Positions 1 to 64,000 of a stretch of DNA of 64,000 nt are shown here, one piece after another. Under the pieces are notes generated by a model, which made no database searches, was not told the DNA's origin, and saw nothing but the letters and a program-made list of their open reading frames with translations. The position numbers were made by a program, and so were the translations under genes. The DNA comes from Atriophallophorus winterbourni (Eukaryota; Platyhelminthes; Trematoda; Plagiorchiida; Microphallidae), in contig JACCGJ010001899.1 of NCBI GenBank assembly GCA_013407085.1, positions 1 through 64,000 on the forward strand. Direction: 5' to 3'. Each line of letters starts with the position of its first letter. Positions within the stretch are counted from its first letter, which is position 1.

Positions 1-1480
1 GAGATAAACTACTGTTAACCATATCTACATATACGCACTCTGTTTGGGCAACAAAATTGGTGAACTTTGTGCATTTTTTCTGAAAAATCCGCAAGCTACC
101 ATCGTCATAACGGAAACATGGATAAGGCTAACCAAATAAAAAGCTAACAAGATTAGCCCAGTATGCCGCTTATTCGCAATGACCGTGAAACGAGTAAACA
201 TCATGACGTTACACGGAATTATTCTTAGTTTATCTAATTTATTGATACTGCTAGATGATTAGAAACAAGCAATTCATGCCTGTTATCTAGATATCTCATA
301 CGGCAGCAAAAGATCGAAAAGCATCATATCACCGAAAATTTGTAAAATTGGCTTAGTGACTACTTGACAAATCGCACTACTCAGATCCGATCCTTCTTTC
401 TGTTTTATGTCAATGAAATACCGGAACTTGTTCGATATAACATTTCGCGATTTGCTGAGAACATAAAGATATGGAGTTTCATCCGTAGCGAAGAAGACTT
501 TCAGCTATTACATAAGTATCTTAGTGCGCTTCACAGCGACTCTTCAAAGATTAAACTGCCATTTAACTCCATCAAATATAGGTTGATAAACGGAAAAAGT
601 GTAGTCGAGTTCATATATCGTTTAGTTTAACAGGTCCCTGAAATTTGCAGTGCAGATTTAAATTTAAAAGTTGCACTTCAAACTATCGCTGCCTTGAGAA
701 ATGCAATATGTGCACCCGACCTAATTAAACGACCTACTTTTGTTAATTTTCGCCCAAGATTTGCACAAGCATCGTGAATATATTCTTGAGAACATTCATT
801 GAATTGGGTGTGCAGTCATTTCATCCATGACTCATGATGGATGTAGAACGTATGCAGAGAATCTATCACCGCTCAACAAAAATAGTTCTCAGCTCACCTT
901 GATTTGTTCCACATTCCCTAACGACGAATCAAAGGAGAGGTATTCCTAATTTACGGAAAATTCCCTAATCAAAGCCATCGTTTACAGAGCCGAGTCAAGC
1001 GAAATGTAACGAGGAAATATCTGACACAGGCATATATGATGGTTAAGTACCTACCATGTCCATGAGCATTGCTGAAGAAAATGTTCATTCTAAATCTGTC
1101 TATTATTCCTTCAAAACACTTTAAAGCATTAGATCCTTGTATGCTTGCAATGTAGATTCATAGTCTATACCAACCGATCGCTATACGCAAATAGTTATTG
1201 TTCTTGTAATTGTCTTGAACGAAGACGTACGTGCTATTTTTCTATGTTAACAGAACGTTCCGAATTGTCACGTTGGGACGAAGGGTTCTTCATAAATTCG
1301 TTTGTCCAGTCTTTCTCAATAATCTGGCAAATGAAGCTTTAAGCATCTGGCTTGATCTTCGTTTTGGAGTAACAAAGCATTCAATATCATCCAAATATAT
1401 ACAAAAAAATGTCATTCAACAAACATATGCAAAAAGGAAAACCTTGTTATATATACAGACATCACTGTAACCGACATCTA
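1..1480 (+). mobile_element. CR1-like LINE remnant, internally deleted
   Basis: Bases about 45-135 translate to the start of an apurinic-type endonuclease (NKIGELCAFF, then TIVITETWIR), as in CR1/Jockey-clade ORF2. By about 330 the sequence has jumped to reverse transcriptase: WLSDYLTNRT, a decayed catalytic box at about 453-468 reading FAEN where FADD is expected, then LPFN. Fragments of the RT C-terminal region follow to about 1480 (VNRTF box near 1250). Several stops and frameshifts make it inactive. Positions from 426 onwards are repeated at 53171-54100. The family call is firm. The exact ends are not visible because the window starts inside or just before the element. Confidence 0.7.
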
Positions 1481-2021
1481 AAAATTTGCGTTAATCAAAT
1501 GAGCTATATATTTAAGTTCGTGACAGCTCGTTTCATTAGGGGCAATCGCTCTATAAAACAGCACACACTATAAAATGTTATACTTTCCGATCATCGGAAG
1601 GTTGTGAGTGTAGTTCGTTACGGAAAATATAATTAGCCCATTAGAAATACATGTCATAGAGAATATATCGCTGGTTCAAAAACCTTTTTTTAAGCCTGGT
1701 GAATCAATTTCGATTCGTATAAACTGGAGAGATTGAAAGAGAATGTAAATTTAGATAAATAATTCAATTGCTTGAAATATAGAACGGTGAAAATTCAGGC
1801 AAACGTATCCAAAATCAACGTCAAAAACAGTCTCAGACATTGTGAATTCTAAGTTCTGAGTAGTCATGAAATACATGAACACCATTTTGAAACAGCAGTT
1901 GGAACAATCCTCGCTTTTTATACAAAAACTAAACCATATTAAACAAGTTTATAGGAGCAATAATTTACAATACGATTCATGAAACATATTTGACTTCGCA
2001 CTTTTGATTTAATATTTTTGA

Positions 2022-5000
2022 ATGAGTATTATTGTTGTTGTTTTAACCAAAATGAATAGTATTACCAGACGTTCGATTGATTCGGCGCTAGTAGCGTTTT
2101 GTGAAAGGACTCATCATTGTGATACTCACGACCAAGTAATTATGGCTAATTTCCCCACATGTTCATCAAAGAGATTAGCAGCAACCCTGACAAAATTCCA
2201 CCAGAATGTATCGTTGAAAACCTTCAGACTGGTGGATCAGGCGTTGGTTTAGTACATAGTATACACGATAAAATCCGTAGAAGAGGAAGTATTAAGAAAG
2301 AATTGCATGGTGGTTTCAACGATATCACTAAACGTTCGGAAAAAATGAATAAAGCTTCAGAAGAGTTCGGTGTAACGGAGCGATAGTGCAAGTTCGAAAG
2401 TGTATGCTAGATTTAGACTCTTGTCGTTTATGTGGTTGTTATTAGTTAGAATTTATTTTCTGCTATTGACTCACTTTGTCTGTCCTTCATTGGTTGATCG
2501 TATTATACATGCAGATCTTTGATAACGAATTGATTGTTACGTAAAATCAATTGTATCTTTCACAATTAGCGGTGAATTTGTAATTGAAATTTTTGTTTCT
2601 TCGACACTGCTGAATAATTGACTAAATTTATTTTCCTTTGGTAATACTTGGGGTAATAATTTTCGGTGTTATGGGAAGGTAATGCTAATCTCCAAGGACC
2701 TGAATGATGAAAACTGCCAGTTTTCCACTGTTGTTGGTAATACTTGAAGCAACCGTTTATTTGTACATCTATTTACGTTCAGGCCAATGATATCACTGAC
2801 ACACTTTGGAGCACTTTGACGCGTACATCAGGAGACCAATGCATTTTTGGATTTATTCATCGTTCTCCAACCGCAACTCTCGATGTAAACAATAAACTGA
2901 TTAATGTTTTGCGCTATGTAGCAACGCGGTACAATACTTAAATATTAATAATGGTGCATTTCATATATATATATATATGGTATGGTATATATATATGGTA
3001 TATATATCATTTATATATCGCCCATCAGACGAAGCTTCACGTTGTCCTAGAAATATATTTCGTTTGTAGCGCTGTGCGCAATAGTGACGAAACGGATTGC
3101 GTTAGAAGGGTGAACTACCGTGCTCTGTGTCCCGAGTAACAAAGCACTAGTTTCGCACAATCCGATCCATTTAGTCATTGGCGTTTTTTCTTAGAGCACG
3201 TGAAATCAATAATGAAGGAACTTTCAATATTTGCTTTGAAGAAAACGTCGCAACTTAATAAATGTTTTCTACGAATCAGGACAAAAAGTGGATGAAACAA
3301 AGGGCATTCATATGTTAGTTTCACAAGGATACCAACACAACTGATTCTCGGGCACAATTTAGTCGACTATGCAACAAAGTTATCGGTTTAATTCAGAATA
3401 ATGAACAAGGGTTCCAACCGCAACTGATTTATAAGATGCAACAGAATCAGGAGCTCTTGTATAGACTTGTAAACGATAGAACGTATATTAAACCCGGATT
3501 CTTTGCACTAAAAAAACACCAGGCTTTACAGAATCTAAAAATCAGACCGCTGACCTGTTAGCAGACTTTTATGCCGGAGTTTTTGCGCCGAAATCCACGG
3601 AGCCTAATCAGAAACCAATTGTTTGACTTGACCACCCGACCTTGAGTGAAGTATTGATTACTCCGCTGGTGGTAACGCAGCACTTACGAAAATTTAACGT
3701 TAAGAAATCTCCAGGACCATACTATATATCTCCACAGATGCTCAAAACGTGTCACGCGCAGCTATCTACACCTCTATCTTGCAACAAGCAGGCTTAGTGC
3801 CACAAGCCTGGAAACTGGGACAAATAATACCCATTTACAAAGGCATTTGCCGTTCGCAGGTTAACAATTAAAGAACAGTCTTGTTGCTGTTTTTGGTATC
3901 AAACGTTTTGAGCCAATAATAACCGCAGGAATCGTCCGATATCAGGAATAAAACCAACGTTTTGCAGTTGCCCAGCATGGATTTTGCAGAAATCGCTCTT
4001 GTCTAACAAATTTGCTGAAAGGTTAGTCGAATGGTCGTGAATTGTAATTGCGGGAGGCTGTATTTATGTATGCTTACTGGGCACTTCTAACGCGATCTAC
4101 AGAGTTGATCACAATTCACTCTCGAAGAAGCTAAGGAAACACGTTTTTGTTGGTCGACTGTACGAATTGATAAGAGATTATCTCAGCAACAGACATATTC
4201 GAGTTCGTTTATTATCGAAGAACATCGATGTCACTAGCGGAGTTCCACAATGCTCCGTGCTTGGTCCAATACTGTTTGTAGTCTATATGAACGACATACC
4301 AATACCAAATGATAGTAAGATGATTTTGTTTGCTGGCAATATAAAACTATGGAGGCAAATCAGAATTGATGATGATTGTAGCTTGCTGCAAAACGATTTG
4401 ACTGATTTGTTCAACTGGTCATCCGGAAATAAACTGACATTGTATATGCAAAAGTCACAGATGATTCAGATCGGTCGTGACCTTGACTGTTGCTATCCAT
4501 ACAAGCTCGGCGGCATGAACCTGGAGTACACCGAATATGAAAAGATCGTAGGCTGTCTAGACTTGCGGCAGTTTGAAAAATGGTCTGCAATGCGAAACCG
4601 TTTAAAAAATCGCGTAACTTCTGCTCAGCATATTACGGCGTAATTTTGGAGGTTTTCCCCGGGGTGTTTTTCTCTAATGATGGATACATATATACAACCG
4701 TTTCTAGTTTATGCCGCACAAGACTGGGTATCATGGCTCTAAAAGGACATTTCATCTCTGTATCGCATATAGCGGAAAAATTTTAAGCTTGTAATTGCAC
4801 TCGAAAATATGCCATTCGCCTGAAAAATCTGGCGAATGGAGATGAGGTCACTTACGCAAAGGAGAATACGAGGTGATATCATGCTCGAATACAAAATACT
4901 CGCTACTTCTTCCGACACCACGAATATATTATTCCGACTTCGAATTTCCAGATACAGCCGTGGCCGTTAATGCAAGTTGGAAAAAACAAATTCCAAACGG

Positions 5001-5290
5001 AACTGCCGCATGTATTTTTATTCGGTACGTGTGTGCTTTGCATGGAATTCCCTACGTTCCGGTTTAGTAAGCTCAAATAGTTTATCTTCATTCAAATCAA
5101 TACTTCACGATTATATGAGAGGTGATACGAATTTTGCCGAAAACTATTTATAAACTATCATCGTCCCATTGATTTTGATTAAATTTATACTTGCATATAT
5201 ATACTTTTTTAACTATAGTTCCACTCTGCGGTTATTTAAAGTTAATTGCTTTTTGAACCATAAATCCTAAATCTTGAATCTCGAAACTTA
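2022..5290 (+). mobile_element. CR1-like LINE, nearly full length, decayed
   Basis: Regions in order: an ORF1-like stretch (about 2160-2386, no recognised domain); an endonuclease part with FGFIHRSP (2744-2960) that breaks off at the expected GDFN box in a TA repeat; RT from about 3540 (KSPGP near 3705; VPQCSVLGPILF near 4240; a catalytic box reading FAGN for FADD near 4330); and the RT C-terminal tail to about 5080. A 3' tail of the ATCTTGAATCT type sits near 5265-5285, a tail shared with other CR1 copies here. Stops and frameshifts are spread throughout. In copy B only the 5' third remains (54521-55113). Confidence 0.7.
2964..3022. repeat. (TA)n-rich microsatellite
   Basis: Interrupted TA repeats with GG interruptions, lying where the LINE endonuclease GDFN box should be. 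Copy B has no such repeat at the matching place and reads VDFN instead, so the repeat replaced or expanded within LINE sequence in copy A. Confidence 0.8.
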
Positions 5291-5339
5291 TGTTAAATAC
5301 ATTTGCATACAATAATTAGGCACTGGTTATTCGTTCTTA

Positions 5340-6335
5340 GAAAACTTGTCCTGTTTGGCCCTCGGTCGAAGCACTGGAGGAAGCTGCACGTTTTCTGGCG
5401 TGCTACATAGAGCCGGGGCATCATTTGCGGCTCTTTATTGCGTTAAGATAACGGACCGCTGTTTGACAATTAAGACTGCGTCCATAAAAAAAGAAGAAAA
5501 TACAGGAGTCACCTGCTCGTGTGCTATCGTCAATTGCGGTAAGACAATTAACGTCATCTTGGCCGGACATCAATACTAGTGGCAAACGACTGTTCAGTAT
5601 GCCCGTATGTGACTAAGTAGCGTTTCACTCTGCACCCTGTTTAAGAATAACCGATGTTTTCATCGCTTACTTTCTCCTATTAAAATCAGAATATACTGCC
5701 TAATCTGGGACGGAGGGTTGCAGAGCTGTTTCTTAAGTTTATCTAGCGTTGCGTTGGCAAATGGCTTAGCCATAACAACAAATGCACCCCAATCCGCCTG
5801 GTAATTGAATTCAACCAGGATTGTTCCAGGACAGTTACCCATCCTCCATCTTTCTACACGGTGTATTCGCATTGTGGGAGTAGAAGAGTCCATACACGTA
5901 ATTCAGAGGAGATCTTTTATACACCTGCGTTGAAAATTTCTGCGATACTTAGATTCCTTAATAAATGGTTTTGCTTAGTTAGAACCTAGTACATTCCTAG
6001 TTCTAGATTTCGATACAGAGGAATTGCTGTGCAGTGTTTCGATTTTCTGAAGCAAACCATTAAATTTCCAAATAATTTGGTGTAGCACGAGTGAACCCAC
6101 TTAAATTGAACGTTGCCGTTTTTGTGTACTGTCCTTACTGGTCTTAGTACGCTTCTTGCAGACTTCAGCTACATTTCTTTCCTTTTTAGTGGTAGCTTGC
6201 ATGGTGGACGGCTTACCTGTCTAACCGGTTCGACTTTTCCTTTAGTTGCAGGTTTCTTCAAACATCTCCTTATTGAATTACTTGACTGGGTTTTATTCTT
6301 AGTTTATCTGTCCCCCAGGAGCATATCCTGTTATT
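5340..6335 (-). mobile_element. LINE ORF1-like fragment, antisense
   Basis: Read on the minus strand, about 6330-6100 gives a Lys/Pro-rich stretch (KKPATKGKVEPVRQVSRPP) and 5893-5660 gives an open 77-codon stretch with IHRVERWRMG and LVEFNYQADW. These resemble the coiled-coil or RRM-like part of LINE ORF1 proteins. No catalytic motif is present and the family is judged by general resemblance only. It lies between a + strand CR1 element and the end of the minus-strand gene. It is absent from copy B. Confidence 0.35.
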
Positions 6336-6891
6336 ATTAAGAAACAAGAAAATTCCAAACATCTCAGTTGCAAACTTTAGCTTTACGTTCAAGTCTACGG
6401 TCGTCCGTCGGAAATAAAACCACGTGTGATCATTTATGCTAATTTTTCCAGGATGGCAAATTTCACATTTTGTTGTTTAGAAAAGCAAGATTATTGAAAT
6501 TATTGAAGATGATATTCGGTGTTTCTATTGTATCCACGAACGTTTTGAAAGTGCTTAAAAAAGCATTTCTATCAGGCTTCACATTCAGTAAAAAATTTAT
6601 GTCACAGTGATAAGCTGTACACGAGTGTGACTAAGGCTTTTTGATCAAAAATTCAATTGTAACTTTACACTGAAAATCGTGAACATTTCCTGTGTGAAAA
6701 TTGCCCCCAGATTCTGTTAACTCATGTGTCCGATTATGGCAAGGTTACTGAAATTTCTTCCAAATCACAAACATACTATTCTGAGCCCCATGCGGCTTCG
6801 ACACATTTAAAAATAGTCAAATTATGAATTTAATGAAGCCAAACTTGAAACGTTTCATTCAAATTAAAAACACAGAAAACCGGAGAAAGCG

Positions 6892-7125
6892 TTATGCGAA
6901 GTTTTTCTGTTTTGACATCAACATTATGTTCGCCGGTCGATTGCGATAATTGCTTCTTCGCAATACGCTCATCAACACAAGTGGTGCATTCCAAAAAGGT
7001 TTTGATATCTTCTTGTATTTCTTTATATCGATGCTGAATACTATGTGTACTAAATATGTACCAACGATTTTGTTAAAACTGGAACATTCGAGCTCATTTT
7101 TTCGTAAGTCCAGCATTTTCTTCAT
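6892..7125 (-). CDS. Terminal exon, copy A
   Basis: The exon follows a strong TTTTTTAG acceptor and reads 77 codons to TAA. It is basic and ends in a Lys/Arg-rich region with the conserved block FWNAPLVLMS and the ending NIMLMSKQKNF. Copy B (55606-55839) keeps the frame, length and stop, but 23 of 77 residues differ while only about 4 codons differ silently. The bases just downstream are nearly identical in the two copies. An ATTAAA about 60 bp after the stop could be the polyadenylation signal. Confidence 0.55.
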   Translation of the reverse strand: MKKMLDLRKNELECSSFNKIVGTYLVHIVFSIDIKKYKKISKPFWNAPLVLMSVLRRSNYRNRPANIMLMSKQKNFA

Positions 7126-7203
7126 CTAAAAAATGCAAAAAATTCAGTACTTAAAATTGAGCTGAAAATAGACCAGCTTCGCAATATAGAACTAATCACA
7201 AAC

Positions 7204-7271
7204 CTCTCCACAAAATACGGATAAATTCGTACTACCCGTAGTGTATTGAGTTTCGAAAGTAGCATGCAAAT
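7204..7271 (-). CDS. 68-nt hypervariable exon, copy A
   Basis: Acceptor ATTCACAG, 2 nt plus 22 open codons, donor GAGAG/GTTTGT. It starts LHATFETQ and ends FCGE. Its end phase (0) matches the terminal exon. Against copy B (55919-55986), 10 of 22 codons differ and all ten change the amino acid. The intron on both sides is nearly unchanged. Confidence 0.5.
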
Positions 7272-9158
7272 CTGTGAATTGATAAACGTCAGAACACTGA
7301 ATTAAGTTCGATTATATAAAATAAACGATCGATTCATCCTTCATCTTTGTAATCAACCTTTTGTAAAAAATGGAACTTACTGACTTTGTTCGTTTCAGTG
7401 CCATTGTGAACATAATCTGTAGGAAATGTATACATAATGACGCATGCAGATTCCGTGAATTATAAAAAAGCTCTTACATAAATATCACGTAAATTATTTG
7501 CGCATCCGAAGTAAAAAAATACTTGAATTTTTCATTCATATTTAAACAATCCGATGATATGAAGAATCCTCATTTTTATACATTTCCATCACAAGCCACA
7601 ATATATTGCGATATGAACATAGAGGAGTCAAACATACAAATTGACCAGAGGAATTAAATGACACCAATAAAGAATACATATCAAATAATTGGCATAACAA
7701 CATGAACATCAAGTGATATTCATGTGACCTGTCGATTATCTCAGTCAGCGGTGGTTCAAAATATGTACGTTTCTCTAAATTACAACACGATAAATAATCA
7801 CCCGTCGAATTCATGTGAAAACCATACCTCAGAACAAATTACATTTTGATCAGCCATATATAGATTTTGACTATGGGTATCAATCGGAACCACGTGATGT
7901 TTGTACAATCTAACACGTTTTGCGTGATTTAGCAATCTGCTTTTTGAATATCGATGTTTAGCACAGGGTACACAACGATATGTGTTAATCCGTTTCGTCA
8001 AATGAAATGATTATCCCTCCAAAATTGATCATGATGAATTAAATTTGATCTACAATCGAAGCGATCGAGATCTAAATCTTACAAGTTGACGTGACAAGAA
8101 AATAAATTTCATGTTCAAGCATTTGATCACAACAGGTGTTAAAACGTCTGAATTCCAAGGTCGGAGAGAGCATGTGTAAGATAAATCGCTCCTTTTTAGC
8201 TTCTTAATATATTTTTTAATGCTAATAACATCCTGTTTTAACGGGTTATTACGATTGAGCGAAGATACCTAATTGTTGCTTCGCGTTGCAAGACGGATGA
8301 CAAAAACATTTGAGACGCAGTTTCTCAATTGACCTAAAATTCCACATTCGAATACTTTGCCAACTTAGTTATGTTTTTAACACACCACAATGCTAACCAC
8401 ATGTCCAGACTGTGCACTCGGTAGTTTGCAAAATTGAATCCAAAATGGTTTCATTTAATTCGAATAGTGCAGCGATAATATATGCGATCAGTAGCCAATT
8501 TAACTAAGTCTAATTATATAGTCTCCCATTGTGCGGATGTTATCCTGTCATAAACAAGGTAAATTCGAGAATGTTCACGCAATGTAGACCGTTTAAAACT
8601 CAATGAATTGTGTTCCAGAAAGATGTGAGCTCTTTTAATTTTTATCGAATAGCTTTGCTCAAATTCCCTAGACGTTCATATTTTATGACGTGTCTATACA
8701 GCCCTCAAGTAGAGACGGTAATACTCATTTAAATCTATCCAGAAAAAGTGAACAATTTTTAGCGATATCGGTGTGTCAGCTTTCATATGTATATGGTTCC
8801 TACAAATGAACTAAGGTGTTCAATAACGAAATCACCAAGTCCTTTTTGTCAAGAGCTAAAATCTCATAAATACAACCAATGCACAGTGTTGCTCACATCC
8901 GACGCGCTTGAATGGCCGTATTCTGTTGTAATATTTTTTCATTCGGAATATCATATCAATTTCATTTTGGAATACGCTAAGATGCAATTATTTAAAATAA
9001 ACAAAATATACAACGTATAAAACTTCATAGTACTTTTGTTTCGGATAGTGTTTGGTTCTCACTATGCATTTTGTGTAAATGTTATTATTTTTCACATAGT
9101 TATTATGTCAATCAGTCAAACGATCATTCAAAATTCCAATTCTGAAATAAAAACTCAC

Positions 9159-9402
9159 AATAATGTGGATATACCGGAGACACCCAGACAGATTCGTCTT
9201 TGCCGGCCAAAGAGAACAAATAATTTCGAAGTTCCACGTGACCATGTTCGCTGATGTATTGTTGAAGATTCACATGCGGTGGGAATTGTAATTGAAACAT
9301 CGCAACATACTGAGAATTGCCTTGTTTGAACCATTTGAGAACCAAGCAATGATCCGCGATTAGATCACGAAATTGTTGTGCAATATTTGATGTTTTAATC
9401 AG
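9159..9402 (-). CDS. Largest internal exon, copy A
   Basis: Acceptor ATTCTCAG, 81 open codons starting at phase 0, then a GTGAGT donor in phase 1. Landmarks are ADHCLVLKWF, YVAMFQLQFPPHVNLQQYI and VWVSPVYPHY. Copy B has the same exon at 57896-58139, the same 244-nt length and the same phases. By eye 26 of 81 codons differ in meaning and 5 are silent changes. A third, diverged version lies at 28549-28777. No known domain is recognised. Confidence 0.6.
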
Positions 9403-9433
9403 CTGAGAATGTGAACAAAACGTTAAATTTAGT

Positions 9434-12400
9434 CTTCAAGATTCAAGATTCATGATTTACGGTTAAAAACGTGAATTGCTGTACACTACCATAGGATATA
9501 CGTATAAAAAATTAAAAACATCGTTACTTGTATGATCATATCCGTATTCTCCATAGGTGGAGAAAATATAATTCCCACTAGCGACACAAACTGAGGAATG
9601 AGTATCTTTGGATGGAGGGTAATTCCGTCTGTAAAACTAAAATATATACATCAATAGGTAGGGATCGACGCAGTAGTTCTCAACATATGGATTCGTTACC
9701 TTCGTGCTAGTTCGCTGAGGTAACAATATCTTCCAGCAAGCTATTCCACAAAAGGCATACACGAACAGCAAAGAATTGACGACGACATTTCAAACGTGAC
9801 TTTGGAAATTAAAGGGTCAAATGGTGGCTGCGAGTGGGAATAACGAAACCGAACTTAAAGAGGTGTTTGAGATAGTGGAATTTTGCGTAGATGTTTCGAT
9901 ATTTCAGAGTGAGATCGTTTAGGTTACGTCTGCACTCAAAGGTGCGCGATCTAAGTCTGGTCAGTCGCTGCTCAAACATTGAATTATTTAGTACGGTAAC
10001 CATTTTGGTTACGTCCTGATAAAATCGTTCGAGGAGTTAGATCTTTTTTATCCATCTATAGCGTCCAAGCTTGTACAGCGTAGTCAACGTCAGGATGTAT
10101 GAAAGTGTTCAAAATTATCGCGATTAAATGTAGTTGGAAACGTCCGAAAATGCGTTTCAGTGAACCGAGCAAGCCGCACGCACGCTTGTAGACGGCTTCA
10201 CACTGGAGGCTGTTCTTCAAAATGACAGACACCCTGATTCGGATAATTTTTTTTGATGAACTCCATTGAAACGCTTGGCTGCTGAGTGTATAGGTAAACA
10301 GAAAGGGTTTTCTGACTTGCAACATTTTGCAATTTTTCGAATTGAATGGCAGTTTGTTTGAGATTGACCACTGGTGCAGCTTAATCAAATCTTCTTGTGA
10401 ACTTGACATTCGTCGATAGAGTTGACCTTCATCCAGATTTTTACATCGTCTGCGAATGATTCAAGCTCACTTGCGAGTGAGTTTGGTAGATCGTTTATAA
10501 ATATGAAAAACAGTATCGGACCAAGAACCGAACCCTGAGGGACTCTGCTCTCTGCTTCAATTGTTCGAGAAGTTTCACCACCTTTTCTGACTTTCACTTT
10601 GTGTCCAGACAGGTAACGTGTAAAACATGTAAGTATGTTTTCGATGACGCCAACATTCTGCAGCTTCTGAAGCAGTGAGGAGTGAGTTACACTGTCGAAT
10701 GCTATATATATTTCTAAGTTAACCGCACGGACCGAACCCCTTCGGTTTAGTGCTTGCGTCCAGTCAGTTAAAGTCATGTGGAAGTTAAACAGGCGATAAT
10801 ATGATTTTTTGCTAACCCCGTGTTGTGTGAAAGTTATTAGTGGATGATAATCAAGAATTAAACACGTCGTTTACACGCGAGGCGTTCTAAAATTTTATAA
10901 ACGCTGTGAGAAACCTCACGGGGTGGTAATTTGCCGCATCAGAACGACTGCCCACTTTGTATATTTCTTTGATAACCCCTGTTATTCATTGAGTTGATAA
11001 AGTTCCGTATATAGTGGATGCTTAAATAGACCAAATAGTGGGCCACAAAGCTCCAGCTCGCATGACTCATGAACAGCAGCAGGTGTTATTCTATTCTCTC
11101 CGGGTAATTCCGAGGATTTACCTCGATGTTACCTAGGCATTCAACCTGTAGTGGGCGCCGCGGAGACGCCAGATTTGACATGTTTTTTGGATAATATGAT
11201 AATAGGCATCAGCTGTATCCGTGACATCATCATTCAGTCCGTTCTCTGTCTGGATAGGAGATACACCTGGTGTTTACGATGCTATACTTCACTTAGGATT
11301 TCTTTCCATCTGATCGATAACCTCCGTTGGCAAAATTGCTTGTCTTTTTGGAATGAGGACGTCACCGTTTTACCAAAACTACGAAAGTGTTACGAAGATG
11401 AGTGTGCTTGTGATATTTTGTGTGAATCAAATGTGGAATTTCCCATTTCTATCCATTTCGGAGTGCGGCTTCGGAGTTTGAAGCAAAATGTTATTGAATT
11501 CCTTTCGGTAAAACGGGTAAAATTTTCGTTCAGTTTTGTATTCGATATAACTTAACAGAATAGACCAATGATTTTCTGCATTCGGAAGATCGATATGTTG
11601 TTCCTCCATAATCGTAATAACACCGCAAATGCCGAAGTGATCGAATCTCCTGATAAACTTAACTTGGACCGACGCCCTTTCTGGCTTTGCACACGAATTT
11701 GAAGAAAAACGTCAGATGGTCAATTATTTCCAAAGGACTATGATACTGCAATGACTCTGAAGCTTTTGCTTTGGAGGTTAAAACCAGATCTAGAATTCAT
11801 TATTCATTTACCCCCCTCCGTTGAGTGAATTGATGGGCATGGTTGTACAGGGGATTATAATTGATTCTATTCTGGAATTTTTACTCAAGGGATTGCTGAG
11901 TATGCACACATTTAGTGTAGAGATGTTGGAGGTTAAAATCACGTACAATTAACAATAGGAATCTTCTAATGTGTTCCGCGTTGCCCATCATTTGTATCAA
12001 TGCTTTATTGAGGAAATCGTGATAGATGGGCGAGCGGTAGATCACACCAAGTATGCAGTTCTCTCCAGGTTCCAAGCGAAGGCTACCCCACATGGTGTCC
12101 TATAGCTCAAACCTTGCGTCTGGTAGAGCTGTGAATTGAAGACGTTCCTTATAATACATAGCAACTCCACCGCCTGATCTTAAACAGTCTCATTAAAGAA
12201 AAAATCATGTTGGAAAGTGCTATCTCGCAATCGTTCACTTGATCGTAAAACAATGTTTCGGTTAAAGAAATCGTGTTAACAGATAACTAAGCGGTAAAAT
12301 GTGATAATTGGACTATTTTGTTCCGCAAGCACTCTCCATTCGTGTACAGGCACTTAGCAGTGGCTTTCGTGTGTATCGAGCTCACGCCCGTCAAGTCTGT

Positions 12401-13240
12401 ATGTCTGACATCCTAAGAGCCGGACGATTGCAGTTTTTAGAAACAACTTATAAGTCTAGTCTGTCAGTGTCTTCGCACGGCGTTGCTGCAGCTTGTGTTC
12501 CGGAGGCAGCTTTCGGTATGCTGAGTCTGAGGTCATTAAATATATTTTTCTCGGTGTATTGTCCAATTTCGTTTGACAAAGGCTTTCGTAGCAGAAGTTA
12601 GAAAAGTGAGTTTTGAAGGGGGTGGTTCATCGCCCTTGTATTTTGAAGACTTTGTTAACGTGATGGTTTTCGCGACAACACTTTCGCGTGCTCCAATCGC
12701 TTCTGCAACGGGTCTGGAACGCATGCACTCATTGATTTTCTTACGGAAGTCTCTGCCTTCGTTTGATTCTTACCAGGGTATTTCGGCGTAGATTCCATTA
12801 TTGCCCGTATTTATGTCACGTACCATGTACGAATTCAAAACAAATTCTTCATATTCATCTCACTGATTACTGTTACTTTTGATAGCCGCGCTTCGCCGAT
12901 GTGTGATGAGCTATAGTGCCGAAACAAACATGTAACGTTTCCAAACCCATCAACATAAATAGTGTGGACCATTGTTCTAGGTCGTATCGTTGTTTATTCG
13001 CCAGAATGTTATCGCTAGACTCCTGTATTTTGGAACAGATTACAGAGAGATTTACGGCGATCTTTAGGGCAACAACATCGTGAGTTAAAACCGATTGTAT
13101 GATCGGAACAGGTCGGTGCTCCCTGCAAATATGGACACGTCTTTTATGGCTTGCACAGTTGGATGTACATTGCACGATGAGGTCATGAAAAAGACGTGTG
13201 ATTAGGTTGGTATGCCTAATCTGCTCAATCACTCGAACCC
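9434..13240 (-). mobile_element. CR1-like LINE inside the copy A gene, decayed
   Basis: Read on minus: an ORF1-like open stretch (13232-12873); endonuclease (12093-11881, with GVIYRSP and the GDFN box decayed to RDFN); RT (10777-10385, with SRVPQGSVLGPILF and an intact FADD box); the thumb and C-terminal region (10409-9700, with NKLPFN, FKQ-type repeats lost, and FFAVRVC near the end). A 3' tail with AATCTTGAATCTTGA lies at 9434-9450. Stops and frameshifts disable it. The same insertion is at 58168-61760 in copy B. It lies in an intron and on the same strand as the host gene. Confidence 0.8.
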
Positions 13241-15815
13241 AGACTTATGTACTAAGATTATAAACCCATGGCCATGAACAAAAAAGCTTATTTCAATCAT
13301 TTCCACCACAAACTACAACGGCTGTCATTTTTGTGCAGTAATAGGCAATATGATTAGGTTGCGTTAGCGCTTGAAATATTAGAAGATTGTTTAAAACTTG
13401 AGGTTTTATGTTTCGTTTGTTTGGTTTTACATCGAACGAGTCCACACATATGCGGATTGAGTCTAAACATATGATTATGAAAAATGATTATTTTCATGCA
13501 TTTCCAGGACACAACGAAGACTCATCAAATAAAGACAGTATGATCAGGATACGCGTCCACCAAATCAGTCCAGCGAATGCATGACTAGTTCGTCTGTTCA
13601 AAAATATGGACCATCATACTGTCACTTTCATATGTAAATGCAACCAATAATAAAGCTTCATTTCTTTTTGCACACGTTAAATTGATTTACGCTAATATCG
13701 ACTGTCCAATGTGTACTTCACAACATGTGTATTTTAGTTACCCGAAAAAATACGTTATTATATTAGAAAAATATATGACATTTTATTTAATTCCAATTTG
13801 GGATTTTTACCTATGTACGTTGCCGATATTTTCATAGTTTACCTGAAAAATGCTTTTTGTTAATGGGAAAAATATCCCATTTTTCAACATTCCTAGTCAT
13901 ATCCACTACACAGCAAAAACGTTAGCATACTCATTGCCGATCATACAAAAGGGAATCAATTAAATTTGTAAGCAAATCTAAATGCTAAGACAAAAATAAC
14001 ACAATTTTTTCAAATATTTGTTACTTAATTATTTGCGTTATCCATTTAGTATGAGATTCACACAAAATATATGATCGACTGAAAGGAATTCATGTAATAT
14101 TAACCGATTTAACAATATAGATCGTCAATATCAATTTTGAAATGGACTAGACAATTATCCAAATTTGAACGTATATGTTTCAGCGAATAGATTCCAAATG
14201 TTATTGCAATGTGTGTATCAGCACTTCTGTCAATATTTGTGGAATATTAATTTTACCTTTCAGCATAAACCTCACAATGCTTTGCGGATGTGTTCACACT
14301 TTGGCATTAATGTAGCTTTGCAGGTGGTTGACGGTGCCAAGATTGGATTAGCGATTAAGAAGCGATAAGGCGGTTCATTGGTTTAAGTGGAGTTTCCTTG
14401 AAATGCTCTTGGAATAATCTGTTATAATGTAAATCAATATCAATATCAATAGAGGCACCGACAATCCAAGTCAGTATTTAGGCGAAAATCTAATGATCGG
14501 CCTATCGTTCTTATGTGGTTCTTCTAGTTTATTACATCTGCATCACTGCCAGTAGATACGTCAATTTAATAATATTAATATTGATCAAAAGCAATACTAT
14601 AAACATGGAGATAGATAACTAAACAAACCAGCATCTAATTTTCTATATCCGGGGGTGAGTAATACATTTATTCTCAAGTCCCATTCGCTGCTTCCGAAAA
14701 CAATTTTGAGCAATATTTCCAGCGTGTAGTTATTCGGATCCTAAACATAATCAGTATGAAAGTTCAAGGCAAGCTACGTAAATAATGTTTGAGCAAATAA
14801 ATAAGATAATTATTTAAATGCTTATATTTTGGCTGATTTGTTAAGTTCACACGACATGGTTAGCTCATTATGTTTTTGCTACATTCAGAACGATCAACAT
14901 AGAATGAAGTCGAAACGCGCATAGATATATTTCCACATTCTATCACTTCTTCCAAATATTTTTCTACGTCTCTGTTCTAGTTAGAATAATTTGGTAATAG
15001 ATGTCAGATTAAATTCAACTGATAAAAAGCTGGCATCAATATTGAATATTCTTTAGACACATTTCAGGAGATTTTGAATGATCAATCGATGTAATATCAC
15101 ACGGTAGTCGATAATAAACAGTTGATTGTTTCTCAAGGAATTTATCCGGTGAACACCTCAACTTACGTTTGTAAATTCAGCGAAAAATGTGAATTGTCTT
15201 TTCATGTATAGAATTAACTAGCATTGCATGACATTTTTGCGTATCAAAATCCCTGACATTGAAATAAATCAATGATTAGCGCCATATTTTGAGAGGCGTG
15301 ATTGTTGTGAGCATACGAGTGACACATTAACTGAATAAAATCAATTTTACAGGATAATACCTAATGAACAAAATTCATCAACAAGGAAATTCACTTTCAT
15401 TTACACAAGCGTCTTTCACTGCGTATTTAGTTTCCAACATCAAATGAACCACTGTGAAACAAATATTCCGTTTAACGTATAAAATTATGTCCATTATGTT
15501 TTCAAAAAAACGGAAAATATTTTTGATGAGAAGACAGGCAAGAAACGTATACAAGCTTCCAATGAAAATCATGAAATAACAATATCGAAAGAAAACTTCT
15601 TTTGTAGTTTCACACTGAAATTCGCCTTCTAAGGTCAAGCAATTAATCAAAATTTCATTTTGAACAGCAGTCAACATTTGAGTGAATTATTATCCTTGAA
15701 AAATAGTTAATCTTCTTGTTTTTTAATGCAATCGGCAAAATCGACTCACAAACTTGCACTAGTAGTTTATGCATACATAACTTCATTCTACAAATGTCCA
15801 TAGTGAACCCCTTAC

Positions 15816-15978
15816 CAGCATTAAAATATTTATGCTGTTGTTCCGTGTTTTGTACCGTGTGAAAGTATAGGTTACGTAGCACTGGTCCTTTTCTTCCGCG
15901 CGGGTGCCAAATAAATTTTGATGGATCAAAATGATTAGCATACAAGGAGAATAGGACGGAGAATAGGACGAACAACAT
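15816..15978 (-). CDS. Candidate first coding exon with signal peptide (copy A)
   Basis: An ATG at 15978 opens 54 codons and ends at a GTAAGG donor in phase 1. The first 14 residues (MLFVLFSVLFSLYA) are a good signal peptide. After it comes a charged mature start (NHFDPSKF) and then RNLYFHTVQNTEQQHKYF. The hydrophobic core is encoded by a perfect 12-bp tandem duplication (15946-15957 and 15958-15969), giving VLFS twice. An upstream in-frame TGA makes this ATG the likely start. In copy B this exon would lie beyond the window end. A membrane anchor instead of a cleaved signal is possible but less likely, given the short hydrophobic run. Confidence 0.5.
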
Positions 15979-16019
15979 GAAGAAGGGAATAACCTTTCTA
16001 GTGCAAATCAATGTTCACA

Positions 16020-17600
16020 CAAATGTTTGAAAACGTGACATGCATAAAAGAACGCAAGGTTGATCCATGCACTAATGATTTCTAGTTAGCCAGAAATAGA
16101 TAGATATGCCAATGAATTTGGAAAATAAAAGCAAGAACATTGAAAAACAAATCTCAATATCGGTTATCAAATTGTCAGCTGCATTTTCCTGCTTATTGTG
16201 CCTGGTGAGGCACAAATGCGATTCTTAATTTTGAATTCTGAACAACTTTTAAGCAATGATGTTCCTCTTCAGTGGTTGTAAACAACGACAAGTCATGTTT
16301 TTGATCGAACATTTTTATTCACGAAAGTGATGTTTAAAAATAGTGCTTAGCAATAAATTCTCAAAAACAGTATCAAACTTGGCATAAACTTAATACCACA
16401 AGAAAATCGATTTCCAGAGGCCGGGAAAAAAATTTCTGGATGAATCAAGCTCCAATATTGTCGTAAAGTAATCCACATCTCGAATCTACTATATATTTGA
16501 AACCATGTGATATATATGTGGTATCATCCGGCAAAAACTTTATATATACAATTCAGAGAAAGATAACAGTGAGAAAACCCAGAAAATAATTTGTCCATTC
16601 ACATACACGGTTTGTTTATTTATTTGGTTTTTATTTTAGTTTGAGATTCGAAAAAAATTTCATGTGCTGGGCATAAGAACTAAAGCAATGTTTTCCATTG
16701 TTACTGTTTCGTAGCAATCATTACCAATGTGGCCATCAGAACAATTTCGCATTACCTTGAAACCATTCCATTCAAGCACGTTCATTAATACTGTGCTAGT
16801 CCGAAGCGAGCCTTTCTATACCACTATTTCAAGTTAGCGACCGACCACCAGCGAAGTTTTTCTCGTCTGCACCAGCTGACGCATAGTGTGCTCCGCGTGG
16901 TAACCGTTCATTTTAATTAGCAGACCCTGTCCTAAAAAGCAGAGTCGACCTCAGTTGATGGCTCCCTTAGAGCAACTTTCTTCTTAAAATACGGCGCCAG
17001 GCGTCACATTTACAAACGTAGTGTCTCCATGGTGCTTAAGTAATATTTTGCAAAGAACGTTGTTTGATGACTTAGGGCCTCATACCCACCTTTGCGCAAA
17101 CTCTTCAACCTTCAATTAAAATTACCAATAAATACTGCGCTTAGTGAAATAGAGCATACCCAACAACCGCTAAACGTCCATGGTATTTGAACTTCACGAT
17201 CGGAAACAAGATCATTTAGTGCAAGATCTGTAAGCTAATATGCTTCTTCCTGAGTATTCTTTTTAAATGTCCAGTGGAATGAAACTCCATATAAACGTTT
17301 TTCTGCGGGATTGCATTGTGAATTGATCACTGTCATAAAGCGGAACTATAAACCGAATCAAAGGCAGCTCAAAATTAAAGAAACTGCCATATAGGTTTGC
17401 CGACGATAAACGTATCGGTGTTCTAGCATTTACTCATAAGAGAATCGTATCGGCACCTACAAATCATAGACGGAAACACGTTGCTCTTCGCGAAAAGTGT
17501 TATAATTGACGAGGTTATTATGCAAAGAGAGATAGGTGGTTCACCACAATTTTTGGATCATTTGTTTCTGCCACCTTCCAATATGGACGGGTTGTATCAT
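16020..17600. other. No gene seen
   Basis: AT-rich sequence with many stops in all frames. Near 17400 a short FADDKRIGVL-like reading recalls a reverse transcriptase catalytic box, but no flanking RT motif supports it. Confidence 0.4.
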
Positions 17601-17630
17601 GGATTCATCAAATTAGTTGCGTTTTAAATC

Positions 17631-17825
17631 TCAAAGATCCGAAAATAGGAGAAGCGTTTGAGTGATTTGCTCCGAATTTCTCGTTCTTCTGTACAAAAGA
17701 AAACAAAAGTCTCTTCGAAGCGTGTTTTCTTCCGTCGCTTCAATAATCAAATTTCTATCCGCATTTCTTAGACAATAGCTAAAGCTAACGACACTGAATA
17801 ATGCAAAGCAGATTGGGAATGTCAT
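17631..17825 (-). CDS. Small ORF with signal peptide, possible relative of the copy A first exon
   Basis: An ATG at 17825 opens 64 codons to a TGA. The first 18 residues (MTFPICFALFSVVSFSYC) look like a signal peptide. The stretch LLYRRTRNSEQI lines up with LYFHTVQNTEQQ of the 15816-15978 exon at a similar distance from the signal peptide. That suggests a paralogous first exon. I see no strong splice donor at the matching place, so it may be decayed, or it may be a short secreted protein in its own right. Confidence 0.3.
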   Translation of the reverse strand: MTFPICFALFSVVSFSYCLRNADRNLIIEATEENTLRRDFCFLLYRRTRNSEQITQTLLLFSDL

Positions 17826-17829
17826 TGCG

Positions 17830-19400
17830 GTCGGAGAGTGTCTGAGGTAGCGGGATGACTAAACTTACTTGAAACATTCTCTCGAAAAGTTCAAACGCAT
17901 TTGAAGGTTTGTTATGCGCGAAAAATCGAACTGCAGATTGGTTTGACTCGAACATTATGACTTAGGATCTAGGATACGAAAGGATTGGTTAAGCCCTCAC
18001 ATACACCGTTCAGAGGAGGCTTGTTTTTTCTCGTCGAACCGATTGATTTTTGTTTCAATCCAAATAAACCACATTAAGTTAAACAACACTGCTTTACGTA
18101 AAAGAATCGTTATCTTTATTGTCCGTTGTATCGCGTTGAATCTCATTCAATTGTTCGTCACCCAGCAAGACATTTATTCTATGATAAACAACATCGCTCC
18201 CTATCGCACTGCCTCTACAAAGTACACAATTTTTCAAACGCTAATCGGATGATATTGCTTGTGCAAACCTTTTCTCAATTTGCGAACTGCTGGATGTCAG
18301 ACGATCCAAGTAACAGGATTAGTAAGTATGTAGATCACTTTCCTTGCGGTTTTTTCATACATGTAGTGTAGCCCGTGGAGTAATAACCGGAAAGTTTGTC
18401 TGTGTTTTTCGTGCTGGGTTTCATTGATTTTAAATAACATTCGAAAATCGTGCCATGAAATGTAGATAGAATATCAATTTTCATATTTGTAACTCACCAG
18501 TATACGGCGCATTTACTAATTTAACAAGCAAATGAATTTGTTCTAATTAACGCTGACTAGGGTTACATTTTCAAGAACAGATTTGTATTTTAACATTCTG
18601 TATATGATATATACTAGGAAGTACGGGATAACTAAACGTAAGACATTTAAATATTAGTTACAAAACGGTATTGCTCAACAAAATGGTGAGCGTCTTGATG
18701 ACAGGTTAATTAACACGTGTGAAGTTCTTTCCTTACAGTAGCAATCCCATTTAACCGCCTACACATTGAGCACACCTCATGCCAGATTTTATCAAACAGT
18801 ATATCCGCTGTACCTAAATGTTGACTTACTGCATGCACCTGTTTACAGCTCGAGATCACACAATAACTACATTTTTAGTCGATACACTATGAACAAGTTT
18901 TGTGCAAACATATCAGACCATGTTAAACTAGTTTATTGGTAAAGCAACCGGCAATTGTTTGCTTGTGTGAAGGAAAATTCGAGTTAAATATCATATGAGA
19001 TACAAAATACTTTGTGTTACATGACTTCAATACGCCAAGCAAATTTCACAGACAGGAAGCGATTCTATAGAAATGATAAAGCTTCAACATTTGAGCATTT
19101 TATAATGTATTTTATTCATTGGCTATGAGCAACAGAATATATTGGTATTTATAAGCATTGTGAGTGCTTGATTGAGAATCACTCTGTGTTTATGATTTTG
19201 AATATGTTGTTTCTTTGTTCGATCACCAAATTACAGTTGTTTTCAAGTATATAACTGTTCACACAATCATGTTAGGTGGTTTAGAAAAGTGATAGTTTTC
19301 GCGTATAGATACACCTCATATAGTATTTTATTATGTTCGCGTAACAGCAACGTATCGCTCTCAGATATGAAGGGACACAATCTAATGAAGCAAAGATATA
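17830..19400. other. No gene seen
   Basis: Short open stretches near 18.05-18.37 kb on + have no recognisable motif and no convincing splice sites. No LINE or LTR similarity was seen. Confidence 0.35.
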
Positions 19401-19405
19401 CGCAC

Positions 19406-19652
19406 CGAAGTTCTGTTCCACCTTAAATTCGAAATTTTGCACACATTGCGATTTCACTGGAAAATCGATTCTGCGTAACAAGTTAGAAGTTTGATGCCAT
19501 CGTTCTGGATACCCGTACCACAGAGAGGCCTTGTTCGTTTCCATGTGCCCTGCATTCACTAACCAATCGTGCACAGGAAATTTAGACACTTTTCTTTCGA
19601 TTATGCTCAGAACAAAACTACATGATTTGTAAAATGGAATACTTTTCGCCAC
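19406..19652 (-). CDS. Candidate exon, unknown product
   Basis: An acceptor (TTTTTAAAG) is followed by 82 open codons starting at phase 0 and a GTGCGT donor in phase 1. Landmarks are FPVHDWLVNAGH, LWYGYPERWHQ and RRIDFPVKSQC. Phases and length (247 nt) match the large exon of copies A (244) and C (229), but the residues do not align clearly. It could be a very diverged family member or an exon of another gene. Confidence 0.35.
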
Positions 19653-20039
19653 CTTTAAAAATAGAAATAAAATTTGAACAAACAACGTTTGTGAATCGTT
19701 ATGGAAATTGATTACAAACGATTAGTTATTGCTATGACAATGAATTTTGAACATGATGTGATGAACAATTTAGAACACTGACTATATGAACTAATTATAT
19801 TTAATTATATTTTTACTACCACTCGAACGTAGTCACATGTGCAGATTTAAGTCTTGTTTCCAATCATGCTGAGTTGGTCAAGTAGGCTAAATGTTTCGGG
19901 CTTTGTTTATGTAACTCGACATACCTAGAATGTTATTAAGCTAACAGTGATGCGCTGTGATGTTCGCTTAAACCATTACCTCATTTCTTATATCTGTATT
20001 CAACCATTTCGGAAAACCTATAGCAAGACACGGATATTG

Positions 20040-20730
20040 ATATAAAAATTGGCTAAGCAGCTGTCATTTTCTCCCGATTGAATGCTCGTGTTTGGGGTAA
20101 ACGCACGTCAACTGAAAAGACGAAGATGATTGTATACAGCGCGTGCGTATTAAATGCTTCACTGTACGGCAGTAAAACCTGGTCCACTATGCATGTTAGT
20201 AACGAAAATCGTATGCATTTCATGCACATGACATCTTTCGTATATTGAACATATCGAAGATAGACAGTGTTTATAATGCTGGAGGTCTTTCGAAAGCTGG
20301 TCTACAGAGCATGTTTACTTTGTTACAAACTCGACGCGGTGACTAGGTTATGTTTACGGAATGGGAAATGATAATATTTCTAATGATGAACACTATGGTG
20401 TGTTGCAATTGGGAAGTCGACCATTGGGCACACAACACTTGCGGTACAAGAACGTTTGCAAAACAGATATGAAAGCTCTTGGCATTGACTCCGCGAGTTA
20501 AGAAGACGATGTTCTTGACCGCTCACAATAGAGCATTGTGTTAAGCGTCGTCTGTAATCTGGGGATAAATATATAGAGCTATTGGCTGTTGAACGCAAAT
20601 CACGCCGCCGGCGAGCTACTATCGCCGTAAAACCGAATTCGGTCGATCATGACAAGCGCAGCATGAGAGTTTGTTCCTCCCGAATCGCAATAACTAATCA
20701 TTGAAAAAGATGTAGATCATAAAAACTCAT
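20040..20730 (+). mobile_element. RTE-type LINE, 3' fragment
   Basis: Nucleotide similarity to the 3' end of the RTE at 39100-39725: shared readings are AGLQSMFTLLQTRR, LGSRPLG and ERKSRRRR-type, and the C-terminal finger ending in CSSRI. Frames are broken. It is a 5'-truncated copy with no catalytic domains. Confidence 0.7.
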
Positions 20731-20734
20731 GCGA

Positions 20735-22050
20735 CTCTGATGTTTTATCCGTGATCAACATGGACGGAAGAATGAAAATAACATTAGTTTTACGACTGAA
20801 AATGGTGGATGTTTTGAGCGCAAATTCATTAATTTCCCCGTTCCGACTATCAGCATTTGTAAGACGAAACTTGTTTGCCTAAACAAAACGTTATTCTAAA
20901 TTACGCTAACCGATTGCTTCCATTTTATATTTTCATGAATATACTTCTTAAATGTGGTTTTAATCAAGCAAAGATATGAAGTGATTATAATATTAAACTT
21001 TCAAAATATCTCGAAAGCCAGATTATATTATGCTCATTTTATAAGATTCCGTACGTTCCGGATATAATCTTGAAAGTTCAACATTTAAACTAATTCACGA
21101 GGTTTACCAAATTAAAACATGTTAAGCAGACTTTAGCGTTAATAGTCGGAGAGCCATGGTTCGAGACCTCCCGCGATTATACATTTCGGTAAACTTGCAG
21201 AAAACACAGATCCCTGGATGTGAATTTGTCAACATATACAGAAGGAAAACTAACCTCGAGTGTATAGCGTTTCGTTTTATATTTGTAATCATATTGTGGA
21301 GATGTGAATTGCATTTCAAACATTCGTCAACCTCTATCAAATGAGACCGTAATAATGAGTCATTGTTAATGATTTTAGTGAGCGTTTAATGGCAGTTTGT
21401 AGTAAACCTGTTCGCACAAAGTTGACTGGTAAATCAGTTCAAAGTGAAAACTGTTACAGTCATGATGAACACAGTGTTGTGTTAACGGGGTTTGCCTGCG
21501 CTCTAGCAATTAGGATTCTCTTGTTTCATGTGATTTGGCGGTGAACGTGTTTAATGTTCGAAAACGTTCACCTAGAGATCAAATGTTGCGTTTTGTGATA
21601 CAGTTAAAATAATGATTAACGAAAACTATGGATACCAGTGATGTGCTAATAATTAAACGTATAACCATATAGCATAACGTTAAAAAGGATAAATTAATCT
21701 GCAAACAGGAAGTGGATATTGTTATATTTTAATTGTTTATTTTTTTGAGCGTTCCATATTTATTGACATTTAACTCAGCACCTATGTGAGAAACGTTTAG
21801 TATAACCGAAAATACGATTTACTCTCTGACCATAAAAAGAAAAATGCTTGTAACAAAAATTGTTTAGTGAGATAAAACAATGATTCCATTGCGCAAAGTG
21901 TACCCTAATTTATATGCAGTACAAATGCAGAAGAGCAGTATCAAAATATCAGAGAAACTACATGACAAGATGGGATTATAGATTTTTTTGGGGTCAACGT
22001 TACGACGGAGCTAATTAATCGCTAGAACAGAAAACGAACTCCAGTAATTA
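20735..22050. other. No gene seen
   Basis: Unassigned AT-rich sequence. Two overlapping 60-70 codon open stretches on opposite strands near 21.12-21.34 kb show no known motif. Confidence 0.35.
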
Positions 22051-22053
22051 CAG

Positions 22054-22267
22054 CTGTGAGTTTTTGAATGAACTTGGGGGTGTCAAATATTTTGACACTT
22101 CAGTACTTGATCGTTTACACGGTGTTAAAGTAAAATATTACAGCGGAATTTTTGATCAACCGCTTGGGACTCGAGCCAGTGCTCTTGTGAATCAAATCCT
22201 TCGCGTTGAGGAACATGCTCGTGTTCAAACAATGGTTCGTTTCATCAATAAAATAAAGATTATTTAG
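22054..22267 (+). CDS. Candidate terminal exon, unknown product
   Basis: After an AATTACAG acceptor the frame is open for about 70 codons to a TAG. Landmarks are NELGGVKYFDTSVLDRLHG, FDQPLGTRASALVNQIL and VRFINKIKII. An AATAAA lies at the very end (about 22248). The composition looks protein-like rather than random for AT-rich DNA. I do not recognise the family and see no upstream exon. Confidence 0.35.
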
Positions 22268-22279
22268 TTTATTTTGTTT

Positions 22280-24190
22280 TTATAATTGTGCATTTGTTTA
22301 TGGTTCGCCTAAGCTTATTCCTACGAAGGTTAACTTCGTACTTACAACCTGTTAAATAGCCAGCAGCAAAAAGAAAGAGTAAATTGTAACTAATATTTTA
22401 CGGTTTTCTCGTTTCCAAACAACGAGTCATTATTGTGGATGCAAGCAAAACGAAACATATTTGTGTTTATGATAATAATTTTTCTATATTCAACACACTC
22501 GTATGAGCAGCAAATTTGCGGAAATGTTGAGAATAAGTTTTTTAGCCTCAACGCAAATGAAATAATTAGAAAACGTTTATGCTACTACGTCGTGCGGATT
22601 AAATCCGCTTATTGTAGATGAACAGAGTTCACAGAAAAATGTGTAGTTTTTGTCAATGTTATCGTTTGGTTAGATTTCGCACAACATGAACAAACGCATA
22701 CAAAATTCTGAGTACGTGCGTATTGTGGATTAAAGTAGTAATGTCTGTTATCCTGCTACGCAATTATACACCAATTCATGGATATCATACTTTGTGTTTG
22801 AGTGTGGATGTACATCAATTTTGCATTTATTACATTATTGTCAAACGTCATCATTTCGAATGATTTATGTAAACCGATAAATAAACCAATTATGATTTAC
22901 TGTATCAACTTCTCAACCGAAACATATAAATTGTCTAACTTATTAGCCACTTAGTATGCCACATACATCATTCCATAGAACTGACAAAATGTATTAACTT
23001 ACATCCTTCATAGTACCCACTACCTCTTCTGCGGTCATTTCAAAACTGCTTGTAAACCCGTAAGTGCATTTTTGCGTTAGCATCGCGAAAGCTGAAGAAT
23101 AAAAAAAGAATTATCACAAAACTTTCTATGGAACTCAAAGCAATACAACAGCAGTATTATGAGGGATTTGATGAATTTCCACTGATGAAAAATTGACTTT
23201 GGCAAAACAGAGAACGTTGCTCTGAAAAAGTATCTTATATGTCGAAAAATAGTTTACTTTGAGAAAATATGTGAAGACTCATCTTCCAGGAACGTTTGCC
23301 AATCTAACTTCTTGAAACACGGTATATCCTCACAATTCTACCTATCAGGGATACACATCAACTTAAGACGCAATTATTGTTGTGTAATGGAAAATACTTC
23401 GATCGGATAGTTTAGTAATTTCCATGAAAATGAAAATTGAAAGCAATCGGCAAGATCAGTATTGTTGGAAACATTGCACCGCTGACGCGCAAACTTCGTC
23501 CATCCAGAACAAGGAACGTGAATAATTCAAGCAGTCAAACAAATTTCATTAGTCTAACACCAGCAAAATATTGAAATAGTAGGGTTATCAAAACGCGTTG
23601 CCAAACACCATGTCGAATAGCTTGCGTAACCGGCACCTAACCAACGATCGATTAACACTGAGAGGCGTGTGCTTCGTTGAATGTGTCATTTGTATTACTT
23701 ACGGCATTAACAAAAATCTCGCGATTGAAATATACATTCATGATCAACATCGACCGAAGGAGGCTAACAACAAAAACCCTATTGTTTATTATAAAACCTA
23801 CTAGGATTTTTTGATTCAAGGCGATTATTTGCCATCACAACGGGAATATGCTATGAATAAATATGTAAAACGAAAAAGGTATATCATATGTATGGCTCAC
23901 GAAAATTGTTCGTTTATGAATACTTAATAACACATTCGCTTCTAATATTGTCATGCATGGAGAGTCAATCACATGTCCAGGTTGGCGATTCCACAAATAT
24001 AAAACGGACAGTAATACGTGGCGCCGGCTATGGATATTCGAATATGGGATGCTGGATCGAATGTTTACAATATAGTGTTCCGTTTTTGCTACAACCTAGA
24101 AACTAGTGTCTTCGTATATACAACACCCAGATGTCCTAATCTGTCATCGTAAGTAACATCTCAAAGACATATCAATGACTTAGTCGCTAT
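22280..24190. other. No gene seen
   Basis: Unassigned. Around 23735-23780 a stretch ending in AACAACAAA resembles the CAA-rich 3' tail of the RTE at 39.76 kb, but it is too short to call. Confidence 0.3.
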
Positions 24191-24199
24191 GTGATAAAT

Positions 24200-24480
24200 T
24201 CATTTATCTATGAGAAAAACAATTGATGAATGCCACGGACCCAAGCTTGAACGGCATATTACAACGTTGGATGATTGTACACGATCAACTTCCATGAGAA
24301 AGTTGCTAGCAAAGCTTTCAAGTGGCACTGCATCGGAATATTTAGCAAAATCAATATGATGCATATCATGATAGAAAGGAAGTGCTCCCACTTCATTTAT
24401 GTTGTTAGCACTAACATATCACTGCATTACACGTACTCAATATCGGACTTTCCAATTTTCCTTTATTTTCTGCAGATCGA
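24200..24480 (-). mobile_element. CR1-like RT fragment
   Basis: In one minus frame the reading FSWKLIVYNHPTL then YAVQAW matches the conserved CR1 RT segment that reads LEYAVQAW in intact elements. Other frames are open but have no meaning. This is a short decayed remnant. Confidence 0.5.
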
Positions 24481-24552
24481 GTAAAAATTAATTATTTTAA
24501 AACGGTATAATAATGTATTCAAATTTCAAAAACAAGTTTGGTAAATTAAAAT

Positions 24553-24723
24553 ATGGCCCGATGTCACCAAGTTATTCAACTTTTAAAACATAATTCTTCG
24601 GATGAGTTAATGCCTAGAACACATGAAGCTATTATTGCGTTTGAGCGATCTGTAAATGAAGTTCTGAAATTTGACACACAAAAAACATCACTTTACATTT
24701 CGCTGGATGAAATGCTGGGATAA
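24553..24723 (+). CDS. 56-codon ORF next to Pao-1
   Basis: ATG to TAA with readings VIQLLKHNSSDEL and THEAIIAFERSVNEV. It looks coding in composition, but no family, splice site or relative was recognised. The LTR element Pao-1 is inserted 57 bp downstream. Confidence 0.2.
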   Translation: MARCHQVIQLLKHNSSDELMPRTHEAIIAFERSVNEVLKFDTQKTSLYISLDEMLG

Positions 24724-24780
24724 TAACGCGACATCCAACTTAGTTTATATTTGAGAAGCATTTTAAAGTGATTTTAGCGT

Positions 24781-25202
24781 TGTAAAAGGCAGAATTCCAA
24801 TTATTTTTATTGAAAATCAAACGTTCGAATCTCCTGCATTTTGTTCATTTTTATCGTTTTGTTTTACTGAACTATTTGAAGTTATTGGATTTTGGGTCAA
24901 CGTTTTTGTATCTTTATTTGGCCGTTCGCGCGCAGTTGAAATTGTGACATTTAGCTGTATTTGTTGCTATTGAATATTCGTTGTTTTTGGATTCAGTACG
25001 AAGCGGAATAATTGAGGTTTGCTATTTTATTGAATAATTATTTCGTTTCAATAGTACCGTATTGTCCCACGTATTGTCTTGTCAATATTTTGGTGGGCTT
25101 GGACGCGTCACTCAACCGTTCATTAGACACATTGGTGCCTATACCGTGACTGAATACTTCGACGTTGAACTCGAGTTTCCCCGGACCGTATTGGTGGTTA
25201 CA
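24781..25202 (+). repeat. Pao-1 5' LTR
   Basis: 422 bp, starts TGTAAAAGGC and ends GGTTACA, matching 27400-27822. The 15 bp after a short GTACTCAAT spacer (TGGATTCGTTCGAGC, 25212-25226) could be a primer-binding site because it starts TGG. The tRNA is not identified. Confidence 0.93.
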
Positions 25203-25228
25203 GTACTCAATTGGATTCGTTCGAGCAA

Positions 25229-27124
25229 ATGAGGAAAACGAAGAAATCGTCGAAGAAAACGACTAAACACGAACAAAAGGATCCTTTGGACGGGCAAGTC
25301 GGTAATCTTCCATTGTTTGATAACATGTCATTCTCTGGTTCGGTAGTCAGTTCTAACTCTGATAACCTTAGGGCGCAGTTTGTGTTAGCACGAATAGAGG
25401 AAGAACAGAAGCGTCAGGAGCTTGAGTTAGGAATGTTGATCGCTGCGAATGCTACTCGACTAGCACGACTTAAATTAGAACTGTCTGAGGATGGAGATTC
25501 TCGCCAGGTTGCTGGAGACCGTAAGGCTGAGAAGACCGTCAAGGCATATCTCAGCTCAGTTAAACCCCAAGAAGCACGCAAAGAGCCAAGTCATTTCCCT
25601 GACCGTGTAACACCGGTGATGCCACGAGTAGAATTGCAGTATTTTGATGGCAATCCATGTCAGTATTGGAAATTTGTACGTCAGTTTGAAAACTATGTTG
25701 AAAGTAATGTTTTTGACGACGGACAACGTATGCTGTATTTGCTGCACTATTGTAAGGGTCAAGCGCGAGATGCTATCGATGGATGTAGTATGTTGTTGCC
25801 CGAAACTGCCTACAAAAGGGCGCGAGAGATACTAACTGATCTCTACGGACAGACTCACGTTATCGCGCGGTCAATGATTGACCGGTTAATTTCATCCATG
25901 GAAAAAGTAAAGTCAAACGGGGTCTCGCTGACCCAACTTTCGATAGAGATGCATAACTGCGAGACTGCTCTCTCTCAAATGAATTACGAGGGGGACCTTG
26001 ATTTTTTGACGACACTTGAGTTGGTCGTCTATAAATTACCATATGAACTGCATGATCGTTGGGCCAGATTAGTTGATGTGATCAACCAAGGCAACCGTCA
26101 GCCTAAATTTCATGACCTGCAGCGGTTTATAGCGGACGAGGCACGTATATGTCGTAGTCGCTTCGGTCAAATTGCGACCAAATCGATTGTAAAGACGATG
26201 GAGAAGACAAGTAGAGACTTTTCGCGAGTTCATGCTACAGTTAACCGCACGGGCCAGTTTCAATCAAACTTTGACAGCAGTTGTTATGTTTGTGGTGATA
26301 AATACGATTTGGATAATTGTGACATGTTCAAATCTTACGATGTGACTGGTCGGTGGAATGTTGTCAAGAAATATCAGGCTTGTTTCTTATGTCTTCTTAC
26401 CGGTCATCGAGCTGTAGATTGCCGCAAGAATGTGTTCTGCTCTGTCTCTGGTTGTAATGGGAGGCATAATTACTTGTTACATATGCACAAGGAAGGGAGT
26501 GATCAAAATTTGCTAAGATGTAACAGTATGAGTGCTCGTTTTGAACGTGTCCGTCTGGGCACATTCCATGTTACCGTTCTGGGACCACGAGGCGCAGTAG
26601 ATACATACGCTATGTTGGATAACGGATCTGATGTGTCTCTTGTGAAAAGTAGCCTTCTTGTTGAATTGGGAATTCAACCCGAAAAAGAAGTCCTACATAT
26701 TCGAACGCTGAATTCGGATTCTCATCTAGAATCTGGGACAACAGAACTCTCGCTAGCACCATTAGGTTGTGATAAACCTACTGTGGTGATACAGCGCGCA
26801 TTTTGTGTTTCGAATTTGCCTAGAAACAATTGTTATTCGGCTGCTATTGACGCCAAGCCATGGGAACATTTGAATGATTTAGATTTACCTGACATTCCTA
26901 ATCACTCGGTTGGTCTGCTTATTGGAGCGGACGTACCAGAAACACATGGGGTATTGGAGCAGAGATTTGGTCGCCCCAACGAGCCATTTTCTTACCTAAC
27001 CACGCTTGGCTGGGTGGTTCTGGGACCAGTTAATTCCCAGACGACACGTAACAAACTCGTGTTAAGTGTTCAAAGGGAATTCACAGATGTGACCGAGCAA
27101 TTGAAAATTGGTTTCGTTACGTAA
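25229..27124 (+). CDS. Pao-1 Gag-protease polyprotein
   Basis: The ORF is open from a TTG at 25211, but the first ATG is at 25229, giving 631 residues. A Lys-rich start and a charged coiled-coil-like stretch (about residues 45-90) come first. The Pao-type gag domain (DUF1759) runs from about 130 (VELQYFDGNPCQYWKF) to about 290. A cysteine box at about 352 has Tyr where His is usual (CYVCGDKYDLDNC). A canonical CCHC knuckle follows at about 384 (CFLCLLTGHRAVDC). The Pao retropeptidase domain (DUF1758) has active site LDNGSD at about 464 and the conserved LLIGADVPETH and TTLGWVVLGP. The ORF stops just after the protease, where RT normally begins. It packages RNA and processes Gag. Confidence 0.92.
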   Translation: MRKTKKSSKKTTKHEQKDPLDGQVGNLPLFDNMSFSGSVVSSNSDNLRAQFVLARIEEEQKRQELELGMLIAANATRLARLKLELSEDGDSRQVAGDRKAEKTVKAYLSSVKPQEARKEPSHFPDRVTPVMPRVELQYFDGNPCQYWKFVRQFENYVESNVFDDGQRMLYLLHYCKGQARDAIDGCSMLLPETAYKRAREILTDLYGQTHVIARSMIDRLISSMEKVKSNGVSLTQLSIEMHNCETALSQMNYEGDLDFLTTLELVVYKLPYELHDRWARLVDVINQGNRQPKFHDLQRFIADEARICRSRFGQIATKSIVKTMEKTSRDFSRVHATVNRTGQFQSNFDSSCYVCGDKYDLDNCDMFKSYDVTGRWNVVKKYQACFLCLLTGHRAVDCRKNVFCSVSGCNGRHNYLLHMHKEGSDQNLLRCNSMSARFERVRLGTFHVTVLGPRGAVDTYAMLDNGSDVSLVKSSLLVELGIQPEKEVLHIRTLNSDSHLESGTTELSLAPLGCDKPTVVIQRAFCVSNLPRNNCYSAAIDAKPWEHLNDLDLPDIPNHSVGLLIGADVPETHGVLEQRFGRPNEPFSYLTTLGWVVLGPVNSQTTRNKLVLSVQREFTDVTEQLKIGFVT

Positions 27125-27367
27125 AATGATTGGGCCAACCAGGTTGGTTGAAGTAAAGCATGGAAAACGTCTGGCTTCTGATCAACCTGGCTAAAAGAGC
27201 CGGTGAATTTTGTCACGTGTGTGAGGCATGGAGAACGTCTTGTGCATGATGACATTATCTCACTTTAATTCCGAAAGTAACATCTACGCGTTTGTTCTAG
27301 CATATGAGTTGAAGAATGAATAATGACCTTCTTAGGGAACCAGAGCATGTGCATTGTTAACCTTTGT

Positions 27368-27399
27368 GAAATCCGGTGCGGATTTCGAAGGGGGGGCGA
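27368..27399 (+). promoter_or_regulatory. Hairpin plus polypurine tract of Pao-1
   Basis: A perfect 8-bp inverted repeat with a 3-nt loop (GAAATCCG GTG CGGATTTC, 27368-27386) is followed directly by GAAGGGGGGGCGA, which abuts the 3' LTR. The purine run is the expected plus-strand primer. The hairpin is an observation with no assigned role. Confidence 0.65.
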
Positions 27400-27822
27400 T
27401 GTAAAAGGCAGTATTCCAATTATTTTTTATTGAAAATCAAACGTTCGAATCTTGTGCATTTTGTTCATTTTTATCGTTTTGTTTTACTGAACTATTTGAA
27501 GTTATTGGATTTTGGGTCAACTTTTTTGTATCTTTATTTGAACGTTCGCGCGCAGTTGAAATTGTGACATTTAGCTGTATTTGTTGCTATTGAATATTCG
27601 TTGTTTTTGGATTCAGTACGAAGCGGAATAATTGAGGTTTGCTATTTTATTGAATAATTATTTCGTTTCAATAGTACCGTATTGTCCCACGTATTGTCTT
27701 GTCAATATTTTGGTGGGCTTGGACGCGTGACTCAACCGTTCATTAGACACATTGGTGCCTATACCGTGACTGAATACTTCGACGTTGAACTCGGGTTTCC
27801 CCGGACCGTATTGGCGGTTACA
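27400..27822 (+). repeat. Pao-1 3' LTR
   Basis: 423 bp, TGTAAAAGGC to GGTTACA, followed by the AGCGT target duplication. Confidence 0.93.
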
Positions 27823-27943
27823 AGCGTTATTATCAAACTATGAAGTGGCGTTAATTCCGAAACACCGTAAAAAATTCAGCATTTAGTGGATTAATTTATT
27901 ATTGATTTTAGTGGTTAATGTAACATGTTTTATGCTCTGCTGC

Positions 27944-28045
27944 GTTTACAGCGCGTGTAAACTAAATGCCTTACTGTGCGCCAGTCAAACCTGGTGAATA
28001 CAAGCAAGACTCGAGTGAACAATAATTGCATTATTCAAACACAAA
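27944..28045 (+). mobile_element. Short RTE fragment
   Basis: TACAGCGCGTG then CCTTACTGTGCGCCAGTCAA and ACCTGGTGAATACAAGCAAG match the RT-end region of the RTE at about 39160-39220. About 100 bp, no coding value. Confidence 0.55.
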
Positions 28046-28548
28046 TTTGGTCATAATTCTGGGCCCTACGGAATAACACTTCTAATATTTAGGCAATGTG
28101 TCAATATTTATAACAACCACTCTCACACTTTTATAAGAAAAAACTAGCAAATGGCATTAGTAGTACAGCTTGGAAACATGGAACAATTACTCCGATGTTT
28201 CTAATTATCCACCCGTTACTCTGTAAACAGTGATTTTCAAATTTCTTGGGCGCCTCATTGTTGACGATCTAGGAAGCATCTGCAAAATAATCAATTGATT
28301 GCGAGAAAACTGCATGGATTTTGACGGAATTATTCGTGTTAAAATAATTCGCTGATGATCGAGAATGATTCAAACAATCGGTATATAAATTCAAGCGGTA
28401 CAATTCCACCACCTAGATTACTTCAAATAATTTGATGGTGCCAAACAAATACTAATATTGCAGAAGCTTGTAAAGCTTAATATCGATTAATCTCACGAAA
28501 GTGTAGTATCAACATTAGCAAAAGCTCTTGGTTGGAAATGTAACTCAC

Positions 28549-28777
28549 TTTCATTAAATTCCAACGAACTCGGCGTAATTGCGATCACATTAAATCCCTT
28601 TCGACGATACTTTTCCTTCACCAACATTCTCCACTCCATGAGTCTCTTATCCGATGAATCAAATTTCACATGTGCGTGCTCCGGTAATATCATTCGTACC
28701 AAGTATTTGTTATCTTCCAACATATACATGAATCCAATCAGTTGATAATGGATTCCAGATTTAGGCGAAGATATTTT
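28549..28777 (-). CDS. Candidate exon related to the large exon of copies A and B
   Basis: Acceptor TGTCTACAG, 76 open codons starting at phase 0, donor GTGAGT in phase 1. These are exactly the phases of the 9159-9402 exon, with nearly the same length (229 against 244 nt). Residues can be aligned loosely: NKYLVRMILPEHAHV with SQYVAMFQLQFPPHV, and VIAITPSSLEF with VWVSPVYPHY. The frame also continues past the donor to a TGA at 28493, so it could be a terminal exon. A weak resemblance to RAP domains (MLVKEKYRRKGFNVIAI) was noted but not trusted. Confidence 0.45.
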
Positions 28778-28792
28778 CTGTAGACACACATG

Positions 28793-28858
28793 AATAAATA
28801 TATATAATATATATATATATATATATCTAATAATATTTATATATATATATATATATTG
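28793..28858. repeat. Palindromic (TA)n repeat
   Basis: Two TA runs around CTAATAATATTTA that can fold back on each other. Confidence 0.8.
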
Positions 28859-29006
28859 CTAAACGTACTTTGCATGTTTCTTCAAACAGCACTGATTCCA
28901 GTGTACCCGAAAGTTGAGCATTTTCGATCCTCTCAGAATTCTCTATTTCCATGAAAATTTCAACTGTGAATACCATGAAAAAGAGAAATGGTTAGATTCA
29001 AGACTC

Positions 29007-29095
29007 CAAAAAAAAAAAAAACAAAAAAAAAAACAACAAAAACAAAAACGTGTAACAAAACAAAAAAAATGTAAAACAACAAAACAAAATGTGTA
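29007..29095 (+). repeat. A-rich CAAAA low-complexity tract
   Basis: Runs of A broken by single C residues. Could be the tail of an old retrocopy, but no retrocopy body is recognised upstream. Confidence 0.75.
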
Positions 29096-29099
29096 AATT

Positions 29100-32000
29100 T
29101 GTTTCTCTATATAGAAAAACGAATTGTGCCATTGAACTGATATCTTAATTCACAAGAAAGCGGAATCCACACAATAATTAGTTGATAAACAAATTTAATT
29201 GGAATCTTGAAAAGCTCCTCATTTCCTCGCATGTGCAACACTCAAAAACAATGGCCCTGCTTCGTTTTGTTTGCGTTGATCAGATAGGAACAACAGTATC
29301 ATGATTCGCATTCGCTTGAAAAAGTGCAGGATTTATAAACAAATGGCGCTTGAACGTCACCGCATTATAAGTTTAAAACGACCAACCTGTTCCATTACAT
29401 GAGCCGATACATTAGTGCTTTCCAATGACGCACTCATCATCCATCACTTAGAGACAGTACAGATAAAATCTACTTAGTAACATTCAATCACAGCAGTACG
29501 TTTCACTCATCACGATGCAGTGTGGGAACTCACACAAATGTTAATCTTTGCATGCGCCGACTGATTTGTCCAAAACATTTGAAAATTTTTCGTTGGGGCT
29601 TAGTACCTTGTCCCTCAAAGTTCTATAAAGCCTAATTAAATTTCCCATACATCAATTACGAATAGCAATTTCAAGTGTTTCAGAAATAGCAATGATGTAT
29701 ACTACTATGATTAATGGAAGTTAGGTCAATATTTCCAACTGCTGCAGGCTATCGTGCCGCAGAAAAGCCAACCGTTAAACAAACGTGTGAGTAATCAAAT
29801 CAGTGCACTTCATTTCATTTCAGCATGTAGATGATGTCATCATATGCTGAAAAATCTCTCTGTAGTTCCTCTTTATTACCACCATGTTTGGTTGCGAGAA
29901 ACTAAGCACTCACTTTTCAAAAATAATTTTAATATATAAAGTTTCAGACAAACAAATGTTCATTCTCAGAGCAATCATCCTGACACCAGTAATATGTTTT
30001 TCATAGCTACCAGAAAAAAAATATCATTGGAAATTTTTGAAGGATTCATGCAATACCTCTGTGTTTTTACAAAAAGCCGTAGTTTGTTTTCCGAATCGTT
30101 TTACGAATCAGCCTTGACTTCCAAGTCACACTTTTTACGGCTGATTCATTGTTTCAAAGATAACGAAATATTACTGTGTTTTCTACAATTGTTGAAGATA
30201 AGATGGTCGAAAATAATGACGGATTTCTATTTACGGAAATGAAAAATAATTATATATGATAAGAAAATCCATTTAAGACTTGATTCTAATCACACACTAA
30301 TAACAGGTTTGTTTTCGGTCTGTATTCGGTCTGAGCAGTGTAACCATAATTCACAGACATGCAAAAATTTGAAGAATGATGAACTCGCTTCGCGTTTTAG
30401 TCTATGTTATATAAGTTTTTGTAACCAGAATGTTTTATCAAATATGCCCCTCCACACTTAGATAATATATTATTTATATTAACATTGATTTGAGAACGTC
30501 GAGCCTTGAATTGTTGCATAGATTCCCAACATGACATAAAATATTCGTTCTACATAAAATTGTTGATTGCCGTGGACCATTATAAATAGGATTCAACGCA
30601 CTAACTAAAATGTTCCATTTTTCCACCCTCAATGTATTTTCAAATCGACTCAACATATAATTTTTGATACACTATTTAATTCTGTAATGTATATCGAGCA
30701 GCAAGTCAATCTTTCAGAGATATATTTGCTGTGATTGGGGTAGGCGCTTCAGAAGTGGGAACGACTCCAGTTTTTTCTGTTAGGATTCGACACGATAATT
30801 TCTACCTGAAAAATGCTCCTCGATTCAGAAGACTGAACGTGATAGACGTTCGAAAGAACATTACCGAAAGAAATGCAGATAATTTAGTCGAAAATTAAAT
30901 TACGTTTTGGCGATAATTTCAAGCCACCTTAAATTCATGACTTTCTCTGGAAATCCAGGAGCGAGCATTCCGCAAAAACGAGCCAAAATTAGATTGGTTT
31001 GCGGGATTAAAAGGACGACATACATTTTGATTGAGTGCTTACAACATGCACGCTACGTCTTTAATACAAAATCTTTACTTGATACGAGAAAATGTGTCTG
31101 TATGTGAATATGATGCAAAATAGTGTTTGAATCAAGGAGAGAAACCTTAATCATAGGAACTGTAATATATGAAGATAATTAATTTTAAATATTGTGATTA
31201 AGAGGGTTTATTTCACCAGGAAATGCTTGAAAAATTAGGAGTTGAAAACTATGTCAGAAAAGCCACAATGCCTGGTTTCATCGAGATAAATTCACCAAAA
31301 AGGCCTGATTGACACGGCCACCTGATCCTCCATAGGCCGCAAAATTTCTGAAGATGGAACGCGAAGCCCTCTGGTTGGAGGATGTTCAACATTGTCGGTA
31401 TTCCTCAGACCTCTCCCGTACAAAAAATAAAATCTATTCCGCTGCTTTATTTAAGCAATGAAACTTTAGCTTCGACGAACATGGTAATCATGAGAATTGA
31501 GGTCACACAAAAACACATGTCGCGAAATAGTGTCGACTATGCGGTAGAAAACAATTGGAAGAATTGTTAGGCAATGATGAAGATAACATAATTAATTATA
31601 TTTATATTGTTTTGCTTCTTGAATTGATAGATTTCATTCAATATGGCATACAATCGATCATTATTTTGGTTGTTGAGCAACAAAGGCAGCGAACTAATAT
31701 AAATGAGTTGCAACAAAACACAGACTTGTACAATTCTTGTGTTGTGCATTTATGGACGACATCTTTCAGGGAGCACAACAACATATCAATAAAATTACTT
31801 CTTAAAAAGCGCCTTTGTCAATTTATTTATTGCAATGAATGATTTCGTGATATATATTGAAATAATTTGCTGCTAATTCATAATGTCACAGCATTTTCAC
31901 CACAAAAAATTGACCTATGCTTGCGCGTTGTATTCACTTGTCAACTGGAGGCAGTAAGATTACGATCTGCAAGTCTTAAAAATGTATACATGATAATTCG

Positions 32001-33200
32001 TGTACTCGAATGAAGCCATTTTTCTTCTGCTTCTTCTCTAATATGATCTCTAAATCTACCCTCTGAAATGAGTGATCGACCACAATTTTCAATCAGGTGA
32101 TACTTTCAAGTTGTGATTAATGTATCTACATGATGGGCGCAAACAAAAGGAAACCGGTCGTGTTGTGTGACTGTGAGATATAAGTGCATACATATGTGGA
32201 CGATTTCTTCCAAATTGATTAGGTCACCCTAATGCATGTGTAATTAATCAGGTTTGTACGTGCCGGGCAACAACGTCATAAAAAATGCAAAATTATTTTA
32301 TTTGTATAATCCATTGTCCAGTTAAAATTCAGTTCATTTGAGAAGTTGTTTCTGTCGCTCAGCATTCGAATATTCTTGATTAATTCGACTATTCAATTAA
32401 ACCAATCTGGTATTCAATGCCAAATGCGATTGTGTATCATTTCAATTATGACGAAATGTGTCCATTTCATTCACCCTAAACGAAAACGAATGAATTTGAC
32501 TCATTTTGGGCATTCCACTATGAAGCAAAATATTTTTTTTATTAAATGTATTATACCAGACGCGTTAATTCTCTGAACATCTCGCAAAATTTGTATATTT
32601 TTATATGATATTCCAGATTTGGTACCACAAAGTCTCTACCGAATTCTCGTAATTTAGATACATGAATACAATGACAATATGCTGCAAATGGCCGAAGGTA
32701 AAACAATCTGTGCTATCATGAAGTTATCTGGCACATATTTGCGAGGTTGTTTCTGGGAATAATTTGATGTAGCTTATTTTGTGAGCTACATTGTGACACT
32801 ATGAAAACGTTTATTTGGATTTGAAAGGCTTTTAAATTTTGGCAACTATATACCACAATCGATGCCTCTGTGTGAAGAATAATTTGTTCATATAATTAGC
32901 GGTTGATTAATACGGCACATTCCGTATCTGCATTCAAACTAAGGAAATCCGTAACACGTTTCCACAGGTGTTATCAATAGTGACATCGTTTCCCATGATA
33001 GACGCCATTTAAGAAGTAAATACATGTAAGTATGATATAGCATGCTGCATTTCGGGTTTGAAATACCTAACATCCAAGCGATACATATATTTGAAGAAAT
33101 AAAATGAACATACTTGAATCACCTGAAGTTTTTAACATCATGATATCAGTATTTGTTTATACACTTTGAAGCAGAATGTGTGTGAAACAATAATGCGGTA
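29100..33200. other. No firm gene
   Basis: About 4 kb of AT-rich DNA. An 82-codon open stretch at 29994-30242 (+) and a 95-codon one at 31555-31842 (+) have no recognisable motif. The second overlaps an equally open antisense frame and is probably chance. No transposon signature was seen. Confidence 0.35.
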
Positions 33201-33380
33201 TTCAGACTTGTGTTCAAAAATGGACGCTTCACAGTGTGTCAAGTCAAGAGGTCAGAAAATGAGAGAGATTTGTGCAAAGAAGTGTTTATTGTATCTAGTA
33301 ATTCAAAGTCAAATCAGATCACACATTTGAATGTACAAACTTCGTGTATGCTCAATGCAAAATTATCAACGACATTTCAG

Positions 33381-33505
33381 AAGTTTGCATCCCCAATTGT
33401 CTCCTGAGGTCAAGTAAACTTTTAATCTGTAATCACGTTCACTACGAAGACGAAATTGCGAGAGAACTTAAATTGCTCAAATGGGTCATTACACTTTTTC
33501 AACCT
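33381..33505 (+). CDS. Candidate internal exon, unknown product
   Basis: Acceptor CGACATTTCAG, 2 nt plus 41 open codons, donor GTATGT in phase 0. Landmarks are VCIPNCLLRSSK, YEDEIARELKLL and WVITLFQP. The cysteine pattern CxPxC near the start, the phases (1 to 0) and the size resemble the minus-strand exon 41372-41502. They may be relatives. The product is not recognised. Confidence 0.4.
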
Positions 33506-33699
33506 GTATGTGACATCCGTCAAAATAATATGATATTTCGATATATTCAGTGGACATTGTTACATTTTGAATTCCTAAAATGGAAGAAGCGGAATTGCGC
33601 CGCTCTCTATCAATGCATCTGGAAGTTTAGAATACTGTGGATTCTGTGTCCAAATGTATTTACGATATCAAGTGCAATGGTTGCCTAGTAAACAATTTG

Positions 33700-35670
33700 G
33701 ATGGTGCATATATATGGCTATAGATTTTTCTGTTTTGCAGATGATTATGATCAACGTGTATTACACCGATTGTGCTTTGAAAATTACTTAAGCAGATATT
33801 GTTATCTCCTTCACACAAAATAACTGATTACCAGTGTATCGAAGCATGAGGCAATGAGTCGTTGGTCATGATATTCTGTCTTAAGAGGTTAATTATCGGA
33901 GAGATACATTTCTTTTGAAACAAACCCATGTTCGTTCGAACACGAAGCTTCTGACGAAGAAACTGACGAATATTCGTTACTGCAAGCTTTCCATTTTTGA
34001 CTATCGATTCTCACAAGGCCACACATATGTTCAAGATCCTTCCTCATTCATATCAAGCAATCAACACATTGTGCAACTCTGACTGATGCTAACAAATCGC
34101 GTGTCATCTATTAACACTTAACCTCAACTGTCCGTTTGTGCGATCAAAACATATTTTGCGAGCAACTTCAGGATTCGTCGGCCAAGAAGCTTATACAATA
34201 TACCAGTCTGGAAGCAAATTCATAAACGCTTTTTAGTGATCGGTTGAACGATGGAGTGTAGCCAAATTCGTGAGCCATGGCATATCAACCAGTATCTCCT
34301 TACTGACACTACTTCTTGGTTTATACTCAATTTGCGAGAGTGCTGGCTCATGTATTTGAAGAGGTTGGTTGCATAAAGCTTACCAATTAGTGGCTTGCAA
34401 GCTCAACTTGTTTACAATTATTCCGCTGTTTCAAGCGCATGCTGCCTCTGGTAATATTGTCCCCATCGTGTCAGCGCTTACAGCGTGAAACCTGTCGTAG
34501 TGTGTGTGTGATGGAGATGCATGCACATGAACTTCTATATAAGAGATCGCATAACTTAATTAAATCCTAGTGTCATATTCTCGAACACTTCTACTCAAGT
34601 TCTTAAAAGGCGTCTTTGGAATTACCATCATGTTGTGTTTGACCAAAAGAATAAATCTAATTTAATTTACAAATATTCAATTTTTCATCCTCGTGGCGTG
34701 GTTGAGACGTGACCAAAAACAAGTCAATCGTGATCGGCTTTATTAAAGAAACTTTTCACTCTGAGTTAAACTGCAATTCAAGTGAGAAATGAAAATTTGA
34801 ATAAAACTTAATTGTCGAAGATAGAAATATTTGTGTTACGGATTTCATTTGTAGAAACCTATTCATGTTTGTAAGCAGATTATATAAAATAAAGTTAGAT
34901 AATTTGTCGAGCATCCCTCTGTAAGAAAGCTCGCGAAGTTTCCGTGATTGTGAGCAATTTACTATGGAATTTGATTCTCGCTTCATTCTTTATAAACTAG
35001 ACAGGATTGATTTGGTTTTTGCACTATATATAATGTATGCCAAAACATTTCAATTAGTTTTTATGGCTTTGTTCATTCGGATATATAGTTTTCAACCGTA
35101 GTAAATCAAATCTCATTTTCGAATAGAGCATCGCATGAATAAACTTTCTCTTATGCATATCTAAATGTTTTGAGTATTTCGTATTTCAAGTTTCTGTTCT
35201 GAAGCTCCACTCATACGCTGTAAAGCTCGGTTTGCTGCAAACCATTTGCTCATGAGATTTTCTAAATTTTTTGTGAAAGAGTTTACATGTCAAAGAAAAG
35301 CACAATTTCTAGCCGTGTAGCCGAATTTGTTGCCCTGGCGATATCTAGATCGGGCGAATTTGGGTTGTGAACGAATTGTCATATTGAAATAAGTGAACTC
35401 AGAATGATAGTTTTGAGTGAAACATGGTCAATCCAGGATACTTTGACAATGCTACAGTCTGCTAATTCACTGAACTAGTGAAGTACGACAAAAGTTTGGT
35501 ATCGCAGTTTTCTTAGTAACAGAACACATAAGCGCGTCATGTTTTCAATTTTTTTATTTCCCTTCCTATGTTACGAAAAATATAATTTGTGAATTCCGTA
35601 TGGAATATTACAATAGACTTTATTCAGCCTAAAATTCAACCTTGAAAGATAATGCATTTGTCGCGATAAA
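33700..35670. other. No gene seen
   Basis: Unassigned. A 76-codon open minus-strand stretch at 34756-34986 contains a TTCTTACAG acceptor, but no partner donor or relative was found. Confidence 0.3.
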
Positions 35671-35673
35671 TAT

Positions 35674-35976
35674 ATGAGATACTTCGTGTTTTGGGTAGCT
35701 CAACTTGCAGTGAGATTTCCAATCAACGGTATAGTTCGTCCAAAAAGTGTATCTAAAATTTTTTTGAAACAGTTGGATAAAATTTTAATTGAATTAGATG
35801 CGTTTGGATTATGTGCAGCTAATTGCAAAAAATGTGCACAGGTTCCAAGATTGTCACGGCCCGTGGCGGTTTTTAGGGATAAGTTCCCAATTCTAAAAAT
35901 ACTCAAATGGCCTGCGTCTCAAATAGTCTCTGACAACCAAGTCCAGCTCCTGGTCTGCACGCGTGGTTCTGTTTGA
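35674..35976 (+). pseudogene. Possible LTR-retrotransposon integrase fragment
   Basis: A 100-codon open stretch with CAANCKKCAQVPRLSRPVAV, then WPASQIVSDN. This recalls the CxxC end of the zinc domain and the following PRPSRPVV linker of Ty3/gypsy-type integrases, with SDN like the second catalytic block. The order and spacing are compressed, so it would be an internally deleted remnant. The RTE element begins at or just inside its end. Confidence 0.3.
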
Positions 35977-38900
35977 CCTGGCGCAACTGCTTCTACTGAC
36001 AGGAGAAAATGCGGAGGCGGCTGACTGGCGCTTCAAAATCAGCATGCTTCGGGCAGGTGAAGCTCGTTAGTCCGTGAAGGCGGCCCACCTAGGGGAAGGA
36101 AAAACTTATCGCAACCTCGAGGAGCCGGAGTCCCGTTAGACAGTCTTGAGTTTATTCAACTTCGTCCTTTCAGCTCCTGCGAAGGCATCGTTGTCCAAAC
36201 GTATCAGCCTTGCTGTTCCTTTAGTTCCAGTAGTGCCGTGCTGAGGGAGCACTTGCTGCAAGGGCAGCAGCTAGTTCTCCATATTGAACTGTTCTGGCGT
36301 ATATCACAATGCACCAATGGAGAGGACACTTCATTCCGCTCCTGAGAAAAATGACACGTGAAGCAGCAGATACGGGTTAGAAGCCTTGGCTCGACTTGCG
36401 TAGAGCTATGCGGCTGAGGCTGATTTTGACGGTGGGAGAGACTTCTAGGTCTCATTGGACGGCTACCGCCCGCCTCAAGCTGTGCAGCCCCCATCCAATA
36501 ATGTGCCGTCTTGCCACGATCTGCTATCCTCATTGTTTGTATGGGGATTAGGAATCAACCGACAAGCAGACTGTATTTTTCCGCACCAGCGAATCGAAAT
36601 ACCAAACAACAAACGTCAGTTCTGAAACTTGGAACCTGGAACGTCCGGTTTATGCTTCCAGGATTTCATGATGATGTCTCTAATATCAGAGGCTTCAGAA
36701 CGTCCGCCGTGATTAACAACGAGCTAAAGTGGCTGAATGTCGACGTGGCTGCCCCACAAGAGACGCGCTTACCAGCCACTGGTAAGCTAACAGGAAGTGA
36801 TTACACATTCTTTTGGAAAGGAAGAGGTTCCGATGAGCCTTGACTGCATAGAGTTGGGTTTGCCGTGCGAAACGACATATTGAAAGCAACAGAACCGAGG
36901 AGCAGCCAGAGCGAACGGATTTGGACTCTGAATCTGAGGTGCATTAGTGGTACCATTACGTTGGTCAACGTTTATGCACCGACGCTCTCTGTGACGCCTG
37001 CTGAAAAAGAAGCTATATATCATATCCTCACAGCCGTCCTGACAAATTTGCCACAGAAAAACTGTGTAGTGGTATTGGGTGATTTCAACCCCAGAGTTGG
37101 TGCAGATTACGATTCTTGGCAAAACTGTCTAGAAAAGTTCGGTGTTCGCAAAACCAATGAAAATGCACAACGCTTTTTAGAATTGTGCACACAGTTTAAC
37201 CTATGTGTCAGTAACACATTCTTTCAAACAAAACCACAGCATAAAGTCACTTGGAATCATCATCGCTCTAAGCATTGGCATCAGCTTGATCTTATTCTTG
37301 TTAAGCGTACCAATATAGGAAGCGTGCTCCTCACCAGATCATATCAAAGCGCAGACAGCGAGACTGATCATTCACTGATCTGTGCAAAACTGAAGCTCTA
37401 CCACACGAGATTTCACCGCACCAAATTGTCTGCTGAGCCTAGGATAGACGTCAATCGCATGTGCGAACCTAATCTAACTGCGAGATTCTCAAAAGCCATC
37501 ACAAACGAGTTCAACAAGAAAACCTCACTTGAATCTGCTTCGGAAAACTGGAAATTGATAAAAAGCTGCATACGCCGAGTCGCACTTTCCACTTTTGGTC
37601 CGAAGAAAGCACGAACGAGCGACTAGTTTAAAGCAAACGCTTCTGAGATGACTGCTATGCTAAATGAGAAACGCTCAGCATTCTTGAGGTTCAAAGGTAT
37701 GCCAACAGATGAAAACTTACGTCTTCTAAGATTAGCTAGAAATAAAGTTCGAAAGACTGCAAGGCGTTGTGCAAACAACTATTGGACTGAAGTTAGCCCT
37801 AATATCCAAAAAGCTGCGGATACCGGCAATTTTTACGGTATGTATGATGGGATCAAGAGACATTGGCCCAAACAAACTTAAAACGGCTCCCATTAAATCT
37901 TTATCTGGTAAGCCGATTGTCGACAAAACTCAACAGATGGAAAGATGGGTAGAGCAATTCTCCTCCCTCTACTTTAGAAACAGTACGGTTCTACCACATG
38001 CGCTTGAAAATGTCGAACGTTTGCCGACCATTGAATATGTAGTTACCCCTCTTACTGTTGATGAGCTCAATGAGGCAATCGACCGCTTAGCGAATGAAAA
38101 GGCCCCAGGTGACGACGAAATTCCACCTGAGCTGATCAAATGCCGTAGAGCAGCATTATTACAGCCTCTCCACGATTCACTTCTTCAGTGCTAGCAGGAG
38201 AAGGGTGTCCCACAAGAGATGCGATATACAAAGATCATCACGCTATTTAATAATAAGGCAGACAGAGCCGACTGCAACAATCACAGAGGAATCTCCCTCC
38301 TGAAGTTCGTGAGCAAATTGTTTGCTAAAGTATTACAGATCCGGTTGCAAGTTTTAGCTGATAGAATTTTCTCCGAATATCAATGTGGCTACCGCAAGGA
38401 AAGATCAACCGTGACTTCATCTTCTCCCTGAGACAACTTCAAGAAGAGTGTCGGGAACAGCGTATTCCATTATACGCTGTTTTTATTGATATAAATAAGG
38501 CATTCGACTACGTCAGCAGGGAGGGTCTCTTCAAAATGATCGAACTGATAGGCTCCCCCCCCAAGACTGCTGAGACTCGTTATTTCGTTCCACTCAGGCA
38601 TAAAATGCTCAGTCCATTTCAACGGTTGCAGTTCAGAAGCATTTGAAATTCGCCAAAGCGTCAAACAACCGTGTGTTCTTGCATTCACGCTGTTCGGCTT
38701 TTTCTTTACTCTGCTACTGAAGCACGCTTTTGAGACGAAAACAGGAGCATTTACATACGCACGATAGGTGATGGCAAGCTTTTCAACCTGAACCGAGGTG
38801 TGCTAATCCGTGACCTGTTGATTGCCGACGATGCAGCCTTTATTGCTCACTCCCAAGAGAACCTACAGTCGCTAATGGACTGTTTTTCATCGCCATGCAA

Positions 38901-39800
38901 AGACATTTGTCTAACAATCAGCATGAGCAACACCAAAGTACTTTGTCGAGGGACTGTATCGACACCAATCATCACGTTTGAAAACTGTCAGCTTGAACCA
39001 GTACATCATTTCACATATCTTGGTTCAACCATTGCGGATAACATCTCGCTAGACACGGAGATTAATAAGCGGATTGGCAGAGCACCTGTCATTTTGTCCC
39101 GATTAAACTCTCGTGTTTGGGGTAACCGCAAGCTGACTGTAAATACAAAGATGTAGGTATACAGCGCGTGCGTACTAGGTGCTTTATTATACGTCAGTAA
39201 AACCTGGGCCACCAACGCAAGACACGAACAGAAGCTGAATTCTTTCCATCTACGAAGCATCCGTCGTATCTTGAACATATCGCGAATGGACAGATTGACC
39301 AACGCTGAAGTGCTTTCAAAAGCTGGTCTACAAAGCATGTTCACCCTATTACGTCAGCGCCGCCTGCGGTGGCATGGTCATGTCTATGGAATGGTAAATG
39401 GTCGTATTTCGAAAGATCTACTCTACGGTGGGTTGCAATTAGGAAGCCGACCATTGGGCAGACCGCATTTGCGGTAAAAATATGTTTGCAATCGAGATAT
39501 AACGTTGACCCGCAAGCTGGGAAGAACTTTTTCTTGACCGCGCACTTTTGAGGCATTGTGTAAAGCGTTGACTGCAAGCCGGGGAGAAGCAAATTCAGCT
39601 CCTAGCTGCTGAACGCAGATCACGCCGCCGGCGTGCAACTGATGCAATACAACAGAGTTCTGACTATCCTTACAAGCGCTGCGGGAGAGATTGTTCCTCC
39701 CGAATCGGACTGTTTAGTCATTCAAAAAGTTGAAAAACATGAAATTCATGCGATGTGATGTACATCCATGTTCGAAATCGACCGACGGATGCCAACAACA
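35970..39800 (+). mobile_element. RTE/BovB-type LINE, nearly full length, decayed
   Basis: Endonuclease (about 36620-37400) keeps the diagnostic boxes: LGTWNVRFM, APQETRLP, LVNVYAPT, VVLGDFNPRVGA and SETDHSLI. RT (about 38060-39160) has EKAPGDDEIPPELI, NHRGISLL, FIDINKAFDYVSREGL and LLIADDAAF (catalytic ADD kept). The C-terminal region (to about 39475) includes LRQRRLRWHGHVYGM. A CGRDCSSRIGLFSHS finger lies near 39685, followed by a CAA-rich tail near 39795. Breaks include TGA at 36841 and TAG stops at about 37624, 38192 and 39154, plus at least two frameshifts (about 37870 and 38385). Not active as it stands. Confidence 0.88.
36511..37626 (+). pseudogene. RTE endonuclease domain with one in-frame stop
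   Basis: One continuous frame from 36511 to the TAG at 37624, broken only by TGA at 36841-36843. The stop stands where related elements usually have Arg (EP-R-x-HRVGFAV), which fits a CGA to TGA change by CpG decay. All expected catalytic positions (Asn in TWN, Glu in QET, Tyr in VYAP, GDFN, DH) are present. The next open piece continues in the same frame with LNEKRSAFLRFKG. Confidence 0.8.
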
Positions 39801-39804
39801 ACAA

Positions 39805-40680
39805 CTCAAAATCATAGATTCAAATGTCGGAAATATGTTCCACACAATAGGAACAGTTTGCAGTTCGTGTCAGATTGATCAAGCAGATAAGAGGACAAGT
39901 TTGCACATGTTTGATTTTTCGGCAAATAATTCAACATCTGTGGGTTGTGCAACTATAGGCCAAAATAGGTCAATTACTTTAAGAATATAACTTTTGTATA
40001 TCATTTCTTTCACAGGCATTATTTCGTTCACATAGTGAGAAAAGGCATACCGTGTTTGATCGCAAGAAGTTTGAAATAATTCTCATAACTTGAAGAGAAA
40101 CCAGCCCCGATGGTGTAAATCTAAACTCATCTAATCCTTGATTGTCTTACTTTCGTATACAAGCTATAATAATATACCCCGCAGATGATTATAAATTTTC
40201 CCAATGAATCTCTGCGTCACTCAATAAATATCCGGCGTAGTAAACATTCGATGCTACGAGTAACACCTACGGGCAAATAATCTCTTAAAATTTGACATCA
40301 TAATTTCATAATAAAATAAATTGCACTTAGGTTCAGACCTCTTGATTGAATTGGATTAAATATGCATCACTTTTAGAAAAACACATGCAATGTATCTGGA
40401 TAAGGCAAATTGGATGTGAGATCTAATATTAAATACACAACTCATATGAGAAAAATATGTTTGCGTGTTTGAACTGTCAGATAAATGTACAATGTTCAAA
40501 TTTTGTGACATTTTTTAATATGTTTCCAAATTGACGGTCTGATTAGTGACCTTACGGGATTTTATTTTGTATTCATCTGCAAAAAATATATATTGTTTTG
40601 TCATTCGTCTGAGACATATATTTCAATCGTTATAATAAATGATAGTTGGATGGTTGATTTAATTGAGCATTAATTAAGGA
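39805..40680. other. No gene seen
   Basis: AT-rich with no recognised coding or repeat structure. Confidence 0.35.
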
Positions 40681-40689
40681 CATGGACGA

Positions 40690-40938
40690 ACCGCGTTTTT
40701 GTTAGTAAGATTTGAACGCCGAAAAGAGATGAACGACGTTTTTCTAAACTCTAACTTACTTCGTAAATGTTCACAGGATATTTGTCGCACACATGCTGAT
40801 ATTTCGTGGTGGGAGAGAAAATGTGGATTAAACAATGGAGATAAATCTGAAAAACGGATTGTAGTTCTTTTCGATGTTCCTGAAATACAAAACAAACAAT
40901 GGTTCTACATTTTTAGGAGCATGGGAGCTCACGATTAA
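40690..40938 (+). pseudogene. LINE ORF1-like fragment
   Basis: A 79-codon stretch reading LVRFERRKEMNDVFLNSNLL, then DICRTHADISWWERK and KSEKRIVVLF. This resembles the C-terminal part of LINE ORF1 RNA-binding proteins (VRF, N-x-LL, then a P/D-T-x-x-ER block). The antisense frame is also open but shows nothing recognisable. Confidence 0.35.
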
Positions 40939-41371
40939 GTCGTGGTGGGCAGTCTGAATACCTCGGTAACTAAACTCTAAAGGTGGCGTACCAAAACTAA
41001 TATAACATATAAATCAGGGGTGAGATAGAATAAATTGAGGTCAACAAAAAAGCAAGTCATAGGAATCTTTCGAATGATGTCAGATTGATTGAGCTAAGAA
41101 CCGCCCAATAATCTATGGCTTTTTCAATCATACGAGACTCTGATTAAAAACTCTGTGATTTGTGGCAATACGGAAAACAACAGATGTCCGACACTTGAAG
41201 GATCTGACAAATAGACCATCTTTCAGCACCGTCAATGTATACGAAAACTACAATCAATTGACTATATACATACGCACAATACCTGGTAAACAAACTATGG
41301 GAAATGAAAAATATCTTAAGTAACACTCCCACGACGCCATAGCAATAACTAAGACATAGTTTCAACCTCAC

Positions 41372-41502
41372 GTGAGTGATCGCAATCTCTCTATTCAAAA
41401 ATGACCAGGTTTTGGAGAGACCGCTGAAGAACAGTTGGGGATGCATCTGCTTACCACCACGAACGCTCATGCAGTAAGGCAGATACAGACACTGTTCTTG
41501 AT
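41372..41502 (-). CDS. Candidate internal exon, unknown product
   Basis: Acceptor ATTTTTTCCAG, 2 nt plus 43 open codons, donor GTGAGG in phase 0. Landmarks are QEQCLYLPYCMSVRGGK, LFFSGLSKTW and REIAITH. The polypyrimidine tract is strong. It can be joined in phase to the open stretch upstream at 41779-41991 through a GTTCAA or GTGTGA donor, which supports a spliced minus-strand gene here. Confidence 0.45.
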
Positions 41503-41778
41503 CTGGAAAAAATATAGAGTATAACTAGGAGATCAAATCAGGGTACAGTTTAATCGAAGGTGTAGTTTACCGTTTGCCATCATAAACGCACGCGCATAGG
41601 AAAACCCTGTTAAAAGCAAGCCAGAACGTCGGAAACTGCGCATTTCGCAATTATTGTTAATGGGAGACCGCGATAAGTAGATTACAAATTTCGCAAAATG
41701 TACGATTACATCCTATTTTATAATCAAGTTTTCCAGCATACACGACAAAGCAATTTGCAACAGACATCTGTCCTATAC

Positions 41779-41991
41779 CTATTTTGAACCGTTGAAGATG
41801 TTCAGTATCACACTTCGATGGGTCGGAGCGAGCACCGCGGTCTGCTCTGACAATATTTGAGCAAGGCCAGAAGAGTGGTAAAGCAAGCATAAGGAAATCA
41901 AACAGTGGATTGCATTGGTTTCATGTAAACAATGGGGGCTTTCGGGGATCGTATCACAAATTTCAGTGATCAGGACTCTCATTGCACAATC
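41779..41991 (-). CDS. Candidate exon or exon part, unknown product
   Basis: A TAATCTGTCAG acceptor is followed by 70 open codons to a TAG. Six cysteines are visible (DCAMRVLITEIC, PHCLHETNAIHCLISLCLL). The donor is uncertain. A phase-1 donor inside the stretch would join it to 41372-41502. The gene is not recognised. Confidence 0.35.
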   Translation of the reverse strand, partial: DCAMRVLITEICDTIPESPHCLHETNAIHCLISLCLLYHSSGLAQILSEQTAVLAPTHRSVILNIFNGSK

Positions 41992-42289
41992 CTGACAGAT
42001 TACATCACGAACATGTTACCGAAACTAAAATGCAAAGAACCACACTTCAAAATTCGTAGATTAACTATAATATGGTTGAGAATTGGTCGCCAGATCTAAC
42101 TGGTAAAAGTTCGCGAATTGCGAAATCAAGTCACAAACCATATTTGCCAGCCTCAGGCGGCAGTAAGATTGCAGCAAAATCCAAAACTGCTTCATTAAAT
42201 TATTAGCTACTCTGAGAAGCCTAATTTCGGTGTTTTCTCGATCAAGACAGCTAACCGATAAACTGATTCCTTGCTGGAAACCGCTAACG

Positions 42290-43680
42290 CTCTTGCTAAA
42301 TTTTATTCACCTACCCAACCTACTGGAGACAATCGATGACTGAAAGCAGGTAGTGAATGATGGTCGTTCCGTGCATGCTTTTTACTTGGAAATCTCAAAG
42401 GGGTTTGATCGCGTGGATGATTCTATACTCTCGGGCAAGCAGCATGATGTTGGTAATAATGGGTGCCTTCTTACCTGTCTGAAAAGTTACATTTTGATCG
42501 CAAGGTATTAGTACATATAGATTGTGATGTCTGGGGAAATCAAAGACACTCGTGGTATCCCATAAGGTTCGGTACTTCGTCCGAATCTCTTTCTAACGCT
42601 AAATCAACGAGCTTTCGAAACTTGTCACAGGCAAAATGATTCTTTTTGCGGATGTTGTTAAACTTTGGATGCGAATCACATCAAGTTTGGAGTGTTTGCA
42701 CTAACAAAGCGATTTTGATACATTTTTCAGCTTGTCAGATCGAAACAAATTCCCATTTAACCAAAGAAAGTGTAAAATGTCGCAAATAGGCAAAGATCCT
42801 TCATGTTTATGCAATCATGGATCAAAACAACTTAAATGGGCAACCAAAGAAAAAGACTTCGTCGTATTGTTTTATGGAAGTCTTGAGAATAACATGCAAT
42901 GCGAAGCAGTGTAAAACCAAGCTTGACGTATGCTAGTTATGCTACGGCGTAATTTCTGACATTTATCCCGTGAATCATTTCGCATGCTCGTGAATACGTT
43001 TATTTATTTGGTAATAGATTACTCAGTGGAAGCTTGGGTACCATGAGTACAAAAGGAGATCAAGCTGCTTGAGACGATTTATCACAGAGCAACTAAAATG
43101 TTTGGTTGTTTTTGCAGTCTACAATATGAGAATCGACTTTTTTATCTTATTTTGGATACAATGCTTCACAGACGGGTTAGATTTGATCTTATCCTAACTT
43201 ATAATATAACGAACTCAAAGGTGCACCGTCTAAGGTATATATTTCGCCTCCGGTCAAGCTATGCCACGCGTACTCACCCACTGGCAATTGAGATTCCACA
43301 TTCTCAACACAAGTGCAGTCGTTTATTCTATTGCGTACGCGTTTATTTTCTATGAAACTCCCTACCGTCAGATGTTTTCCAATCACATGGTGAAAAGATT
43401 TTCAAGAACGATTTGAAAATATTTATAGGTAGTGATTTCGCCCTACATATATGTTTATATAACATGATCTTCATCCAAGCGAATATGTTTTTTTCATCAT
43501 ACCGAGACATTACATTGAATTTGTTTCTATCTACAAAGCTGTCAATTTTACTAATAGCTTAATTTCATTTCGTATATATATTTATTATCCTTATAAGAAT
43601 ATCCTGTGGTGTTTTACATCTACGCGGTTCTTTATTCCATAAATTCTTGAATATTGAATCTTGAACTTTTTCCTCACATG
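42290..43680 (+). mobile_element. CR1-like LINE, 3' part, decayed
   Basis: RT readings: LLETIDDW, VHAFYLEISKGFDRVD, FADVVKLWM (for FADD), RNKFPFNQRKCKM and ENNMQCEAV. The C-terminal ends in YCVRVYFL (compare FFSVRVCF). The 3' tail AATTCTTGAATATTGAATCTTGA lies near 43640-43665. Many stops. It may interrupt the candidate gene with exons at 43955-44009 and 41372-41991. Confidence 0.75.
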
Positions 43681-43954
43681 AAAGCAAAATTGGCATTTAT
43701 AAGGGAGACCGTTATCCTGTGAATTACAAAGTCAGAACTGGCGTTCTAATGTCCGGTCACGGACATACACATACCTGATTAGTGATGTAAACCACTGTAG
43801 GTTTAGTGTGCTTAAATCCTACTTGTAGGAAGCCATATACTACTCTCCCTAGAATCTGATTTCAAACAAATTTTAGCCATCGTGTTGAAATTGGAGTATT
43901 GTCAATGTATACAAACTGTCACCGGTGGTGTATTTAACCAAAAATAGGAGTTAC

Positions 43955-44009
43955 CTGAGTCCACATTTAAAAGCTAAATTTCCATTTGCAAATAAAGATT
44001 TAACCTTGA
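43955..44009 (-). CDS. Candidate small exon (55 nt)
   Basis: Very good acceptor (CTTTTTATTGCAG) and an AG/GTAACT donor around 17 open codons reading KVKSLFANGNLAFKCGL. Phases are 1 to 2, as in the 46-nt exon of copies A and B (7729-7774). No upstream exon was found. Confidence 0.4.
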
Positions 44010-44289
44010 CTGCAATAAAAAGATAGATCATCATCCGAGGGGTCAAAATAATATGTAATTTATAGAGAACCTTTTCAAAATCCACGATTCCAAATTGCTG
44101 ACGATTTAAATAACATAATTGCAAAAACGCAACTGATGTTAACATAAGAGGATTTGTAAGCTTATTCAAATTGTTAGTCTCTGTACAGAAGGATAAAGAC
44201 TGAGTTCACGTTTATTTAACATTTCTGGAATATTCTAAATCGGTTAGAATTTACTGCTGTAACGGTGATCGCGACCGCAAGTTTTTGCG

Positions 44290-45440
44290 TCATCATATCA
44301 ACGAGTTGACCGCGAAAACGTTCTGTACCACTGGAACGACGTTCGGGTATTTATAAAGTCGCTTGTGTGCATTGGAGATCACAGATCCAATCCATTCTTT
44401 GGTTTGTTGTTTTGCCAGCTGTTGTGCTTGGAAAGTATTGATGGCCGGTTTTCGTTGTACTGACTTCGGGAACACGTCTCGTCGTTGGCATTCGTGTAAA
44501 AAGAAAAGCTGCTTGTGGGTAGCTGCGAAATTTCTACTGAATGTTTCCCAACATCTTGCATGTTTTAGTGTATTAAGCCCATGATTGTTCGATATAGTTT
44601 TGAAAACACGTATCTGAGGTACAGCATTGTAAGACATTGTTGTTCTTCAAGCCGATATGGTTGATTGCGGACGTTTCGTCACCAAACTAATGACATCATC
44701 AGCGAAACTTCTTTCGAAGTGATTGGGCAACTGGCGATATTCAAATATATTCGCTTCTCTGCGATCTCATCTAGTGTGATTGTCTGATCTACTTGATTGT
44801 GCCCTTTGTTGCGTGTTCCCATTGATCCTTGGATTGGATCCAATTGAATGTGTTCATTGATTGATGATGCTGTTGAATGACATGCTTCAAACAACACTCG
44901 TATATGTCGAGTTCTGCCTTTTGCGATTATCTCTGTTTCATCTTAATTGAACTCGTGTCCTTCTTGATCCATGTGCGCCGATATTACCGACTTGTGATCA
45001 AGTCGTCCAGTAGCCAATTTGTGTTCGTGTATCGTTTACTCTAATCTTCTGTCCGATATAGTTCTTGTCACAATTAGAACATGGAATTCTGTACCCGACG
45101 TTGTTTTTTTCTTTATTTGCAAACGTTTTCTTGATTTTCACCGGTGAGTTCTCAGAGTAGACATCGATTTGTGTGTGACATTGATTCCGAGCGGACGTAA
45201 TATGCTTGCCCTAATTTCTAAAATATTTTTTATATACGGGTGTGTCGCTCTTGCTGTGTTTGTATTGTTTTCGTGTGAGTGAATTGCTACGTTTTTGTTG
45301 CGGATGATGAATCCTCTTGAGTAGCCGTTTTTCTGTAATAGTTTGAATAAATATTTCTTGCAAGTCTGGGAGGTGTGCTAAAGTCACAGTAAATCTCAGA
45401 ATAAATGCAAGAAAATATTCGCCACAGAATAATTCCCGCA
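44290..45440 (-). mobile_element. Penelope-like element junction (GIY-YIG end plus next copy start)
   Basis: Read on minus, 45440-44840 is the end of a Penelope polyprotein: HPYIKNILE, LRPLGINVTHK, then in a shifted frame YRIPCSNCDKNYIGQ (GIY-YIG type with its Cys pair), then HEHKLATGRLDHKSVISAHM and EGHEFN. It continues to LDEIAEKRI. Next, 44637-44293 reads MSYNAVPQIRVFK and FLHECQRRDVFPK, which looks like the N-terminal part of such elements. An end followed by a start fits the tandem pLTR arrangement typical of Penelope elements. Several stops and frameshifts are present, and the RT core is missing. Confidence 0.8.
44660..44712 (-). ncRNA. Hammerhead-ribozyme-like core in Penelope pLTR
   Basis: On minus: GTTTCG, CTGATGA (44696-44702), stem II GUCA/UGAC around a 9-nt loop, GAAAC (44673-44677), GTC (44670-44672), CGCAAT. 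All invariant hammerhead core bases are present. GUUUCG pairs with CGCAAU as stem I with one mismatch. Helix III is the palindromic ACGU, as described for Penelope-element hammerheads, which can act as dimers. Activity is inferred, not shown. Confidence 0.65.
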
Positions 45441-45494
45441 CTTGTTACGATCTAAGAGCATCCATTTCTGTCGTGCGATGAGAAAACAGCAACA

Positions 45495-45720
45495 AAGTGC
45501 ATAGTCAAGAAGATAAGCCAATCACACTAGATGAAATCGCAGAGAAACGAATAAATTCGAATATCGCTCGTCGCCCAATCATTTCGAAAGAAGTTGTGCT
45601 GATGATGTCATCTAGTTTGGTAAACAGAAACGTCCGCAATCAACCACATCAACTTGCAGAACAACTATGTCTTACAATCCTTTACCTCAGCTACGTGTTT
45701 CCAAAACCGTTGGATTCACC
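45495..45720 (+). repeat. Inverted Penelope pLTR fragment
   Basis: About 80% identical to the reverse complement of about 44590-44810, reading KPITLDEIAEKRINSNIARRP on +. It forms an inverted repeat flanking the Penelope piece, a layout known for this class. A second hammerhead-like core lies at 45593-45641: CTGATGA (45599-45605), GAAAC (45627-45631), GTC (45632-45634). Its stem I (GUUGUG/CGCAAU) pairs fully, but stem II is reduced to UGU/ACA. Confidence 0.75.
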
Positions 45721-46099
45721 TTTGATTTCGGTGTTCCCTAATATACAACATTGCTTAAAAATCGAAATGCTTACACATTCTAACCTAAATTAGAAATGTG
45801 TTTGCGAAATTATGTATGTTTTGCGTCGAAAAACACGTTGGCATGCTTGCGCGATAGCATAGTTTAAAACTGAAAGTTGCAGGTTTACAAATTGCTGCAT
45901 GATGATTGCGAAAGAAATCGCTACTTAGAGAAGCAAGACAAATAACAGAACATTCAACGAATGGATGCCGACCGCACGGTAATGACCCTCGTACAAAGGA
46001 TTGAAAGGCTTGATGATAGATGTCAGTCAGGTCAAATGCTTTCCATTTGTTTTCCAAAATTATTTAATGAGTGTGTAAGGGGCTCCTTTAGAGAGCAAT

Positions 46100-47050
46100 A
46101 TTGAGGAAAACGTGTTAACAAAATAAGTGGAATTATAATATAAAAACGAATACCAAGACAAATTTCAGGGATATTTTTGCTAGATTACGTTGGGCTCGTG
46201 GTAGACGAGTGGACAATGAAGTTGGTTTGACGTACTCTTACGTAGAGATTTATAAAGCTTTTGATTGAGTCAATCAACATTTGCTACGTCAACAATTGAT
46301 ACGTTTCGGAATATGTGAACCACTCCTCTATTGGTTGTCCGACCACCTGTTAGTCTGAAATGCCCTAGTTAAAGCTAACCTAGTGCCATCCAAATGTTCT
46401 TCAATACCGCCAACACAGTCCAAAAAGGATCAGTGCTAAGCATGCTCCTCTTTCTATTAAACATAAACGCCCCCCTCATATAATATAAATTGGCGATGTT
46501 CATGGATAATATGACGAATTTGGACACCAATCTGTTCTGCAGATTATTGTAATGAACTGAAAATTGATTTGGACAACCTGTGAAATTGGGCAGCCATGAA
46601 TAGTACGACATTCAACGTAAAGAAATGTAATATGCTCCACCTTGGCAAGAATGTTCCTGGGAAATGAAAACTTGACTTGGAAATCTTTGGAAAAATATTC
46701 TGGGTAGAGATTAGTGGAAACCGGAAGATCACGTTTTTTTGCCAGCGATATATATCGACAGGCCAACCGATCGTTAGGAATATTTTTTAGAATATTCGGA
46801 AGATTCTTTTAACGTTACTAATTATAATGAACGTCTATCATCGGCAGACTAAAGAAAAACGGTAGAATTTTGAACTCCGTGGTGTCACGAAAATATTGCT
46901 CTCTTTGTTACAATCTATCACAGTGCAACAATGTTATTGATGGGTCTTTACAATGTTCCATGCCGCGAAAGATTGCGACTTCTGTGTATATTTTAGTTTG
47001 AGCGGGGCCTTTGAATCGGACCTGCTCAAATAAATGTTTCTACGCATTTT
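46100..47050 (+). mobile_element. CR1-like RT fragment, decayed
   Basis: Readings include YVEIYKAFD, QLIRFGICEPLLYWLSDHLL, LDNLCNWAAMNSTTFNVKKC and NMLHLGKNVP. The catalytic FADD is not visible. A different subfamily from the other CR1 pieces, judging by the residues. Confidence 0.65.
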
Positions 47051-48680
47051 TCGTTTTTTCAAATCAATATGGAACCTTTTTTGTTATTTTAAACTTTTCA
47101 ACATATTTCTATGTAATCGTAGGACGATAGATGCCCCACACTCTTTAAATGCTGTGCAAATTTTAAAAATTGAAGATTTGCTGCGCCGGTCAGAAAATTG
47201 AAAAGAAAACTTCTGTATGTTGATTTTTACAATTCGTCAACTTTTATCACATCGCTTAATACCGGTGTAGACAAAGTCGAAGCTTTTCTGGAATTGAATG
47301 TGGATGACAATCTCAAATTTTTCGAATTAAACTCTTTTGTAATATTCAATACCTGCATTGAAAACTTATGTGGTTAAATTATTTTGATTCGCTGAAAATT
47401 TCTTCTAATTCTTGTTCTTCTATATGACTTTACATTGAGGAATATACGGAGCGATCATATTCAGATCTGTTGAATTGTATCTCTGAATTAATACATTTGC
47501 TTGATGTGCGTAATCAAAAAGTGACACGCGGATATACTTGTTTTAAGTTCTTGTGTTGATAGTCGACGCCATCTTTGTTTCATTGGAATTCCCTACCCCA
47601 ACATGTGGTGGTCTTTTCTTGCCCAGCGGTGTTCATGGCGGAACTGTACTTACTCATGCAAAAGAACAACATTCGTGTACGTTACATTCGATATTCTCTA
47701 TTACGTTCATACTATTTTATTTTTCCCCTTTGCATTCATACCTTAATCCTTGATGATGTGCAGTATTTATTTTTCCCCTTTCCATTCATACATTAATATT
47801 TGATGATGTAAAGTATTAAATTTGTTTAACTATAAATCCTTGTATACTTATGTTCTGTAACTCATGAATAAATTCAGCAATGAACTTGTAGTGGGGTGTG
47901 TGCGATGGCATTCATATTTTTCTAGATATTTCAATCGATTAGTTTACCTTGTTTTTTCAAGTATTTTGATTATCATGCATTCAATCGTTCGATAGCTTGT
48001 TCAAAACTGCTGAATTGTTCAACTTCGCAAATTATCCATGCAATCACGTTCTAATTCCTTGCACACATATCGCAGTTGTCCCCGATTTGATGATCCTTTT
48101 GATGATGCTACAATTGACGGGAACGGTTGTGGACCTCAAAAGTTCTTCAGGGTTCATCGATTGACCTTAGGTTGGTAAACACCGGAAGTGAAAATAGTGC
48201 TCGAAAATCAAGCTGTTTAATCTGACAAAAAGTACTTGTTGAGCAAATTAACGGGTGTGTCACATTCCCCATACTTTGCTCATCCATGAATGCCGTGAGT
48301 GCCTAACGAAGAATCGGTTTCTGATTCTCTGTTCGAACATCGTGTTTCGTTGTACGAAACCCATGTAACAGTTGCGCTCAAGTATAACATTTGTTTACCA
48401 CTATACCACTAATTCTATGCGAATTGAACTGTCTTCACCTGATAACGGCAAACGGCCGGAATCAGGTAGTGGTGTGTAAGTGCGGGGGATATGAGTAACA
48501 CATTACATTGGTCATCCGTAATCACCTTAAGTGGTTGATAAAAAAATAACATTATGATGCTGTGGTTGAAAATCGTGGTTCGTTGTACGATACCTATTTC
48601 TAATTGCTAAACTAAGCTAAAACGTCGATGAGCACAGGTTTATGGGATATATTTCACTTGTAAATATCATTTTATGTCAA
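47050..48680. other. No gene seen
   Basis: Unassigned apart from the tandem duplication at 47713-47816. Confidence 0.35.
47713..47816. repeat. Two tandem copies of a 50-bp unit
   Basis: The block TTATTTTTCCCCTTTSCATT through TTGATGATGT is repeated at a 50-bp period (anchors at 47721 and 47771) with a few mismatches. Confidence 0.8.
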
Positions 48681-48687
48681 AGGGACG

Positions 48688-49262
48688 TGTATTGTCTGTG
48701 AACGTGAGTTACGACGTAGTCCAACCGTTTCTTATTTCGAAATTCAAAACAACGATTGGGATATTCTACGGTACTGTAATTAACAACAATTACAACAAAA
48801 ATAACTATACAAACCTTAATTGTATAGGAACGTCACAGCAACAATGGAGCCAAATACTCCAGAATCAAATTCAATTCAAACAAAAGACGACCTGATATAA
48901 AAATAATAAGAATCGATTTACCAAAATGTCGTCCAAACTTTCTGTGACAATCAAAAATGACACTCAAAATAGCGTCCAAATTCAAGCAAAATACTGAAGC
49001 CCAAAATGGCAACCAAATTCCGCAACAATGACCGACAATGGCAGAAACAATAAATTAAAACAAACATTTGACCGAAGGCGTGTACAGAAAAGATTTACAA
49101 TAACAGAAATAATTACAAAAAGAAAAGTTTTATATCAAAATACTGTAGGAAAATTAAACACAAGCAAAATCTATTACACAAAATTCAGGTTTTGTAACTA
49201 GGTTCAAAATAAAAGGAATGTTGAAGGGAAAGGAAGAATTTCAAACTACTTTGAACCTTACA
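48688..49262 (-). repeat. Pao-2 3' LTR
   Basis: 575 bp. On minus it starts TGTAAGGTTC and ends GACAATACA. Preceded on minus by GGTCGGAGG, a short purine-rich stretch. Confidence 0.92.
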
Positions 49263-49466
49263 CCTCCGACCAAATTCTTTCTAGGGCTCAACTGTACAAC
49301 GCTTGTTCAACGAATTCCCTAATGAATTCAGAGCAGCAAATGACTTTATTTAGTGGCGAGTCACTTCCGCCACATTACATCACCATCATTGGATATTAGT
49401 AGCTTTTTATAGAGAATGCGGTTGCAAGCCGCAGACTCACCACATCCTCCGGTGATGCTTCTTGCC

Positions 49467-51419
49467 TTATAAAGAAGAGTTGTCCTGATCCTTACCCAAG
49501 TCACCCACCTCTTGGGACCCTTCTAACAAACATACTTTACGAATATCACGCCGGATCACGTCATCCCTTGTTCGTATGCTGACCGTTCGTACCAAACCAT
49601 CATCATTTACTTCCGCTGTCTCAATAATACCAAGCGGCCGCGACATTTTCGACAATTCTTCAGACACAACCGATACTACATCACCGGGAATCAAATTGTG
49701 ACGTGTGTTGATCCATCGTTGTCGTTCTTGTGTCTGTGCGGTGAGAACACTTACATGATTAACAACTGTCGCACAATCGGTTGGTCCCTGTAGCACCCAT
49801 CCAAGTAACGTCTTGGTAGCGAATGGCTGCTTTCGACCACCTACGCGTTGTTCAAGCACCCAATGCGCTTCCGGTACGTTACAGCCAATAAGCAAAGTTA
49901 TTTCTCTCCCCACATTTTCTGAAAACTTCAGATCTTTCAAATGTGCATACCTCGTGCTGATCATATTTGGAGATTTCAGCACTGCTTCAGGTAACTTTGA
50001 AACCGTGTAAGCTTCAGCAACATGAATTATTTCATCACTGTCTACCGAATGCACATCGAAACTTAACAACGAACTTTTCAACTTTCGATGAAGACCAAGT
50101 GTTGCTATCGACACATCAACTGGCGCACTAGGCATACAAAATTTCTCAACAAAACTCTGCGAGATCAAAGTTGTATCAGAGCCATTATCAAGTAAAGCCA
50201 CGGCTGGAACAAGTCCAACTGGCGTGTCAATGTTCACTGTCAGGTAGCCTAAGCTTACTGCTGTACTGAGAGCAGTAACACTGCAGTTTATACTTTTCAG
50301 TTGCTCATTAGGACGATCATAATGCAGCGAAGAATGGTGTCGTCTATTACAACCTTCAACGGAACAAGTATTCGTAATCTTGCAATCGAATGCCCTGTGA
50401 GACCGGCATAAGCAAACGTAACATATTCCATGCTGCTTAGCCATATTCCATCTGGCTTTTACGTCAGCCTCCTGATAAACAGGACAATCTTCTATCTTAT
50501 GAGGTCCTCTACATTGAAAACATTCAACCAGCATTGGCCTCGGTTCCCTCGTAGTCATAAACACCCTCCTTTCATCTTGCATTCTTGGTTTCTCTGATGG
50601 CTTCGAAGAGACAGATGTCCTATCTATTAGCATGCCAAATCTGCTCCTGGCAATTCTTGCTCTCCGAGATACGAACTCGGTCAGACTGGCAAAATCAACT
50701 TCTGACCCGTCAGCAAGCATTGTATCCGCTGCGTCAGCCCACTGCTGTTGTAACGCAACAGGGAAGCATTTCACTAATCCTTCCAAAGTTGTGACTGAAT
50801 TCAAATCAGCGTCACACTTCATTTGCGTCAATGTGATTTGGCAATTTTCCATTTTTATGGCCAAATCAGACAAACAATCGACTTTGTTGGAAAGTCTTCT
50901 AGCTTCATCAAGCAACTCCTCTAATGTTGATCTGGCAATTACATGTGGTAGTCCAAACAAGTCTTTCAAAATCTTCTTTGCCCGCGTATAACCCTCAGTG
51001 GGTTGTAGCATGACACATGCATCAATTGCTTTTCGAGCCTTGCCCCGACAGTAATACAATAAATACAACAGTCGCTGGCCTGGATCCATAAGCCTCGACT
51101 CAACGTAACATTCAAACTGTTTCAGAAACTTCCAATAGTCTATCGGATTACCGTCGAAGTAGGATAATTCTACTTTAGGCAATCCCATACTCATGTTCAT
51201 CGCTGGTTGCAAATAGCTTACCGCCGAGTCGAACCCTTCAGTTTTGCTACTTGTACCGGCGATCAAGTTTACTTCTTCAGCGACTCCTCGTCGTTCCTTT
51301 GTCAAGCGCTCTATCGTTGATCTAGCAGCATCTAAATCGCGCTTTAATTGTAACACTTGTTGAGAACTCGCAATGCTATCTCTATCATCATCGTTTTCCT
51401 TAGAAGCTATCTTAGGCAT
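49467..51419 (-). CDS. Pao-2 Gag-protease-integrase C-terminus fusion
   Basis: The frame is open from 51485, but the first ATG is at 51419, giving 650 residues. A charged start with coiled-coil-like KRDLDAARSTIERLTKERR comes first. The Pao gag domain (DUF1759) starts at about 80 (LPKVELSYFDGNPIDYWKF). A first knuckle at about 300 is CFQCRGPHKIEDC and a canonical CCHC follows at about 332 (CYVCLCRSHRAFDC). The retropeptidase (DUF1758) has LLDNGSD at about 409, then LLIGCNVPEAHWVLEQR and LLGWVLQGP. The last 88 residues (RQRWINTRHNLIPGDVV to RRDIRKVCLLEG) are the DUF5641 domain that normally ends Pao integrases. The joint near 49730 removes RT to integrase core while keeping the frame. Confidence 0.92.
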   Translation of the reverse strand: MPKIASKENDDDRDSIASSQQVLQLKRDLDAARSTIERLTKERRGVAEEVNLIAGTSSKTEGFDSAVSYLQPAMNMSMGLPKVELSYFDGNPIDYWKFLKQFECYVESRLMDPGQRLLYLLYYCRGKARKAIDACVMLQPTEGYTRAKKILKDLFGLPHVIARSTLEELLDEARRLSNKVDCLSDLAIKMENCQITLTQMKCDADLNSVTTLEGLVKCFPVALQQQWADAADTMLADGSEVDFASLTEFVSRRARIARSRFGMLIDRTSVSSKPSEKPRMQDERRVFMTTREPRPMLVECFQCRGPHKIEDCPVYQEADVKARWNMAKQHGICYVCLCRSHRAFDCKITNTCSVEGCNRRHHSSLHYDRPNEQLKSINCSVTALSTAVSLGYLTVNIDTPVGLVPAVALLDNGSDTTLISQSFVEKFCMPSAPVDVSIATLGLHRKLKSSLLSFDVHSVDSDEIIHVAEAYTVSKLPEAVLKSPNMISTRYAHLKDLKFSENVGREITLLIGCNVPEAHWVLEQRVGGRKQPFATKTLLGWVLQGPTDCATVVNHVSVLTAQTQERQRWINTRHNLIPGDVVSVVSEELSKMSRPLGIIETAEVNDDGLVRTVSIRTRDDVIRRDIRKVCLLEGSQEVGDLGKDQDNSSL

Positions 51420-51750
51420 ACTAGATGAAATATAAAACAATGTTCCAAAACGACAAAAAATAAATAAAAAAGGGGACGTCACCAAAGTTGTGAACAGGGA
51501 TTGACTGTCAAATGTTCAATGTCACGACGATCGGGGAGTCCTTCGCCAATTTTGCTCAATATAGCTTCGATTGAACGAACCAAATGCGTATTTTCTCCGG
51601 TTGAGACAAATACTGTACCAGTCAGAAGACAAGTTGTGATACGAATCCAATTGAAACGATCCAACTTGAGCACAGAAACCGAATTGATGCAATTCACGAA
51701 TTGTGTACTTCTCGCCAAGTTCGAGAAGAATCAAATTCCAAATTAAGTAC

Positions 51751-52325
51751 TGTATTGTCTGTGACGTGAGTTACGCGTAGTCCACCCGTTTCTTATTTCG
51801 ATAAATTCAAAACAACGATTGGGATATTCTACGGTACTGTAATTAACAACAATTACAACAAAATTAACTATACAAACCTTAATTGTATAGGAACGTCACA
51901 GCAACAATGGAGCCAAATACTCCAGAATCAAATTCAATTCAAACAAAAGACGACCTGATATAAAAATAATAAGAATCGATTTACCAAAATGTCGTCCAAA
52001 CTTTCTGTGACAATCAAAAATGACACTCAAAATAGCGTCCAAATTCAAGCAAAATACTGAAGCCCAAAATGGCAACCAAATTCCGCAACAATGACCGACA
52101 ATGGCAAAAACAATAAATTAAAACAAACATTTGACCGAAGGCGTGTACAGAAAAGATTTACAATAACAGAAATAATTACAAAAAGAAAAGTTTTATATCA
52201 AAATACTGTAGGAAAATTAAACACAAGCAAAATCTATTACACAAAATTCAGGTTTTGTAACTAGGTTCAAAATAAAAGGAATGTTGAAGGAAAAGGAAGA
52301 ATTTCAAACTACTTTGAACCTTACA
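51751..52325 (-). repeat. Pao-2 5' LTR
   Basis: 575 bp. The sequence just inside it on minus (GTACTTAATTTGGAATTTG) resembles the same place in Pao-1 (GTACTCAATTGGATTCG), suggesting a shared primer-site layout. Confidence 0.92.
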
Positions 52326-52429
52326 GGACGGTGACAATGCTTGTCATTCCTTCATAGTCCTTGTTTCACTATTTTCATTGAAACAAACTTTATTTTTATT
52401 CTCCTCATCGTAATAAGCCGCTGATCTGC

Positions 52430-53080
52430 CAATCATCGAATTTTACCGACAAAAGTGGAAAACTGTCAGTATCTATCATTAGGCGACCAATATTTGCAGT
52501 CGAAAGACGAATATCTTAATGCAATATGAATGTTGTAGATAGCAGCAACGGGGATGTGGAGAATATATTTACCTTCCCATTACACCAAAAATTATAACCT
52601 CAAGTAATACCAAAGTGACCGAAAGATACACTATGATTCAGCAGTCTCAAATCAACAAAAAATTTCAATAAGAAATTCACCGTTATTCTTGTCAAATGCA
52701 TTTGCATTAACGTATCAGTCTATTCATTTTTAATGATCCGCGTGCATAATACAATCAAACAAGTTTGGGCAGAAAAAGTGATTCACTAGCAGGAAAGAAA
52801 ATTCGAACTAATAACATCGAATTCCACATGAGTCTAAATCTAGGTATATCGTTTCTAACTTGCCCAATCGCTCCGTCGAACCAGGTTCGTCTAAAGCTTT
52901 ATTCGTATCTGCTGCAAGTTTATTGAGTTCATTCAAATCAGCTCAAAATTTAATCTTTTTGGTTTGTCTTTACGAATTTTGTCGCGTACACGATTTACTA
53001 AGAAAACGTTTTGTCCAGCAATCTGAAGACTTCCAACGATAATTTTTGGTGCAATATTGCCACGGGAAAGCGTTGCTGCT
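52430..53080 (-). mobile_element. LINE 5' fragment, inverted relative to copy B
   Basis: The reverse complement matches 2150-2770 of copy A (LINE ORF1-like and 5' part), including GGTATTACTTGAGGTTATAA and the ORF1-like reading DKIRK. About half of this stretch also matches 54521-54840 on +, so it forms a spaced inverted repeat next to copy B. Confidence 0.65.
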
Positions 53081-53170
53081 AATCTCTGTAATGAACATGT
53101 AGGAAAATAAGCAAAATTTACGTGGTCTTAAGGATCAGAATGATGAGTCGATTCACAAATAGCAACTGAA

Positions 53171-54110
53171 ACTTGTTCGATATAACGTTTCGCGATTCTC
53201 GGACAACATAAAGATATTGAGTTATATCGGTAGCCAAGGAGACAGTCTGCTATTAAAAAAGGATCTTGATACGCTTAACAATGGGTCGTCAAAGAGTTAA
53301 CTGCCATTTAACTTCAACAAATATAGGTTCATGAACAGGGAAAATGGAGTAGATTTCATATATCGGTAAGTTTAACATGTCCCTGAAATTTGCAGTGTAG
53401 ATTCAGATGTCAGAATAGGCTCCGATTTGGAATACGCACTTCCAACGTTCGCTGCCTTTAGAAATGCAACATGTGCCCCCGACCTACTTAAACGGGTATT
53501 TGGGAAATTTTCGACCAAGATATGGCCAAGGATCATGAATATATTCTTGAGACCTCTCATTGAATACGGTTTGCAGACATGGTATCCATGACTCAAGATG
53601 GATGTAGAACTTATGCAGCGAATATATCACCGCTTAAGAAAACTAGTTCTCAGCTCACCTTGGGTTGTTCCACATTCCCTATGGACGAATCAAAAGAGAC
53701 GTACCCCTAATTTATTAAAAATTCCCTAATCGTTTACAGAGCTGAGCCAAGCGAAATGTTACGAGGAATATTCTGACACAGGAATATATGCTGGTTGAGT
53801 AACTTCTATGGCCGTGAGCGGTGCCGAAGGCGTACCTGCTATTTTCCTTTGTTAACAGAACGTTCCGAAATGTCACGTTGGGACGGAAGGTTTTTCATAT
53901 ATTCGTTTGTCCAGACTTTCTGAATAATCTGGCAGAAAAAGCTTAGAGCATCTGGCTTGATCTTTGTTTCGGAGTAACAAAGAATTCCATATCATCCAAA
54001 CATATACAAAATGAATATCATTCAACAAACATATACAAAAATGAAAACCTTGTTATATATACAGACAGCACTGTAACTGACATCTAAAGATTTGCGGGTA
54101 TCAAATGCGC
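53171..54110 (+). mobile_element. CR1-like LINE remnant (copy B of 426-1480)
   Basis: The catalytic box is lost (FSDN near 53195). The RT C-terminal readings LRPLIEYGLQTWYP, KMDVELMQRIYHR and VVPHSLWTNQK are clearer than in copy A. Confidence 0.65.
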
Positions 54111-54520
54111 TAAATGAATAAGTTCGTGACAACTCGTTTTATTAGGGTCAATCGCTTTATAGAACATCACTCACTTTAAAATGTTGTACCTTCCGAGCTT
54201 CGGAAGGTTGTAAGTGTCGTACGTTACGGAAAATTTACTGATCCCATCAGAAATTCATATCATAGAGAAAATATCTTTCGATTGAAAATATCTTTAAGAC
54301 TGATGAATAAATTCCGATGCGTATGAACGGGAGAGAATCGAAGGTAAATGTAACTTTGGATAAATAATTTAATAGCTTGAAATATAGAACGGTTGAAATT
54401 CCAGCAAACCGATTTAAAATCGACGTCAAAAACGGACTCAGACATTCTGAGTTCTAAGTTCTGTGTAGTCATGAAATACATGGACATTATTTTAAAACAG
54501 CAGTTGCAACAATCCTTCCT

Positions 54521-55113
54521 TGGTTGATCGTATTAGACATGCGTATCTTTGATAACGAATTGATTGTTACCTTAGAGCAATTGTATCTTTCACAAATAGC
54601 GGTAAATTTGTTATTATAATTGTTGTTTTTTTGACACTGCTGAGTAATTGACTATATTTATTTTTCTTTGGTAATACTTGGGGTAATAATTTTCGGTGAT
54701 ATTGGAAGGTAATGCTAATCTCGAAGTTCCGTTACTCCTATCTACAAAACTCGCATGGCCTTAAAGAAAAAAAAGAATGAAGAAAACGGCCAGTTTTCCA
54801 CTTTTGTCAGTAATACTTGAAGCAATCGTTTATCTGTAGATCTATTTACGTCCAGGCCAATGATATCACTGACACACTTTGGTGCACTTTGACGCTCACA
54901 ACAGGAGACCAATGCATTTTTGGATTTATTTATCGTTCTCCAACCGCAACTCTTGACCTAAACAATAAACTGATTGATGTTTTGCGCGTTTTGTAGCAAA
55001 GCGGTACAATACTCAAATATTAATAATGGTGGATTCCAACTTTCTCTAGCTCTATAGCCGGAAAGATCATTCATCAGAGAAATTTGAAAATAAACTTCGA
55101 GCCGTTTTGGGTT
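54521..55113 (+). mobile_element. CR1-like LINE 5' part, truncated (copy B)
   Basis: Matches 2490-2967 of copy A: FGFIYRSPTATLD in the endonuclease, then a VDFN box for GDFN near 55025. RT is missing because the element jumps to sequence equivalent to about 6290 in copy A. Confidence 0.6.
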
Positions 55114-55605
55114 TTAGTTTAATCCTTCCCCGGAGCATATCTTCTTTAAAATTTAAGAAACAGAAATCCAAACATCTCAGTTGCAAACTTGAGCTTTACG
55201 TTAAAGTCTACGGTCGTCCGTCGGAAATAAAACCACGTGTGAGCATTTATGCTAATTTTTCCAGTGCTTAAAAAAGCATTTCTATCAGGCTTCACATTCA
55301 GTAAAAAATTTATGTCACAGTGATAAGCTGTACACGAGTGTGACCGAGGCTTTTTTTATCAAAAATTCAATTGTAACTTTACACCGAAAATCGTGAACAT
55401 TTCCCGTGTGAAAATTGCACCCAGATTCTGTTTACTCATGTGTCCGATTATGGCAAGGTTACTGAAATTTCTTCCAAATCACAAACATACTATTCTGAGC
55501 CCCATGCGGCTTCGACACATTTAAAAATAGTCAAAATATGAATTTAATGAAGCCAAACTTGAAACGTTTCATTCAAATTAAAAACACACAAAACCGGAGA
55601 AAGCG

Positions 55606-55839
55606 TTATGAGAAGTTTTTCTGTTTTGACATCAACATTATGTTCACCAGTCGTTTGTGATTATTTTGTCTTCGCAATGCACTCATCAGCACAAGTGGTG
55701 CATTCCAAAAAGGTCTTGTTATCCCCTTGTATTTCCTCATATCGATGCTAAATACTATCTGTACTAAATATGTACGATAGATTTTGTTAATCCTGGAACA
55801 TTCGAGCATATCGCTTCGCAGGGCCAGCATTTTCCTCAT
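55606..55839 (-). CDS. Terminal exon, copy B
   Basis: It follows CATTTTTTTAG and runs 77 codons to TAA. FWNAPLVLMS and NIMLMSKQKNF are shared with copy A. The rest is heavily substituted, mostly by replacement changes. Confidence 0.55.
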   Translation of the reverse strand: MRKMLALRSDMLECSRINKIYRTYLVQIVFSIDMRKYKGITRPFWNAPLVLMSALRRQNNHKRLVNIMLMSKQKNFS

Positions 55840-58800
55840 CTAAAAAAATGCAAAGAATTCAGTACTTAAAATTGAGCTAAAAATAGACCAGCTTCGCAAT
55901 ATAGAACTAATCACAAACCTCTCCACAAAATTCGGTTGGCATCGTGTTATCCTTAATCAATTGAGTTTCGAAAATAGCATGCAAATCTGTGAATTGATGA
56001 ACGTCAGAACACTGAATTAATTTCGATTATATAAAATAAACGATCGAGGGCATCGTTATTATAAGATTCATCCTTTATCTTTGTAATCAACCTTTTGTAA
56101 AAAATGTAACTTACTGACTCTGTGCGTTTCATTGCCATTGTGAACATAATCTGTAGGAAATGTATACATAAAGACGCATGCAGATTCCGTGAATGTATAA
56201 AAAAGCTTTTACATAAATATAACTTAAATTATTTGCGCATCCGAAGTAAAAAAATTCTTGAATTTTTCATTCATATTTAAGCAATCCGATGATATGAAGA
56301 ATCCTCATTTTTATACATTTCTATCACAAGCCACAAGATATTGCGACATGAACATAGAGGAGTCAAACATACAAATTGACCGGAGGAATTGGATGACACC
56401 ATTAAATAATACATATCAAATAATTGGCATAACAACATGAACATCAAGTGATACTCATGTCACCTGTCGATTATCACAGTCAGCGGTGGGTCAAAATATC
56501 TACGTTTCTCTAAATTCCAACACGATTCATAATCACCCGTCGAATTCATGTGAAAACCATACCTCAAGACAAATTACGTTTTGATCAGCCATATAAATAG
56601 ACTTTTACTATAGGAATAAATCGAAACACTTGATGTTTGTACATTCCAACACGTTTTACGTGACTTAGCAATCTGCTTTTTGAATATCGATGTTTAGCAC
56701 AGGGTACACAACGATATGTGTTAATCCGTTTCGTCGAATGAAATGATTATCCCTCCAAAATTGATCATGATATATTAAATTTGATCTACAATCGAAGCGA
56801 TCGAGATCTAGATCTTACAATTTGATGTGACAAGAAAATAAATTTCATGTTCAAGCATTTGATCACAACAGGTGTTAAGACGTCTGAATTCCAAGTTCGG
56901 AGAGAGCATGTGTAAGATAAATCGCTCCTTTTTAGCTTGTTAATATATTTTTTCTAATGCTAATAACATCCTGGTTTAACGGGTTATTACGATTGAGCGA
57001 CGTTACCTAATTGTTGCTTCGCGTTGGAAGACGGATGACAAAAACATTTGAGACGCAGATTCTCAGTTGACCTAAAATTCCACATTCGAATACTTTACCG
57101 ACGTAGTTATTTTTTAACACACCACAATGCTAACCACATGTCCAGACTGTGCACTCGGTAGTTTGCAAAATTGAATCCAAAATGGTTTCATTTTATTCGA
57201 ATAGTGCAGCGATAATATATGCGATCAGTAGCCAATTTAACTAAGTCTAATTATATAGTCTCCCATTGTACGGATGTTATCCTGTCATAAACAAGGTAAA
57301 TTCGAGAATGTTCACGCAATGTAGACCGTTTAAAACTCAAGGAATTGTTTTCCAGAAAGATGTGAACTCTTTTAATTTTTATCGAATAGCTTTGCTCAAA
57401 TTCCCTAGACGTTCATATTTTATGACGTGTTTATACAGCCCTCAAGTAGAGACGGTAATACTCATTTAAATCTATTCAAAAAAAGTGAAGAATTTTTAGC
57501 GATATCGGTATGTCAGGTTTCATATGTATATGGTTTCTACAAATGAACCAAGGTGTTCAATAACGAAATTACCAATTCCTTTTTGGCACGAGCTAAAATC
57601 TCATAAATACAACCAATGCACAGTGTTGCTCACATCCGCCGCGCTTGAATGGCCGTATTCTGTTGTAATATTTTTTCATTCGAAATAGCATATCAACTTT
57701 ATCTTGGAATACGCTGAGATGTAATTATTCAATATAAACAAAATATACAACGCATAAAACTTTATCGTACTTTTATTTCGGATAGTGTTTGTTTCTCACT
57801 ATGCCTTTTGAGTGAATGGTAATATTTTTCACATATTTATTTTGTCAATCAGTCAAACGATCATTCAAAATTACAATTCTAAAATAGAAACTCACAATAA
57901 TGTGGGTAAACCGGAGCAAACCAGACAGATACGTCTCTGCTGGTGAAAGAGAACAAATCTTCTCGAAGTTTCACGAGACCTTGTTCGCCGATGTATTGTT
58001 GAACATTCACATGCGGTGAGAATTGTAATTGAAACATCGCGACATATCCCGATTTGCCTTGATTGAACCATTTGAGAACCGAGCAATGATCCGAGGTTAG
58101 ATAACGAAATTGTGGCGCCTTATTTAGTTGTTTAATCAGCTGAAAATGTGAACAAAACGTTTAATTTAGTGTCCAAGATTCGAGATTCATGATTAACGGT
58201 TAAAAACTTGAATTGCTGTACACTACCATAGGATATACGTATGAAAATTAAAAACATCGTTACTTGTATGATCATATCCGTGTTCCTCAAAGGTGGAGAA
58301 AAAATAATCCCCAATGGCGACACAAACTGATGGATGAGGATCTTTGGATGGACGGTAGTTCCGTGTGTAAAACAAAAATATCTACATCAATAGGTAGGGG
58401 CCAATGCAGTAGTTCAATTCAATTCAACATAATAATTCGTAACCTGTGTGCTAGATCGCTCAGGTAACAAAGCTATTCTACGAAAAGCATACACGAACAG
58501 CAAAGAAGTGACGACGATATTTCAAACGTGACTTTGAGAATTGAAGGGTCAAAGGCTGGCTGCGTGTGAGGATAACGTAACCGAACTTGAAGAGGTGTTT
58601 GAGAGGGTGAAATTTCGCGTAGCTGTTTCGATATTTCAGAGTGAGATCGTTTAGGATACGTCTGCACTCGAAGGTGCGTGATCTAAGTCTGGTAAGTCGC
58701 TGCTCAAACATTGAATTATTTAATACGGTAACCATTTTGGTTGCGAAATGATAAATTCGTTCGAGGAGTAAGATGTTTTTATCCATCTATGGCGTCCAAG

Positions 58801-61800
58801 CTTTTACACCGTAGTCAACGTCAGGATTTATGTAAGTGTTCAATATTATCGAGATTAAATCTAGTTGAAAACGTCCGAAAATGCGTTTCAGTAAACAAAG
58901 CAAGCTGCACGCACGCTTGTAGACAGCTACGCACTGAAGGCTGTTCTTCCAAATGACAGACATCAAGATTCCGATAAGATTTTTCGATGAACTCCATTGA
59001 AGCGGTTGGCTGCTGAGTGTGTAGGTAAACAGGAAGGGTTATCTAACTTGCAACAGTTTGCAATTTTTCAAATTAAATGGCAGTTTGTTTGAGATTTACC
59101 ACTGGTGCAGCTTAATCAAATCTTCATGTGAACTTGACATTCGTCGATAGAATTGACCTTCATCCTGATTTTTACATCGTCTGCAAATAAAACTAGCTAA
59201 CTTGCGAGTAATTTAGGTAGATCGTTTATAAATATGAAAAACAGTATCGGACTAAGAACCGAAACCTGAGGGACTCTGCTCCTGGCTTCAATTGTTCGAG
59301 AAGTTTCACCACCTTTGCTGACTTTCACTTTGCGTCCAGACAGACAATTTGTAAACCATCTAGGTGCGTTTTCGATGACGCCAACATTCTGCAGCTTTTG
59401 AAGCAGTAAGGAGTGAGTTACACTGTCGAATGCTTTATATATATCTAAGTTAACGGCACGGACCGAAACCTCTTGGTTTACTGCTTCCGTCCAGTCTTTA
59501 GAGTCATGAGGAAGTTAAACAGGCGATAATATGTTTTCATAAACCTGTGTTGTGTGAAAGTTATCAGCGAATGATAATCAAGATGTTAAACGAGTCGTTC
59601 AAACACGAGGCGTTCTAGAATTTTAGAAACGCTGTAAGAAACGTCACGGGTCGGTAATTTGCTGGATCAGAACGACTGCCCCCTTTGTAGATTTGTGTGA
59701 TAACCCCTGTTATTCATTGAGTTGTTACAGTTCCCGTATATAATGAGTGCCTGAATAGACCAGATAGTGGGTCACAAAGCTCCAGATCGCATGGTTTGAG
59801 AACAGCAGGTGTTATTTCATTCTCTCCGGGTATTTTTTCCCACAACCATAGGATTTACCTCGATGTTACCTAGGCATTCAACCTGTTGTGGGAGCCTCAG
59901 AGACGCCAGATTTGACATGTTCTTTGGATAAAATGATACTAGGCATCAGCTGTATCCTTGACATCATCAGTCAGTCCGTTCTCTGTATGGATGGGAGATA
60001 CACCTGGTTTAACCTCAATCGCGGTGTTTACGATGGTTTACTCCAAATTAGGATTTCTTTCCATCTGGTCGATTACCTTCCAATGGCGATATGGCTTGTC
60101 TTTTCCGATTGAGGACGTCAACTTTTTACGAAAAGCTACGAAAGTGTTACTAAGATAAATGTGCTTGTGTTATTTTGTGTTAATTCCATTCAAAATTTTT
60201 TCATGTCTATCCATTTTCGAGTGCGGCTTCGGAGTTTGAAGCAAAATGGTATTGAATTCCTTTTGGTAAAACGGTTGGAATTTTCGTTCAGTTTTGTATC
60301 AGATATAACTTAACAGACTAAAACAATGAGTTTCTGCATTCGGAAGGTCGAAGTAATCGACGCTCTTGATAAACGTAACTTGGTCCGACGCCCTTCTGGC
60401 GTTGCACACGAATTTGAAGAACAACGTCAGATTGTCAATTATCATCAAAGGACTATGATACTGCATTGACTCTAAAGCTTTTGCTTTGAAGGTTAAAACC
60501 AGATTTAGAATTCATGATTCATTTAGCCCCCTCTGTTGAGTGAATTAATGGGCATGGTTGTACAGGGGATTGAAATTGATTCTACTACGGAATTTTTACT
60601 CAAGGGATTGCTGATTATGCACACGTTTAGTGTAGAGATGTTGGAGGTTGAAATCACGTATTATTAACAATAGGAATCCTTCAAGGTTTCTAGCGTTGCG
60701 CATCATTTGTAACAACGTTTTATTGGGAGAATCGTACTAGTTGGGCGAGCGGTAGATCACACTAAGTATGCAGTTCTCTCCAGGTTTCAAACGAAGGCTA
60801 CCCCACATGGTGTTCTTAAGCTCGAATTTTGCTTCAGGTCCAGCTGTGAATTGAAGACGTTCCTTATAATACATAGAAACTCCACCACCTGATCTTTAAC
60901 GGTTTCATTAAAGGAGAATCATGTTGGAAAGTGCTATCTCGCAATCGTTAACCTGATCGTAAAACAATGTTTCGGTTATAGAAATCATGCTAGCAGAAAA
61001 CTAAGCGGTAATATGAGATAATTAGGCTATTTTGTTCCGCAAGCACTCTGCATTCGTGTATAGGCATTTACCAGTGGTTTTCGTGTGGTCCATCGTCCTT
61101 GTATTTTGAAGACTTCGGAAACGTGATGGTATTCGCGACAACGTTTCCGCGTTCTTCAATAGATTCTGCAACGTATAACCAATGTCTTTAGCTTCTTGTT
61201 GTTTTTTCACTAGTTCTGTTGTACTGCTATCTCCTGGAACGACTGGAAGAATCAGACTGCACTCATTGATTTTCTTACGCACGTCTCTCCCTCCTTTTGA
61301 TTCTTACCAGGGTATTTCGGCGTACATTTTATTATTGTTCGTAGTTATGTCACGTACAATGTAAGAATTCAAAACAACAATCTACATATTCATCTCACTG
61401 ATTAGTTTTACTTTTATTAGCCGCGCTTCGCCGACGTGTGATTAGCTGTGGTAGCGAAACAAACGTGTAACGTTTCCATCCCCATCAACGTAAATAGTGT
61501 GGACCGTTGTTCTAGGTCGTATCGCTGTCTATTCTCCAGAATGTTATTGCTAGACTCCTGTATGTTGGTACAGATTACAGAGAGATTTTCGGCGATCTCC
61601 AGGGCGGCAACATCAGGAGTTGAAATCGATTATATGAGCGGAACAGGTCGGTGCTCCTTTCAAATATGGACCGATCTTTTATAGCTTGCACAATTGAATG
61701 TGAATTACACGATGAGGTCATGGATAAGACGTATGATTAGGTTGGTATGTCTAATCTGCTCAATCCCTCGAGCCCAGACTTATTTACTATGATTTTAAAC

Positions 61801-64000
61801 CCATGGCCATTAACAAAAAAGCTTATTCCAATCAATTCCACCACAAACTACAACGGCTGTCAAGTTTGTGCATTTATTAGTTATGGGCAAAAGGATTAAG
61901 TTGCGTTAGCGCTTGAAACAGTGGAAAATTGGTTAAAATCTGAGGTTTTATGTTTCATATATTTGGTTTTACACCAAACGAGTCCACACGTATGCGAATT
62001 GGGTCTAAACATATGATTATGAAAAATGCTTATTTTCATGCATTTCCAGTACACACTTAAGAATCATCAAGTAGGGACTGTATGATCAGGATACGCGTGC
62101 ACCAAATCAGTCCAGCGAATGCATGACTAGTTCGTCTGTTCAAAAATATGGACCATCATTCTATCACTTTCATATGTGAATGCAACCAATGATAAAGCTT
62201 CATTTCTTTTTGCACACGTAAAATTGATTTACGCTAATACCGACTTCCCAATGTGCGTTTCACAACATGTGTATTTTAGTTACCCGAAAAATACATTATT
62301 AATGCAAAATAGATGACATTTTATTTAATTTCAATTTGGGCTTTTCGCAATGTACCTTGCAGATATTTTCATAGTTTATTTGAAAAATGCTTTTTTGATA
62401 ATGGGAAAAATACCCCATTTTTCAACATTCCTAATTATATCCACTGAACAGCAAAAATGTTAGCATACTCATTGCCGATCATACAAAAGGGAATCAATTG
62501 AATTTGTTAGCAAATCTAAACGCTAAGACGAAAATAACACAAATTGTTTAAATATTTGTTACTTAATTATTTGCGTTATCGGGTTATTATGAGATTCACA
62601 CAAAATATATGATTCAATGAAAGGAATTTATGTAATAATAACAGATTTAACAATATACATAGTGAATATCAATTTTAAAATGGACTAGATAATTTTCTTA
62701 ATTCGATTGTATACGTTTCAGCGAATAGTTTCTAAATGTTACTGCAATGTGTGTATCGTAAATCCTGTCATTAGTTTGTGATTATGAATTTTAGCTTTCA
62801 GCATAAACCTCACGATGCTTTGCGGATGTGTTCACACTTTGACATTAATGTAGCATTGCAGGTGGTTGAAGGTGACAAGATTGGATTAGCGATTAAAAGG
62901 CGATACGGAGATCCATTGGTCTAAGTGGAGTTTCCTTGGAATGCTCTTGGAAAATTTGTTATAAAATAAATTAATAACTTTTTGGAAAATAGAATCACCA
63001 ACAATCCAAGTCAGTATTTAGGCAAAAATCTCATGATCGGCCTATTGTTCCTATGTAGTACCTCCTGTTTATTACATCTGCTTCACTGCCGGTAGATACG
63101 TCAATTTATCAATATTAATATAGATCAAAAGCAATCAAATAAACATGGAGATAGATCAAATAATAAACCAACATCTTAGTTTCTATATCTGGGGGTGAGA
63201 AATAAATTTATTCCCAAGTTCCATTCGCTGCTTCCGAAAACATTTTTGAGCAATATTTTCAGCGTGTAGTTATTCCGATCTCCAACCAAATCAGTATGAA
63301 AGTTCAAGGCATCTACGTAACAAATGTTTGAGCAAATAAATAAGAAAATTATTTAAATGCTTATATTTTGGCTGATTCGTTAACTTCACACGGTATGGTT
63401 AGCTCATTATGTTTCTGCTACATTCAGAACGATCAACATTAACTAAAGTCGAAACGCACATAGATATATTTTCACATTCTATCAATTTTTCCAAATATTT
63501 ATCTACGTCTGTGTTCTAGTTAAATTAGTTTGGTAATAGATGTCAGATTGAATTAAACTGATAGAAAGCTAGCATCAGTATTAAATATTCTGTAGACACA
63601 TTTCGGGAGATTTTGAATGGTCAATCGATGTAATATCACATGGTAGTCAATATTAACCAGTTGATTGTTTCTCACGGAAATCATCCGGTACACACCTAAC
63701 TTACGTTTGTAAATTTAGTGGAAACTGTGAAATGTCTTTCCATGTATAGAATTAACTAGCATTGCATGACATTTTTGCGTATTACAATCTCCGTTAAAAT
63801 GCGAGAAATCGATGATTAGCGACATATTGTGAGAGGCGTGATTGTTGTGAGCATATGAGTGACATATTAACTGAATAAAATCAATTTTACAGGACAATAC
63901 CTAATGAACAAAATTCATCAACAAGGAAATTCACTTACATCAACACAAGCATCTTTGATTGCGTATTTAGTTTCCAATATCAAATGAACCACTGTGAAAC
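55606..64000 (-). CDS. Copy B of the multi-exon secreted-protein gene (5' end outside window)
   Basis: Exons on minus, 5' to 3': 63939-63991, 63705-63755, 62814-62920, 57896-58139, 57573-57592 (20-nt microexon), 56609-56672, 56464-56509, 55919-55986, 55606-55839. Each has an AG acceptor and GT donor (for example GTAAGT, GTGAGG, GTGAGT) and an open frame. The phase runs are consistent for the first three, for 57896 to 57573 to 56609 to 56464, and for 55919 to 55606. Two joints (62814 to 57896 and 56464 to 55919) need a further small exon each. With a first exon like 15816-15978 the product would be about 350 residues, secreted, with no recognised domain. A decayed CR1 LINE lies in the intron at 58168-61760. 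Confidence 0.6.
57896..58139 (-). CDS. Largest internal exon, copy B
   Basis: Acceptor CACATTTTCAG and donor GTGAGT, 81 cod­ons plus 1 nt. It reads TSDHCSVLKWF, YVAMFQLQFSPHVNVQQYI and FAPVYPHY. It differs from copy A at 26 residues, while its length, phases and splice sites are kept. Confidence 0.6.
58168..61760 (-). mobile_element. CR1-like LINE inside the copy B gene, decayed
   Basis: Same insertion as 9434-13240. On minus: ORF1-like (61740-61430), an endonuclease start NAECLRNKI (near 61030), EN and RT remnants, and an RT C-terminal reading NNSMFEQRLTRLRSRTFECR (58786-58478). The 3' tail is near 58170. The RT catalytic region is more degraded than in copy A. Confidence 0.8.

Follow-up and report, generated by a model that had tools for sequence, protein, structure and literature searches.

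The results of this analysis suggest that the 64,000-nucleotide stretch studied here (the window, bases 1–64000 of a 238-kb contig from the 537-Mb genome of the trematode Atriophallophorus winterbourni) carries members of a birth-and-death gene family in which a cassette of C-terminal exons is probably under diversifying selection, exchanged between copies and host-facing. This evolutionary mode is already known, and the family seems to be new to the libraries searched. It would add an apparently undescribed case from a flatworm in which the exons of a tandem family outpace the introns, and its copies are numerous enough to test selection site by site.

The gene lies on the minus strand, as do all the exons given below. 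The contig carries four copies of the gene region, with the terminal exon (e1) at positions 6892, 55606, 96997 and 134032, and the part within the window is an array of large tandem units. A search for open reading frames with conserved splice sites yielded 16 exon-and-frame candidates, including e4, e3, e2, e6, e7 and most of e1 (its body), and these six exons, from e7 to e1, form one phase chain that is open over 882 nt in copy B. In this copy, e1 (55606–55839) is 234 nt long with its stop codon and encodes 77 amino acids; it is preceded by e2 (55919–55986, 68 nt), which reads in frame without a stop in 14 of 14 copies, with splice sites kept in these, by the micro-exon e3 (56115–56150, 36 nt), which has kept its length and is open in 15 of 15 copies, by the large exon e4 (57896–58139, 244 nt), which has its full length open in 8 of 15 copies, and by e6 (63939–63991, 53 nt), which was proposed by an exon finder and is phase-compatible with e7 and e4. 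Exon e6 is open in all five copies mapped, the distant copy C14201 among them. The e7 exon of copy B lies beyond the window, at contig positions 67981–68227. Projection of the copy B exons onto copy A gives e1 at 6892–7125, e2 at 7204–7271, e3 at 7381–7416 and e4 at 9159–9402, all of which are open, and e6 at 15399–15451, where the donor site is not GT; e7 of copy A is found at 19406–19652 (247 nt). The 77 codons of e1 are open in 10 of 11 matches, versus only 3/16 to 9/15 for intron reading frames of 49–60 codons, and e1 is open in 13 of the 14 copies fetched.

Nine exons had been proposed in the initial annotation, and six (e1–e4, e6 and e7) are supported. Candidate e5 (58264–58341) contains stops in 3 of 15 copies, lacks the AG in C2921b and the GT in C2921a, and has a length that is off by 2 nt in five copies and by 1 nt in one. 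Candidate e9 (contig positions 71581–71669) has four genome matches, all on the same contig and none elsewhere. For the first exon and a signal peptide there were several weak candidates, none of them supported, and the 5' end of the gene was not found. Inspection by eye and equal phases had suggested that e6+e4 and e2+e1 are two repeated domains; when the exon alignments of e1 and e4 were compared as profiles, the probability was 0.6%, and the idea was rejected. A Kunitz-like terminal exon was also rejected, since it requires a frame that stops interrupt in copy B, the other frame being open in 10 of 11 copies, and the open reading frame at 63718–63900, with an ADAM-like active site, had no Pfam match.

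Copies A and B differ at 89 of 582 bases in e1–e4 (15.3%), versus 108 of 2162 (5.0%) in the introns between these exons and the 3' flank (235 bases), and 1045 of 12373 (8.4%) in the remainder of the unit as far as 71 kb, with e6 and e7 left out (Fisher p 3.6e-15 and 1.0e-7, respectively). Circular shifts of the exon mask reached the observed excess in 36 cases out of 20000. The alternation is sharp, with 14/68 differences in e2 versus 2/78 and 4/109 in the adjoining introns; other non-exon segments of the unit differ by 3.4% to 11.7%. The claim made initially, that exons outpace introns between these copies, thus holds on a proper alignment, and the count for the terminal exon (34/234) is close to the 36 or so first reported. 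The large exon is divergent, as had been stated, at 38/244 or 15.6% rather than about 13%. Two intron stretches described as differing by about 1.6% were recovered (3/185 with 2 gap columns and 4/239 with 19 gap columns), but 1.6% is not typical of the local introns and 3' flank, and the contrast drawn from it was overstated because both stretches sit where the locus is most alike between the copies. The 79 replacement and 12 silent codon differences counted at first agree well with the Nei–Gojobori (NG86) sums of 75.2 (31.0+44.2) and 13.8 (7.0+6.8), which extend over e4–e1 and not over nine exons. The excess between A and B is confined to e1–e4: e6 differs at 6/53 bases versus 77/796 in its flanks (dN 0.093, dS 0.271), and e7 at 7/247 versus 25/800 (dN 0.021, dS 0.061), with no excess in either exon.

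An excess of this kind could also arise through intron homogenisation alone, with exons retaining an older, unit-wide divergence, introns recently converted and no positive selection. The lower divergence of the local introns than of the rest of the unit fits such an account, as does the dS of e1–e4 (0.10–0.14), which is close to the 10.6–11.7% of the adjoining upstream segments, but it seems improbable given that the same excess is seen against C2921b, the introns of which are not homogenised with those of copy B. In this comparison, 123 of 577 exon bases differ, versus 361/2141 in the local introns and 1665/11734 in the rest (p 0.0085 and 4.1e-6); the excess is smaller than that between A and B, yet present.

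Pairwise rates were obtained for the ten distinct copies with an open e3–e1 (of 14; 45 pairs), after the removal of C, D and C2921a, which are identical or nearly so to others, and of C15186b, which has a stop. In e3–e1, dN is higher than intron K (wide intron set) in 43 of 45 pairs and higher than dS in 40 of 45. The median dN/K is 1.98 with the wide intron set and 1.60 with the nearest introns, and the median dS/K is 1.31 and 1.09, respectively; the distances of about 0.31 for intron i34a of C15186a were excluded, as an insertion distorts the alignment there. As dS is above wide-set K in 34 of 45 pairs, part of the gap between A and B reflects intron similarity rather than exon speed, which favours homogenisation to that extent. 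Homogenisation cannot, however, raise dN over dS, and dS is close to the divergence of the nearest introns. A mutational hotspot at or close to the exons, lifting all substitutions, would also account for a dS somewhat above that of the wide intron set, but it would not place dN above dS and is highly improbable; differences summed over pairs at codon positions 1, 2 and 3 amount to 1185, 1072 and 888, the third position having the fewest.

The initial annotation had proposed a codon-model test, and dN/dS came out above 1 in e3–e1. Under M0 (11 sequences, 112 codons), omega is 1.67 and differs from 1 (2 delta lnL 8.46, p 0.0036), and IQ-TREE gave −1758.5 versus −1764.2 with omega fixed at 1 and kappa at 2. 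M2a is preferred over M1a (36.11, p 1.4e-8); it assigns an omega of 3.5 to about 43% of codons, and 22 sites lie above 0.9. These site models, run like M0 with our own codon-model code, had branch lengths scaled rather than re-optimised and left out recombination, which can inflate such tests. Exon e4 (seq­uences from seven copies) has an omega of 1.25, not different from 1 (p 0.34), and an M2a p of 0.017. In the closest pairs, dN is not above dS (0.056 vs 0.086 for C2921b–C8397; 0.054 vs 0.091 for C15186a–C5370a). The diversifying selection put forward at the outset is, thus, supported for e3–e1, weak for e4 and not seen in e6 and e7 between A and B. The signature by which the mode was assessed, dN above intron K together with dN/dS above 1 between copies, was found, and selection for change in e3–e1 appears well supported on the basis of these alignments.

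Some copies are mosaics. C2921a differs from copy A by 0–1.3% in each of the eight 250-base bins between 55.25 and 57.25 kb (positions on copy B). From 57.5 kb onwards it differs from A by 7–17%, apart from a single short bin at 6.7%, and is nearer to copy B (3–10%); its switch from A-like sequence lies at about 57.4–57.5 kb. At this bin resolution, the 3' cassette common to C2921a and copy A (55250–57400, no strand assigned) comprises e3–e1 and part of the e3–e4 intron. C5370a and C15186a have no differences in e4 and its upstream intron i45, one in i34b and 20 in e3–e1. Together, these patterns place a switch within the e3–e4 intron. The suggestion that introns were kept alike by conversion or duplication is supported to the extent that exchange homogenises parts of the locus. 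Ectopic recombination in this long intron may carry the cassette from one copy to another, and through the mosaic copies one could study, in a parasitic animal, whether variable modules pass from gene to gene by recombination.

The family has about 30 copies, three exon queries having given 35–38 genome matches each: 35 for e1, 33 of them without a stop; 38 for e4, 26 of them without a stop, although some of these are two pieces of one copy and the query includes 12 intron residues; and 35 for e7, 34 of them without a stop, with 28 strong (E 4.5e-16 or better) and seven weak. An e4 match lies about 6–14 kb downstream, on the same strand and contig, for 26 of the 28 strong e7 matches; the two others are copy D, from which e4 is absent, and C3755. 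Conserved PFWNAPLVLL and K.KTFS stretches are present in e1, and very distant copies have a YPERWH stretch in e7 in common. Several copies have broken parts: the e6 donor is lost in copy A, a 1-base deletion causes a frameshift in e4 of copy C, C1258 has no AG before e1, and a broken e4 is found in 7 of 15 copies. Birth and death would account for these lesions, which are read directly from the assembly.

The lesions in A, C and D, with e4 open in just over half of the copies, could instead point to relaxed constraint, the exons being non-coding and drifting. In the distant copy C14201, the exons are about as divergent as the introns (e4 80/242, e3–e4 intron 401/1366), as would be expected if this were so. 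This is decidedly improbable, given that drift is unable to exceed intron divergence and that e1–e3 are open, with exact lengths, in nearly all copies, with few stops among the e1 matches. As e1–e3 are open and spliceable, and the protein sequence that they encode changes faster than neutral intron DNA, selection for change is indicated rather than lost constraint.

The family had not been recognised initially, and no match above threshold was found in Pfam, the PDB or a large protein set. In Pfam, the 219-aa and 322-aa composites and the family alignments gave sub-threshold matches only; in the PDB, they gave nothing better than E 0.8. A CUB-like domain (PF02408) was matched over e7–e6–e4 at 16.2–16.3 bits (E 0.0092 and 0.0082), below the gathering cut-off of 23, in one of three family members scanned. 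The large protein set, fluke proteins included, contained no relative by a method that requires shared five-residue words. In this set, with the best 8000 candidates scored, a Bel/Pao-type open reading frame of the window has 26 nearest proteins, of which 20 of the 21 with an organism name are from trematodes (Schistosoma, Dicrocoelium, Paragonimus and Opisthorchis) and one is from a flea, in keeping with a trematode source. A structure model of e1 has a mean pLDDT of 63.5 and a pTM of 0.41, and its 51 matches among PDB folds include none at E ≤ 0.001. Among the papers listed by keyword searches of the literature, none describes the family.

The closest parallels come from fast-evolving fluke and venom families, by analogy with which the product may be host-facing or secreted. 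Snake three-finger toxin genes are described as a duplicated multi-exon family with highly similar introns and differing exon segments (PMC2474615). The present genes are likewise multi-exon, with intron segments alike between members and divergent exons. The exon change in the toxin genes is described as a switching of short segments (PMC2474615), whereas here substitutions run along e1–e3 and the whole 3' cassette is exchanged; no sequence relation to them was found in Pfam or the PDB. The schistosome MEG and VAL families are similar in being fluke families with species-specific expansion, transposable elements lying within their genes and an elevated dN/dS (PMC4350168). MEG genes are described as consisting of short exons of 3–81 bp (PMC10526429). 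Exons e6, e2 and e3 (53, 68 and 36 nt) are short, whereas 725 of the 882 nt from e7 to e1 are in exons of 234–247 nt. The CAP domain that defines VAL proteins had no match in the 219-aa and 322-aa composites with hits accepted as far as E 10, the N-terminal part being missing from the model. The polymorphic mucins of Schistosoma mansoni have mucin repeats, which were not seen here, and they are compared by description only. They likewise form a fluke multigene family, with variation thought to face a host, the snail (PMC2576457).

In the reading preferred here, diversifying selection on an exchanged cassette, the C-terminal exons might form a variable contact surface on a scaffold conserved at the e1 stretches mentioned above, with the pressure for change possibly coming from a host during one of the life stages. 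Should the protein prove host-facing, the analysis names both the family and its exact variable residues for testing, in a group with few such families of known partner. A bolder and rather unlikely proposal is that the approximately 30 genes form a fluke-specific store of variable C-terminal recognition modules with a fold not yet described, in which the e3–e1 cassette, flanked by a long intron that contains a recombination breakpoint, would be swapped between a working copy and partly broken ones, much as in donor-and-acceptor antigenic or ligand variation. Separately, mitochondrial COX1 gives a good reading with the flatworm code, its AAA codons falling at residues that we take to be asparagine in other animals.

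The stretch at 56025-57331, in the region of exons e2 to e4 of the minus-strand multi-copy gene family, forms a block whose edges are found again in many copies, and in some copies a different sequence is inserted adjoining it. The intron upstream of e4 contains, as judged by eye, decayed LINE-like reverse transcriptase ORFs (58400-61300, minus strand).

Two elements enclosed by LTR pairs also lie in the window. The one at 24777-27822, with LTRs 97.4% identical, is a short Bel/Pao-type element; its 651-aa ORF matches DUF1759, and the ORFs listed within these limits include none for a reverse transcriptase. The other (48688-52325; LTRs 98.6% identical) encloses a minus-strand ORF of 682 aa that unites a gag-like part and a DUF5641 part, the DUF5641 match being C-terminal, and the closest named relatives of this ORF among the matches listed are trematode proteins.

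The family to which the 247-nt exon e7 belongs may be surrounded by a wider superfamily, represented by two very distant relatives of this exon, L045 and L046 (contigs C2582 and C11250), in which a YPERWH stretch is retained.
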